From the NCBI RefSeq assembly GCF_034259205.1, contig NZ_CP139487.1, forward strand, positions 310,001-374,000: a stretch of DNA of 64,000 nucleotides. Direction: 5' to 3'. How positions within the stretch are numbered: position 1 is the first letter of the stretch; each line of letters starts with the position of its first letter. Under the pieces are notes generated by a model. It was given only the letters and a program-made list of their open reading frames with translations. It did not search any database and was not told where the DNA came from. Shown here one piece after another: positions 1 through 64,000 of this stretch. This stretch comes from Peredibacter starrii (GTDB taxonomy: Bacteria > Bdellovibrionota > Bacteriovoracia > Bacteriovoracales > Bacteriovoracaceae). The position numbers were made by a program, and so were the translations under genes.

Positions 1-462
1 CTTTGTTGGACTCAAACACGTTTACTTCTTCCTATTTGGTGGGGGATTGGTCGCTCATGGGCCACACTGACTGATTCGGAGAAAGAAGATCTGAAGGTCT
101 ACTTTGCCAAATCCCCTCTTATGCAGACTTATATTAAAAACCTGGGATTTACTTTCGCTAAGATTGAATTGGGTGTTTGGAATTTTCATGTAGAGCATTC
201 GAGTCTCACGAAGGAAGAAAAACTATATTGGCGTACAACCATTGAGGAAGAACTCAAGCGAAGTATTGTTTTCTTCAATGAAATTTCCGGTGAAACAAGC
301 TTCACCTGGTTCCGTCCTCAGTTGGGAGAAAGTATTTATTTTCGTTCCAGTATGATCCATCCCCTGAACGTGATTCAGAAAATTTCACTCGCAAGAAAGG
401 ACAACGTTCTCCTGAGAGAAACTGTCACCGGTATAGCAAGTGGAATGCTCACGACAGGTTAG
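1..462 (+). CDS. ppc: Phosphoenolpyruvate carboxylase, C-terminal part (gene cut by window start)
   Basis: The frame is open from base 1, so the 5' part lies outside the window. The enzyme carboxylates PEP to oxaloacetate to refill the TCA cycle. The visible residues match the end of the family: a CWTQTR segment at the window edge (family FAWTQTR), then an ...R.S.IHPLN.IQ stretch and the terminal RETVTGIASGML-TTG, which corresponds to the conserved C-terminal NGIAAGMRNTG that contributes to the active site. The stop is TAG at 460-462. The 3' end overlaps the convergent CsbD-like gene by 4 bp. Family assignment rests on these motifs only. Confidence 0.9.
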   Translation, partial: LCWTQTRLLLPIWWGIGRSWATLTDSEKEDLKVYFAKSPLMQTYIKNLGFTFAKIELGVWNFHVEHSSLTKEEKLYWRTTIEEELKRSIVFFNEISGETSFTWFRPQLGESIYFRSSMIHPLNVIQKISLARKDNVLLRETVTGIASGMLTTG

Positions 463-1016
463 TGACGAGCGTTCTTTTCACTCCGGTCAAAACTTCCAGG
501 TTTAAATGATCCAGGTTGAGGAGTTGAGGAATCCTTGATTTCATCCTCAAAAATTTCCTCGGACTCATCTTGCTTTTTAATGTCCAGTCTTTCTCTGCCA
601 GGATTTGCCCCTGAATAATTTGAATGATGCTGAGGATCTTCAATTTCTTCGTGACTTGCCTGATATGTTTTACTTTCAAACTCACTTCGCTCCTTCGAAC
701 GCGTATTGAATTCTTCTACATCATCTTCAAGTTGAGATTGGGCGGAAGTTCGGTCTTCAATCGGACTTCGCTGATAAGATGATCGATCTGGATCAAAATT
801 TTTATCTGAAGGATTATCAAAAGAATCCATCAATTGATCTAGTTTGGATTTAATCTCAGTGCGGGTTTCACCATAACGCTCTTCCACTAAACCACTGACC
901 TTATGAAGATTTCCTTTTAATTGTTCTAATTCATCGTCAGAAATTCTTCCCCATAAATTTCTAATACCACCCTTTATCTCTTTCCATTTTCCTCTAAATT
1001 GTTCTTCGCTCAACAT
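459..1016 (-). CDS. CsbD-like (UPF0337) stress protein with long acidic tail
   Basis: The first ~60 residues match the CsbD/YjbJ family, small stress-induced proteins of unclear biochemistry (SEEQFRGKWKEIKGGIRNLW, then two KG/K.SG repeats). Ordinary CsbD proteins are about 60-70 residues. This one has 185, with a tail of ~120 residues rich in Glu, Asp, Ser, Gln and Arg and almost no hydrophobic residues, so probably disordered. An AGGAGGG ribosome-binding site precedes the ATG and a sigma-54 -24/-12 site lies about 30 bp upstream, divergent from the one serving the next gene. The 3' end overlaps ppc by 4 bp. The function of the tail is unknown. Confidence 0.8.
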   Translation of the reverse strand: MLSEEQFRGKWKEIKGGIRNLWGRISDDELEQLKGNLHKVSGLVEERYGETRTEIKSKLDQLMDSFDNPSDKNFDPDRSSYQRSPIEDRTSAQSQLEDDVEEFNTRSKERSEFESKTYQASHEEIEDPQHHSNYSGANPGRERLDIKKQDESEEIFEDEIKDSSTPQPGSFKPGSFDRSEKNARH

Positions 1017-1047
1017 AAAACCCTCCTTGGATACTCATACAGTGCAA

Positions 1048-1063
1048 AGCATATTTGGTGCCA
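1048..1063 (-). promoter_or_regulatory. Sigma-54 promoter for the CsbD-like gene
   Basis: On the minus strand the sequence is TGGCAC-CAAAT-ATGCT, matching the consensus TGGCAC-N5-TTGCW at all but one core position, with GG at -24 and GC at -12 correctly spaced. It lies 30 bp upstream of the ATG. It is back to back with a second site at 1071-1086, so the two genes probably share activator-bound DNA. Confidence 0.75.
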
Positions 1064-1070
1064 AAAACCG

Positions 1071-1086
1071 TGGCATAAAATTTGCT
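1071..1086 (+). promoter_or_regulatory. Sigma-54 promoter for the 86-aa gene
   Basis: TGGCAT-AAAAT-TTGCT fits the -24/-12 consensus with one mismatch (T for C at position 6), a change shared by two further sites in this window. The expected start point, about 12 bp past the GC, leaves a ~25-nt leader containing the AGGAGG site of the gene at 1124. Confidence 0.75.
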
Positions 1087-1123
1087 CCTGTAATTCCATG
1101 ACCCATTACAAATAGGAGGATGT

Positions 1124-1384
1124 ATGAGCCGTAAGACTGGTGCAAAAGAAAGAAAAACACACACTGAAAAGGTGCTTAAGAATATGAATAAAAACGCTCA
1201 AACGGCCTCTCCGGTTGTGAAGAGTAAGGTTTCTAGCAACGTAGATCCTTCACTTAAAGATCAATACAACGTGATTAGAAAAGACCTATTGAAACTCCGC
1301 GAAGACCTTGCAAAGGGTTACGATATGACAAAAAATCTTGTTGAAAAGAAAGGTCTTTGGAAACAAATTTTAAGCGCGAAATAG
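1124..1384 (+). CDS. Small basic protein of unknown function, sigma-54 controlled
   Basis: I do not recognise this 86-residue protein. It is Lys-rich (basic N-terminal third with KERKTHTEKVLKNMNKNAQ) followed by a likely helical segment (IRKDLLKLREDLAKGYDMTKNLV). It has no signal peptide and no membrane segment. A strong AGGAGG site sits 7 nt before ATG, a sigma-54 promoter precedes it and a clear intrinsic terminator follows, so it is a single-gene transcript. Its promoter, shared with the CsbD-like and DUF1328 genes nearby, suggests a stress-response role. That role is inferred from context only. Confidence 0.7.
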   Translation: MSRKTGAKERKTHTEKVLKNMNKNAQTASPVVKSKVSSNVDPSLKDQYNVIRKDLLKLREDLAKGYDMTKNLVEKKGLWKQILSAK

Positions 1385-1397
1385 TTGACCTTTACTC

Positions 1398-1427
1398 AGA
1401 GCGGAAGTCATATTCCGCTCTTCTTTT
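1398..1427 (+). terminator. Intrinsic terminator after the 86-aa gene
   Basis: A perfect 9-bp stem, AGAGCGGAA at 1398-1406 and TTCCGCTCT at 1413-1421, is followed by TCTTTTG. Confidence 0.75.
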
Positions 1428-1527
1428 GTGTCATTCAGTCACATACATTACAAATATTGAGTGGAAGTTTGCCCCTAAAAATTCCCACATTTCTCCCTAA
1501 CTTAGTAAATTTTAAACGCACATATCT

Positions 1528-1543
1528 TGGCATGAATCCTGCG
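1528..1543 (+). promoter_or_regulatory. Sigma-54 promoter for the first DUF1328 gene
   Basis: TGGCAT-GAATC-CTGCG keeps GG(-24) and GC(-12) at the right spacing. It shares the T at position 6 and the CTGC -12 form with the site at 4944, which serves the paralogous gene. It lies 45 bp before the ATG at 1588. Confidence 0.65.
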
Positions 1544-1587
1544 ATACCCTGAATGCGGGCCGTCTCTCTCAATACAAGGAGATAGTT

Positions 1588-1764
1588 ATGTTAAGAGCAG
1601 CAATTGCATTTTTTGTCCTGGGGCTGGTGGCCATTCTCCTAGGCGCCAATAACATTGGTGGGCTATCTGTTGATATCGGTAAAACCCTTCTCTTTATTTT
1701 CTTAATTCTTGCCGTCATTAGCTTCATTGCAAGCTTGGTCGTAGGTAAAAAGATCGTTAAATGA
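1588..1764 (+). CDS. DUF1328 (YtjA/UPF0391) small membrane protein, copy 1
   Basis: This 58-residue protein has two hydrophobic helices, starting MLRAAIAFFVLGLVAILLG and then an IGKTLLFIFLILAVISFI segment, the typical two-helix pattern of DUF1328 inner-membrane proteins. The family is often stress-induced but its biochemical role is not known. AAGGAGA lies 7 nt before the ATG. The stop overlaps the ATGA of a possible longer start of the next gene. A close paralogue lies at 5007, and the first 23 coding bases of the two genes are identical. Both have a sigma-54 promoter upstream. Confidence 0.85.
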   Translation: MLRAAIAFFVLGLVAILLGANNIGGLSVDIGKTLLFIFLILAVISFIASLVVGKKIVK

Positions 1765-1784
1765 ATCAGCAGAGAGGTTTTCAA

Positions 1785-1988
1785 ATGGACGTTAAAAACC
1801 ACTTTTTCCTGACATTCCTGGCGCTGTTTTTCCTGGGAGTGATTGTCACAAAACCAGGTGAAACATTTCAGCCAGCAAAAGAAGAAAGAGATTGTCGATT
1901 AGTGAAAGGAAAAATGGCGTGCGTCTATCACTACCATGAAGACAGAATTACCAGCACGATCGGCGAAGTACATTATCAATACAGATAG
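1785..1988 (+). CDS. Small protein with one N-terminal hydrophobic segment, unknown function
   Basis: I do not recognise this 67-residue product. Residues ~5-22 form a hydrophobic helix (HFFLTFLALFFLGVIV) that could be a signal anchor. The remainder is short and polar, with two Cys and several His/Tyr (CRLVKGKMACVYHYHED). AGAGAGG seven bases before the ATG at 1785 favours this start. An ATG at 1761, overlapping the DUF1328 stop, would add eight residues. The gene sits in the sigma-54-driven DUF1328 transcript and ends in a strong terminator. It could be an exported small protein. Confidence 0.55.
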   Translation: MDVKNHFFLTFLALFFLGVIVTKPGETFQPAKEERDCRLVKGKMACVYHYHEDRITSTIGEVHYQYR

Positions 1989-2015
1989 AAAGGGAGTTTC
2001 TCCCTTTCTATTCTA
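1985..2015. terminator. Intrinsic terminator between convergent genes
   Basis: A perfect 12-bp stem (1985-1996 with 2000-2011) encloses a 3-base loop. It covers the ends of both convergent genes. Bases flank it as TTCT on the right and, on the other strand, with few Ts, so it acts mainly for the plus strand. Confidence 0.6.
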
Positions 2016-2835
2016 AAAATCTGAATTTTAAATCTTCCAAGTTAAGCTCATTTAGAAGTGATTCCAAACGGCGTCTTGGGTGTTCTTTTGGCAGGTCTTT
2101 GAATTGAGCAATGATAAGTTCGTTTTTCATTGAGTGTTCCCACCCGATGAGTTCTGTCACCGTCACTTGATAACCGTGAGCTTCAAGTTCCAAACATCTC
2201 AGTACGTTTGTAATCTGACTTCCGAATTCACGAGTATGAATCGGGTGACGCCAAATTTCAGTCAGAACACTTCTTCCAAGATTTTTGCCTTTGTTCTTGC
2301 GTAGAACCGAGGCCACCTCTGCCTGACAACAAGGAACTAATACGACAAAACGTGCTTTCTTTTCGAGAGCAAATTTAATGGCGTCATCTGTGGCCGTATC
2401 ACAAGCATGAAGAGCGGTAACGATATCAACCTGCTCGGGAAGTTTTTGTGAGGTAATTGACTCTTCAACGGAAAGATTCAAGAACTTCATTCTTTCAAAG
2501 CGCAGGCGCTTGGCCAGGTCCTCTGATTTTTTAACTAATTCCTCACGAGTTTCAATCCCATAAATTTCTCCACGTTTTAGTGCTTTGAAAAAGAGATCGA
2601 AGATAATAAAGCCTAAATACGATTTCCCGGCACCATGATCGACCAGTGAGAAGTTTTTCTCCGGATCTTTCACCACTTCATTCAAGAGTGGCTCAATGAA
2701 ATTATAAAGGTGATAAACTTGTTTCAGCTTTCGACGTGAATCCTGATTGAGTTTTCCATCACGAGTGAGGATGTGAAGTTCTTTAAGCAGTTCTACAGAC
2801 TGCCCTGGTCTGATTTCTGGAATGTTTGTTGTCAT
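2008..2835 (-). CDS. SAM-dependent methyltransferase-like protein (Methyltransf_32 type)
   Basis: A Rossmann-type methyltransferase of ~275 residues. The SAM-binding motif I region reads LVDHGAGKSYLGF, followed by the acidic end of the second strand (IYGIETREELV), ALHACDTATDDAI, and a VPCCQAEV motif. DHGAGKSYL, LHACDTATD and PCCQ together are typical of the Methyltransf_32 group (METTL25-like), whose substrates in bacteria are not settled. I chose the ATG at 2835. A longer frame runs to 2898, but an extended -10 TGCTATACT ends just 6 nt before 2835, as expected for a leaderless message. The gene is transcribed alone. Confidence 0.7.
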   Translation of the reverse strand: MTTNIPEIRPGQSVELLKELHILTRDGKLNQDSRRKLKQVYHLYNFIEPLLNEVVKDPEKNFSLVDHGAGKSYLGFIIFDLFFKALKRGEIYGIETREELVKKSEDLAKRLRFERMKFLNLSVEESITSQKLPEQVDIVTALHACDTATDDAIKFALEKKARFVVLVPCCQAEVASVLRKNKGKNLGRSVLTEIWRHPIHTREFGSQITNVLRCLELEAHGYQVTVTELIGWEHSMKNELIIAQFKDLPKEHPRRRLESLLNELNLEDLKFRFLE

Positions 2836-3179
2836 GAGCGGAGTATAGCACGAATGAGAGGATACCACCTTGGCAAAACCAAGGTGATATATCGGCAATT
2901 TATTTGTTCGATGGGAACGCTAACAGATATGTGCAGGATGTGTGTTTTTGCTGCCGATTCTCATGAAACTCTCGTCAGTCCATTCGGACCGTAACGTTGT
3001 TAGCAGACTCTACTAAGCATTTCAAATGCCATGGGGAAAGCCACAATATTTCAACATCTTACGATTTAACCAATAATGTTGCGGGGTTTTTTGTCACATT
3101 AGGTCGGGGTGTTATTCCCGAAATCGCTTAAGAAATCGAGAAAATAGGCTTAAAATCTACCATTACCGAGGGAGTAGTT
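2836..3179. other. 344-bp gene-free stretch upstream of the Hpt gene
   Basis: No convincing gene is seen. It holds the promoter of the minus-strand methyltransferase and, near the right end, a TAAAAT -10-like box at 3151-3156 before the Hpt gene. A 7-bp inverted repeat, GCTAACA at 2919-2925 and TGTTAGC at 2998-3004, brackets about 70 bp that could fold but matches no RNA I know. Confidence 0.4.
2842..2850 (-). promoter_or_regulatory. Extended -10 promoter giving a probably leaderless message
   Basis: TGCTATACT on the minus strand ends 6 nt before the ATG at 2835. No good -35 and no Shine-Dalgarno sequence are visible. The same nonamer precedes the beta-lactamase gene at 16191. Confidence 0.5.
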
Positions 3180-3446
3180 ATGGAAGTACCTGAAGCTATG
3201 CAAACTCGATATGTGGAGAGAAGAAAGCAGGATCTGGAAGTATGCCGGAAGAACCTTGCCTTACAAAAATTCTCCGAACTTGAAAAAGTCGGCCATCAAT
3301 TAAAAGGCAATGGTGTCACATTTGGTTTTGATGATATTTCCGTGATCGGAAAAAGAATGGAAGTTGCCGCTGCCGAGGCCAATGTTCACGAAATGGAAAA
3401 GGCCCTTAAGGACCTTTCCCATTGGGTAAAGCAACATCTTAATTAA
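3180..3446 (+). CDS. Stand-alone histidine phosphotransfer (Hpt) protein
   Basis: The 88 residues form one Hpt domain. The phosphoacceptor is predicted as His39 in a GHQLKGNGVTFGF motif, matching the family's H-x-L-K-G...-G signature. Hpt proteins shuttle phosphate between receiver domains in phosphorelays. No kinase is adjacent. The convergent NtrC-type regulator, whose gene overlaps this one by 8 bp at the 3' end, is an obvious partner candidate, but that is inference. The start is an ATG with a GAGGGAG site 4-10 nt upstream. Confidence 0.85.
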   Translation: MEVPEAMQTRYVERRKQDLEVCRKNLALQKFSELEKVGHQLKGNGVTFGFDDISVIGKRMEVAAAEANVHEMEKALKDLSHWVKQHLN

Positions 3447-4836
3447 GGTTCATCTCTTTTAATTTGCGATAAAGAGTTTTACGATCGATGCCAAGATCTT
3501 TGGCCGTTTGCTCTTTGGCACCATCATTCTTATCGAAAATATATTGAATGTATTTCTTTGAAAGCTCATCCAGAGTCACTGGCTTTTCATATTCAAAGCT
3601 CACACCAATTTTATTCTCCTGAGGTGTCTCTCCACCCGTTGATGGATAAGCGTCTTCAGTCGGAAGATCTTCCGCTTGAATAAACTCAGATGTCGTAAGC
3701 ACAACCGCTCTTTCAATCGCGTTTTCAAGCTCACGAACGTTACCTTTCCATTCATGGGCCTCAAGTTTTTGAATGGCGTCTTTATTGAAACCCTTCACAT
3801 TCACATTGTTCATGACTGCGAATTTTTTCAGGAAGTACTCACTCAAAGGAAGAATATCATCTCTTCTTTCTCTTAGCGGTGGCATATAAATGGGAATTAC
3901 ATTTAAACGGAAGAATAAGTCTTCTCTGAATCTACCTTCCGCCACTTCTTTACGAAGGTCTTTATGGGTAGCACAGATAATTCTCGCGGTGATATCTCGG
4001 TATTGGTTCTCACCGATACGCTTAACTTTTCGCTCTTGTAGTACACGCAATAATTTTGCCTGCAGTGGAAGAGTCAGGTCACCAATTTCATCTAAGAACA
4101 AGGTACCTTTATTCGCCTCTTCAAAGAGACCAACTTTCTTATCATGAGCACCAGTGAAGGCACCTTTGGCGTGACCGAATAGCTCTGATCCGAGAAGGTT
4201 CTCCGGAATGGCCGAACAGTTAATCGCAATGAAAGGTCCGTCGCGCTTATCTCCTAATTCGTGAACAGCTCGAGCAATAACTTCTTTACCTGAACCAGAT
4301 TCACCTGAGATGAGAACGTTGGCCTGACTACTTGAAACTCTTTTCGCGAGTTCAAGTGCCTTTTTAAATCCTTGCGACTTACCAATGACGCCCTTAAGTC
4401 CAAGAAGGTCTTCCTGGAAAAGACTTTTTAAATTTGTGTTCTCTTGTTGAACCTCATTTAAAAAGAGAGCACGTTGAACAGAAATAAGAAGCTGTGGGAT
4501 ATGAAGAGGTTTTAATACGAAATCGTAAGCACCTGCTTCAATCGCTTCAACTGCGGTTTCAACGCTTCCTTCAGAGGTCATGAGAATAATTGGAAGAGAC
4601 GAGTTTGAACGTCTGATCCTGCGAATAAAATCCATCCCAGACATCACCGGCAGTTTTAAATCCGAGATAACAACATCAGGTTCAACTCGCTTATTTTCAA
4701 TTTCAATGAGGGCCTCTTCAGCATTGCCGAAGGCAAATACCTTATAACCACGTTGTTTAAAGAAACTTGATAGAAGGTCCAATAGGTCCAGATCGTCGTC
4801 GATTAAAGTGATGGTGGCGCTGTTTTTGAGTTTCAC
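3439..4836 (-). CDS. NtrC-family sigma-54 activator (REC-AAA+-Fis)
   Basis: A 465-residue response regulator. The receiver domain spans residues 7-122 with predicted phosphoacceptor Asp59 and Lys109. The AAA+ domain spans ~148-385 with Walker A GESGSGKE (178-185), the sigma-54-contacting GAFTGA loop (225-230) and Walker B LFLDEIGD. A Fis-type helix-turn-helix ends the protein (AKDLGIDRKTLYRKL). The start is taken as GTG at 4836, with AAAGGA upstream. The open frame extends further, to 4932, but without receiver homology. Four sigma-54 promoters lie within 3.4 kb, so it may control them. No cognate kinase is adjacent. Confidence 0.93.
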   Translation of the reverse strand: MKLKNSATITLIDDDLDLLDLLSSFFKQRGYKVFAFGNAEEALIEIENKRVEPDVVISDLKLPVMSGMDFIRRIRRSNSSLPIILMTSEGSVETAVEAIEAGAYDFVLKPLHIPQLLISVQRALFLNEVQQENTNLKSLFQEDLLGLKGVIGKSQGFKKALELAKRVSSSQANVLISGESGSGKEVIARAVHELGDKRDGPFIAINCSAIPENLLGSELFGHAKGAFTGAHDKKVGLFEEANKGTLFLDEIGDLTLPLQAKLLRVLQERKVKRIGENQYRDITARIICATHKDLRKEVAEGRFREDLFFRLNVIPIYMPPLRERRDDILPLSEYFLKKFAVMNNVNVKGFNKDAIQKLEAHEWKGNVRELENAIERAVVLTTSEFIQAEDLPTEDAYPSTGGETPQENKIGVSFEYEKPVTLDELSKKYIQYIFDKNDGAKEQTAKDLGIDRKTLYRKLKEMNLN

Positions 4837-4943
4837 GGGGCTAAAATCCTTTGACGGGAATTTTTGCCTAATATAGTGGCAGAAATACCCAGTGGCAAGA
4901 CCTTGTGAATCTGTAAGTGCTCGATAACACAATAAAAAAAACG

Positions 4944-4959
4944 TGGCATCTTGACTGCA
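4944..4959 (+). promoter_or_regulatory. Sigma-54 promoter for the second DUF1328 operon
   Basis: TGGCAT-CTTGA-CTGCA has GG and GC at -24/-12 with correct spacing. It lies 48 bp before the ATG at 5007 and faces away from the sigma-54 activator gene. Confidence 0.7.
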
Positions 4960-5006
4960 CCTTCCTATCTGGGCCCTTGGGTCTAAGCATTAAGAGGGAA
5001 ATATTT

Positions 5007-5189
5007 ATGTTAAGAGCAGCAATTGCATTCTTCGTGTTAGGACTTTTGGCCTTCATATTTGGGGCCTATAATATAGCAGGGACATCAATCGAAGTCGGAA
5101 AGATCCTGCTGGTGGTTTTTCTGGTCTTTGCATTGATCAGCTTTCTCGGTGGACTTACAACCGGCAGAACGAAGGATAGATTGCCTTGA
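5007..5189 (+). CDS. DUF1328 (YtjA/UPF0391) small membrane protein, copy 2
   Basis: A 60-residue paralogue of the protein at 1588. It has the same N-terminus (MLRAAIAFFVLGL) and two hydrophobic helices, but a longer basic C-terminus (TTGRTKDRLP). The frame continues upstream, but the ATG at 5007 has an AGAGGGA site and lines up with the family and the paralogue, so the upstream part is leader. Its TGA overlaps the TTG start of the next gene, giving translational coupling, and it sits on a sigma-54 promoter. A membrane stress role is inferred from the family. Confidence 0.87.
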   Translation: MLRAAIAFFVLGLLAFIFGAYNIAGTSIEVGKILLVVFLVFALISFLGGLTTGRTKDRLP

Positions 5190-5884
5190 ATTTAGCAGAT
5201 TCAGTCAAATATGTTCTTAAGCGGAAGAAGCACAATATCTTCACAGAGTTTTGGAGAGATGATTTCAAAGGTCTTCTGAAACAATCTCAAGGGGACGTCT
5301 CTCACCTCTTTAAAAGTGGCATTGGCCAATTCAAAAGCGCCAAACAAACAGGATTCAAATTTTCCGTTAAAGACATTTTAGAATCGGGAATGGATGTCCT
5401 CACCATTTTCAAAGTCACTCCACGTCGTGTGAAAGATGGATACTTACAATTTAAAGATGATTTTGTGCATGAGCTTGATAAACAACCTGATCAAAAGCAG
5501 AAAACTATTTTCATCTTAAAAGTTTTGGGCGCACTTACAAGTTTTGCAGTCGGAACTTTCTATAGCATGAAGAAAGGCGGTACGGACTTTAAGATTCCGG
5601 GTCTTAAGGCCAAGAATGCTTTCACTCAATTCCTGCTTACCGAAATTGTTTTCAAATTGTCCCAGGTTTTTATCGTTCGCTTCTTGAACGAAGTTGAACG
5701 TCAGATGACAGACACAGATGAACTTTCCAATATCCGCTATTTTAAAGCATTAATCTCTGATCGAACTCAGATTTTGGCAAAAGAAGGCGAAGTTGAGCAT
5801 CCGCATGAGCCAGATGATCGGGCCATTGAGATTGTGGATGACCTCAAAAATTACATAATGACTGGTAAGCGCCAGTATCACTAA
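5186..5884 (+). CDS. Unknown protein coupled to DUF1328
   Basis: I do not recognise this 232-residue protein. It starts with TTG inside the stop of the DUF1328 gene (TTGA) and depends on that gene for promoter and probably translation. The N-terminal half is basic and polar. Residues ~107-125 are moderately hydrophobic (IFILKVLGALTSFAVGTFY) and ~143-166 form a second hydrophobic or amphipathic stretch, so it may associate with the membrane. The C-terminus is acidic with a His-rich patch (EHPHEPDD). Co-expression with DUF1328 from a sigma-54 promoter suggests a role in the same envelope or stress response. Confidence 0.7.
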   Translation: MNLADSVKYVLKRKKHNIFTEFWRDDFKGLLKQSQGDVSHLFKSGIGQFKSAKQTGFKFSVKDILESGMDVLTIFKVTPRRVKDGYLQFKDDFVHELDKQPDQKQKTIFILKVLGALTSFAVGTFYSMKKGGTDFKIPGLKAKNAFTQFLLTEIVFKLSQVFIVRFLNEVERQMTDTDELSNIRYFKALISDRTQILAKEGEVEHPHEPDDRAIEIVDDLKNYIMTGKRQYH

Positions 5885-5927
5885 CTTACTCATGACAACA
5901 AAGTGTAATTCGAGCTATGGTTTTGCC

Positions 5928-6575
5928 ATGGATATAAATGAAACATTGGAAAATTTAAGAGGCACTTACCTGAATGCAATGCTGGATATCAAGGATTGTA
6001 ATCCTGATCCCGTTTTGCAATTTGATAAATGGCTGGAAGATGCCGTGAATGCAAAGTGCGATGAGCCCAATGCTTTTGTGCTCTCTACGATTAAAGGTGA
6101 TCGTCCTCGTGGTCGAGTTGTTCTCTTAAAAGGCATCCACGAAAACCAATTCATTTTTTACACCAACTACAATAGTGCCAAGGGTGATGAGATTGCTCTT
6201 CACGATAAAGTTTCTCTTACTTTCTTATGGCTTCCCCTGCACCGTCAGGTGCGCATTGAAGGCGTGATCAAAAAAGTAGAACCTAAAATTTCTGATGAGT
6301 ATTTTCATAAGCGTCCACGCGGATCTCAACTTGGTGCCATTGCCTCACCTCAAAGTCATAAGGTTTCTAGTCGCGAGGAACTTGAAAAGTTTTTTGCTGA
6401 TGTTGAAAAGAAGTTCGCCGGAACTGAAGTTCTTCCACGACCTGCTCACTGGGGCGGATATGGAATTGAAGCTGATTACATAGAGTTTTGGCAGGGAAGA
6501 AACAATCGTATGCACGATCGTATCTGCTATGAGCAGAAAAATGGTAAATGGGAACTTTATCGATTAGCACCTTGA
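5928..6575 (+). CDS. pdxH: Pyridoxamine/pyridoxine 5'-phosphate oxidase
   Basis: FMN-dependent oxidase making pyridoxal 5'-phosphate, the last step of vitamin B6 synthesis and salvage. The 215-residue product matches the family along its length: GRVVLLKG and FIFYTNYNSAKGDEI (FMN and dimer contacts), LPLHRQVRIEGV, YFHKRPRGSQLGAIAS, and the C-terminal YIEFWQGRNNRMHDRI with terminal RLAP, a family hallmark. An ATG at 5892 would add 12 residues. 5928 fits the usual length better, and neither start has a good Shine-Dalgarno site. The 3' end overlaps the convergent PAP2 gene by 19 bp. Confidence 0.93.
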   Translation: MDINETLENLRGTYLNAMLDIKDCNPDPVLQFDKWLEDAVNAKCDEPNAFVLSTIKGDRPRGRVVLLKGIHENQFIFYTNYNSAKGDEIALHDKVSLTFLWLPLHRQVRIEGVIKKVEPKISDEYFHKRPRGSQLGAIASPQSHKVSSREELEKFFADVEKKFAGTEVLPRPAHWGGYGIEADYIEFWQGRNNRMHDRICYEQKNGKWELYRLAP

Positions 6576-7123
6576 TGGTTGCGATAGACCCAGGCAAAGA
6601 ACGACGCCCAGATTGTACCGATTACGAATCCACCAATAACATCTCCAGGGTAATGAACACCTAAATAAATGCGACTGTAGCTTACAAGCACAGGGGCGAT
6701 CCAGATGAGATGTTTCCATTTGTGTTTGAAGTTTAAAGTTTTAAAAGAAAACATCACGAGTGCCAAAGAGTTCGCGGCATGTGAAGAAACAAACCCAAAT
6801 TTTCCTCCACACTTTTGTCCGAATGAATAGATGAGTGGTTTTAAATCGATTTCGCGACAAGGGCGCAGACGATTTACGATGTTCTTTAGAACATACGAAG
6901 AAGTCACATCACTTGCAATCAGTGTAAGCACCAGGAAAAGAGCAAAGTAAGCAGTTTCTTTTTTTCCGAAGTGCTTATAGCTATACCAAAAGAAATAACC
7001 CAGAAAAGGCACCCAGATTGATTGTCCGGAAAGGACAGTCATCAATCCATTTAGCCATTCAGCGTGATAGGAATTTAACCACAGAAAAAAAGAGCGATCG
7101 AGAGCTTGAAGGCCTTCAATCAC
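6557..7123 (-). CDS. PAP2-family membrane phosphatase
   Basis: A 188-residue membrane phosphatase with all three acid-phosphatase signatures: K80-x6-RP (KNIVNRLRP), SSH at 113-115 and SRIYLGVHYPGD (150-161, His157). About five hydrophobic helices surround them. PAP2 enzymes in bacteria dephosphorylate undecaprenyl pyrophosphate, phosphatidylglycerol phosphate or lipid A. Its gene overlaps by ATGA with the polyprenyl-phosphate-sugar synthase upstream, so recycling of the polyprenyl carrier is the most likely job, though this is inferred from position. Confidence 0.85.
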   Translation of the reverse strand: MIEGLQALDRSFFLWLNSYHAEWLNGLMTVLSGQSIWVPFLGYFFWYSYKHFGKKETAYFALFLVLTLIASDVTSSYVLKNIVNRLRPCREIDLKPLIYSFGQKCGGKFGFVSSHAANSLALVMFSFKTLNFKHKWKHLIWIAPVLVSYSRIYLGVHYPGDVIGGFVIGTIWASFFAWVYRNHQGANR

Positions 7124-7848
7124 TGAAGAGTACCTAGCATCTTTTTAAAGCGCAGGCGGAACACATTGATCACCGCTTCTACGATAATTTTGCGGCTCAT
7201 TTTAGATTTACCAACTGTGCGCTCATAGAACGTAATTGGTACTTCTAAACATGGAAGGCCTTGTGACCAAACTTTATATTTAAGTTCAATCTGGAAAGCG
7301 TAACCAATTGAGAAAATCTTATCGAGATTAAGTGACTGAAGGGCCTTACGTGAATAACCGTTGAAGCCTCCAGTTGAATCACTGAATGGAATGCCGGTAA
7401 TAACACGAGCATAAATAGAGGCAAAGTATGAAAGAAGAAGTCTCTGCATCGGCCAGTTCATGATACGAATTCCGCCAATATAACGAGAGCCTACTGCCAG
7501 GTCATACTGACCCAGTTTATTTGTAAATTCAGGAATAGCTTCTGGATCGTGAGAGAAGTCACAGTCCATAGTGATGACTGCTTCGAAGTTTTGTTCCAGG
7601 GCCCAACGGAAGCCCCTGATGTAAGCGGTACCTAGACCAAGTTTTCCAGAACGTTCAATTAAATGAAGGTTCGCTTTCTTTTGTTGGAAGTTTTTGATGA
7701 GTTTAGCTGTTCCATCCGGAGATCCGTCATCAATAATGAGAACGTTAAGGCTCGGATGTAGACGATCTAGCGTCTCTAACATTTTTTCGATGTTAGCAAT
7801 TTCATTATAGGTTGGTATGATAACAACTGCTTTATCCAAACTGATCAA
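7120..7848 (-). CDS. Polyprenyl-phosphate sugar synthase (GT2, Dpm1-like)
   Basis: A 242-residue GT2 transferase of the dolichol-phosphate-mannose synthase type, which moves a hexose from a nucleotide sugar to a polyprenyl phosphate on the cytoplasmic face. Visible motifs are VVIIPTYNEIANIEKML, LIIDDGSPDGT, the metal-binding MDCDFSHDPE, and GSRYIGG...GGFNGYSRKAL. It has no C-terminal membrane domain, as in soluble Dpm1-like enzymes. The start is TTG at 7848. It forms an overlapping pair with the PAP2 gene and is divergent from a GT39 transferase that would use its product. The sugar cannot be read from the sequence. Confidence 0.85.
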   Translation of the reverse strand: MISLDKAVVIIPTYNEIANIEKMLETLDRLHPSLNVLIIDDGSPDGTAKLIKNFQQKKANLHLIERSGKLGLGTAYIRGFRWALEQNFEAVITMDCDFSHDPEAIPEFTNKLGQYDLAVGSRYIGGIRIMNWPMQRLLLSYFASIYARVITGIPFSDSTGGFNGYSRKALQSLNLDKIFSIGYAFQIELKYKVWSQGLPCLEVPITFYERTVGKSKMSRKIIVEAVINVFRLRFKKMLGTLQ

Positions 7849-7913
7849 AACTGGGCCTTGGCTATAAATTTAAATAAAATATTTGTAGCACATTAAAACC
7901 CAAATGGCGACAC

Positions 7914-9239
7914 ATGACAAAATCTTTGCGTATTGGTTTATTGATCCTCTTTATCTACCAAGTTCTTATCGCTTGTGGCTTTGAACTTGCCCATGATGAG
8001 GCCTATTACTGGTTGTATTCCAAACATTTAGACTGGGGATTTTTTGATCATCCACCATTTGTTGGTGTTGTGATTAAGCTCTTCTCTTTTTTGCCCCATG
8101 CTGAAGTTTCAGTACGATTGGGATTTATTGTCCTCCAATTTCTAAGCCTTTACTTAATTTTGGGTCTTACCTCGAGTTCAATCGTGGCCACATTATTGTT
8201 TTTTAGTTTTCCACTTGCTTCATTTACGGGTCTTCTGGCATTGCCGGATATTCCCCTGCTCTTTATGACCGCATGTTACTGTGTAGGACTGAAACGTTAC
8301 CTCGCGAAAGACGATGCCACTAACACCGTACTTTTAGGTTTGATCATCGCTCTCTTGTTCTATGCAAAATATCACGGAGTCCTTTTGGTGTTCTTCACCA
8401 TTCTTGCGGTTCCAACTCTATTCAAGCGTAAAAGTTTTTATGCAGTTGCCATGGTGGCATTGATTGCCTTTATGCCTCACATGCTTTGGCAGTATCAACA
8501 TGACTTCTCTACTTTGAGATATCATTTTCTTGAAAGACCAGCGGCCAAGTTCAGCCTGGGAAGAAGTTTAGAGTTCGTGGGACTGCAAATTGTTCTGTCG
8601 GGTGTACTTGCGGGCCCAATTGTTTGGTGGATTGCAGTTAAAAATAAAACCACTAATCAATTTGATCGCGCGATGAAATTCATTTCAATTGGCACTGTGA
8701 TTTTCTTTTTGATTTCTACATTCACAAAACGTGTGGAAGCCAACTGGACCATTTTCCTGGCAATCCCACTAATCTATTTAGTGGCATCTTCGGAAATCTG
8801 GAACCGTGTTTGGCCCAAGCGCTTACTGTATGCTTCGTTTGCCATTGTAATGCTGGCACGAATCTTATTCGTATTACCGGCAGATAAGATTTCGATTAAG
8901 CGCTTAAAAGAGTTTCACGGTTGGAAGACCTGGGCTTCCGAGGTTAAACAGGCCTGTGGTGAGACGCCGATTCTGGCCAACACCTATCAGATTGCCTCGA
9001 AGCTTTCTTATTATCTTAACACTGAGATCAATGCCCTGAACTATCACTCTCGCAAGAATCAGTTTGATTATTGGCGTTTTGATAAACAGATCCCGACCAA
9101 AGATGTCTGTTACATTACAGACGGGCAGGAATTTGCAGGCGAGGAAATTCAAACTCCAGAGGGGAAAAATATGAACCTTCTAAAAAATCTGAGCCTTAAA
9201 ACGCTTTGGGATTTAAAATATGGGGAGGAGAACCGATAA
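7914..9239 (+). CDS. GT39/ArnT-like membrane glycosyltransferase
   Basis: A 441-residue multi-spanning protein with about ten hydrophobic helices. The first periplasmic loop carries the GT-C catalytic signature: HDEAYYW (Asp28-Glu29) and DWGFFDHPP (45-48), typical of the PMT_2/ArnT family. Such enzymes transfer a sugar from a polyprenyl-phosphate donor to lipid A, other lipids or proteins on the outer face of the inner membrane. The divergent GT2 gene would supply the donor. The acceptor is unknown. A ~110-residue soluble C-terminal tail follows the last helix. Confidence 0.85.
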   Translation: MTKSLRIGLLILFIYQVLIACGFELAHDEAYYWLYSKHLDWGFFDHPPFVGVVIKLFSFLPHAEVSVRLGFIVLQFLSLYLILGLTSSSIVATLLFFSFPLASFTGLLALPDIPLLFMTACYCVGLKRYLAKDDATNTVLLGLIIALLFYAKYHGVLLVFFTILAVPTLFKRKSFYAVAMVALIAFMPHMLWQYQHDFSTLRYHFLERPAAKFSLGRSLEFVGLQIVLSGVLAGPIVWWIAVKNKTTNQFDRAMKFISIGTVIFFLISTFTKRVEANWTIFLAIPLIYLVASSEIWNRVWPKRLLYASFAIVMLARILFVLPADKISIKRLKEFHGWKTWASEVKQACGETPILANTYQIASKLSYYLNTEINALNYHSRKNQFDYWRFDKQIPTKDVCYITDGQEFAGEEIQTPEGKNMNLLKNLSLKTLWDLKYGEENR

Positions 9240-9245
9240 CCAAAT

Positions 9246-9977
9246 ATGCTGAGTAAGTTAAATCTTCAAAATTCCTACGACAAGGTTAAGTTCCTTACGA
9301 TCATCCAATTCATTTTGGTGTTGATTGGATTTGTAGCGGAAGCACTGGTGACTCAAAGTGTGCTTAACTTCTCATTCATTTTTCAGTTCATCGTTCTGCT
9401 AGTTGCTTACAATTTCTATTATACCGCGCTATCAAATCTTTTTTACTCGTACTGGAACATGTCCCTCATTTTCGGGATCTACTATCTGGTTTCATTGACC
9501 AGAAACTTCCTGGTAATTGGTCACCCCATGATCGGGATTCTTTTTTGCTTCAGTTTCGTGTTTCTCGCCATTGCTTGCTATATCGTTTCATCTCCCCTTT
9601 ATTATCCGCGCTTTCACTGGTGGGAATATGACTTCCGCTTCCGTGCTGACATTCGCTGTTGGGTAGAGGTCGATGGAAAACAATATCGTGGTCGTTTATC
9701 AGATTTACGACGAGGTGCTGGATGTCTGGAGCTTTTTAACCAGGTTTCAGTAGGTCAGCCGATTCAAATTAGCCTAGATATTCTGAATCAAAACTTCACT
9801 TTGTTTGCAGAGGTCCGTTCTAAGCGGGAGCCGATCATCGGTCGCTCTATTATTTACGGAGTTAAGTTCGTAAATAATGATCTTGAGCAAAGACAGCGCC
9901 AAAAGTTTTTGACCAATTACTGGAACGAGAGTAAAAAAATCAAAATTCGTAATAAGTTTGCCGCTGTTCAGAAGTAG
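9246..9977 (+). CDS. Membrane protein with C-terminal PilZ domain
   Basis: A 243-residue protein. Residues ~17-125 hold four or five hydrophobic helices. The cytoplasmic C-terminal part from ~130 resembles a PilZ c-di-GMP receptor: FRFRADIRC (basic RxxxR-type element), then GRLSDLRRGAGCLEL in the place of D/NxSxxG, and a beta-rich remainder. The second motif is degenerate (DLRRGAG), so c-di-GMP binding is not certain. It lies 6 bp after the GT39 gene, which suggests that c-di-GMP may influence envelope glycosylation. That link is inference. Confidence 0.7.
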   Translation: MLSKLNLQNSYDKVKFLTIIQFILVLIGFVAEALVTQSVLNFSFIFQFIVLLVAYNFYYTALSNLFYSYWNMSLIFGIYYLVSLTRNFLVIGHPMIGILFCFSFVFLAIACYIVSSPLYYPRFHWWEYDFRFRADIRCWVEVDGKQYRGRLSDLRRGAGCLELFNQVSVGQPIQISLDILNQNFTLFAEVRSKREPIIGRSIIYGVKFVNNDLEQRQRQKFLTNYWNESKKIKIRNKFAAVQK

Positions 9978-9982
9978 TAATA

Positions 9983-10468
9983 ATGAAATTCACCGTCGCC
10001 GATCATTTATGGTACATGGGTCTCGCTCTCGAGCAGGCCGAACTCGCTTATAAAGCGCAGGAAGTTCCTGTGGGAGCAGTTCTTGTGTCACCTGAAGGTG
10101 ATATTCTCTCTAAGCAATTTAATCTCAAAGAATCTCATTTTAACCCAACTGCTCACGCTGAAATCCTGGCGATCACTGAAGGTGCCAAGAAACTTCAGAA
10201 TTGGCGTCTTTCGGATTGTACTTTGTATGTAACTCTAGAACCTTGCCCTATGTGCTTAACGGCACTGGTGCAATCTCGAGTTAAGCAATGTGTGTTTGGT
10301 GCTTATGATGCTAAAGGTGGCGCTCTAAGCCTTGGTTATCATCTTCATCAGGACAAGCGCCTTAATCATCAATTCGCCATTATGGGCGGAGTGAAACACT
10401 TTGAGTGTTCAAAGCTTCTCTCGCAATTTTTCAGAGAGCGTCGTTCCGGTTATCGTCCTAAGATCTAG
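9983..10468 (+). CDS. tadA: tRNA-specific adenosine deaminase
   Basis: Zinc deaminase that converts A34 to inosine in tRNA-Arg(ACG), an essential decoding step. The catalytic His58-Ala-Glu60 and the zinc cysteines Cys88 and Cys91 in EPCPMC are intact, and the usual FGAYDAKGGALSLG segment follows. The 161-residue length is normal. It starts 5 bp after the PilZ gene, so the two are likely co-transcribed, and it is followed by tRNA-Ser. Confidence 0.93.
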   Translation: MKFTVADHLWYMGLALEQAELAYKAQEVPVGAVLVSPEGDILSKQFNLKESHFNPTAHAEILAITEGAKKLQNWRLSDCTLYVTLEPCPMCLTALVQSRVKQCVFGAYDAKGGALSLGYHLHQDKRLNHQFAIMGGVKHFECSKLLSQFFRERRSGYRPKI

Positions 10469-10522
10469 TTGTCTGACTTAATACCCACATGTTAAAACTG
10501 TGACCTCAACCGTATATGATTT

Positions 10523-10612
10523 GGAGATGTGTCCGAGTGGTTGAAGGAGCACGCTTGGAAAGCGTGTAACGGAGAAATCCGTTCGTGGGTTCGAATCCCA
10601 CCATCTCCGCCA
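10523..10612 (+). tRNA. tRNA-Ser (anticodon GGA)
   Basis: 90 nt including an encoded CCA. The acceptor stem GGAGATG (10523-10529) pairs with CATCTCC (10602-10608), with discriminator G. The anticodon stem CACGC/GCGTG encloses the loop TTGGAAA, giving anticodon GGA, which reads UCC and UCU. A long variable arm (TAACGGAGAAATCCGTT) is typical of serine tRNAs, and the T-loop GGTTCGAATCC is intact. Confidence 0.97.
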
Positions 10613-10789
10613 TTAAAAATAAATGGCCACCCTTGCGGTGGCTTTTTATTTTTAATCTGGTGAAGTTGGGGCTTGATGAGAATCCTGTTCGACGACGAGG
10701 CCATGAAGGCCGAGGCGATCAACTCAGTTGCCCGAAGGGTCACGGAGCAGGATGCGTAGTGAATAATCCCACCATCTCCGCCATTAAAA
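10594..10789 (+). repeat. 25-bp direct repeat of the tRNA-Ser 3' end, 171 bp apart
   Basis: Bases 10594-10618 (T-arm 3' side, acceptor strand, CCA and 6 bp beyond) recur exactly at 10765-10789. The tRNA terminator and a ~115-bp GC-richer segment with short inverted repeats (GAGGCC..GGCC; CAACT-C-AGTTG) lie between. This layout could be an attachment-site duplication left by a lost element, or an rtT-like repeat unit of the kind known after E. coli tyrT. No integrase is present. Confidence 0.8.
10626..10650 (+). terminator. Intrinsic terminator of tRNA-Ser
   Basis: GCCACC (10626-10631) and GGTGGC (10637-10642) form a 6-bp GC-rich stem with loop CTTGC, followed by TTTTTATTTTTA. Confidence 0.8.
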
Positions 10790-11105
10790 GAGCTAGTTGT
10801 AAGCCTCAAAACTTCTGCTTCGTGCTTAGAATAGTTCAGTCAGTTTTATGGGGCGCCACATTGTGGCCTCTCTTAATCTTAAGTAGATCTACATCGATAA
10901 CGTGTGAACACTTTTGTGTACACTCCAGAACCATCTGGAGCACATTGAAAATTCTGTCACTCCTCACAACTTTTTCATTCTTGTATCGTCCCTCAACTCG
11001 AAATTGCGAGATATAGATAAAAACCTATGTGATTGTTACTGTTGTTAGAATGGTTTGAATCTGTTCTCCGATGATATTTCGAGACCAAACTCTAAAGGAG
11101 AAAAA
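10790..11105 (+). other. Gene-free leader region with several short hairpins
   Basis: I see no gene here. Three perfect short inverted repeats stand out: GCCACA-T-TGTGGC (10855-10867), an ACAC-TTTT-GTGT hairpin near 10907-10918, and CTCCAGA-ACCA-TCTGGAG (10923-10940). They could belong to a small RNA or to the leader of the secreted-protein gene at 11106, whose AAAGGAG site ends the stretch. An open frame of 143 codons across the tRNA and this area is not a gene. Confidence 0.35.
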
Positions 11106-11810
11106 ATGAAAAAGTTAATTCTTGCAGCTCTATGCTTAAGCTCAGTGGCAATGGCCTCTGAACTTGAAACAATTCGTTCACAAATGTCAGATGCTTCATT
11201 CGGCGAACACATCGTTCCTGCTGAGTTAAAAGGTCATTACGTCGGTACTTGTTTTTCTGGTTCATCAGAAAAAACTGAGGCCCTATTCGTTGACGCTTTT
11301 GTTAACGCTAAAGGTATTACTTCGGATCTAGCAATTTCAACTGAGCATCTTTATGGGGGTTCTAAGCTTCCAGCTAGTTATGAATATCTTCTTACTGACG
11401 CCATCAATGGCCGCGCTTTTATTTCTAAAATGGTTAACGTTGGCCAATCTGGTACAGATAACAATCTAGGAAAAGTTACTGAAGGTGTAGATTTCAAATT
11501 CTTGTATTCGTCAGTAGTGGCCGATAAAACGCTAACTGTTTCTGTTTCTAAATACAGATACTGTAATGATCGTGGATTTTGTAATCCTCCTACAATCGAT
11601 GCTTGTCGATATGGTTATCAGCGCCAAGGATCATTTGATGTAGAGGTTTTCTCTGGATGTATTCGTCAAGACGATCAGACAGTTTTCAAGAAAGCTGCTG
11701 ACGGCGTTCTGATTTCACACAGAACTGCTAAGAGTGTTGGCACTCCAGTGAACAACTTCTCGTTCTACCTTCCAGCGATCTCTACTTTCTGTAAGTGGGA
11801 AAAGCGTTAA
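11106..11810 (+). CDS. Secreted Cys-containing protein of unknown function
   Basis: I do not recognise this 234-residue protein. It begins with a clear signal peptide (MKKLILAALCLSSVAMA, cleavage after A17). The mature part is polar, with Cys spread through it, including a cluster near YRYCNDRGFCNPPTIDACRYG that suggests disulfides. The start at 11106 is fixed by AAAGGAG and by the signal peptide. An in-frame upstream ATG at 11055 is ignored. It is a single-gene unit ending in a strong terminator, and is probably periplasmic or secreted. Confidence 0.8.
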   Translation: MKKLILAALCLSSVAMASELETIRSQMSDASFGEHIVPAELKGHYVGTCFSGSSEKTEALFVDAFVNAKGITSDLAISTEHLYGGSKLPASYEYLLTDAINGRAFISKMVNVGQSGTDNNLGKVTEGVDFKFLYSSVVADKTLTVSVSKYRYCNDRGFCNPPTIDACRYGYQRQGSFDVEVFSGCIRQDDQTVFKKAADGVLISHRTAKSVGTPVNNFSFYLPAISTFCKWEKR

Positions 11811-11814
11811 TTAA

Positions 11815-14691
11815 TTAATGTGCACCAAGGCCGGGTCTTTGATCCGGCCTTTTTTTATGTATATGATATTTTTCACTGAGTGGAAGTTCTACAATAAACG
11901 TCGATCCCTTTCCTAACTCACTTTCAACTGTAATAATTCCACCGTGACTCTCTAAAATCTGCTTAACAATGTAGAGACCGAGACCCAGACCTTGAATGCC
12001 TTCGCCTACATTCGCTCTTTCGTATCGATCGAAAATTTTACTTTTAAATTCAGGTGGGATGCCCCGCCCATGATCAATCACAATGATGCGTGCTCGGTGG
12101 TCAGTACTTTCCAGAATGAGCTTGATGGGTTTCTTCTCACCGAACTTAATAGCATTCGTAATGAGATTTGTGATTACTTGTTCAATGCGGGACTTGTCCC
12201 AATGGGCATGAATAGTGTCTCGCATATCGACTTCAAGTTTTGAGTCAGTCGTTTCAAGTTGTAGAGTCAGGTTCTCTACCAGATTGGTTATTAAGTCATT
12301 TACTACGATATCTTCTCGATTAAGTTCAAAGTGACCGGTTTGAATGCGTGTAATATCAAGTAAGCGGTTAATCAAGGTAACGAGTCTGTCTGCATCGTGT
12401 TCGAGTTTGCACATGGATCCCCTGAATTTATCCAGAGCGGGATTTGCATCCCGATTTAACTGGCGAAGCATGAGCTGCACTTTCATTTTCAAAGCGGTTA
12501 TGGGTGACTTTAATTCATGAGAAGCAATTGAAATAAATTCATCTCGGGCAAGAATCGCCTTTTCCGCATCGGTGCGGGCCTTGTGTTCACTATTAAGGAG
12601 GGCCCTAATTCTATCTTCCGTCTCTTTTATGTCTGTGATCTCAATGGAGATACCACCATAAGCGTAGATCTCTCCATCAGAGTCGATCACCGGGAACTTA
12701 GTCAGTTGAAACGTTCTTGCTCTGCCTTGGCCGTTTTTCCCGTAAGTCACTTCATAACTTACAACCTTCCCTTTTTTGATGACGTCATCGTCACCTTGAA
12801 TCCATGGTTCGACTGCTTCTGGTGAAAAATAATCCAGGGACGTTTTTCCGCGTAGATCCTCATTCTCCATATTGAAGAACGCTTTAAATACTTTGTTTAC
12901 TAATAAGTACTTCTTATTCAAATCCTTCAAGTACACTCTTGCAGGTAAGTTATCGAGGATGGCCTGAAGTCTATATTGGCTTTGTTCAGCCTCTTCCTTG
13001 GCCCGTTGACGTTCTAATAATCGACCTAGCTGGATTCCAATTTGTGACATTAATTCCATCAAGGCGGGACTTGGATGAATATTGATATCAGAGAAAAACT
13101 CCAAGACTCCCGCAACCTCATCTTTAACCAGAACTGGAAAGGCCATTCCACTCTTTATCCCTACCAGAAGTCCCACTTCTGATTTCACTAACCGCTTGTC
13201 ATGAAAAATATCATTAGACCAAAAAGGCCTGCCGCTACTGACGACTCGACTAATGATGCTCACGTCATGAGCCTTTATCTGGTCGGTTTTATCAACAAAA
13301 GGTTTGTAGAATGTCTCATCTTCAAGGCACCATAAATCTGATCTTGGCACCTTATCTTTATGGCCCCTATCTACCATATAGAAGTGTCCGATCTGCCATT
13401 TCGTGAGTTTGCAGATCTCAAAAAGACTTATCTTTAGTGCTTCAAACACATTGTCTGATTTGTTGGCCTCACTTGAAATGGTCTGAAGAAGACTTAAGTA
13501 AGCAGTTCTTTCTTCGACTCTTTTCTTCAAATCTCTTCGGGATCTTCTAAGTTCCTCTTCATTGGCCTTTCTGGCGGAAATATCATGAATGGCGGCGATG
13601 AGATATTTCGGAGCAAGGTCTGTTCCTCTCACCAGGGAAACGGTGAGAAATGCCCACGCCACACTTCCATCTTTTTTAATGTAACGCTTTTCAATATTGT
13701 AAGTTGGAATATTTCCCGCAATAAGTTCTTCTAAGAGAGTCATGTCTTTTTCTACATCTTCTGGATGAGTGAATTGCGTGAAATTCATCTTTTGAAGTTC
13801 GTCTAAAGAGTAACCAAGAACATGACAGCACTTTTCATTGGCAGTGATGATGGTTCCATCCAGAGAAACCTGGGCCATTCCCATGGCGGTCTGATCGAAG
13901 ATGGCCCTAAATTTTTGCTCATTTTCTATCAAGGCCTCTTCGGCCTCTTTCCTGCTTGTGATGTCCTGAATCGTAGAAATAAAATAATTGGGATTTCCTT
14001 GATCATCACTTAAAAGAGAAACAGTTAAACGGGCCCAAAAAATTGATCCGTCTTTCTTCACATATCTTTTCTCGATCTCACTTTGATTAGTTTTTTGATT
14101 GAGCATTTTGTCACGCTCATTCAAACTTTTGTTAATGTCCTCAGGATAAGTGATGTCTGCAAAATTCATTCGTTTTAATTCTTCAATACTGTAGCCAATC
14201 ATTCTTGCGAATTGTTCATTCACAGTGATGAAATCACCTATGGGTGTAGTTTGAATAATGCCTATTCCTACCTGATCAAAGATGGCCTTAAATTTTCTTT
14301 CTCCTTCTTGGCGAGCATCCTCAATAAGTTTTTTTTCAGTAACATCTTTTATTAAGATCGCAATGCCACCGATTTTATGTTCGTCTGCATACCAAGGACG
14401 AACTTCCCAATTGATCCAGACTTTTTCCCCGTTCACCAACATGTGAAAATCTTCTTGCTGGCGCAACACTTCTCCCGCCATTCCACGTTTATGGTATTCC
14501 TTCCAGGCCTCAGGTATGGATGGAAAAATTTCGTAATGACTTTTACCGATAATGGTTTCGTTTAAATTGAAAGTTTTAAACCAGAGCTCATTAACCTCTA
14601 TGTATCTCATCTCAGTATTTAAAACTGCCATCGCCGCGGGGGCGTGCTGAAAGAGGGTCTCAAGGTAGGTTTTAGTGCCTCTGTATTCCAT
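11815..14691 (-). CDS. Soluble multi-PAS/GAF sensor histidine kinase
   Basis: About 958 residues with no membrane segment. Order: PAS (~8-120), two very similar PAS-PAC units (~125-385, each starting K-F-[KR]-A-I-F-D-Q), GAF (~400-570), a further PAS (~580-705), HisKA with ASHELKSPITALK (the phosphoacceptor His) and a HATPase domain with an NAIKFG N-box, DHGRGIPP and GLGLGLYIVK. The start is taken as ATG 14691. An in-frame TTG at 14751 would add 20 residues unlike a PAS domain. There is no adjacent response regulator, so its partner is unknown. It likely senses cytoplasmic ligands or redox state. Confidence 0.9.
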   Translation of the reverse strand: MEYRGTKTYLETLFQHAPAAMAVLNTEMRYIEVNELWFKTFNLNETIIGKSHYEIFPSIPEAWKEYHKRGMAGEVLRQQEDFHMLVNGEKVWINWEVRPWYADEHKIGGIAILIKDVTEKKLIEDARQEGERKFKAIFDQVGIGIIQTTPIGDFITVNEQFARMIGYSIEELKRMNFADITYPEDINKSLNERDKMLNQKTNQSEIEKRYVKKDGSIFWARLTVSLLSDDQGNPNYFISTIQDITSRKEAEEALIENEQKFRAIFDQTAMGMAQVSLDGTIITANEKCCHVLGYSLDELQKMNFTQFTHPEDVEKDMTLLEELIAGNIPTYNIEKRYIKKDGSVAWAFLTVSLVRGTDLAPKYLIAAIHDISARKANEEELRRSRRDLKKRVEERTAYLSLLQTISSEANKSDNVFEALKISLFEICKLTKWQIGHFYMVDRGHKDKVPRSDLWCLEDETFYKPFVDKTDQIKAHDVSIISRVVSSGRPFWSNDIFHDKRLVKSEVGLLVGIKSGMAFPVLVKDEVAGVLEFFSDINIHPSPALMELMSQIGIQLGRLLERQRAKEEAEQSQYRLQAILDNLPARVYLKDLNKKYLLVNKVFKAFFNMENEDLRGKTSLDYFSPEAVEPWIQGDDDVIKKGKVVSYEVTYGKNGQGRARTFQLTKFPVIDSDGEIYAYGGISIEITDIKETEDRIRALLNSEHKARTDAEKAILARDEFISIASHELKSPITALKMKVQLMLRQLNRDANPALDKFRGSMCKLEHDADRLVTLINRLLDITRIQTGHFELNREDIVVNDLITNLVENLTLQLETTDSKLEVDMRDTIHAHWDKSRIEQVITNLITNAIKFGEKKPIKLILESTDHRARIIVIDHGRGIPPEFKSKIFDRYERANVGEGIQGLGLGLYIVKQILESHGGIITVESELGKGSTFIVELPLSEKYHIHKKRPDQRPGLGAH
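11827..11857 (+). terminator. Intrinsic terminator after the secreted-protein gene
   Basis: AAGGCCGG (11827-11834) pairs with CCGGCCTT (11844-11851) and is followed by seven Ts in all. It lies inside the last codons of the convergent histidine kinase gene, so the same DNA is coding on the minus strand. Confidence 0.85.
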
Positions 14692-14881
14692 TTTTCTCTC
14701 TGGCAGGAGGGAGGGCCCCGAGATCAAATCACGGTGAATTATTCTTCTCAAGTCACGGGGAAGCTAACGCAAGTTTTCAGTGATTTAGGCCGCTTCGAAT
14801 GATACATAAAATTTACAGGTGTTCCCCTTATGGGCCCATTTCTTATTTAGAATATGGGCATAAACTTAGCCCAGGATCCTT

Positions 14882-16048
14882 ATGAAAAACCTTCTTCGCA
14901 CACTTCCATTATTGGTGTTATCGGCCGTTGCTCATGCTGCCTATGAAGATCATTTTCCGGCCTATTTTGAATATTGCACTGGCACACAGTGGAAGTTGCA
15001 GAACGGTGAGAAAGGGGGAATTCCGGGACATGGCTTTACCTACATTCATGGTCTTTGTAAGGATTATCGCTCAACATATCCGCAAGTGATTCCTTGTTCC
15101 GAGGTTTCAGCAGAGCTTAAAGAAAAATATCCTCACGAGGGTGTGGGTGTATCGCTGGATAAAAACTTTTCTAACGTAATGTGGGTCGCTATTCCTGGTC
15201 GCAACCTGACCCTCTTCGGTGATATAGAACGCAAGGCCATTTCAAATGATGACGTTAAGAACATCATTCAAAAAGTCACTGAACTAAAAGTCTTCCAGGA
15301 TGTTGTTCATAAAGGTGAGCGAGCTCAGTCACTTCCTTTCAATTCTCAGGAATATTTGGAGGAAGTTGCAGATGCAACTCTAGGAACTGAATATGCAGTT
15401 TCATGGGCGCGTGAACTTCACTGCACTAGAATTCCTGCCCCAGTTGAGTCACTTCCGGCCGTGGCAAAATTTCTGAATGAAGCAAATAATCAGTACAAAG
15501 ATGGCCCAGGTTATGAATGGTCGAAAGTCAGTAACAACTGTGCTCACCTTGCCATCAACACTTCAAACGCCATGGGCATAAATAAATCGATTAAGCTCGA
15601 TCAAGGTGGAATTAAAAAGTTGTTCAGCATGGCCCTCCCGGCAAATACATTCTTAATGTATGCGGACCAGACAGCTCTTAAGAAAAAACCTTCTCTGCGT
15701 AAACTCTCTAAGACACTTAATGAGAAAACGTTTTCGCCAGTGCAAGTTGGTTCATTGATTGCGAACTATCCCGCCTTCCCAAGTGGAGAAAAATTCAATA
15801 CGGATGATCTCAAAGTGTTAACTGCTCCACGTCCAAAGTCGCCGTTAAAACTTCTCTCAACTCCAGAGAAGTATGAAAAGAAACATATGACTCCGGAAAA
15901 CTCTGAGCTTAAGGCCAATGCAGAAATGTGGCAGGCGCATTATTTGAAACTCATCAATCAACTCGATATCGATCAGAAAGGCTCAGTGCTTGAGCAGTAT
16001 TTGCAAGAGCAGTTAGAACTTACGAAGTCGATTATCTTGGCGCCATGA
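14882..16048 (+). CDS. Secreted protein with His and Asn-Asn-Cys motifs, unknown function
   Basis: 388 residues with a signal peptide (MKNLLRTLPLLVLSAVAHA). I do not recognise the family. Two short motifs recall papain-fold envelope enzymes: GHGFTYIHG (His50, His56) in the N-terminal third and SNNCAHLAIN (Cys220) in the middle, the H-then-NC order seen in permuted NlpC/P60 and LRAT-like proteins. That resemblance is only by eye. The C-terminal third is basic and Pro-rich. AGGATC lies before the ATG. The SRP RNA gene follows directly. Confidence 0.65.
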   Translation: MKNLLRTLPLLVLSAVAHAAYEDHFPAYFEYCTGTQWKLQNGEKGGIPGHGFTYIHGLCKDYRSTYPQVIPCSEVSAELKEKYPHEGVGVSLDKNFSNVMWVAIPGRNLTLFGDIERKAISNDDVKNIIQKVTELKVFQDVVHKGERAQSLPFNSQEYLEEVADATLGTEYAVSWARELHCTRIPAPVESLPAVAKFLNEANNQYKDGPGYEWSKVSNNCAHLAINTSNAMGINKSIKLDQGGIKKLFSMALPANTFLMYADQTALKKKPSLRKLSKTLNEKTFSPVQVGSLIANYPAFPSGEKFNTDDLKVLTAPRPKSPLKLLSTPEKYEKKHMTPENSELKANAEMWQAHYLKLINQLDIDQKGSVLEQYLQEQLELTKSIILAP

Positions 16049-16056
16049 GCAAATTC

Positions 16057-16085
16057 TTTACATAACTGGTAAAGCCGTTTAGTAT
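16057..16085 (+). promoter_or_regulatory. Sigma-70-type promoter of the SRP RNA gene
   Basis: TTTACA (16057-16062), a 17-bp spacer and TAGTAT (16080-16085) place the start point near 16092, exactly where the SRP RNA terminal helix begins. Confidence 0.7.
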
Positions 16086-16091
16086 CACTCT

Positions 16092-16192
16092 CGGCAGTCT
16101 GACTTAGATGAGCATTTCGCCGTCAACCCCGCCAGGCCAGGAATGGAGCAACGGTAGCGGTTTGGAGTGTTGTGTTTGAGTTCAGGCTGCTG
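16092..16192 (+). ncRNA. ffs: Signal recognition particle RNA (small, 4.5S type)
   Basis: The apical helix is diagnostic: GCCAGGCCA-GGAA-TGGAGCAACGGTAGC contains the GGAA tetraloop and the asymmetric loop that bind the Ffh M domain (family GCCAGGYCCGGAAGGGAGCAACGGTAGC; here the tetraloop closes with A-U instead of C-G). The ends close as GGCAGTCTGA with TTCAGGCTGC. At about 100 nt with no Alu domain, this is the small Gram-negative type. A well-placed promoter precedes it. The 3' end runs into the -10 box of the beta-lactamase gene. The ends are estimated from folding. Confidence 0.9.
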
Positions 16193-16199
16193 CTATACT
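16191..16199 (+). promoter_or_regulatory. Extended -10 promoter of the beta-lactamase gene
   Basis: TGCTATACT ends 7 nt before the ATG at 16207, so the message should be leaderless or nearly so. The box overlaps the last bases of the SRP RNA. Confidence 0.5.
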
Positions 16200-16206
16200 C
16201 GCCTTC

Positions 16207-17016
16207 ATGAAAATTATTCTTTTCATCATTTTATCCCTCATACTTTCTTGCTCAACAAAACGTGATTTCCCCGGAAAAGACGTTTGCTATTTACTCTATG
16301 ATGTAAAAACTAAAAGATACGTCGAAGAACATAATAGGGGTCGATGTGAAATGCGTCTGCCGGCTTGTTCAACGTTCAAAGTTCCTCTGGCCGTAATGGC
16401 CTATGATTCAGGGATTTTGAAAGACGAGAACCTTCCCGTTTTTAAATGGGACGGTCAGAAGCGGATGATTGATGCCTGGAACCAGAATCAAACTCCGACG
16501 ATGTGGATGCGCGAATCGGCAGTGTGGGTCTCACAAGAGATCACACCGAAGTTGGGTATCAAAAAGATCGAGCAGTATCTGAAAGATTTTAATTATGGGA
16601 ACCATGATATGTCGGGCGGTCTTAAATACGCTTGGCTAACACCCGCTCCTTTCATTGCCGACTCTATGGGGAACACTTTAAAAGTTTCTGCCCTTGAGCA
16701 GGTGAGCTTTCTAGAAAAGCTATGGCAAGGAGAGTTAAAAGCTTCTAGTCAGTCTCAGATTTTGACGCAAAAAATTATGGCCCAGGATGTTTCTCCGCGT
16801 GGATACACGCTGGTTGGAAAAACGGGTTCAGGTTTTTCGGATTCCCATCATGATCTTCGTTTAGGTTGGTACGTTGGACACTTGGAAAAAGGAGATCGCG
16901 AGTACATCGTGGTTGTGAATTTTTCCGATAAACAAAAAGTACCTGCTGGAACGTTTGCCGGACGAGAGGCCAAGGAAATGGCGATCAATTTATTAAGTGA
17001 AAAGAAGCTCTGGTAA
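16207..17016 (+). CDS. Class D (OXA-type) beta-lactamase lipoprotein
   Basis: A serine beta-lactamase that hydrolyses penicillins and related drugs through an acyl-enzyme. All class D landmarks are present: Ser55-Thr-Phe-Lys58, SAV (104-106), YGN (130-132) and KTG (205-207), in 269 residues. The N-terminus has a lipobox (LILSC, Cys15), so it is probably a membrane-anchored lipoprotein rather than a soluble periplasmic enzyme. No mobile element or resistance neighbours are seen, so it looks like a native chromosomal gene. The substrate range cannot be told. A role in handling wall fragments is possible. Confidence 0.9.
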   Translation: MKIILFIILSLILSCSTKRDFPGKDVCYLLYDVKTKRYVEEHNRGRCEMRLPACSTFKVPLAVMAYDSGILKDENLPVFKWDGQKRMIDAWNQNQTPTMWMRESAVWVSQEITPKLGIKKIEQYLKDFNYGNHDMSGGLKYAWLTPAPFIADSMGNTLKVSALEQVSFLEKLWQGELKASSQSQILTQKIMAQDVSPRGYTLVGKTGSGFSDSHHDLRLGWYVGHLEKGDREYIVVVNFSDKQKVPAGTFAGREAKEMAINLLSEKKLW

Positions 17017-17162
17017 ATTGAGGATTTGACTATAAATTTTGTCGATTCTCACAACTTCTTACATCGCTAATTATCGCAGTTTTTTCTAGCAGCTGCGCCA
17101 TGACTTCGCGTCGTTAAACCCCTATTTTGCAGCTTCTCAAAACCCAAAATTTTTGGAGAGTT

Positions 17163-18785
17163 ATGGCCTACCAAGTACTGGCCAGGAAGTGGCGTCCCAA
17201 GCAATTTGAAGAAGTTGTTGGGCAAGGCCATGTGACCCGGACCTTACAAAATGCGATCAAGCAAAACAAGCTTGCGCATGCTTATCTTTTCACCGGAACT
17301 CGCGGTGTAGGCAAAACCTCGATCGCTCGTTTGTTTGCCAAGGCCATCCGTTGTGAAAATCGCAAACCTGATTTCAACCCATGCTTAGTCTGTGCTTCTT
17401 GTCGTGATATCGATGCGGGTAATTCAATGGATTACACGGAAATCGATGGTGCTTCAAATAACAGCGTAGATGATGTTCGCGCATTGATTGAAAACGTTCA
17501 GTACCTTCCGACTCGTGGAACTCACAAGATCTACGTTATCGATGAGGTTCACATGCTTTCAACTTCAGCATTCAATGCTTTGTTGAAGACATTAGAAGAA
17601 CCACCTCAACACGCGATTTTCATTCTTGCGACCACTGATCCGCAGAAGCTTCTGGGAACTGTGATCTCAAGAACTCAGCGCTATGATTTTAAAAACGTTT
17701 CAGTCGAGACTCTTGCTGCTCATGTAGAAGCAATAGCTAAAGCTGAAGGCATTACTTTCTCATCTCCAAAAATTGCAGTGAAGCTGGCCGAACTTGGTAA
17801 AGGTTCAGTTCGTGACACTCTTTCAATTTTTGATCAAGTTCTTGGTCTTTCAGGTACCAACAATGTGACTGAGGAATCTCTTTCACAAGCTTTGGGTCTG
17901 GCAGGAACAACTGCCATGAGAGATTTCCTGACTGGAATTCTGACTGGTAACGCTAAAACAACTTCGCAAATTTTCCGCAAACTCATTGAAGAGAACATTG
18001 ATCTTAAAAAACTTTCTGATCAGGTTCTTGATGGTTTCTACCGCATCATCAATTCTATTGATGAACAGAACGTTCTTTATAAAGAAGAAGTGATTGCTCA
18101 GGGTGCATTGAAAGACATCACGATCGCAGAACTTTTCTGGATCTACGAAACACTTGTTAAAGATCTTAACTGGGCCTTAACAAGCATGAATCCGGAGAAA
18201 GTGGTATTAATTCAGCTTCAAAAAGTTTGTCTTCGTCGCCAGATCTTAACTGGTGAAGGAATGAAACTTGAAGAAGTGGCCCAGGGAGTACCGACTGCGG
18301 GAAAGCTTGAGGCCGGAGTTGTTGTAGAGGAGAAGATAGTTCAACCAGTAAAATTGGCCAAAACTTGGAACGATTTTCTGACTTATCTTCGCCAGACTGC
18401 TCCGGCAACAGCAGCAAACCTTGAACACGGGAACTTACTTGAGGAAATCGACTTAAATGTTGAGCCTCTCATGATCAAAGTGACCTTCCCGGAAGATGCT
18501 GCAGTATTCAAGGATTTCGTAGAAGAAAAAGAAATCTACGCCAGATTGAAAAATCACTTGGCCGATTTCTTCGAAATGGATATTGAGAAGATCAATTTCA
18601 AAACTCAGATCATGACCCTGGAAGAGAAGAAAGACAAAAACTTCAAGACCAAGGTTGAGATCGATGAAGAGATTAGAAGCAATATCGTGGAAGAGCGTCG
18701 TCAGAAAATTTTGAACGATCCTTTCGTGAAAGAAGCAGAGAAACTATTTAACGCAAAAATCGATAAGATAATTTTAAAGGATTAG
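17163..18785 (+). CDS. dnaX: DNA polymerase III subunit gamma/tau
   Basis: Clamp-loader ATPase of the replicative polymerase. The 540-residue product starts MAYQVLARKWRP (the family's usual start, with GGAGAG upstream). The frame runs further up to 17127 without homology. Walker A is GTRGVGKTS (45-53), then four Cys form the zinc module (C...CLVCASC), the Walker B-region is VIDEVHMLS, and the arginine-finger motif is ISRTQRYDF. The tail of ~170 residues after domain III is shorter than E. coli tau and Lys/Glu-rich. No programmed frameshift slippery run was obvious. Confidence 0.95.
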   Translation: MAYQVLARKWRPKQFEEVVGQGHVTRTLQNAIKQNKLAHAYLFTGTRGVGKTSIARLFAKAIRCENRKPDFNPCLVCASCRDIDAGNSMDYTEIDGASNNSVDDVRALIENVQYLPTRGTHKIYVIDEVHMLSTSAFNALLKTLEEPPQHAIFILATTDPQKLLGTVISRTQRYDFKNVSVETLAAHVEAIAKAEGITFSSPKIAVKLAELGKGSVRDTLSIFDQVLGLSGTNNVTEESLSQALGLAGTTAMRDFLTGILTGNAKTTSQIFRKLIEENIDLKKLSDQVLDGFYRIINSIDEQNVLYKEEVIAQGALKDITIAELFWIYETLVKDLNWALTSMNPEKVVLIQLQKVCLRRQILTGEGMKLEEVAQGVPTAGKLEAGVVVEEKIVQPVKLAKTWNDFLTYLRQTAPATAANLEHGNLLEEIDLNVEPLMIKVTFPEDAAVFKDFVEEKEIYARLKNHLADFFEMDIEKINFKTQIMTLEEKKDKNFKTKVEIDEEIRSNIVEERRQKILNDPFVKEAEKLFNAKIDKIILKD

Positions 18786-18794
18786 GAGTTACTT

Positions 18795-19100
18795 ATGAAT
18801 ATGAACAATCTCATGAAACAAGCACAACAAATGCAAGCTAAGCTTGCGATGCTTCAGAATGAACTTGCTGAGCGCGAAGTGGAAGCTTCTGCGGGCGGCA
18901 TGGTGAAAGTTCGCGTGAACGGTAAGCAGCAGGTTCTTAGCATCTCCATCAATAAAGAGTGCGTAGATCCTAACGATGTTGCTTCACTTGAAGAGCTAGT
19001 ACTTACAGCGGTTAACCAAGGTCTTAAGCAATCTCAAGACATGGTTCAACAAGCAATGTCGAAAGTTACTGGCGGCATGAACATCCCAGGACTTTTCTAA
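18795..19100 (+). CDS. YbaB/EbfC nucleoid-associated protein
   Basis: 101-residue dimeric DNA-binding protein. The family signature reads MNNLMKQAQQMQAKLAMLQ, then VEASAGGMVKVRVNGKQQVLSI and DVASLEELVLTAVNQ. It sits between dnaX and recR, the conserved position in most bacteria, and may act in nucleoid organisation or repair. GGAGTTACTT precedes the ATG. Confidence 0.95.
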   Translation: MNMNNLMKQAQQMQAKLAMLQNELAEREVEASAGGMVKVRVNGKQQVLSISINKECVDPNDVASLEELVLTAVNQGLKQSQDMVQQAMSKVTGGMNIPGLF

Positions 19101-19101
19101 G

Positions 19102-19698
19102 ATGATTCAACTTCCTGAAGTTATCAAGAACGCCGTCGATGCGCTTACCAAGCTCCCTGGAGTTGGTGAGAAGACCGCATTCCGTATGGTCATGAGCATG
19201 ACCAACTGGAAGGCCTCTGAGCTGAAGGTTGTGGGCGACTCTCTGACAAACCTGAAAGATCTGAAACTCTGTCAGGATTGCGGAATGTTTGCTGATGAAG
19301 ATAAGTGTTCAATTTGCGCTGATGAGGCCCGTGCTTTTTCTCGCACACTTTGTGTGGTTGAAAATGCTTCTGACTTAATGGCGATTGAAAAAAGCGGAAA
19401 CTTCCGCGGCGTCTATCACATCCTGGGTGGAGTTTTAAATCCGCTTCTTGGTGTTGGTCCGGACGAGCTTCGTATGGATGAACTGCGCGATCGTATCGTG
19501 CAAAAAGAAATCGAAGAAGTGATTCTGGCCATCAACCCTTCGGTTGAAGGTGATGCTACTTGTTCTTATTTTAAAACGCTTCTGCCTGAAACAATCAGAG
19601 TAGAGCGCATTGGTTTTGGTGTGCCGATCGGCGGAAGTCTGGAGTATCTGGACCCAATGACAATCACTAAAGCATTAGAAAACCGGAAGAGATTCTAA
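19102..19698 (+). CDS. recR: Recombination mediator RecR
   Basis: 198 residues, the usual length. Helix-hairpin-helix LTKLPGVGEKTAFRM, C4 zinc finger CQDCGMFADEDKCSIC, Toprim domain starting LCVVENASDLMAIEKSG with HILGGVLNPLLGVGPDEL. It loads RecA with RecF/RecO at gaps. It starts 1 bp after ebfC and its stop overlaps the next ATG (TAATG), so the dnaX-ebfC-recR run continues into the roadblock/mglA pair. Confidence 0.96.
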   Translation: MIQLPEVIKNAVDALTKLPGVGEKTAFRMVMSMTNWKASELKVVGDSLTNLKDLKLCQDCGMFADEDKCSICADEARAFSRTLCVVENASDLMAIEKSGNFRGVYHILGGVLNPLLGVGPDELRMDELRDRIVQKEIEEVILAINPSVEGDATCSYFKTLLPETIRVERIGFGVPIGGSLEYLDPMTITKALENRKRF

Positions 19699-20195
19699 TG
19701 AAGAACATGAATGTAACGGAAAAGATGAAAGTTATTCTCGAGCCTAAAAAGGCCGGGATTAAAGCTCGTCTGTTTGTCACTCGCGAAGACGGAATCACAA
19801 TTTATGATTCAGTTCAAAACCAAACAACGACTTCAGTGTCGGCATTGGTGAGCGGTGTATGGCAGGCATCAGAGGCCCTTATGGATTTGGTTCACCCGAA
19901 CCAGGACGTAATGGAGTTCCGTCTGGGCTTTGATACATCTTCTCAGGGAATTTACCTTTTTCCTTTTTCTCTTCTTGGTAAACGTTACTTTCTTGGGGCC
20001 ATCTACCACGACTGTGTAAATCCAGGACAATTAAAGCGTCAGATCGCTCTTATTAAAGAAGAGATGGTGCGTTTGTTTCAAGATGAAGCGGCAAAACCGG
20101 TGGCGGTAAAACCTAAAACGGCAGTTCGTGATGGTTTTCTTTTCCAGGACATTTCAGATGAAGAGATTGATCGTCTCTTCTCGGCAGGAATTTAA
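19698..20195 (+). CDS. Roadblock/LC7-like protein, putative MglA partner
   Basis: 165 residues. The N-terminal ~120 residues look like a roadblock/LC7 fold: [16 protein letters not shown], a helix [17 protein letters not shown], then a beta pair [17 protein letters not shown] and [11 protein letters not shown] ~40-residue linker and the short C-terminal motif [14 protein letters not shown] follow. It lies 2 bp before mglA. In Myxococcus the roadblock protein MglB is the GTPase-activating partner of MglA, and this protein may have the same or a scaffolding role. It is diverged from MglB, and the assignment is by fold pattern and position. Confidence 0.65.
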
Positions 20196-20197
20196 GT

Positions 20198-20788
20198 ATG
20201 TCATTTGTTAACTATCATACAAAAGAGATTAACTGTAAGATCGTTTACTACGGTCCGGGTCTGGGCGGTAAAACCACCAACATCCAATACATTTATCAAA
20301 AAACCAGCTCTCAAAATAAAGGGCAGATGATCACTCTCAATACTGAGAATGAAAGAACGCTCTTCTTTGATTTCCTTCCACTTGATTTGGGTGAAATCCG
20401 CGGTTTTAAAACGCGTTTCCACCTTTATACAGTTCCGGGCCAGGTATTCTACGAGGCAAGCCGTAAGCTTATTCTTCGTGGAGTAGATGGATTGGTATTT
20501 GTGGCGGACTCACAAGTTGAAAGAATGGAGGCCAACCTTGAATCATACCAGGGTCTTGAAAGAAACCTGGCCGAGCAAGGCTATGACGTCTCTAAGGTTC
20601 CAATGGTTATGCAATGGAACAAGCGTGATCTTCCAAACATCGTTCCGGTTGAAGACCTTCAATATCAACTGAACAAAAGAAAATTTCCGGCGTTTGAGGC
20701 GGTGGCCACAAACGGTCAGGGCGTATTTGAAACATTAAAAATGGTCTCTAAATCAGTACTCCTTAATATTAAGGGTGGATTGGAATAG
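20198..20788 (+). CDS. mglA: MglA-type Ras-like GTPase
   Basis: 196-residue polarity GTPase. P-loop [10 protein letters not shown] (19-28), G3 region TVPGQ (in place of DTAGQ, characteristic of MglA) and G4 NKRD are all present. MglA sets the leading cell pole in gliding myxobacteria and is needed for prey entry in Bdellovibrio (established knowledge). It is translated with the roadblock-like protein from the dnaX-recR locus. Nearby type IV pilin-like genes and flagellar genes are possible clients. Confidence 0.93.
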
Positions 20789-20815
20789 TTAATTTCTCGT
20801 AAGGAGTTTTGTCCC

Positions 20816-21253
20816 ATGGCTGAAAAGATTAAGGCACTAACTAAGAAGCAACTTGAGACGCTTAAAAACAAGCTGCTTGAAGAAAAACAAAGCTTAGTTT
20901 TCAATGACAAGAACGGTGCTGCAGAACTTGACCTCGCTTTAACTAATGGCGGGGATGATGTTGAGCAATCGATCTCTGACTACAACAATTCTCACCAACT
21001 TCGTTTCAGAAACCGTGAAGTTTTCTACGCGAAGAAAATCGACAAGGCCCTGAAGAAATTCGATACAGATGAATACGGTCTATGTTCAGACTGTGGCTGT
21101 TGGATCAAGTTTGAGCGCCTTATGGCCCGTCCAACTGCTGAAATGTGTATCGTATGCAAAGAAGAATCTGAAAGAGATGAATCTAACAGCTTCATTGGCA
21201 GACAGTCTAAATCTCTGGGTAAAGTCGTAGACCTTACCGGGATGATGGCATAA
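20816..21253 (+). CDS. DksA/TraR-family zinc-finger transcription factor
   Basis: 145 residues with N-terminal coiled coil and C-terminal C4 zinc finger (Cys90, Cys93, Cys111, Cys114; YGLCSDCG ... CIVCKEE). DksA-type proteins enter the RNA polymerase secondary channel and work with ppGpp in the stringent response. The coiled-coil tip has DDVEQSISD, close to but not the same as E. coli DxxDxA, so it could be a DksA paralogue. GGAG precedes the ATG, and mtnP follows after 12 bp. Confidence 0.88.
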   Translation: MAEKIKALTKKQLETLKNKLLEEKQSLVFNDKNGAAELDLALTNGGDDVEQSISDYNNSHQLRFRNREVFYAKKIDKALKKFDTDEYGLCSDCGCWIKFERLMARPTAEMCIVCKEESERDESNSFIGRQSKSLGKVVDLTGMMA

Positions 21254-21265
21254 TCGGAGAAATTT

Positions 21266-22114
21266 ATGGCCGATATTAAAGTTGCAATCATTGGCGGAAG
21301 TGGCATCTATAAACTGGATGCCATCAAAGTTAAGAACCAAGTTAAAGTAACAACTCCATTTGGTTCTCCAAGTGCCGATATCATGGAGTGTGAAGTTGAT
21401 GGAAATTCATTCTATTTTCTTCCACGTCACGGACACGGTCACCACTTCACTCCAAGTGAAGTAAACTACCGCGCGAATATTTTTGCTCTGAAAAAACTCG
21501 GTGTTAATACAATCGTAAGTATTTCGGCAGTGGGTTCTCTTCAAGAAGAGTACGCTCCTAAGCACTTTGTACTGGTTGATCAATTCATCGACTGGACCAA
21601 AGGTCTTCGTAAGCGCACGTTCTTTGATGAAGGAATCGTGGGCCACGTTTCAACTGCTAACCCGGTTGAACTATCTCTTCAAAAGCGTCTTTATGATGCT
21701 TGTCAGAGAGCAGGCGTGACTTCTCACCTTGGTGGATCTTATATCTGTATCGAAGGTCCTCAGTTCTCAACTCGTGCGGAGTCAAAAATTTATCGTGGGT
21801 TCGGAGCTGCAGTAATCGGTATGACTAACGTACCAGAAGCGTTTCTTGCAAAAGAAGCGGGCATGGCCTACTCGACAGTTGCGATGGTGACTGATTACGA
21901 CTGCTGGAAAGAAGAGCACTGTACAGTTCAGGAAATCATGGACGTGATGAAGTCTAACTACATCTCGGCCCAGAAGTTTGTTAAAGAAGCGATTCCTGAT
22001 CTGGTAAAAAATCCAGTGAAGTTTGTTCCTGAAAATGAATACGCGGTCATGACAGATGCTTCTCTTCATAAACCACATCACAAAGAAATTCTTGAGGTCG
22101 TTTTAAAAAAATGA
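21266..22114 (+). CDS. mtnP: S-methyl-5'-thioadenosine phosphorylase
   Basis: 282-residue phosphorylase of the PNP/MTAP family, cleaving methylthioadenosine from polyamine or quorum-signal synthesis. Motifs: IGGSGIYKLD, PFGSPSADI, PRHGHGHHFTPSEVNYRANI, GGSYICIEGPQFSTRAES and GMTNVPEAFLAKEAGMAYSTVAMVTDYDCW. The Asn of VTDYD is replaced by Asp at the base-binding position as in 6-aminopurine-specific MTAPs. It overlaps rsmH by ATGA, tying it to the front of the division cluster. Confidence 0.92.
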   Translation: MADIKVAIIGGSGIYKLDAIKVKNQVKVTTPFGSPSADIMECEVDGNSFYFLPRHGHGHHFTPSEVNYRANIFALKKLGVNTIVSISAVGSLQEEYAPKHFVLVDQFIDWTKGLRKRTFFDEGIVGHVSTANPVELSLQKRLYDACQRAGVTSHLGGSYICIEGPQFSTRAESKIYRGFGAAVIGMTNVPEAFLAKEAGMAYSTVAMVTDYDCWKEEHCTVQEIMDVMKSNYISAQKFVKEAIPDLVKNPVKFVPENEYAVMTDASLHKPHHKEILEVVLKK

Positions 22115-23088
22115 GCGAATACCTCGCCCACTACTCAGTTATGTTAAAAGAATGCCTTGATGCTTTGGAACTTGGTTCTAAAGCATCAGGCTCACTTATT
22201 TTCGCCGATCTCACGTTTGGGGCCGGTGGACATACCTTCGCGCTGTCGGACCATGTAAGTGGTTCTACGGTTTATTCAACTGACCAGGATCCGGACGCCT
22301 TAAAAAATGGTGAAGATAATATTCGTCGTAGGGGCAAAGAAGGTAAGGTGAATCTACTTCCGATGAACTTTCAGGAGTTCCCGGAATGGTGTGAAAAGAA
22401 TCAAATGCACGGTAAGTTCGCCGGGATTTTAATGGATCTTGGAGTGTCTTCTCACCAGTTTGATAAGATGGAACGAGGCTTTAGTTTTCGTGCCGACGCT
22501 CCTCTCGATATGCGCATGAACTACGGCGATAACAACATCCCGACTGCCGCTGATTTACTTAATTCTCTCTCTGAAAAAGAGATCGCCGATATCATTTTTA
22601 ACTATGGGGAAGAGCGCCTTTCACGAAAGATCGCGGCCCGGATCGTGGAGCTCAGACAGAAAGAAAAAATCGCGACCACCGGTCAGATCGAAGACATCTG
22701 TTTCCATGCTTACCCGCCAAAAGATCGTCATGGAAAAACTCATCCAGCGACCAGAACTTTTCAGGCCCTGAGAATTGCTGTTAACGAAGAACTTACTGTC
22801 TTAGAAAATACCCTACCAAAATTGTTGCCGTTCTTGGCCGAAGGTGGAGTGCTTGCAGTGATCAGCTTCCATTCTTTGGAAGATAGAATTGTGAAACACA
22901 CTTTCAAAGAAATAGTGGAGAAAGAAGATTTTCCTGCTACAATTTTGACTAAGAAGCCACTCACAGCCACGGAAGAAGAGCTGTCACAGAACTCACGCTC
23001 GCGAAGTGCAAAACTTCGCTTATTACAGCGAGAGTCTCAACTAGGGAGGGTTGATGGCACTAAGAAAAAAAGGCAATTTCAAGTTTAA
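22111..23088 (+). CDS. rsmH: 16S rRNA m4C1402 methyltransferase
   Basis: 325 residues, the normal RsmH/MraW length. Motifs: HYSVMLKECLDAL, DLTFGAGGHTFAL (SAM site), GILMDLGVSSHQFD, RGFSFRADAPLDMRMN, and HPATRTFQALRIAVNEEL with VISFHSLEDRIVKHTF. It is the first gene of the dcw cluster. mraZ, which usually precedes it, is missing here and mtnP takes its place. It overlaps ftsL by 35 bp. Confidence 0.96.
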   Translation: MSEYLAHYSVMLKECLDALELGSKASGSLIFADLTFGAGGHTFALSDHVSGSTVYSTDQDPDALKNGEDNIRRRGKEGKVNLLPMNFQEFPEWCEKNQMHGKFAGILMDLGVSSHQFDKMERGFSFRADAPLDMRMNYGDNNIPTAADLLNSLSEKEIADIIFNYGEERLSRKIAARIVELRQKEKIATTGQIEDICFHAYPPKDRHGKTHPATRTFQALRIAVNEELTVLENTLPKLLPFLAEGGVLAVISFHSLEDRIVKHTFKEIVEKEDFPATILTKKPLTATEEELSQNSRSRSAKLRLLQRESQLGRVDGTKKKRQFQV

Positions 23089-23365
23089 CAATCGCTTGTT
23101 GGAGTTTCTCTTCAACCCTAAAGCGTTGCCTTTTACTCTTACCTTCACCACTCTAGCAGTCCTCTTCGTTGGTTTTCGTATGAAGGGCATCGAACAGGCC
23201 TACCAGTTAAACACTATCGAACAAGACATTCACAAGGCCACAATCAGAAACAAGGAACTAAAAGCTCAGCGCGCGAGCGAGATGTCGGTTCCGAAACTTC
23301 GTGAGTTTGCGGTCAAGTATGATTTGAAAGAACCAGGTCCTGAACAGATTATTCTAATTCCTTAA
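23054..23365 (+). CDS. ftsL: FtsL-like cell division protein
   Basis: 103 residues. A short basic cytoplasmic tail, one membrane helix at ~25-43 (LPFTLTFTTLAVLFVGF) and then a periplasmic heptad-type segment (INTIEQDIHKATIRNKELKA-like) ending with KLREFAVKYDLKEP. Size, topology and position between rsmH and ftsI identify it. FtsL forms the FtsQLB division complex. AGGGAGGG precedes, and a TTG one codon upstream is less likely as start. Confidence 0.82.
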   Translation: MALRKKGNFKFNNRLLEFLFNPKALPFTLTFTTLAVLFVGFRMKGIEQAYQLNTIEQDIHKATIRNKELKAQRASEMSVPKLREFAVKYDLKEPGPEQIILIP

Positions 23366-23373
23366 GGCGACCG

Positions 23374-25296
23374 GTGAAAAACAGAATTTTTTTTAGCTTC
23401 ATGGTGTTTTGCTTCCTGTTCGCTGTTGTGGGCAGTAAAGCGTTTTATATTCAAGTGGTGAATAAGGCGAAGCTCATTGCTTACGCAAAATCACAGTTCA
23501 TCCGTGAAGTGAAAGAATACCCGAATCGCGGAAACATCTTGGATCGTAACGGTAACCCGCTGGCGATTAACGTTCACGTGTATAATCTTTTCACGATTCC
23601 TAAAAACAAGAACGCTGAATTCTACGAACAACTAAAGCAGCTTTCTAAAATTGTTCCGGAACTTCCTTATCAAAAACTTCGCTCATTGGTTCAAAACCGC
23701 AGCCGTTATACATGGCTCGGTCGTAAGATCAGTTTGAATGAAGATCAATTAAAGAAAATCAAAAAGCTTGAAGGCATTTTCACTGAGGCCCACTCTGAGC
23801 GCGTTTATCCAAATCGCGAACTTATGGCCCAAGTGATTGGTTACGTAGGTGTTGATAACACTGGTCTTGCTGGTATTGAAAACAGCATGAACGCAGAACT
23901 TAAAGGTAAGCCACAGGTCGTGAAGTATATTCGTGATGCTAAGGGCAGACCTATTAAGTATGAAACGAAGGCCTCTGATCTGGTGGCAACTGATATCAAT
24001 CTATCTATTGATAAAGATATTCAGGGTGCCCTTGAGAGTTACTTAAAAGAAGCGGTTGAACTTCACAAGGCCTACCGTGGTGGGGCCGGGGTGATGGACG
24101 CGGAAACAGGCGAGATCCTGGCGATTGCGAACTACCCGACTTTCGATCCCAACAAAGCGGCGACATTCCCACAAGAACATAGAAAACTTGCATTCGTAAC
24201 TGATCCATTTGAACCAGGCTCAATCTTTAAAACGATAACGATCGCTTCAGTTCTTGAAAATAAAGTGGCCCAACCTGAAACGAAGTTCTTCTGTGAATAC
24301 GGAAAAATGAGAGTTCAGAACCACTGGATCTCGGAAGCTGAAACACACGAAAAATTTGAGTGGTTAACAGTTTCGGACATCTTAAAATTCAGTTCAAACG
24401 TTGGAACGACTAAGCTCGCCTTCGCTCTCAAATATCCTAAACTTCGTGGCACTCTTGATAATCTTCACTTCGCCCAGAAAACCGGGATTGAAATTAAGGG
24501 TGAATCAAAAGGTATTTTAAGTTACAAGGCAGCGGACAAAGTTCGCCCTTTGACTTTAAGTAACATCAGTTTCGGTCAAGGTGTGGCGACAACTGGTATC
24601 CAGATGCTTCGCGCTTACGCCGCCATCGCTAACGGTGGTTACTTGGTAAAGCCAACGCTTTTAAAAAATGAAGAAAGCCAACTTAAACCAGAAAATCGTG
24701 TCTTCTCTGAAACGACTGCCAACGAAGTAGCAAAAATGCTCGTGGGTGTTGTGAATGAAGGTACCGGTGGTGCGGCCAAAATTCCTCACTATGAGATCGC
24801 GGGTAAAACCGGAACTGCCCAAAGAGTTTCTCCCACTGGTGGTTACTCTGGATATATCGCAAGCTTCGCCGGCTTCCCGGTCAACGTAAATAAGAAGTTC
24901 GTGGTTCTGGCCTACGTGGATCATCCGACTGAGAACGGTTATTACGGAGGTAAAGTAGCGGGCCCGATCTTTAAGAAGATCACTCAGTACATTCTTTATA
25001 AGAAAAAAGACTTCGCTCAGTTTGCTAAGTATGACGAGAAATCAAACAAGGTAAATCTCGACGTCGTTCATAACCAACAGGCAGCAACCACAAAATCATT
25101 TGCTCCTGGTTATATGCCAAGTTTCATTGGTCTAGATAAGGCAAGTGCCATCAGCCTTGCGGAAGAAAGAAAAATTCCGGTCTCGATGAATGGGTTCGGA
25201 GTTGTGACAAAACAATCGATTGCTCCGGGAACAGTGATTGCCGGAAGCGAAGCAAGCCTTCGACTTCAGTTCGAAGCACCAACATATGCTGAATGA
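23374..25296 (+). CDS. ftsI: Septal peptidoglycan transpeptidase FtsI (PBP3) with PASTA domain
   Basis: 640-residue monofunctional class B PBP. GTG start at 23374. N-terminal membrane anchor (~5-25), PBP dimer domain with RGNILDRNGNPLA, and transpeptidase motifs Ser283-I-F-Lys286, SSN (340-342) and KTG (478-480). A C-terminal PASTA-like domain (~575-635, YMPSFIGLDKASAISLAEE) is present, as in many Bdellovibrionota and Gram-positive homologues but not in E. coli. It crosslinks septal wall with FtsW. murE starts 11 bp before its stop. Confidence 0.95.
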   Translation: MKNRIFFSFMVFCFLFAVVGSKAFYIQVVNKAKLIAYAKSQFIREVKEYPNRGNILDRNGNPLAINVHVYNLFTIPKNKNAEFYEQLKQLSKIVPELPYQKLRSLVQNRSRYTWLGRKISLNEDQLKKIKKLEGIFTEAHSERVYPNRELMAQVIGYVGVDNTGLAGIENSMNAELKGKPQVVKYIRDAKGRPIKYETKASDLVATDINLSIDKDIQGALESYLKEAVELHKAYRGGAGVMDAETGEILAIANYPTFDPNKAATFPQEHRKLAFVTDPFEPGSIFKTITIASVLENKVAQPETKFFCEYGKMRVQNHWISEAETHEKFEWLTVSDILKFSSNVGTTKLAFALKYPKLRGTLDNLHFAQKTGIEIKGESKGILSYKAADKVRPLTLSNISFGQGVATTGIQMLRAYAAIANGGYLVKPTLLKNEESQLKPENRVFSETTANEVAKMLVGVVNEGTGGAAKIPHYEIAGKTGTAQRVSPTGGYSGYIASFAGFPVNVNKKFVVLAYVDHPTENGYYGGKVAGPIFKKITQYILYKKKDFAQFAKYDEKSNKVNLDVVHNQQAATTKSFAPGYMPSFIGLDKASAISLAEERKIPVSMNGFGVVTKQSIAPGTVIAGSEASLRLQFEAPTYAE

Positions 25297-26647
25297 GAAA
25301 AAGTTAAGTGAAATTTTGGGAGCGGAAATACCCTCTCTCTCAATTAAAGACATTCATTGGAAAACACAGGACTCCACAAAGGAGTCCGTTCTTTTTTATC
25401 GCCTCCCTGACGATGAGAAGTCGCAAAAACTATTTCGTGAACGCATTCAGAATTCTCAGTTTGCCTGGTTAGTTATCAACCGTGATCATGAGAGTCGCCC
25501 GCTTAACAGCACAATCGTTCCGGAGAGTGAATGGCCAAGAATACAGAAAGCGATTTTGGACATTCTTTATCCAATGCCGAACCTAAAACTCATGGCCCTC
25601 ACGGGTACCAATGGGAAAACCACTACTACTGATCTCGTTCTTCAGTTGGGAGAACTGTGCGGCAAGAGAGGCATGAGTATTGGAACACTGGGTGTTCGTG
25701 AGAATCATAAAGAGATTCTGGATTTTGGACTTACATCTCCTCCTTTCATTGATCTACGAAAATACTTAAATCAATACGGACAAGATAAAGACTTCTGTGT
25801 GCTTGAGGCGAGTTCACACGCACTCATGCAAGAGCGTCTTTATGGACTGCAATTTGATATGGCGGGATGGCTTTCCTTTTCACAAGATCATCTGGATTAC
25901 CATCAGACGATGGAATCTTATTTTGCTGCAAAGGCCCTCTTGTTCAATTACCTGAAGGCCAGTGCCCGTGTTTATGTGCCAGACAATCAAGAACACCTTT
26001 TTGAGAAAATCAAAGGTGTAACAAACAAAGTTTTAAAAGCACCGGTTCGTGAAGAGAAACTCCCGCTTTTTTTTAGCACGAGTTTCAATCGCAACAATCT
26101 AGAAGTGGCAATTGCCATTGTAGAGCGAACTTTCAATATTAAAGTTCCCGCTCAGTTTGATAAAATTGTGCCTCCAGATGGACGCTTTTTTATTAAGCCT
26201 TACAAGTCTAACTATATCGTGGTGGACTTTGCTCATACGCCAGATGCACTTGAGAATATTTGCCGTGGTATTCGTGAATCGTTTCCAACTCATAAACTTA
26301 AAGTACTTTTTGGATGCGGTGGTGATCGCGATCGCACCAAGAGACCTTTAATGGGCCGAATTGCGGAATCATTCGGTTCCCATGTTTACGTTACGAGTGA
26401 CAATCCACGTACTGAAGATCCGAAACAAATCATTCAAGATATTCTTCAAGGTATGTCATCGAAGAATATTACTCAGATAGTGGAGCGTCCCAAAGCTGTG
26501 GAAATTGCGTTCTCGGAGTTAACCGAGAATGAAATCCTGCTCCTCGCCGGAAAAGGTCATGAAGACTATATTTTAATTAATGGTGTGAAACACCCTTATA
26601 GCGACATCGCTGAAGTGGAAAAGTTTCTCTCAAGGAAGAGTTTATGA
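25286..26647 (+). CDS. murE: UDP-MurNAc-tripeptide synthetase (meso-DAP adding)
   Basis: 453 residues, slightly short at the N-terminus. Mur ligase P-loop GTNGKTTTT (107-115), central ligase motifs SSHALMQERL and SFSQDHLDYHQTM, and the DNPR motif (372-375) that selects meso-diaminopimelate. The ATG at 25286 overlaps ftsI by 11 bp. An upstream TTG at 25238 would only add non-homologous residues. It makes the cytoplasmic tripeptide precursor. murF overlaps by ATGA. Confidence 0.94.
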   Translation: MLNEKKLSEILGAEIPSLSIKDIHWKTQDSTKESVLFYRLPDDEKSQKLFRERIQNSQFAWLVINRDHESRPLNSTIVPESEWPRIQKAILDILYPMPNLKLMALTGTNGKTTTTDLVLQLGELCGKRGMSIGTLGVRENHKEILDFGLTSPPFIDLRKYLNQYGQDKDFCVLEASSHALMQERLYGLQFDMAGWLSFSQDHLDYHQTMESYFAAKALLFNYLKASARVYVPDNQEHLFEKIKGVTNKVLKAPVREEKLPLFFSTSFNRNNLEVAIAIVERTFNIKVPAQFDKIVPPDGRFFIKPYKSNYIVVDFAHTPDALENICRGIRESFPTHKLKVLFGCGGDRDRTKRPLMGRIAESFGSHVYVTSDNPRTEDPKQIIQDILQGMSSKNITQIVERPKAVEIAFSELTENEILLLAGKGHEDYILINGVKHPYSDIAEVEKFLSRKSL

Positions 26648-28044
26648 TTAACCTGAGTCTCCTAAAACGTTGTCCTTCTTTAAAAGGTGAAGTGTTGACT
26701 TCGCACACTCATTTGCCTTTTATCACTGATACCAGAAAGTATCATCACCCTTCAGCGTTTGTGGCGATACCAGGTGTAAAAACTAATCCTTTGGATGTTC
26801 TGACTGAACTTTTAGGTAAGGGCTGTCCGCTGGTTATTTTCCAGGACGATGCTACCAACCAAGCAAAAGTAAAAGAGCTGCAAAAGCAATTTCCTAAAAC
26901 TCAATTCGTTCCTTGTACTGATAGCGTGACCTTTCTTCAGGAAGCGACTCACGAACATATTAAAGAGTGGAAATCTAAATCACCAAAGAACACCGTGTTT
27001 GCGATCTCTGGTTCTAACGGCAAGACCACACATAAAGAAATGCTGTCTTTCATTCTTAAAACGGTGATGCCAGGAAAGATTGTTGCGACTGAAAAGAACA
27101 ACAATAATCACTTGGGTGTGCCACTAACACTTTTAAATGTGACTGATGAAACTGAGATGGTAGTTCTGGAATTAGGGAGTAACCATCCGGGCGAAATTAA
27201 AGTTCTATGTGATATCGCTGAACCCAATGCAGGTCTAACAACGAATATCGGTGCTACTCACTTAGAGTTTTTTGGAACAGAAGAAAAAGTATTTGAAGAA
27301 GAGGCCTATCTTTATCACGCCGTTAAATCTGTGACGAAAGGCTCGGGCTTTTATCTGATCAATATCGATGACAAGTTTTTAAAGAGTCTTGAACCATTTG
27401 CTGGTGCAGTTACTTATGGTGAAAGTAGTTCGGCCATGGCCCGTATTTCATATGTCGAAAACGGAGCTGGCATTCACTTCAAAGGTCAGGAGCTGATGGG
27501 CTTCAATTCCCACATCACTGGTAAACACAATAAGCTCAACCTCATCACTTGCTTATTTATTGCCACCCATTTTTATCCATCTTTAAAGCAGAAGTTCATT
27601 GAAGCGGCCGCGGAATTTCGCCCAACGAAGAACCGCTCTGAGTGGATCCAGTTCGAGGGTCGCTCGGTTTACCTAGATGCTTATAACGCAAACCCTTCCT
27701 CAATGAAGGCCGCGCTTCTTGGATTCAAAGATAGTGTCCTTGAGCAAGGCTTTAAGCTTACTGACGCGTGTGTCGTACTTGGTGATATGAACGAATTAGG
27801 GGATTCAACTCCCCAGTATCATAGAGAAGTGGGCCAGTATGTGAAGGAACTTGGATTCACCAATGTGTACTTCGTGGGCCGCTTTGCCTCTCATTATGTA
27901 AGTGGGGATCCACAAGGTCAGCCAAAGACTTCGAGTGCGGATTTTAAGAGTGAATATCGAGGGGACTGCTTAAAGAAATTCCCAATTCACTTTATTAAAG
28001 GGTCACGCTCTTTACAATTGGAGTCACTATTCGATATAACTTAA
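26644..28044 (+). CDS. murF: UDP-MurNAc-tripeptide:D-Ala-D-Ala ligase
   Basis: 466 residues. ATP site AISGSNGKTTHKEML, then EKNNNNHLGVPLTLLN (family signature), VVLELGSNHPGEI, GATHLEFFG, and the C-terminal domain LDAYNANPSSMKAAL and VLGDMNELGD. It adds D-Ala-D-Ala to complete the UDP-MurNAc-pentapeptide. It overlaps murE by ATGA. No ddl gene is in the cluster, so D-Ala-D-Ala must come from elsewhere. Confidence 0.94.
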   Translation: MINLSLLKRCPSLKGEVLTSHTHLPFITDTRKYHHPSAFVAIPGVKTNPLDVLTELLGKGCPLVIFQDDATNQAKVKELQKQFPKTQFVPCTDSVTFLQEATHEHIKEWKSKSPKNTVFAISGSNGKTTHKEMLSFILKTVMPGKIVATEKNNNNHLGVPLTLLNVTDETEMVVLELGSNHPGEIKVLCDIAEPNAGLTTNIGATHLEFFGTEEKVFEEEAYLYHAVKSVTKGSGFYLINIDDKFLKSLEPFAGAVTYGESSSAMARISYVENGAGIHFKGQELMGFNSHITGKHNKLNLITCLFIATHFYPSLKQKFIEAAAEFRPTKNRSEWIQFEGRSVYLDAYNANPSSMKAALLGFKDSVLEQGFKLTDACVVLGDMNELGDSTPQYHREVGQYVKELGFTNVYFVGRFASHYVSGDPQGQPKTSSADFKSEYRGDCLKKFPIHFIKGSRSLQLESLFDIT

Positions 28045-28069
28045 GTTTATCTTTTTTAAAGGGATAAAC

Positions 28070-29146
28070 ATGCTGTATCATTGGCTTTACCCGCTAAGTC
28101 AAAACAATCATTTGCTCAACGTTTTTAAGTACATCACCTTCAGATCATTCCTGGCCTTTATTATCGCCACGGTGGTCTCGATTATTTGGGGTAAGCGCTT
28201 TATCGCCTACATGAAACTTCGTCAGTTTGGTCAAATCATCCGTGAAGAAGGTCCTGAATCTCATAAAAAGAAAAAAGGAACTCCAACTTTCGGTGGAGTG
28301 TTCATCCTTGGTTCGGCAATGATCGCGTGTTTGGTTTGCGGTAACTTTGTTTCGTTCCCGTTTCTGATCGCTTTATTCGTAACGATTTCTTATTTCTTCC
28401 TGGGTGGTCTTGATGACTATCTTAAAGTTTTAAAGAAAAACACTAAGGGTGTTAGTGCTCGCCAAAAGCTTGTGTGGCAGTTCTCAACTGCATTGATTGC
28501 AACTTTTGTGATGTGGAAGTTTAACGTAACTGATTCTCAGGTTTATCTTCCGTTCGTTAAAGATCCAGTAATGGACATCGGTTGGTTATATGTTCCGTTT
28601 GCTGCCTTCGTTATCGTTGGTTCATCAAACGCTCTTAACCTGACTGACGGACTTGATGGTCTGGCAATTGGCCCAACGATCACGTCTGCTGCGACCCTTG
28701 GTTTCCTGGCCTACCTTGCTGGTCACATTGAAATGGCCAACTACCTTCTGATTCCTCACGTTCCAGATGTGGGTGAGTTATTGGTTCTGGTATCTGCCAT
28801 TATCGGAGCGGGTGTTGGTTTCCTTTGGTACAACGCTTATCCGGCAGAGATTTTCATGGGAGATGTGGGTTCACTTTCTCTTGGTGGATGTCTTGGAACA
28901 ATCGCAGTGCTTACGAAGAACGAATTCCTATTTGTTCTGATTGGTGGAATTTTTGTAATTGAAGCAGTGTCGGTGATTCTTCAGGTTGCCTCATTTAAGA
29001 CTCGTGGAAAACGAATCTTTAAGATGGCCCCGATTCACCATCACTTTGAACTTATGGGTTGGCCTGAAACTAAGGTAATCGTGAGATTCTGGATCATCAG
29101 TCTGGTGTTTGCGATCCTTGCTCTTGCCACACTCAAACTAAGATAA
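28070..29146 (+). CDS. mraY: Phospho-MurNAc-pentapeptide transferase
   Basis: 358-residue, ten-helix enzyme that makes lipid I. Catalytic-site segments are conserved: GTPTFGGVFILG, FLGGLDDYLKVLKKNTKG (first DD), NALNLTDGLDGLAIGP, EIFMGDVGSLSLGG (MGDVGS) and the MAPIHHHFELMGWPE loop. GGGATAAAC lies ahead of the ATG. It forms one unit with the upstream mur genes. Confidence 0.97.
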   Translation: MLYHWLYPLSQNNHLLNVFKYITFRSFLAFIIATVVSIIWGKRFIAYMKLRQFGQIIREEGPESHKKKKGTPTFGGVFILGSAMIACLVCGNFVSFPFLIALFVTISYFFLGGLDDYLKVLKKNTKGVSARQKLVWQFSTALIATFVMWKFNVTDSQVYLPFVKDPVMDIGWLYVPFAAFVIVGSSNALNLTDGLDGLAIGPTITSAATLGFLAYLAGHIEMANYLLIPHVPDVGELLVLVSAIIGAGVGFLWYNAYPAEIFMGDVGSLSLGGCLGTIAVLTKNEFLFVLIGGIFVIEAVSVILQVASFKTRGKRIFKMAPIHHHFELMGWPETKVIVRFWIISLVFAILALATLKLR

Positions 29147-29162
29147 TTTTAAGGAGATCGTT

Positions 29163-30548
29163 ATGATGGAAAAATATAAAGGAAAGAAGGTCCTGATCGT
29201 AGGTCTTGGTAAAACAGGATTTGCCCTCATCAACCTTTTCACACAACTTGGCTGCGACCTTAAAGTTACAGATATTAAGCCGATCTTCGACTTAAACAAA
29301 CAAGTGAAGCGTCTTAAAAAGATCAATCCAACTCCGACAATGACTCTGGGCGAGCACAAGGACGAGGACTTCATTGAAGCGGACATCATCGTTTATTCTT
29401 CTTCTGTAGATCCTAATCTTCCACAACTTAAAGTTGCTCGTGAGCACGGCCGTCAGGTTTATTCTGACTTCGCATTTGCTTACGAAAACTGCACAAAGCC
29501 AATCGTGGCAGTTTGTGGATCTCATGGCCGTACCATCATTTCTCACATGATTGGTTACACACTTAAGCTTGATAGAAAGAACGTATTTGTGGGCGGAACA
29601 TCTGATGAGCCATTCATCAATTTCCTTTCTCTACAAAACAAAGAAGAAATTGATTACTGCGTGATTGAAGTTTCTCCTCAGCAGCTTCAAACGGTTGAAT
29701 CATTCAAGCCGGTTCTTGCAGTTTATCCAAACCTTGAAGAGAAGAACCTTCTTGGTCGCTTTAAAACTTCATCTGAATACCTTGATACTGCCCTTAAAGT
29801 TGCTCGCAACTTGGGTCCAGAGAATTACTTGGTGGCAAACTTTGATAAGCTTGCTTCAAACTCAGTTCTTCGCTCATCTCAAGCTCAGACTTTCTGGTAC
29901 TCTCGTAAGTCTTTCGTAACGATGGGTGTGATTTCAGAAATTCAAGGAACCCACTTCCACGATAAGCGTATTCACTCAAACATTCACTTCCACTCTGAAT
30001 TTAAAGTTACAGATATGAGAATCGTGGGTGTGAATAACCGTGAGAACCTTATGGCGGCGATCACTGCTTGTAAGGCGCTCAAAGTTTCAGACGCTGCTAT
30101 TCAACAGTGTATCGAGAAGTTCCCTGGTATTCCTCACCGTCTTGAGTTCGTGGTTGAAAAGAACGGCGTTCGTTTCTACAACGATTCTAAATCTGAGACG
30201 ATGGATGAACTTAAAGTCTCTCTTGAAGCATTTAAAGATCCCGTCATTCTTATCGCTGGTGGTAAAGAAATCGAAGGCATTCCTTTCGATAAATACGCCA
30301 ACATCATCCGTGAAAAAGTACGCGTACTAGTTCTGGTTGGTGAAGTAAAAGAAAGCATGAACCGTATTCTTGGTGACGTGACTCAAACTTACCTGGTTGG
30401 TTCATTCGATGAATCAGTTCTGCTTGCTTATCAGAAGTCTCGTACTGGTGACACAATCCTACTGTGTCCGGGTAACGAATCAACCGATGTGTTCCGTGAT
30501 TTCGAAGAGAAAGGGAACTATTACAAAAAGCTTATTTTCCAACTCTAA
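29163..30548 (+). CDS. murD: MurD-position Mur ligase with altered P-loop (divergent MurD)
   Basis: 461 residues. It keeps the Mur ligase order: N-terminal Rossmann domain (VLIVGLGKTGFALINLF), central domain, C-terminal FYNDSKSETMDEL (family YINDSKATN). Key positions differ: the P-loop is GSHGRTI (119-125) with Arg123 for the invariant Lys, the usual N.T.DHLDRH element reads PNLEEKNLLGRF, and SPA-SFDQF reads CPGNESTDVF. The Lys of the ALKVARN stretch that may be carbamylated is kept. No second murD is in view, so it either works with altered chemistry or has been retained in the cluster for another purpose. AAGGAG lies before ATG. Confidence 0.75.
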   Translation: MMEKYKGKKVLIVGLGKTGFALINLFTQLGCDLKVTDIKPIFDLNKQVKRLKKINPTPTMTLGEHKDEDFIEADIIVYSSSVDPNLPQLKVAREHGRQVYSDFAFAYENCTKPIVAVCGSHGRTIISHMIGYTLKLDRKNVFVGGTSDEPFINFLSLQNKEEIDYCVIEVSPQQLQTVESFKPVLAVYPNLEEKNLLGRFKTSSEYLDTALKVARNLGPENYLVANFDKLASNSVLRSSQAQTFWYSRKSFVTMGVISEIQGTHFHDKRIHSNIHFHSEFKVTDMRIVGVNNRENLMAAITACKALKVSDAAIQQCIEKFPGIPHRLEFVVEKNGVRFYNDSKSETMDELKVSLEAFKDPVILIAGGKEIEGIPFDKYANIIREKVRVLVLVGEVKESMNRILGDVTQTYLVGSFDESVLLAYQKSRTGDTILLCPGNESTDVFRDFEEKGNYYKKLIFQL

Positions 30549-30558
30549 TCAATCCATG

Positions 30559-30586
30559 AGGGAGGCTTCGGCCTCCCTTTTTTTTT
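30559..30586 (+). terminator. Strong terminator inside the dcw cluster (after murD)
   Basis: AGGGAGGC-TTCG-GCCTCCCT (30559-30578) has a perfect 8-bp stem with a UUCG tetraloop, followed by eight further Ts. It splits the division cluster into two transcription units. Confidence 0.9.
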
Positions 30587-30681
30587 GCCCCTATATCAAT
30601 TCCAGTCTGAATAAGATTGAGTGTCAAAACAACTCAAGATACATTAGTAGTATCAAATCAAATTACATGGACGTAATTTCT

Positions 30682-31845
30682 ATGAGTGAAAATACCAGAC
30701 TAGAAAAATTAACTAATTACTTTTTAATCAATGTCTTCTTTTTAATACTATTTGGCGTGATCATGGTGTTCTCGGCGAGCTATATGTACGCCACCGAAAA
30801 CATGGGTTCAAGTTATCACTTCCTATCAAAGCAGTTGATCTACATCGCGCTTGGTTTAGGCGTGGCCTTAGTATTTTCAAAACTCAAAATTCTTTATCTC
30901 TATAAACAAGCTTACAAGATCAATGCCTTCTTTGGTTTCTTAGTTACGTTGACTCTTGTTCCAGGTTTATCAGTAGTGATTAAAGGTTCACGTCGTTGGT
31001 TGAATCTTGGTTTTATGAATCTTCAACCGGGTGAGTTTTTAAAATATACATTGATGCTGGCGGCGATTCGTTACTTTGAAAACTTCAATGCCTATACACC
31101 GAAGCAACGTGCTCTTTATATGGCGGGTTTAGTATATCCGCTTGGAATTTTTATTCTTCAACCCGATTTCGGTACGTTCTTTATTTCGGCCATGATTATT
31201 GGTTTCATCGCTTTCCTAAGTTCATTCCCGAGAAAATATTTTTACTCGGCCCTGGTGTTGGGAATGATTGGTGCTTTCGGAATTTTGATCTCAGCTCCTT
31301 ATCGTGTGAAGCGACTTCTGACTTTCCTTGATCCATGGAAAGATCCACGCGGGAGTGGTTTTCAGGTGATTCAATCCTTCCTTGCCTTTGCCAATGGTGC
31401 GTTCTTTGGACAAGGTCTTGGTAACTCGAATGAAAAACTCTTCTATCTTCCTGAGGCCTACAACGACTTTATCTTTTCAGTAGTAGGTGAAGAACTTGGT
31501 TTCGTGGGTGTCATTGTCACGATTCTTATGTTCATCAGTTTTATTTTTATCGGATTAAAAATGGCGATCTCACTTAAATCTCGAGTGGGTTCAATCATGG
31601 TGGCAACAATTGTTTTCGCCATCGGTTTCCAGGCCTTTCTTAATATGGGCGTAGTACTTGGAGTTCTTCCGACCAAGGGTCTCAATCTTCCATTCATCAG
31701 TTATGGTGGATCTTCGATGGTGGCAAATCTTGGTGCCTTGGGTTTAATCTTTGCTTGTATTAAGATTCAACCAGGCGATGCCAAAGACGTTAAAAATAAG
31801 GGAAAGCAGTCACCAATTGGTGCTCTAAAAAGTGCTTTCAATTAA
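30682..31845 (+). CDS. ftsW: SEDS glycosyltransferase FtsW
   Basis: 387 residues, about ten membrane helices. SEDS features: GVIMVFSASY, the SRRWLNLGFMNLQPGEF segment with KG just before it, ILQPDFGT, and NLPFISYGGSSMVANL near the end. It polymerises lipid II at the septum with FtsI. ATG 30682 (MSENTRLEKL) is preferred; another ATG lies at 30667. Neither has a strong ribosome site. The first gene after the internal terminator, it must have its own promoter, probably in the 80 bp before it (TAGTAT at 30648-30653). Confidence 0.94.
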   Translation: MSENTRLEKLTNYFLINVFFLILFGVIMVFSASYMYATENMGSSYHFLSKQLIYIALGLGVALVFSKLKILYLYKQAYKINAFFGFLVTLTLVPGLSVVIKGSRRWLNLGFMNLQPGEFLKYTLMLAAIRYFENFNAYTPKQRALYMAGLVYPLGIFILQPDFGTFFISAMIIGFIAFLSSFPRKYFYSALVLGMIGAFGILISAPYRVKRLLTFLDPWKDPRGSGFQVIQSFLAFANGAFFGQGLGNSNEKLFYLPEAYNDFIFSVVGEELGFVGVIVTILMFISFIFIGLKMAISLKSRVGSIMVATIVFAIGFQAFLNMGVVLGVLPTKGLNLPFISYGGSSMVANLGALGLIFACIKIQPGDAKDVKNKGKQSPIGALKSAFN

Positions 31846-31848
31846 TCT

Positions 31849-32904
31849 ATGAAACATGCAGTTCTAGTTGCCGGTGGTACCGGTGGTCACATCAATGCGG
31901 CCCTCGCAGTTGGTGAAGCTTTAATGAGTGAAGGTTGGGACATTCAGTATCTAACTGGAAAACGCCCGCTGGATTATAAACTCTTTAAGGGACAGAACGT
32001 TCGTCACCTGGATTCAAAGCCACTCAGAACTAATAATCCGATTCAGCTTTTCAAAAACGTCATGATGAACCTCATGAGTTTTTTCATTATCTTTGCTTCC
32101 TACTTAAAGAATCGTCCGAAATTTATTGTTGGTGCCGGCGGCTACGTGTGCGGCCCAACGCTACTTGCGGGTCACCTTCTTTTTATTCCGGTTTTTATCA
32201 TTGAGCAGAATGCGGTGATGGGACTTACCAATCGAATTCTGGGTTGGATTTCGACTCGTATTTTTGTTCATTTCACCAAGACTCGCGGTCTTTCAAATAC
32301 GCTTTCTAAAAAAGTTCGCGTAGTTGGTAATCCTACTCGTAAGGCCATTCAGCCAGTCTCGGCAAAGAAGTTTGATGGCGAACTAAAAGTTTTGGTGTTT
32401 GGCGGAAGCTTAGGTGCGACTCAAATTAATAAAGTGATCTTCGATATTCTTAAGCGGCCAAGTGTAAACAGCATGGCGATTCACCATCAGTTGGGTGGTG
32501 ATCAGAAAGCTCCAGAAATTCAAACGCTGGTTAAATATCAGCCGATGAATTACATCGATAATATGCAGCAGGAATACGAGTGGGCGGACGTGATTATTTC
32601 GCGCTCTGGCGCCAGCACTGTCTCAGAACTAGCGATCATTAAGAAGCCTGTTCTCATTTTCCCTTATCCACAAGCTACTGATAATCATCAGGTCTATAAT
32701 GCTCAGATTTTCAAGGAAGAGGCCGATTTCACCGTCGAGATCCTCGACCCGAAACTCTCTCATGAAGAGTGCGTTAAACGAACACAGGAATTCCTAGTCA
32801 AGGCTTCTCGTGAGGAGTTAAAGTACACTAAAACACCGTCACCAGGTAACCATACCTGTGATGAAATTCTGAGAGAGATCAAAACAAATGTTGGGCTGGC
32901 TTAA
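31849..32904 (+). CDS. murG: UDP-GlcNAc:lipid I transferase
   Basis: 351 residues. G-loops AGGTGGHINAALAVGEAL and GAGGYVCGPTLLAG, then VFGGSLGATQINK, MQQEYEWADVIISRSGASTVSEL and FPYPQATDNHQVYNA, all typical of GT28 MurG. It makes lipid II at the membrane. It is 3 bp after ftsW and overlaps murC by 17 bp. Confidence 0.96.
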   Translation: MKHAVLVAGGTGGHINAALAVGEALMSEGWDIQYLTGKRPLDYKLFKGQNVRHLDSKPLRTNNPIQLFKNVMMNLMSFFIIFASYLKNRPKFIVGAGGYVCGPTLLAGHLLFIPVFIIEQNAVMGLTNRILGWISTRIFVHFTKTRGLSNTLSKKVRVVGNPTRKAIQPVSAKKFDGELKVLVFGGSLGATQINKVIFDILKRPSVNSMAIHHQLGGDQKAPEIQTLVKYQPMNYIDNMQQEYEWADVIISRSGASTVSELAIIKKPVLIFPYPQATDNHQVYNAQIFKEEADFTVEILDPKLSHEECVKRTQEFLVKASREELKYTKTPSPGNHTCDEILREIKTNVGLA

Positions 32905-34264
32905 AGCAACGAAACTTCATTTCATTGGCATTGGTGGAATCGGCATGAGCGGTATCGCTGAGGTTCTTTTGGACCTTGGTTATAAAGTGTCTGGTTCTGA
33001 TCTCAATGCTTCGGCCGTGACTGAGAATCTTCAGAAGAAAGGTGCCGAAATTTTCATTGGCCATAAGGCCTCCAACGTCGAGGGTTCGACCCTGATCGTT
33101 TATAGTTCTGCAATTGATACTAAAAACCCGGAAGTCATTCGCGCCACTGAATTAGAAATTCCGATGATCCGTCGAGCAGAGATGCTGGCAGAACTTATGC
33201 GTTTAAAGTTTGGTATTGCAGTAGCGGGTTCTCACGGTAAGACGACGACCACTAGTTTGATTGCGACAATTTTTCAGGAAGCAAAACTAGATGCGACTCA
33301 CATCATCGGCGGAATTGTTCGTAACCTTGGTGGTAACGCCAAGAAAGGTGATGGTCAGTATTTAATCGCTGAAGCGGATGAATCAGATGGTTCATTCCTG
33401 CTCTTGAATCCCATCATGGCGGCAGTGACCAATATTGATAACGATCACCTTGATCACTACGGTACTGAAGATAAAATTGTTGATGCTTTCGTGGAATTTG
33501 TGAACAGACTTCCTTTTTACGGAAGAGTTGCTCTGAATGCTAACGATGCCACTTCGCTTTCAATTAAGTCGCGAGTAAAGCGTCCGATTATTTGGTACGG
33601 AATTGAGTTAGAAAGAGGCGAAGCGGACTACGTGGCAAAGAACGTAGAACTCTCTGCAGGTGGAACTCAGTTTGATCTTTATTTTAAAGGTGAGAAACTG
33701 ACTCGTATCCAAACCAATCTCATGGGCATGCATAACGTATCTAATACTCTTGCTGCCATCTCGCTTTCTCATGAAGCGGGTCTAGATATTAAAATGATTC
33801 AGCAGGGTCTACTGAGTTTCCAGGGCGTTGGTCGTCGTCTGGAAAAGCTCCATGAGAACAAGGAGTTTGTGGTGATTGATGATTACGGACATCACCCGAC
33901 TGAAGTTCGTGCCACTATATCAACCTTGAGACGTGTAGATCAACGTCCACTCTGTGTGGTGTTTGAACCTCACCGCTATACCCGCACTCAAAACTTCTGG
34001 AAAGAGTTCCAGGATTGTTTTGAAGGTTGCGATGAACTTTACCTCGCTCCCATTTATGCTGCCAGTGAAAAGCCGATAGATGGAATTACCTCTGAGGCGA
34101 TGGCAAAAGAAATGAAGTCCAAAGGTAAGAATGTGACTTTCATTTCATCACTTGATGAGATGAAGGGGATTTTGGAACACAGAAAGAATCAGAACTGCGT
34201 ATTCGTAACTTTAGGCGCGGGTGCCATTTCTAAAAAGATCCGTGAACTCGTAAAGAACCTATGA
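32888..34264 (+). CDS. murC: UDP-MurNAc:L-alanine ligase
   Basis: 458 residues. HFIGIGGIGMSGIAEVL (nucleotide-sugar site), GSHGKTTTTSL P-loop, AEADESDGSFLLL, TNIDNDHLDHYG, and DDYGHHPTEVRATI plus FEPHRYTRT in the C-terminal domain. It adds the first residue, L-Ala, to UDP-MurNAc. The intact Lys in this P-loop contrasts with the MurD-position protein. It overlaps murB by ATGA. Confidence 0.97.
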   Translation: MLGWLKATKLHFIGIGGIGMSGIAEVLLDLGYKVSGSDLNASAVTENLQKKGAEIFIGHKASNVEGSTLIVYSSAIDTKNPEVIRATELEIPMIRRAEMLAELMRLKFGIAVAGSHGKTTTTSLIATIFQEAKLDATHIIGGIVRNLGGNAKKGDGQYLIAEADESDGSFLLLNPIMAAVTNIDNDHLDHYGTEDKIVDAFVEFVNRLPFYGRVALNANDATSLSIKSRVKRPIIWYGIELERGEADYVAKNVELSAGGTQFDLYFKGEKLTRIQTNLMGMHNVSNTLAAISLSHEAGLDIKMIQQGLLSFQGVGRRLEKLHENKEFVVIDDYGHHPTEVRATISTLRRVDQRPLCVVFEPHRYTRTQNFWKEFQDCFEGCDELYLAPIYAASEKPIDGITSEAMAKEMKSKGKNVTFISSLDEMKGILEHRKNQNCVFVTLGAGAISKKIRELVKNL

Positions 34265-35160
34265 GTTTAGAAACAAAAGTCTCGGCCATTCAGGATTGCT
34301 CTTATCTTCCGAACTGTGATCTCACAAGTTACACCACGATGAGACTGTCTTCGAAAGGTAACTTGATTGAAGTTCGTTCGATTGAAGGGCTACAGAAACT
34401 TTTGCCACTATTAACGGCTGAGAAGCGCGAGTATCTGGTAGTAGGCTGGGGTGCCAATCAAATTCTTCCTGCGATTTGCGACAAGATTATTATTCATTTA
34501 GATTTTCCCTTCGATTCAACTTATCTGGAGGTTGCTCGTGACGAGTACATACTTCCGGCATCTCTTGGAATTAATCACCTCACCTCACATGCGGTGAAGT
34601 TTGGTCTAAAGGGTTGGGAAGTTTTCACGGGAATTCCTGCATCACTCGGTGGCGCCATCTATATGAATGCGGGAACGAACTTAGGTGAGATCGGAACATT
34701 GGTAAAGTCTGTTCAAGTGGTGACTAGAACCGGCGAGCTTCGCGAAGAGATCATTGATAAGACAAGTTTCTCATATCGCCATAACCACTTTTTAAAAGAT
34801 GGTGAAGTGATTGTAGGGGCAACGTTAGTTCATCTTGGAATGGATTCTACCATTCCTCAAAAGATAAAAGACTATTTGGAATATCGTAAGAAGACTCAAC
34901 CACTCGCAACTAAGAACTGTGGATGTGTGTTTAAAAATCCTCACAAGGAACTTCAGGCCGGCAGACTCATTGATCTTATGGGACTCAAGGCCCTCACAGT
35001 GGGCGGACTACGAGTTAGTCCAAAGCACGCCAACTTTATTGAGAACGGTGGCGCCTCAAATTGGGATCAATTCAAAGACCTGGTGGACACCATCCGTTTT
35101 CAAATGGACCACTTCTACGGAATTGAGTTTGAATTGGAAGTAAAAATCCCCTATCATTAA
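34261..35160 (+). CDS. murB: UDP-N-acetylenolpyruvoylglucosamine reductase
   Basis: 299-residue FAD enzyme that makes UDP-MurNAc. Motifs: YTTMRLSSKG, VVGWGANQILP, WEVFTGIPASLGGAIYMNAG (FAD site), FSYRHNHFL, KKTQPLATKNCGCVFKNP (catalytic Ser replaced in this region by Cys, a common variant) and AGRLIDLMGLK. It overlaps murC by ATGA and lies 3 bp before the ftsQ-like gene. Confidence 0.94.
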   Translation: MSLETKVSAIQDCSYLPNCDLTSYTTMRLSSKGNLIEVRSIEGLQKLLPLLTAEKREYLVVGWGANQILPAICDKIIIHLDFPFDSTYLEVARDEYILPASLGINHLTSHAVKFGLKGWEVFTGIPASLGGAIYMNAGTNLGEIGTLVKSVQVVTRTGELREEIIDKTSFSYRHNHFLKDGEVIVGATLVHLGMDSTIPQKIKDYLEYRKKTQPLATKNCGCVFKNPHKELQAGRLIDLMGLKALTVGGLRVSPKHANFIENGGASNWDQFKDLVDTIRFQMDHFYGIEFELEVKIPYH

Positions 35161-35163
35161 TTA

Positions 35164-35916
35164 ATGATCAGATTATTTTTAGTATCAATGGTGATCCTTC
35201 TGTCTATTAATGTTCAGGCAACTGTTCCTGACCGTTTTACTCAGAACAATATTAATTACCGGACTTATTTTGGCGAGTGTCCGTCAAAGTCGTCAGGCAT
35301 GTTGACCTTGATCTTAATGAAGGAATTCGAAAAGACGGGATCACTGAAAAGTGTGAAAGAAAAAATCCTGGATGAAAAACTCGACGAGAAATACTTCCTA
35401 TCTGATTACCGCATTTCATACAACCCAGTTATTAAAACATTGAAAATTCAACTCGAGTGTCCTGAGCCCCTTGCAAAAGTGCAGGTTTACAAACCAAACG
35501 GCGAAGAACATTACTCTGCGATATTAGGCGACAACGCCAAGATGTATGAGCCTCAGTATGAAAATTTGATGAAGGCCGAGAAACGTCTTAATCACAATTT
35601 ACCACTACTTGCGATCACGACTGAACAACTCGAGGGAAATGCCCCTACTGATCTGGCGATCTTCATTAAGAAAATGGAGCTTGATCTTCGGAAACAAGTT
35701 TCAGAAATTATATTGAGCAAAAACAACGATTTAACAATAATCTTTGCTCTTGGTGGAAAGGCCACTAGCGTTTTTATGGGTGCTGATCTTTGGGAAGAAA
35801 AACTTACGAAGCTTACTAAGGTTGTAGGATACGTGAGTAAGAACAAACGTTACCCAAGTAGCATCAACCTGGTAAATTCGAAAAAGGTTGTTGTCAAGTT
35901 TTCTGACAAAATCTAA
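35164..35916 (+). CDS. FtsQ-position protein with signal peptide
   Basis: 250 residues between murB and ftsA, where ftsQ belongs. The middle (~75-120: VKEKILDEKLDEKYFLSDYR, then ECPEPLAKVQVYKPNGEEHY) and the end (ALGGKATSVFMGADLWEEKL ... SSINLVNSKKVVVKF) follow the FtsQ beta-domain pattern, where a GxxxxLG segment and a terminal strand lead to FtsB binding. The N-terminus, however, reads like a cleavable signal peptide (MIRLFLVSMVILLSINVQA) with almost no cytoplasmic residues. It is therefore a divergent, perhaps periplasmic, FtsQ. An unrelated secreted protein is the alternative. Confidence 0.6.
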   Translation: MIRLFLVSMVILLSINVQATVPDRFTQNNINYRTYFGECPSKSSGMLTLILMKEFEKTGSLKSVKEKILDEKLDEKYFLSDYRISYNPVIKTLKIQLECPEPLAKVQVYKPNGEEHYSAILGDNAKMYEPQYENLMKAEKRLNHNLPLLAITTEQLEGNAPTDLAIFIKKMELDLRKQVSEIILSKNNDLTIIFALGGKATSVFMGADLWEEKLTKLTKVVGYVSKNKRYPSSINLVNSKKVVVKFSDKI

Positions 35917-35926
35917 ACTTTAACAG

Positions 35927-35951
35927 AGGCGAGAAACGCCTTAATATTTTT
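35927..35951 (+). terminator. Weak terminator-like hairpin before ftsA
   Basis: AGGCG-AGAAA-CGCCT (35927-35941) is followed by TAATATTTTT. The stem is only 5 bp, so partial termination at most. Confidence 0.35.
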
Positions 35952-35969
35952 AGTCAGAATGAATCTGCC

Positions 35970-35985
35970 CTCTTCTTCGGAAGAG
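35970..35985 (+). promoter_or_regulatory. UUCG hairpin in the ftsA leader
   Basis: CTCTTC-TTCG-GAAGAG is a perfect 6-bp stem capped by UUCG, 19 bp before the ATG and just upstream of the AAGGGA ribosome site. It has no T-run. It could stabilise the ftsA-ftsZ message 5' end or affect its translation. Confidence 0.4.
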
Positions 35986-36004
35986 TTATTGAGAAGGGAA
36001 TCTC

Positions 36005-37240
36005 ATGAGCACCAAAAGTGTCATTGTCGCTTTAGACATCGGTACGACGAAAGTCTGCACATTGATCGCGCACAAATCAGCCAAAAATTTAGAAATTTTG
36101 GGAGTAGGTTCTCATCCAAGTCACGGCCTTAAAAAAGGCTCAGTGGTTAATATTGAAAAAACTGTCGAGAGTATTCGCACTTCAATCGAAGAAGCAAAAC
36201 TCATGGCAGGGATCGAGGACTTAGAGTCTGCGACTGTTGGTATCGCAGGTAACCACATTTACTGTTTCAATTCTTCGGGTGTGGTTCCAGTTAAGAACAA
36301 AGAAATCAATCAATCTGACGTTGATCGTGTAGTAGAAGCTGCCAAAGCAGTTTTGATTCCATCTGATCGCGAAATCCTTCACGTCATTCCACAAGAGTTT
36401 AAAGTCGACAATACAGTTGGAATTAAAAACCCAATTGGTATGTGTGGCTCACGTTTAGAAGTAAACGTTCATATCGTTACAGGTAAGACTCCTCTGATCC
36501 ATAACCTGGTTAAGTGTGTGGAGCAAGCAGGGCTAAATGCTAACGAAGTCATCCTTCAACCTATCGCCTCTTCTCGTTCAGTTCTTTCTAACGAAGAAAA
36601 AGAACTAGGGGTAGTTCTCATCGATATCGGTGGTGGAACAACTGACGTAGCGGTGTGGAAAGACGGAAGCCTACTCCATTCTCAAATTATTCCACTTGGT
36701 GGAAATCACTTTACCAATGACTTAGCTGTGGCCTTGAAGATCCCTCACAATGAAGCGGAAAGGATCAAATTGGCCCACGGAACGGTCCTAAAAGCCGCCC
36801 AATTAAATGAAACTTATCTCACAGTTCAGGGCCTTTCTGGCACCAGACCGCGTGAGGTTTCTTTGAGTTTTATCGCGGAAGTACTTGGAGCTAGGGCAGA
36901 AGAGCTCTTTTCAGTGGTACGTGAACTGATCTTGGAAAAGAATTTGCATGGAGAGATCACTGGAGGCTTCGTGCTTACTGGTGGAGGTGCTCTCATTAAG
37001 AATCTTCCTGAGCTGGCCGAGTTTATTTTGGAAAAGCCAGTGAAGATGGGTTATCCAACGGCCTTTGGTGGAATGACTACGGCCATGCAACACCCGAAGT
37101 TTTCAACTGTACTTGGTCTTCTTCAAGAGTCTAAACATGCTTCAGTAGCTGTGACACGTGAAGAGAAAGTACAAGACGAAACAGATATGTTTGATAAACT
37201 AGGTAAGTCTTTAAAAAACGTTTTCAAAGAGATTTTTTAA
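36005..37240 (+). CDS. ftsA: Cell division protein FtsA
   Basis: 411-residue actin-like ATPase that ties FtsZ to the membrane. [17 protein letters not shown] (phosphate 1), [14 protein letters not shown] (phosphate 2), [19 protein letters not shown] (adenosine site), and a C-terminal amphipathic helix ([16 protein letters not shown]) that acts as the membrane anchor. AAGGGA precedes the ATG. 17 bp separate it from ftsZ. Confidence 0.96.
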
Positions 37241-37257
37241 TTCCCGGAGGAATTCAT

Positions 37258-38910
37258 ATGTTCGATATCGCCGACAACGAAAACAATACTATCGGTGCCA
37301 AGATTAAAGTCATTGGCGTTGGTGGAGGCGGATGTAACGCTGTTAATACCATGATCCGTTCAGGCCTTAATGGGGTTGAATATATCGTTGCTAACACAGA
37401 CTCTCAGGCCCTTGCGGCTAACCTTGCTGGAACTAAAATCCAACTTGGTGGTAACGTAACTAAAGGTCTGGGCGCAGGCGCGAACCCGGAAGTTGGTCGT
37501 AAAGCTGCGATCGAAGATTATGAAAAACTATCTGAAGTTCTTCACGGTGCTGATATGGTTTTCGTAACTGCCGGTATGGGCGGTGGTACAGGAACTGGTG
37601 CTGCTCCAGTAATCGCAAAACTTGCTCGCGAAATGGGTGCTCTTACAGTTGGTGTAGTAACGAAGCCTTTCATGTTTGAAGGTAAGAAGCGTTCTCGCCA
37701 AGCTGAAGAAGGTATCCGTTCTCTTGAAGAATCAGTTGATTCCCTCATTTGTATTCCTAACCAGCGTCTTCTCCAACTTGCTGGCGAGAATCTATCTCTA
37801 GTAGATACTTTCAAAGCTGCTGATGAAGTTCTTCTGAACGCTGTTCAAGGTATTTCAGACCTGATCAATAACACAGGTCTAATCAACGCTGACTTCGCAG
37901 ACGTTTCAACTGTGATGACTAATAAGGGTCTATCTCTTATGGGTACAGGTATGGCGTCAGGTGCTGAGCGAGCTCTTAAGGCCGCTAAGCAAGCGATCAG
38001 CTCTCCTCTACTAGAAGATGTTTCAATCGACGGTGCTACTGGCATTATCATCAACATCACTGGTAACGGAACTCTTACAACACATGAAACTAACCAGGCT
38101 GTTACTCTAATCATGGAAGCTGCTGATGAAGATGCAGAAATCATCTTCGGTACAGTGATCGATGAATCAATGGGTGAAAACGTAAAAGTTACTGTGATCG
38201 CAACAGGTCTAGTGACTGCTCGTAAAGAAGCTTCAACTAATGGTTATACAACTGCGCGTCCGGCTCCAGTAATGGCCCAGCCAGTGATGGCACAGCCAAC
38301 TGTTGCTGCTCAACCGGTTATGTCTCAACCAGCTGTTGAAACTTACCAAGCTCCAGTAGCTCCGGCCGCTCCATCAATGAGAGTTGAAACTCCAGCTCCA
38401 AGAATGGAAACAAAAGTTGAAGCGGCTCCAATGAGAACTGAAGCTCCAGTTCAGCGCATGGAAGTTCGTCCAGAGCTACCAACTCAAGCGCCAACGATGA
38501 ACAAAAATACTGATTACGCCGTTAAGTCAGAAATGACTTTTGACTTCGATGAGCCACAAGCAGTTGAAGCGGCTCCAGTAAGAACTGAAGTTCCTGCTAA
38601 GCCGAAAATTAACTGGGCAGAAAAACTTCAGAACGCAGCTTCTAAGTATGAGTCACAGAAAAATTTCGAAACAAATACTGCGGCAGCTCCACAAGTGAAG
38701 CCTGCTCAAGTTGCTCCTGAGCGTACTGAGTATCATCACTTTGATGCTACAGAGCCAGTAGCAAATGCATCTAACCAGGCCGCTCAAAACCGCGAGAGCA
38801 GAATCAAGTCAATCGCCGAGAAACTTGGTTTCTTCAACTTCGATGAAGATGAATTCGATACTCCATCTTTCATGAAGAAGAATGAGCGCAATCACGACTC
38901 ACAAATCTAA
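37258..38910 (+). CDS. ftsZ: Cell division GTPase FtsZ with very long linker
   Basis: 550 residues against about 380-400 in most bacteria. The GTPase core is normal: GGGGCNAVN, tubulin signature GGGTGTG (108-114), NQRLL and [11 protein letters not shown]. From ~330 to ~530 runs a Pro/Ala/Val/Gln-rich linker with repeats such as PVMAQP, PVMSQP, PAPRMET and [13 protein letters not shown]. The C-terminal FtsA-binding peptide is [22 protein letters not shown] gives an excellent ribosome site. It is the last gene of the cluster and ends in a strong terminator. Confidence 0.97.
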
Positions 38911-38916
38911 AAACGA

Positions 38917-38945
38917 AAGGCCGGGCAACCGGCCTTTTTTTTTGC
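38917..38945 (+). terminator. Terminator after ftsZ
   Basis: AAGGCCGG-GCAA-CCGGCCTT (38917-38936), an 8-bp stem with a GNRA loop, runs into a long T tract. Confidence 0.9.
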
Positions 38946-39042
38946 TTCTTTTCACTACCGATGACAACTCAAAGACCTCACTAAAATTCAACGCTCCAGA
39001 AATTGTGTGGATAATCTTAATACCATCTTCTACGCTTCCTAA

Positions 39043-40620
39043 ATGATTACAAAAAATCAGCAAGGAATGGGTCTCATTGAGGCCCTGTTGGCTGTTGGAG
39101 TTCTGGGTGGATTGGCCCTGGTGATCAATCAATTTAGTAGAAATGCCGGCAAGGTTGTGACCAACCTTGAAATGAACGACGACATCAAAGTTACTCTGCA
39201 ACAGATTCAGGCCACACTATCTGACAGTGAAAACTGTACGAATACCTTTATTGGCAAACGTGCCAACAATGCGATCAATGTTGTTCAAGCGCTTAAGAAA
39301 AAAACTGCCATTGGCTTTGCTGACACTTTCAAAACAATGACCGCTAGTCCCACAGTTACCTATGGTCAAAAAACGCTCAAAATTAATTCTTACTCTCTCT
39401 CCGACGCGGGACCAGATGTTGAAGTTGCTACCTCTGGCACGACTCAACTACTAGTTGATTTTAATCGGGGCGGAAGAGGCGTTCAGGCAAACTCCATCAC
39501 CAAGAGAATCAATCTTCGTGTGGTTGTTGATGGCGCCGGTAATATTACAAGTTGTGTTGCCTTTGATTCGGTAACGACTGATATTTGGAAATTAGCGACC
39601 AATAACTTGGATATCTACTACGACACAGGCCATGTTGCGGTTGGTGTGGTTGCGCCTACTGCAAACCTTACCGTCAAGGCCGCGACCTTTCCTCTGCAAC
39701 CCGGTATTGCCATTCTAGGAAATGAATCGGGCGTTGCTGGTTGGAATCGCGCAGGTGTTTCATATAGTGATAGTACCAGTCCTGAGAGCTGGAGAGTTGC
39801 TGTATTCGGAAATTCTTCCCTCGAAGGAGAAGGGAAATTCGGAATAAATCAAAATGGCATTAATCGTTTCATCATTACTAAAAATGGCAACGTAGGTATT
39901 GGGACCACAAGACCCAATTGCGAAGTTACTTCTTGCGAAAACTCGGATAGTGGAAGAGTTCTTCATGTGCATTCTTCTGGCACAGGTTTGGGAGATGGAG
40001 CAACTGTCCTGCTTAGTTCTGATTCAATTGGGACAAATAACATTGTTGGAAGTCTGGCCTTCGGAAGTTCAACTCGTCCTGGATCAGATTCCAGAGTGGC
40101 GGGAATCACTGGGAACACCATCAGTCCCGCAGGATCTCCACTGGAAGGCAGAATGCTCTTCTGGACCAATACCAGCGGAACGCTTGTCTGGAACATGGTT
40201 TTGACTGAAGTAGGGGCCCTTTGGATTAGAGGAACTTTTGCCACCAATAATTTAACTGAACGTTCGGATGTACGTCTTAAGAACAACATTGTCTCGGTTA
40301 CGCATTCACTAGAAAGGCTTAATAAGCTACAGGGTCAGAGTTATGAGTTTAAAAATAGACCAGGAAAACATCTGGGTTTTATCGCACAAGAAGTTGAAAG
40401 AGAATTTCCTGAGATTGTGAAAACCGGTGAGAATGGTTTCAAGAGTCTTGCTTATTCAAGTTTGCTGGCCCCCATTATTAACTCTGTTAAAGAACTCAAT
40501 GCCTTATGGGAGGCCAAAGAAACAAGACTAAAAAATTTAAAAAAACAAAACAAAGAATTAAAAAATTTTTTGTGTGAGAAAGATCCGAGTGCCCCATTTT
40601 GTAAGAGGAACTCAATATGA
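39043..40620 (+). CDS. Pseudopilin-fibre-S74 chimera, copy 1
   Basis: 525 residues in four parts. (1) Type IV prepilin start: leader to Gly8, then MGLIEALLAVGVLGGLALVI with Glu at mature +5. (2) A ~160-residue head shared by all three copies, with NTFIGKRANN and INSYSLSDA. (3) A fibre-like region with GHVAVGVVAPTANLTV and NGNVGIGTTRPN. (4) A C-terminal peptidase S74 chaperone, SDVRLKNNI with catalytic-dyad Ser408 and Lys413 and LGFIAQEVEREFPEIV, then a coiled coil and two Cys. S74 domains trimerise phage tail spikes and cut themselves off. The mature protein is probably an anchored surface fibre or adhesin. It has no clear ribosome site; genes 2 and 3 follow by overlap. Confidence 0.88.
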   Translation: MITKNQQGMGLIEALLAVGVLGGLALVINQFSRNAGKVVTNLEMNDDIKVTLQQIQATLSDSENCTNTFIGKRANNAINVVQALKKKTAIGFADTFKTMTASPTVTYGQKTLKINSYSLSDAGPDVEVATSGTTQLLVDFNRGGRGVQANSITKRINLRVVVDGAGNITSCVAFDSVTTDIWKLATNNLDIYYDTGHVAVGVVAPTANLTVKAATFPLQPGIAILGNESGVAGWNRAGVSYSDSTSPESWRVAVFGNSSLEGEGKFGINQNGINRFIITKNGNVGIGTTRPNCEVTSCENSDSGRVLHVHSSGTGLGDGATVLLSSDSIGTNNIVGSLAFGSSTRPGSDSRVAGITGNTISPAGSPLEGRMLFWTNTSGTLVWNMVLTEVGALWIRGTFATNNLTERSDVRLKNNIVSVTHSLERLNKLQGQSYEFKNRPGKHLGFIAQEVEREFPEIVKTGENGFKSLAYSSLLAPIINSVKELNALWEAKETRLKNLKKQNKELKNFLCEKDPSAPFCKRNSI

Positions 40621-42194
40621 AGTTAAAGAGTTCTGGAATTGGATTGGTGGAAGTTCTATTGGCGGTAGGAATTCTGGGTGGCTTGACCTTGGTTATTGCT
40701 AAATTTAGTAATAATGCGAATAAAGTCACCAACAACGTTGAGACCAATAATGATATTGTTTCTGCTCTTCAACAAATACAGGCAATTCTTACGGATCCTG
40801 AAAGTTGTACAAATACTTTCATTGGTAAAAGAGCAAATAATACTCTGAATGCTGTTCAGGCACTTCGTCTAAAAAATAATTCTAGCTTTGTTGATGTGTT
40901 TCAGACCAAGACAGTTAATCCCAATATGACCTATGGCCAGAAGTTCCTGAAGATTAATTCTTATACGTTATCTGATGCTGCTGAAGATGTAGATGTGGCA
41001 AGTCTCGGAACGACCCATTTGTTGGTTAATTTTGATCGCGGAACAAAAGGTACACAAACCGAAAGTATTTCAAAAAAAATTAATCTTCGGGTGGTGGTGA
41101 ACGCTGCCGGAGATATCGTCAGTTGCGGAGCTTATAACACCGGCAAGAGTGAGCTCTGGAAGTTTGCTACTAATAACACAGATATATTCTTCTCTGGGGG
41201 AAATGTCTCTATAGGAGTACCCACTCCGACTGCAAACCTCACAGTTCGTGCCACCACGATGCCAGTGGCCTCCGGAGTTTCAATCATTGGTAATGAGGCC
41301 AGCAGTGCGGGTTGGAATAGATCAAGTATTAGTTTCATTGATCAGAGCAGCACCCACAATTGGCATATAAATATGTTTGGTTCTGCATCAAGTGAAGGCG
41401 AAGGAAAATTTGGAATAAACGGTGGACCTCGAGGAGCACCAGCAACGAATCGTTTTATTATTACCAAAGATGGGGATGTCGGAATCGGAACTTTGAATCC
41501 TTCTTGCGCATTTGTGGGTTGTCCCAATGGTATTGATTTTCAAGTTCATAATCCATCAACTAATCCCTTAGAGGGCGCCAATCTTATATTGAGTTCAGAA
41601 TCAGTTCTAACAAATAGCCTCGTTGGGGCCCTTGCCATGGGGACTTTAGGTACTACAGGTGCAGATAAAAGGGCCGCAGTAATAACGGGACAACTTTTTT
41701 CTGCCACACCTACCACATCAGGGAGTCTTGTTTTTTGGACCGCTCATAATGGAGTTAATGAGTGGAACATGATTTTGGACCGTGTGGGAAATCTGTGGGT
41801 TCGCGGAGACATTGCGGCCATTAGTCTTATTGCTCCTTCAGATCGACGACTTAAAAAAAATATTCGGCCGCTCAAAAATTCATTGAAACAGATATCGAAG
41901 TTAAGAGGAGTAAAATTTACCTGGAAAGAATCTGGTAAGAAGGATCTGGGGCTCATCGCTCAAGAAGTTGAAAAGGTCTATCCAGAACTAGTTTTTGAAA
42001 ATGAACAAGGTCTTAAGTCTGTTTCTTACTATGGTCTTCTGGCGCCGGTTGTTGATGCCATTCAGGAATTTTATAAAAAAATAATGACTCACGAGGATGA
42101 CTTAACATCTTTAAGGGACGACACCTTGGCGATGAAAACCTATCTGTGTCTTCGGGAATCCCATGCTTCTTTTTGTCAGAAAGGTCATAGATGA
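40617..42194 (+). CDS. Pseudopilin-fibre-S74 chimera, copy 2
   Basis: 525 residues, same architecture as copy 1. Prepilin cleavage after Gly7 (SGIGLVEVLLAVGILGG, Glu at +5), the conserved head (NTFIGKRANNTLN, TYGQKFLKINSYTLSD), fibre region (NVSIGVPTPTANLTV, DGDVGIGTLNPS), and S74 with SDRRLKKNI (Ser408, Lys413) and LGLIAQEVEKVYPELV. The tail coiled coil ends in CLRESHASFC. ATGA overlaps copy 1 and GAGGAAC serves as its ribosome site. Head and S74 parts are most alike among copies, while the middle segment that would form the exposed tip varies, as expected for adhesins of different specificity. Confidence 0.88.
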   Translation: MKLKSSGIGLVEVLLAVGILGGLTLVIAKFSNNANKVTNNVETNNDIVSALQQIQAILTDPESCTNTFIGKRANNTLNAVQALRLKNNSSFVDVFQTKTVNPNMTYGQKFLKINSYTLSDAAEDVDVASLGTTHLLVNFDRGTKGTQTESISKKINLRVVVNAAGDIVSCGAYNTGKSELWKFATNNTDIFFSGGNVSIGVPTPTANLTVRATTMPVASGVSIIGNEASSAGWNRSSISFIDQSSTHNWHINMFGSASSEGEGKFGINGGPRGAPATNRFIITKDGDVGIGTLNPSCAFVGCPNGIDFQVHNPSTNPLEGANLILSSESVLTNSLVGALAMGTLGTTGADKRAAVITGQLFSATPTTSGSLVFWTAHNGVNEWNMILDRVGNLWVRGDIAAISLIAPSDRRLKKNIRPLKNSLKQISKLRGVKFTWKESGKKDLGLIAQEVEKVYPELVFENEQGLKSVSYYGLLAPVVDAIQEFYKKIMTHEDDLTSLRDDTLAMKTYLCLRESHASFCQKGHR

Positions 42195-43768
42195 AAAGAG
42201 ATGAAACCGGTATTGGCCTGGTAGAAGTATTGATTGCTATTGGGATGCTAGGAGGACTGGTTCTCCTTATTAGTGGTATTAATCAGAATGCACATAAAGT
42301 TGCTGCCAACTTAGAGATTAATACGGATGTGATGCAGACTTTGCAGGAAATCCAGCAGATTCTTGTCATTCCCGAAAATTGCGCCATGACTTTTCAGGGT
42401 AAGAATGCGGTTTCCAATCCAAATGTCGTACAAGCAATTAAGCAAAAATTCAAAACGACCTTCGCAGATGTTTACCCAAATAGTGTCTTAAATCCTCAGA
42501 AAGTCTATGGCAGCAAAAGAGTTAAAATTGATTCTTACGCTCTTTCAGATACTGCGCCTGAGGTCAGCGCTCTTACTCATGGGACGACTCATTTAGTGAT
42601 TACTTTCAATCGAGGTAAGACCGGCACTCAAACTGAGACCATCACCAAACGTATTACATTGAATGTGAAGACCGATGGAGCTGGAAACATAACAGGCTGT
42701 ACTTCAACCAGTTCGTCAAAAAATGAGATATGGAAATTTGCGGCCAATAATTCTGATATCTATTTCAACACCGGAGCGGTGGCGATTGGAACCACCACGC
42801 CAACTCATAATTTAACAATCCAAGCTCGAACTCTGCCTGGCACCTCTGGGATTTCTATCATTGGAAACGAAGCCACCACTGCGGGCTGGAATCGAGCGGG
42901 AATCATGTTCAATGATCAAAGTAGTAATTACTTCTGGTCACTGGCAATGTTTGGAGTTGCGGCCCATGAAGGAGAAGGTGGATTTGGTATTGGTGGAGGA
43001 CCCACCACTACGACAGGATTAAATCGCTTTCTCATAACCAAACAAGGGAATGTCGGAATTAATACTAATCTTCAAAAACCTACATGTGGATTGGCGGATT
43101 GTTCGACCACTAGGTTTCTACATATTCACAGTAATGCCGCCGGACCAGTTGATGCTTCTCAGTTAGTATTAACGACGGATTCGGCGGCAGATGGCAGTAT
43201 CGCGGGCGGAGTCGGTTTCTCGGCCGCTAAGAGCGCTGGTCCTGATCGTAGAGTAGGTGTAATCACCGGTCATATCGTTTCTCCGGCGGGTTCAACCCTT
43301 AAAGGTAATCTTCTGTTTTGGACCAATAATAATGGCGCAAATAACTTCAATGGTGTTTTGAATTCCGATGCGGACTTTTGGGTACGGGGTAATACAGACA
43401 CAGTTAAATTCACTGCGACTTCAGATGTAAGATTGAAAAAAAATATCAGACCATTACAAGCTTCGCTGGAAAAGGTCCTTGCCATAAAAGGAGTGAGCTA
43501 TAATTGGAAGGATTCAAATTATCCTGAAAAGAACTTTGGATTTATTGCTCAAGATGTAGAGAAAGTATTTCCTGAGCTGATTGCGACTGAGAAGGACGGA
43601 AAAATGTCCATGTCGTATATTGGTTTAGTGGCACCGGTGGTTGAAGCACTTAAGAGTTTGTTTGCAATAAAAGCTTCTCAAGAAAAACAAATCTCTCAGT
43701 TGGAAGCTGAGAACAAGATGATGTTGGAATTTATCTGCAAAAAAGAAAAAGCATCTTTTTGTTATTGA
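42191..43768 (+). CDS. Pseudopilin-fibre-S74 chimera, copy 3
   Basis: 525 residues. Prepilin cleavage after Gly7 (TGIGLVEVLIAIGMLGG, Glu at +5). The head is the most diverged copy (TFQGKNAVSNPN, YGSKRVKIDSYALSD). The fibre region has AVAIGTTTPTHNLTI and QGNVGINTN. The S74 domain has SDVRLKKNI (Ser411, Lys416) and FGFIAQDVEKVFPELI, then a coiled coil and CKKEKASFCY. ATGA overlap with copy 2 and AAAGG upstream. It converges on the metallopeptidase gene, overlapping by 7 bp. The three genes form one transcript, with no pilus-assembly genes in the window. Confidence 0.87.
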   Translation: MKRDETGIGLVEVLIAIGMLGGLVLLISGINQNAHKVAANLEINTDVMQTLQEIQQILVIPENCAMTFQGKNAVSNPNVVQAIKQKFKTTFADVYPNSVLNPQKVYGSKRVKIDSYALSDTAPEVSALTHGTTHLVITFNRGKTGTQTETITKRITLNVKTDGAGNITGCTSTSSSKNEIWKFAANNSDIYFNTGAVAIGTTTPTHNLTIQARTLPGTSGISIIGNEATTAGWNRAGIMFNDQSSNYFWSLAMFGVAAHEGEGGFGIGGGPTTTTGLNRFLITKQGNVGINTNLQKPTCGLADCSTTRFLHIHSNAAGPVDASQLVLTTDSAADGSIAGGVGFSAAKSAGPDRRVGVITGHIVSPAGSTLKGNLLFWTNNNGANNFNGVLNSDADFWVRGNTDTVKFTATSDVRLKKNIRPLQASLEKVLAIKGVSYNWKDSNYPEKNFGFIAQDVEKVFPELIATEKDGKMSMSYIGLVAPVVEALKSLFAIKASQEKQISQLEAENKMMLEFICKKEKASFCY

Positions 43769-45309
43769 ATGAGTTCCTCGACCACTTTGTTGGCATTTGA
43801 ATTTATTAATTTAGGACAAGCAATCTCAGCAATCTTGGTAAATTCTTTACTCTTGTAATATGGGTTAAAGCCAAGTTCATCTTTCTTGTAGTCCTGGTTT
43901 GCATAAGATTTGAATGAAGGTTTGCAGTGGTATTTTTCTGAGATGGCCCGAGAAACTTGGTTTCGAAGAATATGACGATGATTATCTTTTGTCTTATTTA
44001 AAGTTTTTGCCATAAATTCATTTGATAGACCAGGATCAAGATTTCTAAACATCGGGTCCATGAATTTAAAGTGTGGATCATCTTTTAAGTTGCTTTTGAT
44101 AACATTATTAGCGCTGAGTTTGATTGATTCTTTGTAACAATCTTCCATCGTTGGCGAACCTAGTTTTAGTTCTCCATCATTGGCGAACTGAGTAACGGCC
44201 TCTTCACTGCAGCGGTCGGCAATTTTTTTAATTTCGTCACTTGATGGTGACCAATTCATTAATTGAGCAGCAGCATTATCTTTTGCCATTTGAGACATCC
44301 GATATGGTTCCGCGCAGGCCTTGGTTGAAGTGTACTCCACGCCATCAAAGATGGTGTTTTTAATAAGATAATACTTTTCGGGACTTTTTTCTTTTAGGTG
44401 GGCAGGGCTGTATCTATAAGCAACAACACTTTCCGCGAAATCTTCTCGTTCATTTGTCATCCCGTATTTTGATACCGCGGTTTCGGGTCTTGAAGTTTTG
44501 GCCTTTATCTCAAGTTTTCCATCCTTCATCTTACCTGCGCTTACCCAACCCCCTTGTTCCATCCATTCAGTACTTTGATCAATTTGAGTCACTCCTCCGA
44601 TTGCGTGTGCTAGTTCATGAACAATTGTCGAGCGACCTTGTTCTGGTGATTGAGTGTTCCATAAATCAAAAATCATGATGGTGGCGTTGGCCAGTGTGCG
44701 GTCACTGTTCATGCCGCGTGGTGCATGGACCAAGGTGCGGCTTTTTTCAAAAGGCATGACCCCTTCAGGAAAATCTGAAATTGCCAGGAGGACCGTATCT
44801 AGCTCTTCTTTTTTCCAGGGAGCCGAGTCTTCTCTTACAATATGCGATCCATTCAGACCGAATCTTGCTTGCATAAAGTGAAGTTGAACTCCAATCTCTG
44901 GGCCGAAAATTTCTTTCAGAGCACAGTCCACTTTCTTACAAGTGGAGGTACGCATTTTATTTTTTTTAGGATCGGCATTACCTAGGATATCAACGTAAGT
45001 TGTTAAATGGTAAAATGCCTCAAGATTCTCCGGCGTTTCATTCTCAAAGTTAATGCCATTGATATTCTTATTTAATCTTGCCTTTGTTTCGTGTGACCTC
45101 AACCAATCACTCATTTCACTGACTGAAAAGGGATTTTTTCTTAAACAATTGGCATTTTTGATTTCATTTTGAGTGGCTGATTCCCAGGTGATTTTTCTTT
45201 GAAGATTGATGAGATCACTAAGTTCCGAAAATTCAGGTTCTCCACAACTTTCGTGTGCAAAGGATGACATTGATAGTAGCAAAGTGAGAGTAAGGAACAG
45301 TATTTTCAT
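43762..45309 (-). CDS. Secreted zinc metallopeptidase (HExxH...E)
   Basis: 515 residues with signal peptide (MKILFLTLTLLLSMSSFA). HELAH at 231-235 is a zinc site, and NEREDFAES (286-294) supplies a likely third ligand Glu, a spacing and sequence like the lethal-factor/ATLF-type gluzincins (HExxH then ExxFAE). Several Cys suggest disulfides. The C-terminal 200 residues are of unknown fold. It overlaps the small exported protein's gene by 4 bp and converges with the fibre genes. A role against extracellular or prey substrates is plausible but inferred. Confidence 0.75.
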   Translation of the reverse strand: MKILFLTLTLLLSMSSFAHESCGEPEFSELSDLINLQRKITWESATQNEIKNANCLRKNPFSVSEMSDWLRSHETKARLNKNINGINFENETPENLEAFYHLTTYVDILGNADPKKNKMRTSTCKKVDCALKEIFGPEIGVQLHFMQARFGLNGSHIVREDSAPWKKEELDTVLLAISDFPEGVMPFEKSRTLVHAPRGMNSDRTLANATIMIFDLWNTQSPEQGRSTIVHELAHAIGGVTQIDQSTEWMEQGGWVSAGKMKDGKLEIKAKTSRPETAVSKYGMTNEREDFAESVVAYRYSPAHLKEKSPEKYYLIKNTIFDGVEYTSTKACAEPYRMSQMAKDNAAAQLMNWSPSSDEIKKIADRCSEEAVTQFANDGELKLGSPTMEDCYKESIKLSANNVIKSNLKDDPHFKFMDPMFRNLDPGLSNEFMAKTLNKTKDNHRHILRNQVSRAISEKYHCKPSFKSYANQDYKKDELGFNPYYKSKEFTKIAEIACPKLINSNANKVVEELIQ

Positions 45310-45788
45310 GGATGATCACCATCCATGGGCCATATCACCATTGAGCGAAGTGTTTTAGACTCGTTGTTGATAAACTCCAGTTTTAAATTTTCCCCCGGAA
45401 CTTCCATCGTTATGGTACTACCGGCCGTATGATCAGTTTCACTGAGTGATTTTTGAATCCTGGCCTTCTCCTGTGGATAAAGATTTGAGTAGACTTGGCG
45501 AAAGAGACCTTTAGTTTTCTCTTTCATCTCTTGTGTCGCCACGACATATACATAATGAAAGTGGGATTTCTTTATTCCAATGGTGGTTTGATCTTGAAGG
45601 TAGATAGCATCTTTATCTTTGGATCTGATTTTCGCTTTAAAGGCCTTTTCAATCTCGCCCTCCGTGCTTTTATTCGTAAGAGCACTTAACTCTGATGGTA
45701 AGAGTTTTATCATCTCACCGCGGACGGTGGGCTTCGCATTGATGCTGATTGATAATGTAATTAGACCCACAAGCAAAATGAGCTTCAT
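45306..45788 (-). CDS. Small exported protein, operon partner of the metallopeptidase
   Basis: 160 residues with a signal peptide (MKLILLVGLITLSISINA). I do not recognise the mature part. It is Lys/Glu-rich in the middle and beta-rich at the end (STITMEVPGENLKLEFINNE), without Cys. The stop overlaps the peptidase ATG (ATGA), so the two proteins are made together. It could be an inhibitor or chaperone of the peptidase, by analogy with other protease pairs. There is no direct evidence. Confidence 0.6.
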   Translation of the reverse strand: MKLILLVGLITLSISINAKPTVRGEMIKLLPSELSALTNKSTEGEIEKAFKAKIRSKDKDAIYLQDQTTIGIKKSHFHYVYVVATQEMKEKTKGLFRQVYSNLYPQEKARIQKSLSETDHTAGSTITMEVPGENLKLEFINNESKTLRSMVIWPMDGDHP

Positions 45789-45829
45789 GGGTATCTTGTC
45801 GGAAGGTTGATTAAATTACTTTAGTAAGT

Positions 45830-46393
45830 TTATTGTAGGTTTTCTCTAACAATTTCAGTGTTTTCCGGAATCGAATAAACCACGAGATAGGTCTCAATGT
45901 AATCCTGGTCCACATTAATTTTGTAATGCGTTTCTACGTAAGTCGGAATGTTTTTATCTTCAAAAAGGCGCTTCTTAGCATCGTATAAGCGAACGCCCTC
46001 TTCTGGATCATGGGTCGAAGTTTTTAAGGTGAAGACCTCTTCCCAATCGTTTTTCATGATGAGGGGAAGATGCTCTTTACAAAAATGAAGTGTCTTAAAT
46101 GGACGAATGCAGGCCTTACAAAAAAGTCGATCACAAATGGCACAAGTCGTTTCGCCCGGTTCATCGGGATGATTAGGGCAAAAAAGATCTGAACGTTTAG
46201 GCTTAAGCTTTTCCATCTCCTTCATGCGTATCATGATGTCAGGATGGTAATTGGGATCAGCAGTTGTTTCAGGCTGCTTCTGCGTCGGTAACTTCTGTTG
46301 GAACAAGCGGTAAATCAAAAAGCCCAGCACTCCCAGAATAATCACCAGGAGAAGATTCATGATCGAAATGAGGACGAGTGCCGTTTGTTCCAT
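45830..46393 (-). CDS. Membrane-anchored B-box-like zinc-finger protein
   Basis: 187 residues. One N-terminal membrane helix (~5-28), then a Cys/His cluster CPNHPDEPGETTCAICDRLFC with C.AC...HFCKEH following, the pattern of B-box/RING-related zinc fingers, and a C-terminal alpha/beta part (YDAKKRLFEDKNIPTYVETH) that may be a small domain. Its ATG shares one base with the RNase J stop, so the two are co-translated. A link to RNA turnover at the membrane is only suggested by position. Confidence 0.65.
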   Translation of the reverse strand: MEQTALVLISIMNLLLVIILGVLGFLIYRLFQQKLPTQKQPETTADPNYHPDIMIRMKEMEKLKPKRSDLFCPNHPDEPGETTCAICDRLFCKACIRPFKTLHFCKEHLPLIMKNDWEEVFTLKTSTHDPEEGVRLYDAKKRLFEDKNIPTYVETHYKINVDQDYIETYLVVYSIPENTEIVRENLQ

Positions 46394-48009
46394 TAGTACA
46401 AGTGTACTTCCGTTACCGGTTTATAACCCAGAAAATTATTATAAAATTGGCGTGCCGAGATCTTTAACTGATCTTTGATGTAAGTTTCTTCTCTGCCACC
46501 TAGATTGTTTTTAATCTGCTCTAGAAGTTTCTTCTTTAAATTATCAATCCATTCCTGAGCAACCAAAGGAAGTCCTACTGTTGTGATTTCCATATGGCCC
46601 ATCGTACGGTGATAACTTATGAAGACCGCTCCTTGAGTCGCCATCTTTCGACGTTGAGAAATTTGAGTTTTCTCAATCTCCATGGCCTTACCATGAATCA
46701 GTCGAGGCTCTTTAGCGTCAAGCTCTTCAATCTTTACTGTTCCTTCGCCCAGGATCACTTCATTATAGTTATAGATCAGATGCGCTGAGATTTTAGGATA
46801 GGCAGTATGAATGAACTCATAGTGCTTTTTTAGAAAATAAGATTCGCCGTGAATCGGAAAATAAAATCCAGGAGTAAAGTTCTTCAACAGAATATGAAGA
46901 TCTTCTTTGCCCGGATGTCCCGAAGCATGAATTAAATGATCGCTGGCAGTGATGATCTCTGCCCCGAATTCTGTGAGCTTATTGTAGATACGATAAATTT
47001 TTTTCTCATTTCCAGGAATGACTTTAGAGCTGAAAACCACCAGATCACCGGGGCCTGGTTTAAATGTTCCATCTTCGCCAAAACTAAAACGTCTGAGCGC
47101 CGATAAGAAATCTCCCTGACAACCAGAAAGGAAAATAAGCATTCTACCCGTCTCGCCTTTCACTTGATCGGTCATATGGAAATCATCAGGAGAAAGTTCA
47201 GAATGTCCGGTTTCGGTGGCCGCTTCCATATAGGTTTTAAGCGAGCGACCCATAATCACGATTTTTCTACCCGCATCTTTCGCCATCTTAGCAATGGCGT
47301 TCATACGGTGGACATTAGAAGCAAAAAGGGTAATGAAGACACGAGTCTCTTCCCTTTCCATCAAAGCTTTTAAATCGGTATGAAGATCATTTTCAGAGGT
47401 GGTCTTACCATCATTCAGGATGTTGGTAGAATCGATGAAATAGGCGGTCTGAGCGCATTCAGAAAGTTTTTCTTTAATGCGGGCCAGATCAATTGGCTTC
47501 TCATGTTTTGAGAAAAGATCCACTTTGAAATCGGAAATATAAAGAGCGCCCCACTTTTTATCATTACTACGAATCACGAGACCGGCAGTCTCTGGGATCG
47601 AGTGATTCACATGAATCGGGAAGACCTCAATGTTTTTAAATTGAAGATGAGACGTCTCATGATAGAGCTCATACTTCATCGTGATTTTATGTTCTTCTAA
47701 TTTCTTCTGAAGCAAATGATGTGTGAAGTTTGTTACATAAACCGTGATATCAGGAAACTCTTTTAAAAGATGTCCCAATCCACCAATATGATCTTCATGT
47801 CCGTGCGTAATGATAATGGAAGTTAAACGACTAGCATCGAGAAGTGAAAAGTCCGGAATAAGGTAATTGATGTCGAAGCATTCTTCATAAGGAAAAAGCA
47901 TCCCGCAATCAATCAGAATATCTTCATCTGGTGTGCGGATGAGGGTCATATTCGAGCCGATCTCTTCGACTCCACCAATAGGAATGATATTAAAATATTT
48001 GTTTTTCAA
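46393..48009 (-). CDS. Ribonuclease J-type metallo-beta-lactamase nuclease
   Basis: 538 residues. The N-terminus FNIIPIGGVEEIGSNMTLI and metal site ITHGHEDHIGGL are RNase J signatures, the beta-CASP region has GRSLKTYMEAA and the IFLSGCQGD motif, and the C-terminal part has an SGHPGKEDLH segment and HGESYFLKKH. It degrades and matures mRNA and rRNA from the 5' end. The start is TTG at 48009, with AAAAGGAC upstream. The frame runs to 48048 without a good site. Typical RNase J is ~550 residues. Co-transcribed with the zinc-finger membrane protein. Confidence 0.88.
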   Translation of the reverse strand: MKNKYFNIIPIGGVEEIGSNMTLIRTPDEDILIDCGMLFPYEECFDINYLIPDFSLLDASRLTSIIITHGHEDHIGGLGHLLKEFPDITVYVTNFTHHLLQKKLEEHKITMKYELYHETSHLQFKNIEVFPIHVNHSIPETAGLVIRSNDKKWGALYISDFKVDLFSKHEKPIDLARIKEKLSECAQTAYFIDSTNILNDGKTTSENDLHTDLKALMEREETRVFITLFASNVHRMNAIAKMAKDAGRKIVIMGRSLKTYMEAATETGHSELSPDDFHMTDQVKGETGRMLIFLSGCQGDFLSALRRFSFGEDGTFKPGPGDLVVFSSKVIPGNEKKIYRIYNKLTEFGAEIITASDHLIHASGHPGKEDLHILLKNFTPGFYFPIHGESYFLKKHYEFIHTAYPKISAHLIYNYNEVILGEGTVKIEELDAKEPRLIHGKAMEIEKTQISQRRKMATQGAVFISYHRTMGHMEITTVGLPLVAQEWIDNLKKKLLEQIKNNLGGREETYIKDQLKISARQFYNNFLGYKPVTEVHLY

Positions 48010-48090
48010 AATAAGTCCTTTTGGAAATTGTAACAGACCATCACCCAAAATGCATGGGCAATGGTCTAGACTTGGACCTATTTAATCAAC

Positions 48091-48744
48091 TTAGATCGCC
48101 TCAGTATTTGAGGCCTCGACATGAGAAGATTCAAGAAGTTCACGAATGCGGGCGGCCAAAATTAAGGCGGCCACATCGGTCTCTTCTCCGACTGTGAAGT
48201 CTGCGTATTGTTTCTGAGGATCAAGGTACTTCTGATACATTGGTCTCACAGTATCGTAGTACTGAGCGATGACTGATTCAAGTGAACGACCACGCTCTTT
48301 CACGTCACGGTGAAGACGACGAGTAAAGCGGATATCTGAATCAACATGCAGGAAACATTTAATATCAAGCATGTCGCGAATTTCTTGATCGTAGAGAGAA
48401 AAAATCCCTTCAAACAGAACGACCTTACAAGGACCTACTTGCTCATACTCTTCAGTGCGAGTTGATGTGGCGAAATCATAGATAGGACACTTGATCCCCA
48501 TGCCTTGCTTCAACTCAGACAGATGATGACGGAGAAGATTCCAGTCAAAAGCATCCGGGTGGTCGAAGTTCGCTTTACCAGTAGTGGTATAGTTCGTTTT
48601 AGGTTGAATAGGTAAGTAGTAGGAATCCATGTGGAGAAGTACGGATGCAGAGCTATTGATGCTCTTCATGACTTTTTTGGCAAAAGTCGTTTTTCCAGAC
48701 CCCGATCCGCCTGCGATTCCGATGAGAAAGATTTTGTTTTGCAT
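48091..48744 (-). CDS. udk: Uridine kinase
   Basis: Phosphorylates uridine and cytidine to the monophosphates in nucleoside salvage. P-loop IGIAGGSGSGKTTFA, then HMDSYYLP, NFDHPDAFDW, and VVLFEGIFSLYDQ followed by RFTRRLHRDVKERGRSLESV are family features. About 217 residues from the ATG at 48744. An in-frame ATG at 48777 would add 11 residues not expected in the family. Divergent from prmA across a short promoter region. Salvage of prey nucleosides would suit a predator, but that is context only. Confidence 0.9.
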   Translation of the reverse strand: MQNKIFLIGIAGGSGSGKTTFAKKVMKSINSSASVLLHMDSYYLPIQPKTNYTTTGKANFDHPDAFDWNLLRHHLSELKQGMGIKCPIYDFATSTRTEEYEQVGPCKVVLFEGIFSLYDQEIRDMLDIKCFLHVDSDIRFTRRLHRDVKERGRSLESVIAQYYDTVRPMYQKYLDPQKQYADFTVGEETDVAALILAARIRELLESSHVEASNTEAI

Positions 48745-48866
48745 ATCGGGATGTTTTACTAACAAAGAAAGTGCCATATGCCCAAGAAAACCTTCACAAA
48801 TGTAATTTTTTTATCCTCACAATGGGCCCTTCTTAGGTTATAAAGCCACTAAATTAAAGGATTTTT

Positions 48867-49829
48867 ATGGACGCATTTTGGGTAGTGACCCTATTTCATT
48901 TCCAACCGACTACGGAGCAGTGGTCTCATATTGAGAGCATGGCAATAAACGATTATGGCTCTCTTGGTATTGAAGAGTTTTCTCTCGACGAGCCCGAGGT
49001 GGATGCCCTCTTAGGCGAACGATCATATTCGGGTGGTGATTTACCGCAAGATGTTTTGGATGAAGTAGAAAGCCGTGTGCTTGGTCGTCCGAACAATTAT
49101 CGTTTCTTCTTCGGTGATGAAGAAGGAGCTTCCGAGTTTTATACAAAAGTGGGCCAGGTCTATTTGTGTGAATCACAAATTGAAACTCAGCAAACTGAAG
49201 ACTGGAACGCTGAATGGAAAAAACACTACGCTCCTATCAAAGTAAATGATTCTTTAGAAATCATTCCTTCTTGGAACAAAGATTATAATAGTACTAGTCG
49301 TGAGAAGATCTATATCTATCCAGGCATGGGCTTTGGTACTGGTAGCCACGAGACCACATTTCTTTGTCTAAAACTTTTCACTGAACATCTTTTAAATCAA
49401 AAAGTGGAAACGGTTTTAGATTTCGGTTCAGGTTCGGGCATTTTAGGTCTGGCAACATTCAAGTTCTTCCCGGAAGCGAAAGTTGATTTCTACGATATCG
49501 ATCCAGAGGCCAACAAGAACTGTTATCAAAATGCCGAGACCAACGAATTAGAAAATTTTGCTTTCCGCCTGCTACTTCCGGAAGTGAGAGAGAAACTCAT
49601 GGAGGAATACGATGTGGTGTTCGCCAATATTCTTGAGAGCATCTTGATGCTCGAGCAAGAAGCATTGATCGCTCATACAAAGAAAGGTGGATCACTGATC
49701 CTTTCTGGTCTTTTGAGACACCAGGCCGCAAATATCATCAAACTTTATTCAGATGCGGGTATGAAGCTTATCAGTCATGTTGAAAAAGGTGATTGGGCGG
49801 CGATCTTATTTAAAAAGGGCGAGGCATGA
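48867..49829 (+). CDS. prmA: Ribosomal protein L11 methyltransferase
   Basis: 320 residues. Conserved YIYPGMGFGTGSHETTFLCL (the PrmA signature), SAM site LDFGSGSGILGLA, and VFANILESILMLEQEAL. It trimethylates residues of L11. AAAGGA precedes the ATG. Overlap with rsmE by ATGA is the usual pairing in many bacteria. Confidence 0.93.
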   Translation: MDAFWVVTLFHFQPTTEQWSHIESMAINDYGSLGIEEFSLDEPEVDALLGERSYSGGDLPQDVLDEVESRVLGRPNNYRFFFGDEEGASEFYTKVGQVYLCESQIETQQTEDWNAEWKKHYAPIKVNDSLEIIPSWNKDYNSTSREKIYIYPGMGFGTGSHETTFLCLKLFTEHLLNQKVETVLDFGSGSGILGLATFKFFPEAKVDFYDIDPEANKNCYQNAETNELENFAFRLLLPEVREKLMEEYDVVFANILESILMLEQEALIAHTKKGGSLILSGLLRHQAANIIKLYSDAGMKLISHVEKGDWAAILFKKGEA

Positions 49830-50518
49830 GGGCCCACTGGCTTTCTGATTTAACTCTTCTGGACAGCTATGTCCTAAAAGATGAGTCACTTCATCACCTG
49901 GTCAATGTGATTCGTATCGAAGTCGGTGAGGAGCTTTTACTGCTAAATGGTAAGGGCCTCCAGATCCTGACTGTGGTTGATGCCATCGCCAAGCGCGAAC
50001 TGCGTCTGAAATTTAAATCTGAGATTCCTGCGGAAAGAAAATATGTATTTGATCTCGCCCTCGGGATGCCGAAACGAGATGCCTTTGAACTTTGTCTTAA
50101 GCAAGCGGCCGAGCTGGGCTTTCGGAAGATCTATCTCATACGTTCAGCTTATTCACAAATGAAGGCCCCGGAAATGGACCGCATGGAGAAACTTCTGGTT
50201 TCGGCCTTAGAGCAATCTAACGCTTCATTCATGCCGGAAATCGAAGAGGTGAAGTGGGAATCGATTCCCTGGAGTCACTATCACTCGGCCCTTCTACTAG
50301 ATTCTCAGACCTCAATTAAAAAACCGGTTTTTGATTCAGCTCCTACAAGTCCTCATCTATTGATCGTAGGACCAGAGGGTGGTTTTTCGCCCGAAGAGCT
50401 TAAATACCTTCACTCACAAAATCAGGTAAAAGTCGTCAATTTACCTACTCCGATTTTGCGAACCCCAACTGCCTTGGCCGCAGGTGCAGGGATTATGCTT
50501 GAAAGTTTGCTTAAGTGA
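49826..50518 (+). CDS. rsmE: 16S rRNA m3U1498 methyltransferase
   Basis: 230 residues of the RsmE/SPOUT family. LALGMPKRDAFELCLKQAAELG and the knotted C-terminal motif LIVGPEGGFSPEELKYL, followed by ILRTPTALAAGAGIML, are diagnostic. Starts inside the prmA stop. Confidence 0.94.
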   Translation: MRAHWLSDLTLLDSYVLKDESLHHLVNVIRIEVGEELLLLNGKGLQILTVVDAIAKRELRLKFKSEIPAERKYVFDLALGMPKRDAFELCLKQAAELGFRKIYLIRSAYSQMKAPEMDRMEKLLVSALEQSNASFMPEIEEVKWESIPWSHYHSALLLDSQTSIKKPVFDSAPTSPHLLIVGPEGGFSPEELKYLHSQNQVKVVNLPTPILRTPTALAAGAGIMLESLLK

Positions 50519-50554
50519 AGAATGACGGGCTAAAATTAAGAAAAGGACCAAATC

Positions 50555-51256
50555 ATGAATTTAGAAAGCGTTCAGAATAAAAAGAATAACACTCCTGTGA
50601 ATGATGACTTCATGGAAGAGTTTGATTTTAAGCCGATCACTTCGGGTCTAGGTTTTCATCATCAAAAAGCCACGGAAGTAAAACCGATGTTCACAGAAAG
50701 AACTGTGGCAGTAAGTCCTCTTCCGACTTCAGTGCCGACGATGAAAAAAGAGATGAACGTTTATCAAAATGATTTATCTATGTTTTATAATCAGGCCCAG
50801 CAAGTACCTCAGGCGCCGGTTGAGCTTGAGCCAATGGTAGAAGAAAAATTCTATCGCATGGCCGGCAAAACCCAGCGTGTGTTTGCATACCTTCTGGATC
50901 TTGCTTTCGTTGCGGGTCTTCTGACAGGTGTATTAACTATCATGGCCAAGTCAGTGGACCTGGATCTTATTCAAGTTTGGGAGCAATACCCTCACGAGAT
51001 CACTCCCCTGGTTGTGACTCTTTTCTGTGGTTTTTATCTGATCTATTTCGCCATCTTTGAAAAGGCGAGTCAGTCTACGCTTGGGAAGAATCTCTTTAAC
51101 TTAAGAGTGACCAGTATGGACAATGGTTCATTATCTCTTACAACTTTACTCATGCGTTCCATCGTGAGTCTTTTAAACTTTGCGAGTCTTGGTTTATTCT
51201 CTTATTTTGATTTGCAGAATAAAGTTACAAACTCAAAAGTAATTCGGATCGACTAA
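50555..51256 (+). CDS. RDD-family membrane protein
   Basis: 233 residues. A ~105-residue polar N-terminus precedes an RDD domain: [21 protein letters not shown] (R...D motif), a second helix [33 protein letters not shown], and a last helix. RDD proteins are poorly characterised and some act in ion transport. The stop overlaps the next gene's ATG. Its role with the heptose gene that follows is unknown. Confidence 0.8.
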
Positions 51257-51705
51257 TGTTTTCACCATCTCTAGAACACTTTTTAAAACAGAACGAAGGT
51301 AAAAGAATAGTTTTTACCAACGGCTGTTTTGATATCCTTCATCGCGGACACGTTACTTATCTTGCTGAAGCAAGAAAGCTTGGTGACCTTTTAGTGGTGG
51401 GGGTGAATTCAGACGCGAGCGTGAAGCGTCTTAAAGGACCTGAGCGTCCGATCAATAATGAGAATGATCGCTCGTATGTTCTTTCTCAACTTAAGTCTGT
51501 GGACTTCACTGAGATCTTCACCGAGGACACTCCCCTAAATCTCATTCTTAAAGTGCAACCAAAAATTCTTGTGAAAGGTGGCGACTGGAAGATTGATCAG
51601 ATCGTGGGAGCGAAAGAAGTTCTGGCCAATGGTGGAGATGTTTTCTCTTTGAACTTCGTTGACGGTTACTCAACAACTTCAATCATTCAAAAAATTCAGG
51701 CATGA
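51256..51705 (+). CDS. rfaE2: Heptose-1-phosphate adenylyltransferase
   Basis: 149-residue nucleotidyltransferase making ADP-heptose for lipopolysaccharide. [17 protein letters not shown] (HxGH motif), [14 protein letters not shown], and VKGGDWKID and the C-terminal GYSTTSII segment match RfaE2/HldE C-terminal domains. The kinase half is separate and not in this window. One base overlaps the RDD gene, and the next gene overlaps by ATGA. Confidence 0.92.
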
Positions 51706-52040
51706 TTTTTTCTCTCGGAGACACTGAGAAAAATCTCGTTCTGCCGGAGACAACTGACTTTGATATCATCTGCTTTTTCAGAGTGAATCATGCTATTCAT
51801 GCTGATGAAAAACTTTGGTGGAAGACACTCACCGGAAGCCTCAGAGGCAAACGATCAGTGCTTATTTTAGAGTCCGAAGTAAGCTCTTTCCCTGCCATGG
51901 ATAAGACTCAGCGCTGGCAGCTAGGTGATAACTGGTGTTGGCTCACTCCTCGAAGCCTCAGTGTAATTTCCAACGGTTACTCCAATTCATCCATGAATAT
52001 CCGAGAGTTAAAGTCTTTCTTAACAAATTATAAGCCATAG
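51702..52040 (+). CDS. Unknown small protein after rfaE2
   Basis: 112 residues, unrecognised. It is rich in Trp (WW, W.LGDNWCW) and starts [20 protein letters not shown]. No membrane helix. It overlaps the rfaE2 stop by ATGA, so it is probably expressed with it and may serve lipopolysaccharide assembly, by position only. Confidence 0.55.
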
Positions 52041-52089
52041 AATTCTTTAGATTTCCTGATTTTTTTAATCAGTTATGCAAAATAGCCCT

Positions 52090-52116
52090 CAAATAAGTAC
52101 TTGAGTCTTTCGATAA
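52090..52116 (+). promoter_or_regulatory. Sigma-28 (FliA)-like promoter of flagellin
   Basis: CAAA (52090-52093), 15 bp, then TTCGATAA (52109-52116), compared with TAAA-N15-GCCGATAA. Three mismatches. It lies 67 bp before the flagellin ATG, where such a promoter is expected. Confidence 0.6.
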
Positions 52117-52182
52117 GAAAACGAGACTGACCATTGTGGTCGGTTAAATTTTTGGATCTCGATTCTTACAAGGAGTACGTTG

Positions 52183-53013
52183 ATGGGCTTAAGAATCAAC
52201 ACCAACATTGCCTCGCAAGAGGTACAAAAAAACCTGAAGGTCAGTAATGCCCAACAGGAAGCGGAGTTTTCAAAACTCTCGTCTGGTAAACGAATCACGA
52301 AATCTGCGGATGATGCCGCCGGTTTGGCGATTGCTAAGAAGTTAGAGGCCGAAACACGAGGTCTGCGTGTTGCTGGTCGAAACGCAAACGATGCTATCTC
52401 AATGGTTCAGGTTGCCGAAGGTGGTCTGAACGAAACGAGTAACATCCTTACCCGCTTGCGTGAATTATCCATTCAGGCCGGATCGGACACAGTGGGTGAT
52501 ACTGAAAGAGGTTATCTCTCGCTGGAGTATGAACAACTAGTTCAAGAGGCCGATCGTATTTCAAAAACCACTTCTTTCAACGGCCGACCACTCTTAAAGG
52601 GTGAAGGGAACACACTACAGTTCCAAGTCGGTGCGTATGGTGGCGAAGATAACCGAATCGAATTTGATGCCGCATCGACGGATGCTTCATCAGAGTCTTT
52701 AGGTATCGGTGGCTCGAATATCCGGGATAAACAAGGTGCCATTGATAACCTAGAGCGAATCGACAACGCCATCAACAAGGTGAGTGCATTCCGCGCTAAC
52801 TTTGGTTCGATTCAATCGCGTCTACAGTCGACCATCAACAACCTTGATGTTGCCACTGTAAACCAGGAAGCTGCCCGTTCACGTATTGAAGATGTTGATG
52901 TGGCAGATTCAACAGCGAAACTTGCATCGTCTCAAATCAGAAATGCTGCAGGTACCGCTACTCTGTCTCAGGCCAACCAATTAGGTAACAGTGCTCTGAG
53001 ATTGATCGGTTAA
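52183..53013 (+). CDS. Flagellin
   Basis: 276 residues, a short flagellin with D0/D1 domains and only a small variable centre. N-terminus GLRINTNIASQEVQKNL and FSKLSSGKRITKSADDAAGLAIAKKL, C-terminus EDVDVADSTAKLASSQIRN with the helical LSQANQLGNSALRLIG. AAGGAG precedes. A TTG lies one codon upstream of the ATG. It sits on a sigma-28-like promoter with its own terminator. Export needs FliS, encoded on the other strand at 61.4 kb. Bdellovibrio carries several flagellins, so other copies are likely elsewhere. Confidence 0.97.
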   Translation: MGLRINTNIASQEVQKNLKVSNAQQEAEFSKLSSGKRITKSADDAAGLAIAKKLEAETRGLRVAGRNANDAISMVQVAEGGLNETSNILTRLRELSIQAGSDTVGDTERGYLSLEYEQLVQEADRISKTTSFNGRPLLKGEGNTLQFQVGAYGGEDNRIEFDAASTDASSESLGIGGSNIRDKQGAIDNLERIDNAINKVSAFRANFGSIQSRLQSTINNLDVATVNQEAARSRIEDVDVADSTAKLASSQIRNAAGTATLSQANQLGNSALRLIG

Positions 53014-53053
53014 TCGTACTCTGTATTAGGTGTTCCGTATTACTTAAGCCCAG

Positions 53054-53084
53054 GACCTCCTGGTTAATCCCAGGAGGTCTTTTT
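53054..53084 (+). terminator. Terminator after flagellin
   Basis: GACCTCCTGG (53054-53063) and CCAGGAGGTC (53070-53079) form a perfect 10-bp stem with loop TTAATC, followed by TTTTT. The following GGAGA is the next gene's ribosome site. Confidence 0.9.
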
Positions 53085-53097
53085 GGAGAAACTAGCT

Positions 53098-53847
53098 TTG
53101 GCAAACGACAACAAACTTAAAAAAGTAAAAGATGAAGCGACAATCTTGAACTTGTTGTCAGGGGCGAAACACGGTAATTCGGAAGTATTTATTTGGAAGC
53201 TAATCGGGAGTGAAAAACATCTTGGTCAGGTCAGAATTGAATCGATCAGGAAAACCCGAAAAGATTTTTGTATCATTCCGGCCGAAGGTCAGGATCGTCT
53301 TGTTCAGGATTTAATGGGGAGCCACAATCACGTTGATCTCTACATTCCAGAGTCTGCACTTCTTCTCCGTTGTGCAATCAAGCAAACTGATGCTCCTTAC
53401 CGATACTACCTTCAGCTTCCAAATTTCGTTGCTCAAGTTGAAAGAAGACAAAGCTTTCGTCTGAATGTGCATGGTAGTTCAGAGGTTAAACTGAGCTTCG
53501 GAAAATCTGTCACAATTCCTAAACCCATGAGTCAGCATTTTCTAAAAGAATGTTTTGATATCAGTGCCGGTGGTTTTTCTTTCTTCATCTCAAAAATGGA
53601 GACCAAGTTCTTTCAAATTGATGACGCCATTCCATTGGTTGAGCTCAAGGCGGGAAATTGGACCACAAAGATCAGTGCCCAGATCGCCACGATTCGTGAG
53701 GTAGAACCTGACGAATACAATGGCCTCTCCTATAAGGTCTGGAGAGTAAGCTGTCGCTTCTCACAAATTGATCAGGTCAGTAAGAAGTACTTCGAGAAAT
53801 TTATTTTTGAGCGGATTAAGGACGAGCTTCATGCTATAAATGATTAG
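53098..53847 (+). CDS. PilZ-domain protein, YcgR-like
   Basis: About 249 residues. N-terminal YcgR-N-like beta domain (~5-110), then PilZ with VERRQSFRLNV (RxxxR) and FDISAGGFSFF (DxSxxG), both intact for c-di-GMP binding. In E. coli YcgR brakes the flagellar motor. Next to flagellin the same job is likely here, although it could also act on gliding. The start is TTG at 53098, with GGAGA eight bases before; a TTG at 53083 lies inside the terminator tail. The 3' end contains the promoter for the next gene. Confidence 0.8.
   Translation: MANDNKLKKVKDEATILNLLSGAKHGNSEVFIWKLIGSEKHLGQVRIESIRKTRKDFCIIPAEGQDRLVQDLMGSHNHVDLYIPESALLLRCAIKQTDAPYRYYLQLPNFVAQVERRQSFRLNVHGSSEVKLSFGKSVTIPKPMSQHFLKECFDISAGGFSFFISKMETKFFQIDDAIPLVELKAGNWTTKISAQIATIREVEPDEYNGLSYKVWRVSCRFSQIDQVSKKYFEKFIFERIKDELHAIND
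53832..53840 (+). promoter_or_regulatory. Extended -10 box for the phosphoesterase gene
   Basis: TGCTATAAA lies in the last codons of the PilZ gene and 8 nt before the ATG at 53849. Together with the two similar boxes at 2842 and 16191, it suggests a leaderless message. Confidence 0.4.
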
Positions 53848-53848
53848 T

Positions 53849-54616
53849 ATGAAAATTGCTGCGATCTCTGATGTCCACGTTAAAACGCCTCACGACGAAG
53901 CTGATAAGCTTCTGTCGGCGTTTCTGGATCATCCAGAGGTCCAATCCGCTGATTATGTCCTGCTTCTGGGTGACATCTTCGACCTCATGTGCGGACCGCA
54001 TGAAGAGTATATTAAACTCTACTCGCATTTATTTGATCGCATGGATGCCCTTCACAAAAAAGGCAAGAAGGTCTTTTTCCTGGAAGGGAATCACGATGTT
54101 CATTTGCAAGGCCTCTTCTTAAAACGCTGGCCCAACTTTGAGATTCTCTCAGAGCAAACTCCGGTGATTGAAAAGATCGACGGAAAACTTTATTACTTCT
54201 CACACGGTGATGAGCATGAAGTAGATAATGAGGCCTATCAGCGCTACAAAGAAATCATTCACTCCGCTCCACTTCGTTTTGTGGCAAATCAGATCATGCC
54301 TTACGCCGTTTTAAATTACGTAGGCGAGAAGGCCTCGAAGATCTCTCGTAAAAAAGGCTCGCGAAAATTCGATGCTGAACTTGTGCGTAATCGTTTCCGC
54401 AATGGTGTGCAAACTACCACGAAGGGCGAGTTTGATTTTGTGATCGGTGGCCACAGTCACGTGAAAGATAATTATACGTTACCTGGTTCCAACAGTGTTT
54501 ATCTCAATAACGGTTACGCTTTAAGAGAGAACACCTTTCTCTTAATTGATAACCACGTTCCAAAGTTCATCACTTTCGCCAGCGGAAGTACTTCCGCTAG
54601 TGGCGGCCAAGCTTAA
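53849..54616 (+). CDS. Calcineurin-like phosphoesterase, LpxH-like
   Basis: 255 residues. Metal motifs SDVHVK (DxH), LLGDIFDLM (GDxxD), EGNHDVH (GNHD), FSHGDEH and GGHSHV in order, as in UDP-2,3-diacylglucosamine diphosphatase-type enzymes of lipid A synthesis. The LpxH lipid-binding insert is partly different, so the substrate could also be another nucleotide or lipid. ATG 53849 is chosen because the tag of the previous gene ends at 53847 and an extended -10 precedes it. An ATG at 53840 is in frame. Convergent with recN. Confidence 0.72.
   Translation: MKIAAISDVHVKTPHDEADKLLSAFLDHPEVQSADYVLLLGDIFDLMCGPHEEYIKLYSHLFDRMDALHKKGKKVFFLEGNHDVHLQGLFLKRWPNFEILSEQTPVIEKIDGKLYYFSHGDEHEVDNEAYQRYKEIIHSAPLRFVANQIMPYAVLNYVGEKASKISRKKGSRKFDAELVRNRFRNGVQTTTKGEFDFVIGGHSHVKDNYTLPGSNSVYLNNGYALRENTFLLIDNHVPKFITFASGSTSASGGQA
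54581..54598. repeat. 18-bp perfect palindrome at a convergent gene end
   Basis: AGCGGAAGTACTTCCGCT is its own reverse complement, extended by CGCC..GGCG. It encodes Ser-Gly-Ser-Thr-Ser-Ala at the phosphoesterase C-terminus, 15 bp before recN's stop. There is no T-run, so it is unlikely to be a classical terminator. Confidence 0.6.
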
Positions 54617-56241
54617 GAAAGCTGCGCCATTGACCGAACTTCTTTCAGAATCATTTTCCCCGAAATCTCTTTCACGGTAGATTCTGTTCTCGCCTCTTTG
54701 TCTTGCGACTGAATATCCTTGTTCACAATGATAAGACTTTCAGCAAACTGAGCAATTTGTGGAAGGTGAGTAATGGCAATGACCTGGCCATGGGCCGCCA
54801 CTTCCGCCAGCGCTTTACCAATGCTATTCGCGGTATCTCCACCAATCCCGGTATCAATCTCATCAAAGAGGAAGATGCTGATGGAATCGTCACTCGCAAG
54901 AATCTGGCGAAGACTCAGAAGAATACGAGATAGCTCACCACCAGAAGCGATGTCTTTAATCTTGAAGTAACCTTCGCCTGGATTGGTTTCTGCCAAAAAT
55001 TGCACACGCGAATATCCCGTCTCAGAAAGCTCTTCTAGAATTTCCAGGTCCAGACGGATAGTGGCCCCGTTCATTTTAAGAAGACGGACTTTCTGAGTGA
55101 GTTCTGTACTTAACTTTTTACAAAATTGAGAGCGGGTCTTATGAAGTTTATCTGCCTGGGTCATCAATTTCTTTTGCAGCGATTGAATCTTCCCTTCTAG
55201 TTCATCACAGTTAACTTCCAAGCTCTCAAGGGTATTTTTCTCTTTTAGAAATTCCACTTGTGTTTGCAGGATGGTTTCAACATTCCCGCCAAACTTTTTC
55301 TTCAACTTCTGATACGAGTCGAGACGATCTAAGACACCTTCCAGATCCGCAGGATCGATTTCCATATTGAGCTTGCGATCTACAATGTCATTTAGGCTAT
55401 GAATACGATCATCAATCTCTGATAGAAGTTCCATCTGGTCTTGAAAGAGATCCGGGTTTTTAGAGAATAGGGAATTCAAAAATTTTATTTGTCCCAGCAT
55501 TCCTGGAACGCCATCGTTTCCATCAAAACTTTCTTTTACCTGGTAACAAAGCTTTTGGGTCTTCTCGATATTCATTAATAAATTTTTCTTCTTCAGGAGA
55601 TCTTCTTCATCCTGGGAGGAGGGATTTAGTTTCTCAATCTCCTGAAGTTGAAAATTTAAATAATCCAATCGCTGTTCCCGATGGGTCTTTGATTGAATCA
55701 ATTCGGCTTGCTCTTTTTTAAGGGCCTTGAGTTCTCTTAGCTCTTCTTGGTAGGCAGAGAGTTCAGGCAGTTGCTTTGAGTAATGATCCAGCAAGTATAG
55801 CTGGTAACTTTCTGAGAGAAGTTTCTGGTTTTCAAACTGTCCCACGAGATCAATGAACTTACGGGCAAAGCTTGCAAGAAACGTCACTGTACAGGTCAAA
55901 TGATTGATGTAGGTCTTGGTAGTACCGTTCTTATAAATAAGACGTTTGATGACAATTTCATTCCCTTCAATGGGAAAGCCTTCTGATTCCAGAAACGCCT
56001 TAACTTTGTCATCGGTGCAGGTGAAAGAAGCTTCAATGAGAGCGCATTCAGTTTCACGGCGCACGACCTTTTTGTCGGCCCTGCCACCGAGAATAAGCTG
56101 AAGAGCATCGAGGACAAGACTTTTACCAGAACCGGTTTCACCGATAATGGCATTAAAGCCGGGACGAAAGCGAATGCTTTGGTTTTTGAAGGTTGCGAAA
56201 TTTTGAATGACTAGATTTTTGAGATGGAATTTGGCGTCCAT
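54613..56241 (-). CDS. recN: DNA repair ATPase RecN
   Basis: 542 residues of the SMC-like RecN family. N-terminal ATP site FNAIIGETGSGKSLVLDALQ, two long coiled-coil stretches in the centre, and C-terminal SGGELSRILLSLRQIL (ABC signature) with IFLFDEIDTGIGG (Walker B) and HLPQIAQFA. Acts in double-strand break repair with RecA. The start is ATG 56241, with GCGAGGA upstream; the frame continues a little further without homology. A strong promoter with repeated TTTACGTA lies just ahead. Confidence 0.95.
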   Translation of the reverse strand: MDAKFHLKNLVIQNFATFKNQSIRFRPGFNAIIGETGSGKSLVLDALQLILGGRADKKVVRRETECALIEASFTCTDDKVKAFLESEGFPIEGNEIVIKRLIYKNGTTKTYINHLTCTVTFLASFARKFIDLVGQFENQKLLSESYQLYLLDHYSKQLPELSAYQEELRELKALKKEQAELIQSKTHREQRLDYLNFQLQEIEKLNPSSQDEEDLLKKKNLLMNIEKTQKLCYQVKESFDGNDGVPGMLGQIKFLNSLFSKNPDLFQDQMELLSEIDDRIHSLNDIVDRKLNMEIDPADLEGVLDRLDSYQKLKKKFGGNVETILQTQVEFLKEKNTLESLEVNCDELEGKIQSLQKKLMTQADKLHKTRSQFCKKLSTELTQKVRLLKMNGATIRLDLEILEELSETGYSRVQFLAETNPGEGYFKIKDIASGGELSRILLSLRQILASDDSISIFLFDEIDTGIGGDTANSIGKALAEVAAHGQVIAITHLPQIAQFAESLIIVNKDIQSQDKEARTESTVKEISGKMILKEVRSMAQLS

Positions 56242-56261
56242 ATTGTCCTCGCTTGAGAACA

Positions 56262-56290
56262 ATACTACGGATGATTTACGTATGGGTCAA
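56262..56290 (-). promoter_or_regulatory. Sigma-70-type promoter of recN with repeated TTTACGTA
   Basis: TTGACC (56285-56290), a 17-bp spacer and TAGTAT (56262-56267) on the minus strand. TTTACGTA occurs at 56275-56282 in the spacer and 56306-56313 upstream, 31 bp apart, a possible operator pair. The reported Bdellovibrio LexA motif TTACN3GTAA is not matched. Confidence 0.7.
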
Positions 56291-56319
56291 TACTTTTCCG
56301 TATTTTTTACGTAGGACCA

Positions 56320-57222
56320 CTAATCTTTTTTAGAAAAGACAAATTTATCTCTGATAGTTTCAAAATACAGACGTTCAGGGTTCTTAATCAGGGTGATTTT
56401 TTTCACCTTTGAACCATTAATAGTCACCACATCCTGATCATCTACATTAATCGCTACTTGCCCATCCAATGTAAGTGTCACGGAATGATGCGGAGGAAGA
56501 ATTTTTAATTGAATAGGGGCAGTATCTGGTACGACGAAAGGGCGGTGAATAAGTGAATGAGGGCAAATGGGAGTGAGTACCAGGCCCTTCACATCCGGAT
56601 GCACAATCGGTCCACCGGCCGCCATTGAATAAGCAGTTGAACCCATCGGTGAAGAGATGATGATTCCATCTCCCGCAAGATTATAGATGTGCTCATGGCC
56701 CATCTCTGCACGAAGATAAATCATACGAGCAATATCATTCTTCGCCAGAACAGCATCATTAAAGAAGTAATCCGAGAAATGCTCCTCGCCTTTTTTAGAA
56801 ATGCTTACATGGAAAAGGGGCTTGGTCGTAGTCTCATACTTCCCTTCCATAATATTCGCCAGAAGGTCAAAGTATTCATTCTTGTTGAACTCAGTAATAA
56901 AACCCAAACGTCCCAGATTAATTCCGAGAACCGGAATCTTGGTATTGATTCTACGGCAGGCGCCAATCAAAGTACCGTCGCCACCAAGGGAGAACATCAT
57001 ATCTACTTTGTTATGAAAGTTCTTAGAGTTCCAGAACTCAAGACCTTCAGTAGATTTCTGTTTAAAGAATTTATGAACTCGTTCTTTATCTTCTTCACGG
57101 AAGACCACTTGTTTTTTACGACGAAGAAGCCAGGCGCAGAGATTCGGTAACAAATTATAAAATTCCGGAGTGGAATTTGGTTTAAGTGTAATACCGATAA
57201 TTTTGAACGAAGGTTTCTTCAT
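56320..57222 (-). CDS. nadK: NAD kinase
   Basis: 300 residues. SLGGDGTLIGACR (GGDG), GINLGRLGFITEF, NDAVLAKNDIARMI, and GDGIIISSPMGSTAYSMAAGGPIVHPDV are the substrate and catalytic motifs. Makes NADP. It is the last gene of the minus-strand run after the two-component genes, with 2 bp spacing, and precedes the recN promoter. Confidence 0.95.
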   Translation of the reverse strand: MKKPSFKIIGITLKPNSTPEFYNLLPNLCAWLLRRKKQVVFREEDKERVHKFFKQKSTEGLEFWNSKNFHNKVDMMFSLGGDGTLIGACRRINTKIPVLGINLGRLGFITEFNKNEYFDLLANIMEGKYETTTKPLFHVSISKKGEEHFSDYFFNDAVLAKNDIARMIYLRAEMGHEHIYNLAGDGIIISSPMGSTAYSMAAGGPIVHPDVKGLVLTPICPHSLIHRPFVVPDTAPIQLKILPPHHSVTLTLDGQVAINVDDQDVVTINGSKVKKITLIKNPERLYFETIRDKFVFSKKD

Positions 57223-57224
57223 GT

Positions 57225-57584
57225 TTATTCCGTCATGGTCCGCATGGCCTGTTCGAGATCATCAAACGGCTTATTAAGTAATCGACATTGATAAGCATTG
57301 GCACGAGAAAGAACTTGAGGTGAGTTATAAGCAGTCATGATAACGAACTTTTGACTGATCTCTTCCGGGGAGAATTTCTTTTTTGACTCTTCAATGACGT
57401 CAAATCCAGAAATGTCCTGAAGCATAAGATCGCAAATGATTCGGTCATAGTGATTATTCAAAATAAGATCGATGGCAATTTTACCACTGGCAGACACGTC
57501 CACCTTGAGCCCACGACGCTCAAAAAGCTTCTTAAGAGATTGTTGGATGAGGATCTCGTCCTCAATAATCAAAATGGTATTCAT
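57225..57584 (-). CDS. Single-domain response regulator
   Basis: 119 residues, receiver domain only (IIEDEILIQQSLKK, acceptor Asp in IICDLMLQDISGFDV, Lys in LLNKPFD). No DNA-binding output. Its ATG overlaps the stop of the histidine kinase upstream, so they form a pair. Likely signals by protein contact, as CheY does. Confidence 0.88.
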   Translation of the reverse strand: MNTILIIEDEILIQQSLKKLFERRGLKVDVSASGKIAIDLILNNHYDRIICDLMLQDISGFDVIEESKKKFSPEEISQKFVIMTAYNSPQVLSRANAYQCRLLNKPFDDLEQAMRTMTE

Positions 57585-59290
57585 GTTCTAGGTAGTGTGA
57601 GGCGGAAGTGAGCGCCTGTACCGTTATTATTAACCAAATATTCTAAATTACCACCCATTTTTACTGCCAGATTTCGAGAGAGCACCAGCCCTAGTCCAGT
57701 ACCTTGAGATTTAGTCGTAAAAAATGGTTTGAAGAGCTGAGAAGATTTGTCTTCAGGTATACCTGGTCCGTTATCGATAACATCAATAAAGACCGACGTA
57801 GCGTCCGAACTCATCGAGAGTTCAATCTGGCGTGTCGTGGTCATGTTTTTCATGGCCTGAGCGGCATTCACGATTAAGTTAAAGAGAATCTGTACGACGA
57901 AGATTAAAGGCACATCCAACATAAGGTTTTCAGTGTCATCTTTGTAATTGATGGTCTTTCTGACCTCACGGCCCTCACTCTTGGAAAGGGTGATTGACTC
58001 GTCTACAATTTTTTTAATTGAAACTGGCTTGGTTTCAGTCTGAACCTGATAAAGATTTGAGAAGTTCTCAATAATCACCTGACAGCGATTAATGTTCTTC
58101 TGAATTTCTGCCATGAGATCTTTACTGTCTGTACTCACATCCATGGTGGCAAAAAGCTGAGAACCCAGTTTAAGCCCAAAGAGTGGATTACTTAATTCGT
58201 GGCGAAGAGTATTCAGGAGTTCTCCCAGAAGAGAAATACGCTGAAAGTGGAACAAATCAAAAGCATAGTGGCGAAGTTCATCGCTATCATAAAGATCCAG
58301 AGTAAATGGACCTTCAACTTTCTTATTAAAGAAAATGTCTTTCTCTTGAAGCTCGCTGGTGTAGAGGTCATTCATGAAAGATGTTCCCGTCACACCATCA
58401 CGAATACGCAGTGGAAGTGGAAAGTCTTTCAGGCACACGCGAAGTTCAGAGATTCTTTTGTCTGAGAACTCTTGATCAATTAAACGTTCAAAGTGAGGTT
58501 GTAAGAGGTCAATACAGGTTTCAAACAGCTCGATTTCGTCTTTGCTGTAACTTAAAAAGTCATGACGAGAAACCACTGCAACTAATGAATATTTACGAGA
58601 CATGACCTCTTTAGCAAGAAAGCTTCCATTGAATGGAAGATTCATTTTGGTAAAAGAGTCAGTCGAAAAAGATTTGATTTTTGATTTTTTGATCGAATTA
58701 AAGAAAGCGTTAAATTCTTTAACCTCAACCAGACCTTGAGTTTTTTCCCCTCTCCAGATTGTTCCAAGAAGTTCGGCCTTGGTCTGACCTTTGAGGTGGA
58801 GAATAATAATGGAACTTTCAAACTTCTGAAGAAACGGAACATCGAGAAGTTTTTCAACCAGGCTTCGAAGACTATGAGACTCATTGGAAATGAGATTCAC
58901 TTTTTTAATGATCTCATCCCACAGGTCTTTAACGTTTTCACCAGGATTCAGGGAAACACTGGAATAGATTTTCTTCTCAATTCCTTGGGTGGTTTTAATA
59001 AAGCTATCAAAAGCATCACTACGCGTAAGAAGTCCCGTCTCGGCGGTCGCCCCATCTAGAGTGCAGGCAATGTTCTTTCGATAGTAGGGAAAATCGCAAT
59101 GCTCGCCATCGGCGAAGTTCACCCAGAGCCTGTCGCCTTTCTTAAAAAGTGCGATTTGCGCCTCTGCCTCTTCCACCATTTTGAAACGGTCGAGATTCAG
59201 ATTTTCAAAATCAGAAAGGATAAGGGGATCGATGAATAACTTTACGTATTCAGCAGCTTCTTGGTCTGAGGGATGAGATCTATTTTCCAC
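57581..59290 (-). CDS. Soluble GAF-type histidine kinase in the flagellar operon
   Basis: 569 residues, no membrane helix. The first ~330 residues are sensor, ending in a GAF-like part (LVAVVSRHDFLSYSKDEIEL). HisKA has LNTLRHELSNPLFGLKLG (phosphoacceptor His), and HATPase has NLIVNAAQAM, DNGPGIPEDKSSQLFKPFF, TKSQGTGLGLVLS. GTG start at 59290, overlapping the previous gene by 49 bp. Its partner regulator follows at once. Location downstream of fliD-fliS points to control of the flagellum or its sheath or filament, by inference. Confidence 0.85.
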   Translation of the reverse strand: MENRSHPSDQEAAEYVKLFIDPLILSDFENLNLDRFKMVEEAEAQIALFKKGDRLWVNFADGEHCDFPYYRKNIACTLDGATAETGLLTRSDAFDSFIKTTQGIEKKIYSSVSLNPGENVKDLWDEIIKKVNLISNESHSLRSLVEKLLDVPFLQKFESSIIILHLKGQTKAELLGTIWRGEKTQGLVEVKEFNAFFNSIKKSKIKSFSTDSFTKMNLPFNGSFLAKEVMSRKYSLVAVVSRHDFLSYSKDEIELFETCIDLLQPHFERLIDQEFSDKRISELRVCLKDFPLPLRIRDGVTGTSFMNDLYTSELQEKDIFFNKKVEGPFTLDLYDSDELRHYAFDLFHFQRISLLGELLNTLRHELSNPLFGLKLGSQLFATMDVSTDSKDLMAEIQKNINRCQVIIENFSNLYQVQTETKPVSIKKIVDESITLSKSEGREVRKTINYKDDTENLMLDVPLIFVVQILFNLIVNAAQAMKNMTTTRQIELSMSSDATSVFIDVIDNGPGIPEDKSSQLFKPFFTTKSQGTGLGLVLSRNLAVKMGGNLEYLVNNNGTGAHFRLTLPRT

Positions 59291-59682
59291 TGGGTTAAGT
59301 TATCTTTTAATTCATACTTAATCAATTCTTCCAGCGCCACCAGGTCTTGCTTTGTTTGCGCCTGGTTCATGGCCTTAAGAATAAACAGTAAGTGGATATG
59401 AGATTCTTTGATCCCGGGGATGGTTTGCTGCTTCCGGGACATAATGGTCTTGGATAACAAGGTCGTCAGTTCCACGAACTGGCCAATATCCTGGGTCAGT
59501 TTACTGATCTTCCGGTTCCAGAAGAATTCACGTTCTGGACTAAATTCACCAATGGTCTGAATGTCGAGGATAATATCTGATAAAAACTCTAAGGTTAACC
59601 CTATAGTGTCAACGAGGAAATCTTGATTATAAGAAGGAGACGTCATCCCTGACATAGGTCCATCCTTGATATTTATAATCAA
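59242..59682 (-). CDS. Unknown helical protein in the flagellar/TCS operon
   Basis: About 146 residues (possibly 137 from an internal ATG). I do not recognise it. It is mainly helical, without membrane segment or Cys. FSPEREFFWNRKISKLTQDIG and HIHLLFILKAMNQAQ are its distinctive parts. It overlaps the kinase gene by 49 bp and the gene upstream by ATGA. Such overlaps suggest co-translation with the kinase. It might be a sensor accessory or chaperone. Confidence 0.6.
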   Translation of the reverse strand: MIINIKDGPMSGMTSPSYNQDFLVDTIGLTLEFLSDIILDIQTIGEFSPEREFFWNRKISKLTQDIGQFVELTTLLSKTIMSRKQQTIPGIKESHIHLLFILKAMNQAQTKQDLVALEELIKYELKDNLTQWKIDLIPQTKKLLNT

Positions 59683-61025
59683 ATGTTAACTTCGTTTCTT
59701 TTTAATGTCACAGAAAATAATTCGTGAAGGGCCTCAAGGGCCTGGTGTTCCTCAGAATAGGTCAGAAAACTGTTCTGGGCCTGCTCAAGGAGGGTTTGAC
59801 CATTATTTTGTCCACGGCGAATGCGATAGAAGTCCAGAAATGGTCTCAACAGAGAATGTGAGGCCGAGATTTGTTCTGCCACCACGTCGATCTCGCGCAG
59901 GTTCTTAAGATGACCTTCGATTTTATTCGCGTCCGAGGTCTCGGCCTTAGACTCGTGATAAACGGTATCAATTGAAACCATCGCATAATCATGAAGACGT
60001 AAAAACTTTGTCAGAACTTCGTGATGAGTTTTAAGAAGTTCAATCTGTGCCGGAAGACACTTCGTCACTTCAAGATTCACGTCAAAGAGATTAAGAAGAA
60101 AATTCCAAAGAACTAGATGTGATTGATAAAACGGATAGTGATCATCAGTACTGTTGTGATTCTTTAAATAGGCCCCGAAAATGTTTTCGTGATCCGTGCT
60201 GTAGACGGCATATTCAGAATCAAGGGAGCGTTCTTTATTTTCAATGACCGGTGCCACTAAAGGCAAAAGAGCATGGGCCTTAAAAGTTTTGGTCTTAGAG
60301 CTAATGAAGAAATGACCTTCTCCATATGGAACAAGATTGAAGCCCTGAAAGTTTGAAGAAAGGAAAATTCCTCGTCCACCTGCCTCACAAAACTTAATGG
60401 CAGATAGAGTGGCCGGACCAATATACAAAGTTTGGGAAACATCCGAGACCAAATCGACTTCAGAAATGTCTTTGACTTGAAGATGAGAATAAGTCTGAGT
60501 GAGAAGATTAATGAATTCTTCCTGTTCATTTGAAGGAAATAAACTCGTGCTCGTCATGCCATAAGCAATCTGGCGTATCGAACCCATTCTTTCCTGGCCA
60601 CGTAGATTTCCACGAAGGCCCAGAATGTTTCGATAAACGTCCTGTAAATGAAACGTTAAAAACGGTGCACGTGCTTTAAGGGTCAGTAAATATGATGACC
60701 ATAGATCAGGAACAATCAGTTCGCCATTTTTTAAATGAGGACCGATTTTTGAAATAGCATTAACATTCCCATGAACTTCCCAGCTCGTTTCTTTCAGAGA
60801 AAGATTTACGCTGATGTCATAGTGAGAGGCCAGGACCTTCTTTGAATCTGTTGTAAATCCGGTAAGGACCGGTGAGGTGCGATCATAAACGATTCCGAAT
60901 GCCTCTTCATTCACCAGAAGAGTCAGTTCAAAATCTTTTAAATGCGAGTGATATTTCTCGAGGACTTGAATCGTTTCAAATAAAAAATAGGCGTCGTCTT
61001 GTTGGATGATTAATAGCTTTTTCAC
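59679..61025 (-). CDS. GT9-like (heptosyltransferase-fold) protein beside flagellar genes
   Basis: 448 residues. The N-terminus MKKLLIIQQDDAYFLFETIQVL and the middle LYIGPATLSAIKFCEAGGRGIFL resemble the two Rossmann domains of GT9 heptosyltransferases (the second echoes their GxxTxxxHLAAALG motif, but is degenerate). The ~150-residue C-terminal part is helical. It lies between a FliT-like gene and an unknown gene in the fliD-fliS operon, where Maf-type flagellin glycosyltransferases occur in other bacteria. Flagellin glycosylation is the hypothesis. An inactive GT fold is the alternative. Confidence 0.5.
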   Translation of the reverse strand: MKKLLIIQQDDAYFLFETIQVLEKYHSHLKDFELTLLVNEEAFGIVYDRTSPVLTGFTTDSKKVLASHYDISVNLSLKETSWEVHGNVNAISKIGPHLKNGELIVPDLWSSYLLTLKARAPFLTFHLQDVYRNILGLRGNLRGQERMGSIRQIAYGMTSTSLFPSNEQEEFINLLTQTYSHLQVKDISEVDLVSDVSQTLYIGPATLSAIKFCEAGGRGIFLSSNFQGFNLVPYGEGHFFISSKTKTFKAHALLPLVAPVIENKERSLDSEYAVYSTDHENIFGAYLKNHNSTDDHYPFYQSHLVLWNFLLNLFDVNLEVTKCLPAQIELLKTHHEVLTKFLRLHDYAMVSIDTVYHESKAETSDANKIEGHLKNLREIDVVAEQISASHSLLRPFLDFYRIRRGQNNGQTLLEQAQNSFLTYSEEHQALEALHELFSVTLKRNEVNI

Positions 61026-61027
61026 AG

Positions 61028-61375
61028 CTACTTCACATCATTCAAGTTGTAACCCTTGATGTTCTCGCGGCTGCGTGAAGTCTGATCAATCTCAAGCTTA
61101 AGGGTCGCCTGGTATTCTTGAAGTTTTACCAGAAGTTTTTCATCCAGCTTCTTGATGTACTCAATCTGGCGATTAAGATCAGCACGTTTTTCGTCCGTGA
61201 CTTCATTCCAGTCAATTTGAACCGAGATCTTTTCAATGATTTGGAGCAAGCGCTCACGATTTTCTGTAAAGCTGTCCAGTTGTGTGCCTTGTGAAAAGTC
61301 ACACTCGAGGATGGCCTCAGTCATCGTGATCGCCTTCATAATAAATTCTTCGAAGAGGAGGGTTAGTTTATCCAT
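61028..61375 (-). CDS. FliT-like small helical protein
   Basis: 115 residues, all helical, following fliS where fliT normally lies. FliT is the FliD export chaperone. The sequence itself (LLFEEFIMKAITMTEAIL...RRADLNRQIEYIKKLDEKL-type) is too short and variable for a firm family call. Its ATG overlaps the fliS stop by one base. Confidence 0.5.
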   Translation of the reverse strand: MDKLTLLFEEFIMKAITMTEAILECDFSQGTQLDSFTENRERLLQIIEKISVQIDWNEVTDEKRADLNRQIEYIKKLDEKLLVKLQEYQATLKLEIDQTSRSRENIKGYNLNDVK

Positions 61376-61770
61376 TAAGCGCTCTTAACTGGGGTTTGAG
61401 TTTTAAGGTTTTTAATCGCCTCAGTCCAACCGTCGTAAAGAGTGTTAAGTACTTTCAGACAACCTTCAAGATGACTTTTCTCAATCTTGATGTTCGCCTG
61501 TGTACTTGAATAAAGGATATAGTCGTAAAGTGAAGCAAGTTCTTTTGCCACTTCACCACCAACTTCAAAGTCGAGACTGTTAGACAGTTCAACGATGATG
61601 TCTTGCATTTTGCCGATGTACTCGCCTTTCTTAGCAACGTTCTTTTGTTCGATTGCTTCGATGGCCTTCTTACAGTTTTTAATAGCAGCTTGATAAAGCA
61701 TAAGTAGGATTTGTTCCTTACTTGCTGTCTCTACCGATGTCTTTTTATATGCACCTAAACCGTAGCTCAT
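61375..61770 (-). CDS. fliS: Flagellin export chaperone FliS
   Basis: 131 residues. GAYKKTSVETASKEQILLMLYQ is the family N-terminus, followed by the KGEYIGKMQDIIVEL and LYDYILYSSTQANI helices. It binds the flagellin C-terminus and prevents early assembly. AGGAGGG lies before the ATG. Follows fliD by 33 bp. Confidence 0.94.
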   Translation of the reverse strand: MSYGLGAYKKTSVETASKEQILLMLYQAAIKNCKKAIEAIEQKNVAKKGEYIGKMQDIIVELSNSLDFEVGGEVAKELASLYDYILYSSTQANIKIEKSHLEGCLKVLNTLYDGWTEAIKNLKTQTPVKSA

Positions 61771-61803
61771 TTGGACCCTCCTCCAATGTCGCTTACTATT
61801 TTA

Positions 61804-63189
61804 TCATAATTGCTGAATGCCCGGTGGGGCGGCAAAACCTGCAAGGCCCGCACCCTGACCTTTGATCTTAGAAATTGTCTCTTCCAGTCGGGCAAACTTC
61901 GCCTTCAAAATATCTTCTTTCTGGGCGATCGTGCGCTGACGATTGGCGATCTGACGATCAATCTGATTGATTTGGCTTTGTAGACCACCCTTACGTGTTG
62001 GTAACACACCGGTGGGTTGAGAAAGTAGCGTTTGTGCTGTCTCATCCAGGATGTCGATAAAGCCCTTCGACTTTCCATTTTCCAGGGAGTACTTACCAGT
62101 CAGGGTTTGTGATACTGACTTGTAATCTTTTGAAAGCGCCTGTTCGAATTTGGCCTGATCAAATTTCAAAAGACCGTCACGTTGGAAAGTCACACCCAGG
62201 TCACCCATTCTCATGGGACCTGCGTCAGTCATTACCGATGTGAAGACCGCTGAACGAACCCTGCTTTCAATGGTAGTAAGTGTTGAGTCACCACCCAGTG
62301 TACGTTGCGTATCAGTTTTCTCATCGAGTGAGTTTTGCTCTTTAATGAATTTTAAAACGTTGTTGATGTTATCGATGAGGCTGTTGACCTTACCACCGAT
62401 CTTCTGAACGTCTTCCGTGATTTCAATATTGATCTCTTCACCCGGAAGGGCCTTTTTAAGATCAATCGTCACACCCGGAATAAGATCCGTGACTTTGTTA
62501 CTTGGAACTTCAATTTCAAATCCATCGAGTTTTACCTTGGCATCTTGAGCTGGTCGCTCTTGCTCAAAGTAAATATCCACTTCGCCGTCTACCAGATAAA
62601 GATATGGGAATTCAACGCGGTTCCCATCACCCGTTTCCGTCATTGAGACAATCAAGCGATATGGTTCATCGGAGTCTTTACCATCGTTTACGACGTTCGC
62701 CCTGATGCCTAATTCCGAGTCACCGTTAATGAGTTTGGCGATTCCAGAGAGAGTCGCGTGCTTTTCATCCACGTAGATTTCTTTTTCATCTCCGTTAGGA
62801 AGATTCACACGGATATATCCAACCCCAACATAGGTCTTATCTTTGTCTTCCACACCATTACTAATGGCCGAAGATTTCTGAGCGAGTTGCACGACTTCAA
62901 GTTGATACTTACCAGGATCGGCGATGTTCTTATCTGCCGTAACATTAATGTGTTTGCTGTCACCGGTATTGATTGCTAGTTCGCGGAGTGAACGGGCGTT
63001 CTTATTTTTTAGAACTTCACCACGCATGTTTTCCACCAGCGTAGTAAGCTGCTGCACGAGAGATTTTTTGTCGTTGATCTTGCCCTTACGGACTTCCATC
63101 TGCTGAATAGGAATTTTTTCAGCTTCAACAATTTGCTGAACAATGTCCTTAGGCAGACCTGAATTGATTGATCCGAACGAAATCCCCAA
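61804..63189 (-). CDS. fliD: Flagellar filament cap protein FliD
   Basis: 461 residues. FliD_N (GLPKDIVQQIVEAEKIPIQQM with NDKKSLVQQLTTLVENMR) and FliD_C (LGGDSTLTTIESRVRSAVF, LGVTFQRDGLLKFDQAKFEQAL) are clear, with a C-terminal coiled coil ending AQKEDILKAKFARLEETISK. The start is TTG at 63189, with GGAGG upstream. It heads the minus-strand operon that continues with fliS. Caps the filament so that flagellin can polymerise. Confidence 0.95.
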   Translation of the reverse strand: MGISFGSINSGLPKDIVQQIVEAEKIPIQQMEVRKGKINDKKSLVQQLTTLVENMRGEVLKNKNARSLRELAINTGDSKHINVTADKNIADPGKYQLEVVQLAQKSSAISNGVEDKDKTYVGVGYIRVNLPNGDEKEIYVDEKHATLSGIAKLINGDSELGIRANVVNDGKDSDEPYRLIVSMTETGDGNRVEFPYLYLVDGEVDIYFEQERPAQDAKVKLDGFEIEVPSNKVTDLIPGVTIDLKKALPGEEINIEITEDVQKIGGKVNSLIDNINNVLKFIKEQNSLDEKTDTQRTLGGDSTLTTIESRVRSAVFTSVMTDAGPMRMGDLGVTFQRDGLLKFDQAKFEQALSKDYKSVSQTLTGKYSLENGKSKGFIDILDETAQTLLSQPTGVLPTRKGGLQSQINQIDRQIANRQRTIAQKEDILKAKFARLEETISKIKGQGAGLAGFAAPPGIQQL

Positions 63190-63315
63190 ATCTTTCCTCC
63201 ATGAAAGTAAGAGACGATTGGAGTCGGTTTCTCATCCTGAGAACCTACTAAAGATTATCATGTGGGTTAGTTGTCGCAAGCGGGAAGAAACTGCTGTAGA
63301 ATGATATCTACTTGA

Positions 63316-63353
63316 AAGGAAAAAGAGAGAAGGTGAACAACTCCCTCTCTCTT
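63316..63353. terminator. Hairpin upstream of fliD, terminator-like on the minus strand
   Basis: AAGAGAGAAGG (63323-63333) pairs with CCCTCTCTCTT (63343-63353) with one mismatch. On the minus strand the stem runs into TTTTTCC. No minus-strand gene is seen to its right, so its function is unclear. Confidence 0.35.
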
Positions 63354-63415
63354 CTTCAAAATCAGTCTATAGGTCTGGGAGCTTTTTAAAAGTCCCACTG
63401 TTCTGATCGGATAAT

Positions 63416-64000
63416 ATGGAAAATGCTTTAGCGAAAAACTCAAATATTATATGGGAAAAGTCGAAGTTCTTTATAAATCGACTACTTATCTACTTTTCTT
63501 TTTTGCTATTACCGGTCTGGATTCAGAAGACTCTTGAGATCAACATCTTCGTTCAGTCTCTTCTCATGCTCGCATATATCTTATTCATGGCGGGCCAGTG
63601 GTATCTATTAGGTAAAGAGATTGATCACCGTTTAAAAATTTACTTCCGCGCCAACTCCAGCATCGACCGCGTCCTTTACCGCGTGTTGATTGGGAATGCG
63701 ACCATGATGATCATCTTCAACATCATGACATTTATCCCGGAGGGGATTGTTCGCCACTTCTTCTGGGGCTTCTTTGTGGTCCTGGGATTGTTTTACTCAT
63801 GGCCCACCCGCGGGAAAATTATTGAAGAGTCCGTTTCAACTCAGTTCACGGAATATAAATATCTCGACTCATTTGAGAAGACGGTTTTGTTTCTGACTCT
63901 CGCCATGTTTGTGGCCAGTATGCCGAGCTTTCCGTTCTTTAGTAATCTTGAAACTTTTAAACTGATCGTAGATCCGGAAGAGAAAATGCACTCTCAAATC
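63416..64000 (+). CDS. Membrane protein, N-terminal part (gene cut by window end)
   Basis: The frame is open from ATG 63416 to the last base, 195 residues so far. Four hydrophobic helices can be read: NRLLIYFSFLLLPVWI, SLLMLAYILFMAGQWYLLG, ATMMIIFNIMTFIP and HFFWGFFVVLGLFYSW, and a fifth begins at FLTLAMFVASMPSF. Charged loops include RSSIDR-type and KTLEINIF segments. I do not recognise the family. The start has no strong ribosome site (the sequence before it is CGGATAAT). Confidence 0.6.
   Translation, partial: MENALAKNSNIIWEKSKFFINRLLIYFSFLLLPVWIQKTLEINIFVQSLLMLAYILFMAGQWYLLGKEIDHRLKIYFRANSSIDRVLYRVLIGNATMMIIFNIMTFIPEGIVRHFFWGFFVVLGLFYSWPTRGKIIEESVSTQFTEYKYLDSFEKTVLFLTLAMFVASMPSFPFFSNLETFKLIVDPEEKMHSQI

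Follow-up and report, generated by a model that had tools for sequence, protein, structure and literature searches.

Tandem genes of Peredibacter starrii predicted to encode modular minor pilins that carry an S74-type fibre

Introduction

Fibres of the MAT type are held on the surface of predatory bacteria, and the authors who described MATs noted a possible interplay with type IV pili (PMC10769870). A stretch of the Peredibacter starrii genome of 64,000 nucleotides (GCF_034259205.1 NZ_CP139487.1:310001-374000), here called the window, contains three consecutive genes in which the same kind of fibre, with its S74 domain, appears to be fused directly to a type IV pilin, as it is repeatedly across the phylum. 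What do such proteins build, and where? A first-pass annotation of this DNA saw in them pilin-anchored, self-cleaving trimeric fibres that might define a distinct surface system. The reading that we prefer, with a probability of roughly 0.6, is that they are modular minor pilins which, from the tip of a type IVa pilus, present a trimeric adhesin matured by S74; processing, trimer, location and ligand are what we infer.

Results

Three coupled genes downstream of ftsZ

The features of the locus, in window coordinates, are these.

38915–38938, + strand: hairpin resembling an intrinsic terminator directly 3' of ftsZ, with a 10-bp stem holding six GC pairs and then a T run (scan)
39043–40620, + strand: copy 1, predicted modular pilin–fibre–S74 protein of 525 aa (open reading frame, S74 E = 5.3e-15, motifs, Cys)
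39067–39576, + strand: pilin head of copy 1, mature residues 9–178, Cys65–Cys171 pair predicted (head alignments)
39922–40101, + strand: most variable segment, as it lies in copy 1, forming the tip before the S74 cleavage Ser (three-way alignment)
40264–40617, + strand: S74 chaperone and coiled-coil tail of copy 1, predicted self-cleavage before Ser408 (Pfam, motif)
40617–42194, + strand: copy 2, architecture as copy 1, 525 aa, ATGA-coupled (open reading frame, S74 E = 4.8e-18, AlphaFold2, head tree)
41838–42191, + strand: S74 chaperone and coiled-coil tail of copy 2, predicted self-cleavage before Ser408 (Pfam, motif, AlphaFold2)
42191–43768, + strand: copy 3, architecture as copy 1, 525 aa, ATGA-coupled (open reading frame, S74 E = 7.6e-19, motifs)
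43421–43765, + strand: S74 chaperone and coiled-coil tail of copy 3, predicted self-cleavage before Ser411 (Pfam, motif)

Reading of the frames confirmed the three overlapping genes of 525 codons each that had been described, neighbours sharing four-base ATGA overlaps. Copy 1 is laid out as a leader (residues 1–8), a pilin head (9–178), a fibre with its tip (about 179–407) and the S74 chaperone with a coiled coil (408–525). In all three copies the head, to about residue 177, the fibre and the S74 domain lie within a single open reading frame, as in a modular pilin. The equal length of the copies is probably coincidental: on alignment, the 525 residues arise through compensating indels in every module, and for that reason we rejected the identity of length as evidence for a heterotrimer.

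The triplet lies 3' of ftsZ, and the strong terminator-like hairpin at 38915–38938 parts it from the dcw cluster; being cut off from ftsZ in this way, it looks like a transcription unit of its own. Shine–Dalgarno-like sequences (AGAGGAA and AAGG) stand before genes 2 and 3, inside the preceding gene. None is present at gene 1, whose ATG directly follows an in-frame TAA, and a sigma-70 scan upstream of that gene gave no promoter-like site. The copies share 46–50% pairwise identity with saturated synonymous sites, from which we take the duplication to be old and the genes to be under constraint; with dS saturated, dN/dS between the copies permits no inference of positive selection. Converging on the triplet, at 43762–45309 on the minus strand, is a gene whose product is probably a secreted, M90-related metallopeptidase (Pfam E = 5.5e-6).

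The amino-terminal head

The prepilin leaders are 8, 7 and 7 residues long in copies 1, 2 and 3, with the cleavage motifs G/MGLIE, G/IGLVE and G/IGLVE. The Pfam N_methyl model is weak on these copies (E = 0.17 in copy 1, no match in copies 2 and 3) and scores above its cut-off in two paralogues of the triplet. In an alignment of 69 heads the Gly at −1 and two Cys are invariant, so that the prepilin N-terminus, claimed previously from the motif and weak in Pfam for the copies alone, is secure through the family. Residue +5 is Glu in all three copies; across the alignment it is Glu in 36 heads, Gln in 25 and another residue in eight. Loss of Glu5 is known in the tip pilins of other systems.

AlphaFold2 gave the head of copy 2 a pilin-like fold (pLDDT 91, pTM 0.80), in which a helix spanning residues 3–53 is followed by β-strands. 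Foldseek alone found no pilin with this model; on a second look with VIA-align, the top structural neighbours were pseudopilins of type II secretion systems (T2SS), at Z scores of 6.0 and 4.7, a Z of 6 being too low to be relied on alone. The nearest folds are XcpI/EpsI-like, chain 9a1f_R being one that we take, from its length, to be XcpI. By leader, motif and modelled fold, the head is a type IV pilin, and presumably it is processed as one. When profiles were compared with GspI, GspJ and PilA of this genome, only the N-terminal region aligned, which does not decide which type IV filament takes the triplet pilins.

The S74 domain

The Peptidase_S74 profile (PF13884) matches copies 1, 2 and 3 at 55.9, 65.6 and 68.2 bits (E = 5e-15, 5e-18 and 8e-19), well over the curated cut-off of 22 bits, and thus bears out the S74 chaperone domain proposed in the first-pass annotation. 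The Ser/Lys dyad and the two tail cysteines named there were likewise found where they had been placed. The SDxRLK motif starts at residue 408 in copy 1 (SDVRLK) and copy 2 (SDRRLK) and at 411 in copy 3 (SDVRLK), giving Ser408/Lys413 twice and Ser411/Lys416 once, and in an alignment of 43 fibre sequences the Ser, the Asp and the Lys in this region are nearly invariant. In the model of copy 2, pLDDT exceeds 90 from about residue 411 to 510. The copies contain exactly six Cys apiece, and all six align: two belong to the head (64/65 and 170/171), two to the second loop of the fibre and two to the tail (511/520 in copies 1 and 2, 516/524 in copy 3), a conservation that suits an exported protein.

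The fibre and its variable tip

Fibre repeats of the form GxVxIGTxxP had been reported. Each copy does contain two motifs that are GxVxIGxxxP-like, of which the second in copy 3 deviates (VGINTNLQKP). In the full-length AlphaFold2 monomer of copy 2, confidence is high for the head and the S74 domain and poor for the intervening fibre, as would be expected of a fibre that folds only as a trimer. Compared with solved structures, a profile of 43 relatives matched a phage long tail fibre (6f45, 1.6e-21), MYRF (7dc3, 1.5e-20), Bd2133 (8ond, 7.6e-17), Bd3182 (8ojn, 8.7e-8) and a pilin (geopilin, 9egp, 9.6e-4); Bd1334 was also matched. Foldseek with the full-length model gave Bd1334, Bd2133 and the endosialidase intramolecular chaperone 3gw6 as its best matches. 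Judged by profile and model, the fibre that adjoins S74 and the fibres of MATs and phages are homologous.

Alignment of the copies, proposed earlier as a means of locating the variable segment, places it just before S74, at columns of about 301–360, where three-way identity falls to 8–16% compared with 24–52% in the head and fibre; the C-terminal tail is a further variable part. The suggestion that the copies offer different specificities stands in so far as they differ at the tip, as do tandem pairs of related genes. In four such pairs (L214, L215, L196 and L232) the start of the head is 85–98% identical and identity at the tip drops to about 25–50%, the L215 pair showing its drop midway along the fibre and in the tail. 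These pairs appear to combine a conserved carrier with a diversified tip.

Genomic setting

The source genome (4.15 Mb, Bacteriovoracaceae) encodes prepilin peptidases and carries complete type IVa pilus, T2SS and Tad loci, whose gene names were assigned partly by reading open reading frames. The family follows from a scan of genome contigs with the shorter pilin–S74 proteins, whose matches were Bacteriovoracaceae MAGs; a like scan for relatives of the triplet proteins themselves had no match. The type IVa locus, at about 394–406 kb, comprises pilB, T, C, A, D, M, N, O, P and Q; the major pilin is there, and no minor pilin gene was seen in that locus. The T2SS locus brings a GHIJK-like set of pilins of its own. 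The head family of the triplet was found in 129 of the 129 Bacteriovoracaceae genomes searched, and in 282 of 291 genomes of the phylum, a count that includes weaker matches and perhaps other pilins. Presence in every genome of the 129 is what one would expect if this family supplied the minor pilins that were not seen in the pilus locus. A search for PilY1 (PF05567) in 125 genomes gave no match, but its control set likewise matched nowhere, so that the result does not speak for absence.

By their N-termini, the 19 S74 genes of this genome divide into five with pilin heads, about six that are lipoprotein-like, seven Sec-exported and MAT-like and one that is unclear. A head-only pilin (L081:14220-15119) neighbours three clustered S74 fibres of the lipoprotein type (L081:1081-13847), which hints that pili and such fibres may be linked in function. 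Another lipoprotein-type fibre gene, at L083:4563-7558, seems to be split into overlapping frames (4563-6578 and 6443-7558) by a frameshift or a sequencing error.

Distribution and descent of the fusion

About 30 further pilin-headed S74 reading frames were read in relatives, beyond the triplet and its two paralogues in the same genome. In the loci fetched, 35 of 62 S74 frames are pilin-headed, the three window copies and two paralogues included; this is not a rate, the loci having been chosen partly for such frames. Among 20 genomes sampled from the phylum's other families, 7 (G206, G254, G204, G298, G203, G250 and G190) likewise carry head and S74 matches in one frame. Most of the pilin–S74 genes read are single and several are paired; three in a row were met only in the window. 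Because the single genes share the architecture of the triplet, self-trimers must be possible. In 19 loci of the genus, the stretches downstream of ftsZ (2.5–9 kb) hold no pilin or S74 gene, and the position of the triplet is therefore specific to this lineage.

On the head tree, where copies 1 and 2 are sisters, the presence of S74 switches at least four times on starred branches, so that fibres must have come or gone more than once. On the S74 tree, domains from pilin-type and MAT-type proteins are interspersed. That of copy 1 groups with one Sec-type S74 domain (86% support, by a quick method), several S74 domains being about equally near by BLAST. The pattern is the mosaic one described for MATs, here on a pilin carrier.

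Also conserved in relatives is an operon of three genes for S74-less pilins from this head family, of about 340, 265 and 345 aa (L222-L230, L097 and L098). Its members form three position-specific clades across genera on the head tree; one such triplet was searched against Pfam and gave no match. This operon probably encodes the family's core set of minor pilins for the tip. The window's genome has its own at L082:5000-7661, with heads that group apart, and the window triplet is placed by the tree as a lineage-specific duplication that is not orthologous to the conserved operon. Directly upstream of this S74-less triplet, at L082:7769-11020, is a gene for a 1083-aa RCC1-repeat protein with a Tat-like N-terminus.

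Discussion

If the proteins are modular minor pilins, as we think probable, motif and fold suggest that the prepilin peptidase would cut the leader after Gly(−1) and that the helix would hold the head in the inner membrane. The C-terminal S74 chaperone would gather three chains in the periplasm, fold the β-helical fibre and then cut itself off before Ser408 or Ser411, to judge from the conservation of the dyad and from what S74 proteins, the MAT Bd3182 among them, are proven to do. Three pilin heads at the tip of a type IVa pilus would push the freed fibre through the secretin, and the variable receptor-binding tip would ride a retractable pilus and grip prey or another surface. One homotrimer per gene is the most likely arrangement, the three genes supplying alternative tips. 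This reading is supported by the domain content, the conserved motifs, the pilin-like model of the head, the kinship of fibre and S74 domain to MAT and phage fibres, the presence of every assembly locus required and the conservation of heads beside divergent tips; the weak N_methyl matches, the low-confidence fibre monomer, Foldseek's lack of a pilin match for the head, a head match of Z 6 and the alignment with GspI, GspJ and PilA over the N-terminal region only count against it.

Several known systems resemble parts of this design. Modular type IV pilins, such as PilB and PilC of Streptococcus sanguinis and the fusions of IPR012902, share the prepilin leader, the pilin module and a grafted C-terminal functional module (PMC8179133). 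The 2021 census in that paper lists the combination of N_methyl with S74 (IPR030392), reading S74 as a peptidase and leaving it unstudied; in the triplet, a MAT- or phage-like fibre lies between the two. The MATs of Bdellovibrio bacteriovorus (Bd3182, Bd2133 and Bd1334) have homologous β-helical fibre repeats, and their S74 group also has an SDxxxK chaperone. They are, however, about 1000 aa long and begin with a signal peptide followed by a β-rich conserved N-terminal domain of ~130 aa (PMC10769870), where the 525-aa triplet proteins have a pilin head. The relation to MATs drawn in the first-pass annotation thus holds for the fibre repeats and tip, which match the three MAT structures by profile or Foldseek, and not for the N-terminus, so that the triplet proteins are not MATs as published, although they probably work like them. 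Phage S74 tailspikes and fibres (the K1F endosialidase 3gw6 and the long tail fibre 6f45) have the C-terminal chaperone, the Ser–Lys dyad and a trimeric fibre, but are attached to virions and have no pilin.

The annotation had also thought a trimeric fibre on a helical pilin structurally odd. That objection is weakened by CofB (ETEC CFA/III) and TcpB (Vibrio cholerae TCP), large minor pilins whose C-terminal β-domains are homotrimeric at the pilus tip (PMC9565799), as proposed here: three pilin heads can top a helical pilus, and the geometry is no paradox. CofB and TcpB differ in belonging to type IVb pili and in that no S74 self-cleavage has been described for them. Their C-terminal domains are H-type-lectin-like; the PDB search with the profile of the relatives matched no CofB or TcpB entry and, weakly, only the major pilin TcpA, the fold comparison not being exhaustive. 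Nor does the triplet define a distinct surface system; it is instead a local expansion of a pilin family present in every Bacteriovoracaceae genome searched. Adaptable tips have a precedent in the Tad pili of another predator, Myxococcus xanthus, whose several minor-pilin tip sets are exchangeable and vary in their distal domains (PMC12075869); its KilLMN tips are Tad pilins, predicted heterotrimers, and have neither S74 nor a phage-like fibre.

Could the three genes instead build one heterotrimer, their heads forming a single pilus tip and their chains winding into one fibre, in the manner predicted for KilLMN or that of GspI-J-K? An S74-chaperoned fibre of three chains would then lock the heads together, cut itself free and prime assembly of the type IVa pilus. 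Exactly three translationally coupled copies of like length, each with S74, invite the idea; the conserved S74-less triplet, with its position-specific clades across genera, makes triplets look like a habit of the family, and Kil tips are predicted heterotrimers (PMC12075869). Yet most pilin–S74 genes elsewhere are single or paired and must self-trimerise, and the window triplet is a lineage-specific duplication rather than an orthologue of the conserved one. We hold the heterotrimer to be possible but doubtful. Were it general, the predators' stock of phage-like fibres would plug interchangeably into lipoprotein, Sec-exported and pilus-tip carriers. That the heads belong to the T2SS or another pseudopilus, the fibre staying in or just outside the periplasm, would agree with the complete T2SS locus and with the XcpI/EpsI-like folds nearest to the head. 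It is nevertheless unlikely, given that the T2SS locus has a full pilin set of its own and that genes of the head family lie outside it, in many copies that vary.

A further reading is a membrane-tethered fibre that is part of no pilus, the prepilin-like N-terminus being only a membrane anchor or signal. That 33 of the 69 heads depart from Glu at +5 (Gln in 25, another residue in eight) and that N_methyl is weak on the window copies can be cited for it, but we judge it improbable because the −1 Gly is invariant in 69 of 69 heads, Glu5 is retained in all three window copies and the pilin-like fold extends across the whole 170-aa head. Finally, the family name and its classification under peptidase activity (PMC8179133) would make S74 a module acting on other substrates, as the census supposed. 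This we think very improbable indeed: the S74 domains that have been studied act on their own chain, Bd3182 behaving in the same manner as other S74 proteins (PMC10769870), and the adjoining fibre is homologous to MAT and phage fibres. In pilin-headed proteins S74 is best read as a fibre chaperone, and its reading in modular pilins would be corrected accordingly from that of a peptidase.

MAT fibres, S74 chaperones, modular pilins, trimeric tip pilins and the combination of N_methyl with S74 are already known. In open-access papers on S74 with pilins, and on pilins or fibres in Bdellovibrio and Bacteriovorax, we found no description of a pilin–S74 fusion in predators. What is new, on the sequence evidence, is the MAT- or phage-like fibre between pilin and S74, the view of S74 there as a chaperone, the recurrence of the fusion in predatory-type bacteria and the keeping of heads while tips change. 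The triplet suggests how predators put variable grippers on retractable pili; if the fibre is indeed carried on such a pilus, this would explain how they join recognition to pulling.

A short pilin with S74 (about 365–430 aa) is found beside radical SAM genes at L080:6576-7706 and in L092-L095; it is related to the triplet but present in single copy, and is conserved throughout the genus and in one other.

Follow-up and report, generated by a model that had tools for sequence, protein, structure and literature searches.

The gene block downstream of fliD in the window (the whole analysed stretch of 64,000 nt of DNA from Peredibacter starrii) is a reduced form, found within one genus, of a filament operon that occurs widely across the phylum. 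Our best explanation, which we would put at an even chance, is that in the reduced operon a 448-aa protein, the ortholog of a glycosyltransferase called GT9-B here, is a pseudo-glycosyltransferase that now acts by binding, and that the histidine kinase (HK) and the receiver-only response regulator (RR) behind it are a separate old pair. A Maf N-terminal-like protein (Maf-N) and a further GT9 protein (GT9-A) would have been lost in the window genus, and the GT9-B ortholog would have retained its fold and a helical C-terminal domain while its active-site motifs disappeared. More tentatively, the case may be one of a flagellin-modifying glycosyltransferase converted to a non-catalytic assembly factor in its own operon, with g35 as an intermediate, g16 in the same end state, and the two-component pair alongside.

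Seven open reading frames were confirmed on the minus strand at the positions given by the earlier note, and four of them are supported by Pfam. These are fliD, encoding the filament cap (61804..63189; FliD_C/FliD_N pair, PF07195 with 2.7e-47 and PF02465 with 6.4e-14), fliS, encoding the flagellin chaperone (61375..61770; PF02561, 5.3e-39, and TIGR00208 above its cut-off), the HK gene (57581..59290; 569 aa, HisKA and HATPase_c), and the RR gene (57225..57584; 119 aa, PF00072, 1.7e-15, D52 and K105 present). Between fliS and HK are located the genes for a small helical FliT-like protein, a putative chaperone (61028..61375), for the 448-aa GT9-like protein (59679..61025), with a decayed heptosyltransferase fold at residues 1-266 and a mainly helical C-terminal domain at residues 267-448, and for a helical protein of 137 aa (59242..59655), a predicted four-helix bundle (model pLDDT 88.1). 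On the same strand the block continues downstream into nadK, encoding NAD kinase (56320..57222; PF20143, PF01513), after a gap of 2 nt, and then, after 57 nt, into recN, encoding a DNA repair ATPase (54613..56262; TIGR00634, 1e-107, under its curated cut-off). The previously noted overlaps of 1-49 bp were found at fliS/FliT-like (1 nt), GT9-like/helical (4 nt, with a TTG start), helical/HK (49 nt), and HK/RR (4 nt), but the FliT-like and GT9-like genes are separated by a gap of 2 nt; the gap between fliD and fliS is 33 nt. The start of the helical gene is more likely the ATG at 59655, behind AAGGA, than the TTG at 59682, and with this start the gene would lie 23 nt from the GT9-like stop. A promoter and terminator scan yielded numbers close to those of shuffled sequences (14 versus a mean of 15.6, and 10 versus 7.9) and thus does not place the borders of the transcription unit.

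The block order is no accident, because the same order recurs across the window genus. Its conservation among relatives, suggested earlier as a check, was borne out: it is a real conserved unit, and complete or partial versions of the filament operon were seen in 11 further families of the phylum, the full order being fliD-fliS-fliT-like-(TPR)-(Maf-N-like)-GT9-A-GT9-B-helical-HK-RR. Among 69 loci from other genera of the family that reach nadK, 66 contain a Maf-N-like gene and 64 contain at least two GT9 ORFs. In the window genus, the Maf-N-like profile had no match in 26 genomes, and GT9-A is missing from the locus. With an E limit of 5, 11 of 18 Maf-N members matched PF20157 (1.1e-6 for the best), and the first member scanned stayed under the cut-off. 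The TPR profile was found neither in the 69 family loci nor in 22 window-genus loci (L021-L042); five of seven f6 loci have the order TPR-MafN-GT9-GT9, and all seven contain HK. Both GT9 proteins are shortened in g35, which retains Maf-N, g16 shows the same end state as the window genus, and one locus (L148, g138) has fliS without any cassette gene in 13.7 kb of sequence. The presence of a Maf-N-like protein and two long GT9 proteins beside the flagellin chaperone in most of the other genera of the family fits a cytoplasmic flagellin glycosylation cassette, and flagellin would be the target of GT9-A, GT9-B, and Maf-N. In the window genome, only a sub-cut-off match to PF01973 was found (roughly 340 kb away from the block, at C1:713336), and it was rejected as a flagellar Maf because its surroundings read as surface-sugar biosynthesis and are non-flagellar. 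Of 129 family genomes, 76 carry NeuB (PF03102), and the window genome is one of them; a nonulosonate link was dropped, as the NeuB distribution, compared by eye, had no evident tie to Maf-N.

The GT9 (heptosyltransferase) fold that had been attributed to the 448-aa protein was corroborated by Foldseek and VIA-align searches with the model. The best six Foldseek matches were WaaC chains without exception (E from 1.3e-5 to 3.7e-4), with moderate TM-scores of 0.34-0.41 by query and 0.46-0.54 by target. VIA-align yielded a Z of 14.8 to the GT9 protein 3tov (rmsd 3.7, 243 aligned, residues 1-266), 14.2-14.4 to WaaC, and 12.9 to WaaF, and at lower ranks 10.9 to a 9grx chain, 9.4 to TibC, and at most 8.6 to others. 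The matches rest on residues 1-266, and residues 267-448 are barely covered. PF01075 was listed for 0 of 20 window-genus members (Pfam, E up to 1) and was found in all four of the long GT9 proteins that were scanned (3.1e-13 to 6.4e-7), and a PDB search with a profile of the 448-aa protein gave no meaningful match. A match to ELMO_CED12, a eukaryotic family (4e-6, above the Pfam cut-off), was judged spurious, as it covered the C-terminal domain partially and occurred in only 7 of 20 members. In a quick tree with long branches, the window genus, g16, and g35-B formed a single group (SH-aLRT 98), which lies on the GT9-B side, away from GT9-A. By its sequence, the 448-aa protein is a shortened ortholog of long GT9-B. 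Residues 1-266 have the two-lobe GT-B fold in common with the heptosyltransferases WaaC, WaaF, and 3tov, but in contrast to them, the protein lacks a PF01075 match, the catalytic Asp, and the donor-lobe Asp, and it has an extra C-terminal domain of 180 residues.

The loss of active-site features was uniform in the 23 copies examined, which stem from 22 genomes of the window genus. The GD motif of the long orthologs, the Asp of which is the catalytic base in WaaC, is replaced by YF in all of them, and the catalytic-Asp column contains Asp in 62 of 64 long GT9-B proteins versus Phe in every one of the 23 window-genus copies. The donor-lobe Asp (62/64 versus 0/23) and a four-Cys cluster (63/64 versus 0/23) are likewise absent. 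The donor lobe is the most highly conserved of the lobes among long GT9-B proteins (43.9%), has the lowest similarity to the window genus (11.7%), and is about 54 residues shorter there. Motif loss and donor-lobe decay therefore make glycosylation by the 448-aa protein unlikely, and the proposed flagellin glycosylation by this protein was not upheld. The GT9-like protein of the window genus would thus be catalytically inactive, although the motif loss is compatible with activity, too. In GT9-A, the Asp is kept in 57 of 64 cases; as some GT9-A proteins also lack it, the decay is not confined to the window genus.

The earlier note had envisaged a working local flagellin glycosyltransferase together with a two-component pair that senses glycosylation, perhaps tied to a flagellar sheath; Bacteriovorax stolpii is named among the polar sheathed flagellates in a review (PMC7175336). 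The conserved linkage to fliD and fliS, the long GT9-A and GT9-B proteins and Maf-N in most relatives, and the HK-RR pair adjoining the cassette in several other families are in agreement with such a system, but it is rendered very improbable by the absence of the active site and of an intact donor lobe in all 23 copies of the genus, by the absence of the partners Maf-N and GT9-A, by the separate occurrence of HK-RR and GT9, and by the retention of HK-RR in genomes that lack FliS and FlhA. A protein that remains catalytic, with its active site rebuilt around a new base and another sugar as the donor, is also improbable. Such an enzyme could account for the mean column identity of 63% within the genus, for D10, which is invariant and near the site of the lost Asp, and for the purifying selection observed in one close pair (dN/dS 0.108, the highest among the seven genes compared for that pair); the truncated, motif-less donor lobe and the invariable replacement of GD argue against it. 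The purifying selection likewise fits the pseudo-glycosyltransferase that we prefer. In this case, the 448-aa protein most likely would bind and hold flagellin or a flagellin-chaperone complex prior to export, and what is retained would be the half of the old enzyme that recognises the acceptor. This binding role is a best guess drawn from two observations, the retention of the C-terminal domain and the position in the operon. If true, the family would show in natural steps how a complete cassette for flagellin glycosylation is reduced to a remnant that has only the fold, and what a glycosyltransferase adds to filament assembly beyond its sugar would become testable. It would also caution against equating a GT9-like fold with a working transferase.

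Partial similarities exist to three known systems. TibC and BAHT are GT9-related protein heptosyltransferases, and TibC, the substrate of which is an autotransporter, has an iron finger formed by C339, C342, C358, and C370 (PMC4358343). The four-Cys cluster of the long GT9-B relatives is reminiscent of this finger, but its spacing in L049, CxxC-x5-C-x4-C, differs from that of TibC; it is the cluster that is absent from the window genus. Maf1 of Aeromonas is a Maf flagellin glycosyltransferase (PF20157/PF01973; PMC4065374). The cassette of the relatives has a Maf N-terminal-like protein adjoining the flagellin chaperone, but it spans the N-terminal part only. FlmG of Caulobacter combines TPR and GT-B within one chain (PMC7591256). 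In other families of the phylum, TPR and GT9 likewise stand together in this operon, the GT9 genes coming after the TPR gene, but they are separate genes, and a TPR gene was found at none of the loci scanned in the window family. No description of a flagellar GT9/Maf-N cassette was found in the open-licence literature searched, and Bd0614-Bd0619 gave nothing relevant.

The two-component pair in the filament operon is present in several families of the phylum. The "soluble GAF kinase" of the earlier note was verified as a HisKA/HATPase_c kinase, but GAF was listed for 0 of 22 kinases scanned (Pfam). H364, the N box, and the G box are present, the best NCBIfam match was AtoS, far under its cut-off, and the core is of the NtrB/AtoS type. 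The sensor part had no match among PDB chains at E up to 1 and was unrecognisable across 20 loci of other families. In a simple hydropathy scan, the single high window fell inside the ATPase domain, and HK is probably cytoplasmic. In 14 of 15 other-family genomes, no protein matches the HK core better than the HK of the operon does. HK-RR is an old member of the filament operon and a separate signalling pair. It occurs at a locus without any GT9 (L182), and GT9 occurs without HK-RR behind it both in the window family (L117, L145, L147, L096) and elsewhere (L065, L066, L068, L171, L178, L179, L181, L183). Furthermore, HK-RR-nadK is retained in 3 of 6 family genomes that lack both FliS and FlhA, two of the three with recN and all three belonging to g23. 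A pair that can be separated from GT9 in both directions and is kept in these genomes speaks against sensing of glycosylation. Regarding a conserved order in non-flagellated relatives, which had been named as a counter-indication, HK-RR-nadK(-recN) was kept, but the remainder of the block was not.

The likeliest guess for the signal, still a tentative one, is that HK-RR would act as a FlgS-like assembly checkpoint, in which a cytoplasmic HK senses a protein of the filament stage, possibly a chaperone or the helical protein, and the stand-alone receiver is the output. Cytoplasmic flagellar kinases that read assembly are known (PMC7064773). The closest two-component systems are the flagellar FlgS/FlgR and FlrB/FleS (PMC7064773), and similarly to them, the window HK has no evident membrane span and is tied to flagellar genes. 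The predominance of the operon HK among its genomes' matches, the location of the hydropathy maximum, and the NtrB/AtoS-type core agree with a checkpoint. In contrast to FlgR, however, the window RR is a receiver without a sigma-54 activator or DNA-binding domain, and the pair sits in the filament operon; the sensor part, unrecognisable in the other-family loci, and the retention of HK-RR in the three g23 genomes also argue against a checkpoint. These three genomes, together with the close RR-nadK spacing in the window, would rather suggest that HK-RR serves a cell-wide task linked to nadK/recN (redox or DNA damage) and merely shares the flagellar transcript. This is unlikely, as no nadK/recN is listed behind the operon HK in 15 other-family loci, and nadK-recN trails the cassette without HK in L065, L066, and L179. 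HK and nadK-recN thus occur apart elsewhere, and therefore, they are linked only in the window family among the loci seen. The genes after HK-RR in L165 and L182 are presumably rsmD and coaD. A partnership of HK-RR with nadK-recN instead of the flagellum was withdrawn, because the pair trails the filament cassette in other families without nadK-recN. The literature searched yielded nothing on a two-component pair that belongs to the filament operon in predators of the Bdellovibrionota type, and the explanation preferred here, if true, points to such a pair.

For the helical protein, Foldseek had no match at E up to 0.001. VIA-align ranked designed four-helix bundles highest, with a Z of 14.7 that the tool rates as uninformative for helical bundles; a flagellin-FliS entry was at rank 10 (E 0.56). 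The fold searches lend no support to an HPt or a FliS-like chaperone. The FliT-like gene has a conserved position after fliS, but a family match above the cut-off is absent in the window: PF05400 (FliT) did not match the window protein and was found below the cut-off in two relatives (0.013 in L049, 0.017 in L165). In the loci of other genera of the family that reach nadK, the position of the FliT-like gene is kept in 69 of 69 cases and the helical gene is present in 67 of 69, and a C-terminal motif of the helical protein is conserved.

ORF and family scans placed the open reading frames of the block as stated in the earlier note, all on the minus strand of a closed contig of 4.15 Mb. fliD (61804-63189) is followed after 33 nt by fliS (61375-61770), which overlaps the FliT-like gene (61028-61375) by 1 nt, and the GT9-like gene (59679-61025) follows after a gap of 2 nt. 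The gene for a small predicted four-helix protein ("helical") was first called at 59242-59682, with an overlap of 4 nt; ATG 59655 is a likelier start and leaves a gap of 23 nt. It overlaps the histidine kinase gene (HK, 57581-59290) by 49 nt, which in turn overlaps the gene of the receiver-only response regulator (RR, 57225-57584) by 4 nt. nadK follows after 2 nt and recN after a further 57 nt. The helical/HK overlap was 49 nt in six of the seven plus-strand loci of the genus with both genes readable, and 43 nt in L020. The GTG start of HK is probably real, because it is kept in three loci in which no full helical gene was found (L026, L031, L033). A short flagellin gene (52180-53013, plus strand, 277 aa) lies close to recN on its far side, separated from it by two plus-strand genes, and this set of genes recurs next to recN in the longer loci of the genus.

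In the family, FliS was found in 115 of 129 genomes, and the surroundings of fliS were compared at 90 loci from genera other than that of the window; 69 of these extend to nadK. Of the other 21, 18 run no more than 0.5 kb past their final recognised gene, L093 runs 1.3 kb past it, and two are genuine exceptions. One has a cassette with HK, but neither RR nor nadK was recognised over the following 6.9 kb (L141, genome G243); in the other, fliS is the sole recognised gene in 16.6 kb, with 13.7 kb of sequence left (L148, genome G264). Of the 69 nadK-reaching loci, the FliT-like gene was present in 69, the Maf-N-like gene in 66, helical in 67, and HK and RR in 65 each. Two GT9 ORFs were found in 62, three in 2 (split ORFs) and one in 5, and a TPR gene in none. 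The exact order fliD-fliS-fliT-MafN-GT9-GT9-helical-HK-RR-nadK was observed in 59. The Maf-N-like protein was tied to PF20157 of Pfam by hits in 11 of 18 members (E<=5, best 1.1e-6) and occurs in 84 of the 129 family genomes, and in none of the 26 genomes of the window genus. The reduced form of the window recurs in genus g16 (one genome), and genus g35 (three loci) retains Maf-N and has two short GT9 proteins of 404-462 aa. The helical protein of many relatives (e.g., L049, 6854-7495) carries about 70 additional N-terminal residues. The window genus lacks this part, as do the rows shown for g19 and g33, in which GT9-B is long.

Within the window genus, the GT9-like protein was matched in 21 of the 23 other genomes, two matches being fragmentary (G008, G017), and the search gave none in G010 and G020. 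The relatives that have names are largely MAGs of Bacteriovoracaceae and of Bacteriovorax stolpii. In the named collection, 21 of 22 loci carry the gene (L021-L041). None of these 21 contains a Maf-N or second GT9 gene, and three lack a full helical gene (L026, L031, L033). In G022 and G023 (L018/L036, L019/L035), the FliT-like and GT9-like genes are separated by an additional stretch of about 870 bases without a long sense ORF; L018 carries an antisense ORF of 268 aa (2864-3667). The whole block is present twice in G012 (L157 on contig C7, L158 on C39), with GT9-like copies that share 50% and 63% identity with the window protein; this genome, with a listed contamination of 5%, may be two mixed organisms.

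The AlphaFold2 model of the GT9-like protein (22 sequences) had a mean pLDDT of 86.5 and a pTM of 0.83. WaaC accounted for all six best Foldseek matches, with moderate TM-scores of 0.34-0.41 by query. For residues 1-266, the VIA-align Z-scores were 14.8 for GT9 3tov, 14.2-14.4 for WaaC, 12.9 for WaaF, 10.9 for a 9grx chain and 9.4 for TibC; residues 267-448, mainly helical in the model, were hardly reached. The Pfam GT9 family was listed for all four long proteins scanned (L049, 5.2e-12 and 3.1e-13; L067, 3.8e-9; L068, 6.4e-7) and for none of 20 GT9-like members of the window genus. A quick tree built from 121 rows grouped the window genus with g16 and g35-B (SH-aLRT 98) on the side of GT9-B and set GT9-A apart; its details are unsure due to long branches.

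The active site has decayed in the window genus. In one alignment, 62 of 64 long GT9-B proteins from the family have Asp at the catalytic position, whereas all 23 window-genus copies (22 genomes) have Phe. A donor-lobe Asp (62 of 64) and a CxxC...C...C cluster (63 of 64) are likewise absent from all 23 copies. The catalytic Asp is retained in 57 of 64 GT9-A proteins, and thus decay has also begun in some of these. In a further alignment, of 15 long GT9-B proteins and 20 window-genus members, conservation among the long proteins was highest in the donor lobe (43.9%), yet similarity to the window genus was lowest there (11.7%), with about 54 donor-lobe residues missing from that genus; the N-lobe and the C-terminal domain had similarities of 22.8% and 18.6%. 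A pseudogene was ruled out, as no match has an internal stop and dN/dS was 0.108, a value from one close pair (L021/L039; two other pairs were saturated at silent sites) and the highest among seven genes compared for that pair. The decay of the donor half and the retention of the rest suggest that the GT9-like protein of the window genus binds flagellin or its chaperones.

The long GT9-B profile had matches in 169 of 191 genomes of the phylum, a count that will also cover unrelated heptosyltransferases; among the matches listed, many of the best, read by eye, sit 2-5 kb behind fliS. Twenty phylum loci were picked by hand, mostly with GT9-B behind fliS, so that their counts are biased to linkage and are not phylum frequencies. 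A TPR gene follows the FliT-like gene in all 20, separated from it in L177 by three other ORFs. Two GT9 genes were present at 13 loci, one at 6 and none at 1; a Maf-N-like gene stands in the order at 12, helical at 10, and an HK lies behind the cassette at 15. Five loci of families f8, f12, f15 and f19 have TPR-GT9 and no HK behind, and L182 has TPR-HK-RR but lacks helical, Maf-N and GT9 genes. With L065-L068 counted as well, the chosen loci place the cassette, whole or partial, in 11 other families. The operon matched no described system in the literature searched; it is a variant of flagellin glycosylation cassettes built of known kinds of parts, and the form of the window genus is degenerate.

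The earlier note had raised the possibility that the kinase and regulator sense glycosylation. The expected phosphorylation residues are present in both proteins. The sensor part of HK was found in 103 of 129 family genomes and was not recognisable in other-family loci with an operon HK; the L165 kinase has a PAS domain. In 14 of the 15 other-family genomes with an operon HK, no other protein of the genome matched the family HK core better than this HK; in G122 it ranked third. FlhA was searched in 19 genomes, and neither FlhA nor FliS was matched in six. Three of these, all of genus g23 (G090, G118, G168), keep HK-RR-nadK, with recN adjoining in two; no HK match was found in G245, G244 and G257, which are 88%, 91% and 67% complete. 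nadK-recN also stand behind a cassette without HK in L065, L066 and L179. HK-RR is thus a long-standing component of the filament operon and can persist without flagella and without GT9, which speaks against a glycosylation sensor. The pair may act at a flagellar checkpoint or may have a wider role, and g23 (L153, L154, L155) offers a natural test of its role without flagella.

The layout in the relatives, with chaperone, TPR or Maf-N and GT9 proteins, fits a cytoplasmic sugar transfer to flagellin before export. Such a transfer is described for Aeromonas Maf1 (PMC4065374), the TPR/GT-B protein FlmG is a parallel for cytoplasmic flagellin glycosylation (PMC7591256), and TibC shows that protein can be a substrate of GT9-related enzymes (PMC4358343). 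In B. bacteriovorus, fliD and fliS are given as bd0611 and bd0612 (PMC9140294), and therefore the corresponding cassette genes should directly follow; a search of a library of open-licence papers for Bd0614-Bd0619 turned up nothing related. Elsewhere in the window genome, a region of surface-polysaccharide type (C1:706000-740000; L162 and L163) includes a NeuB gene and may be a source of nonulosonates unrelated to flagella.
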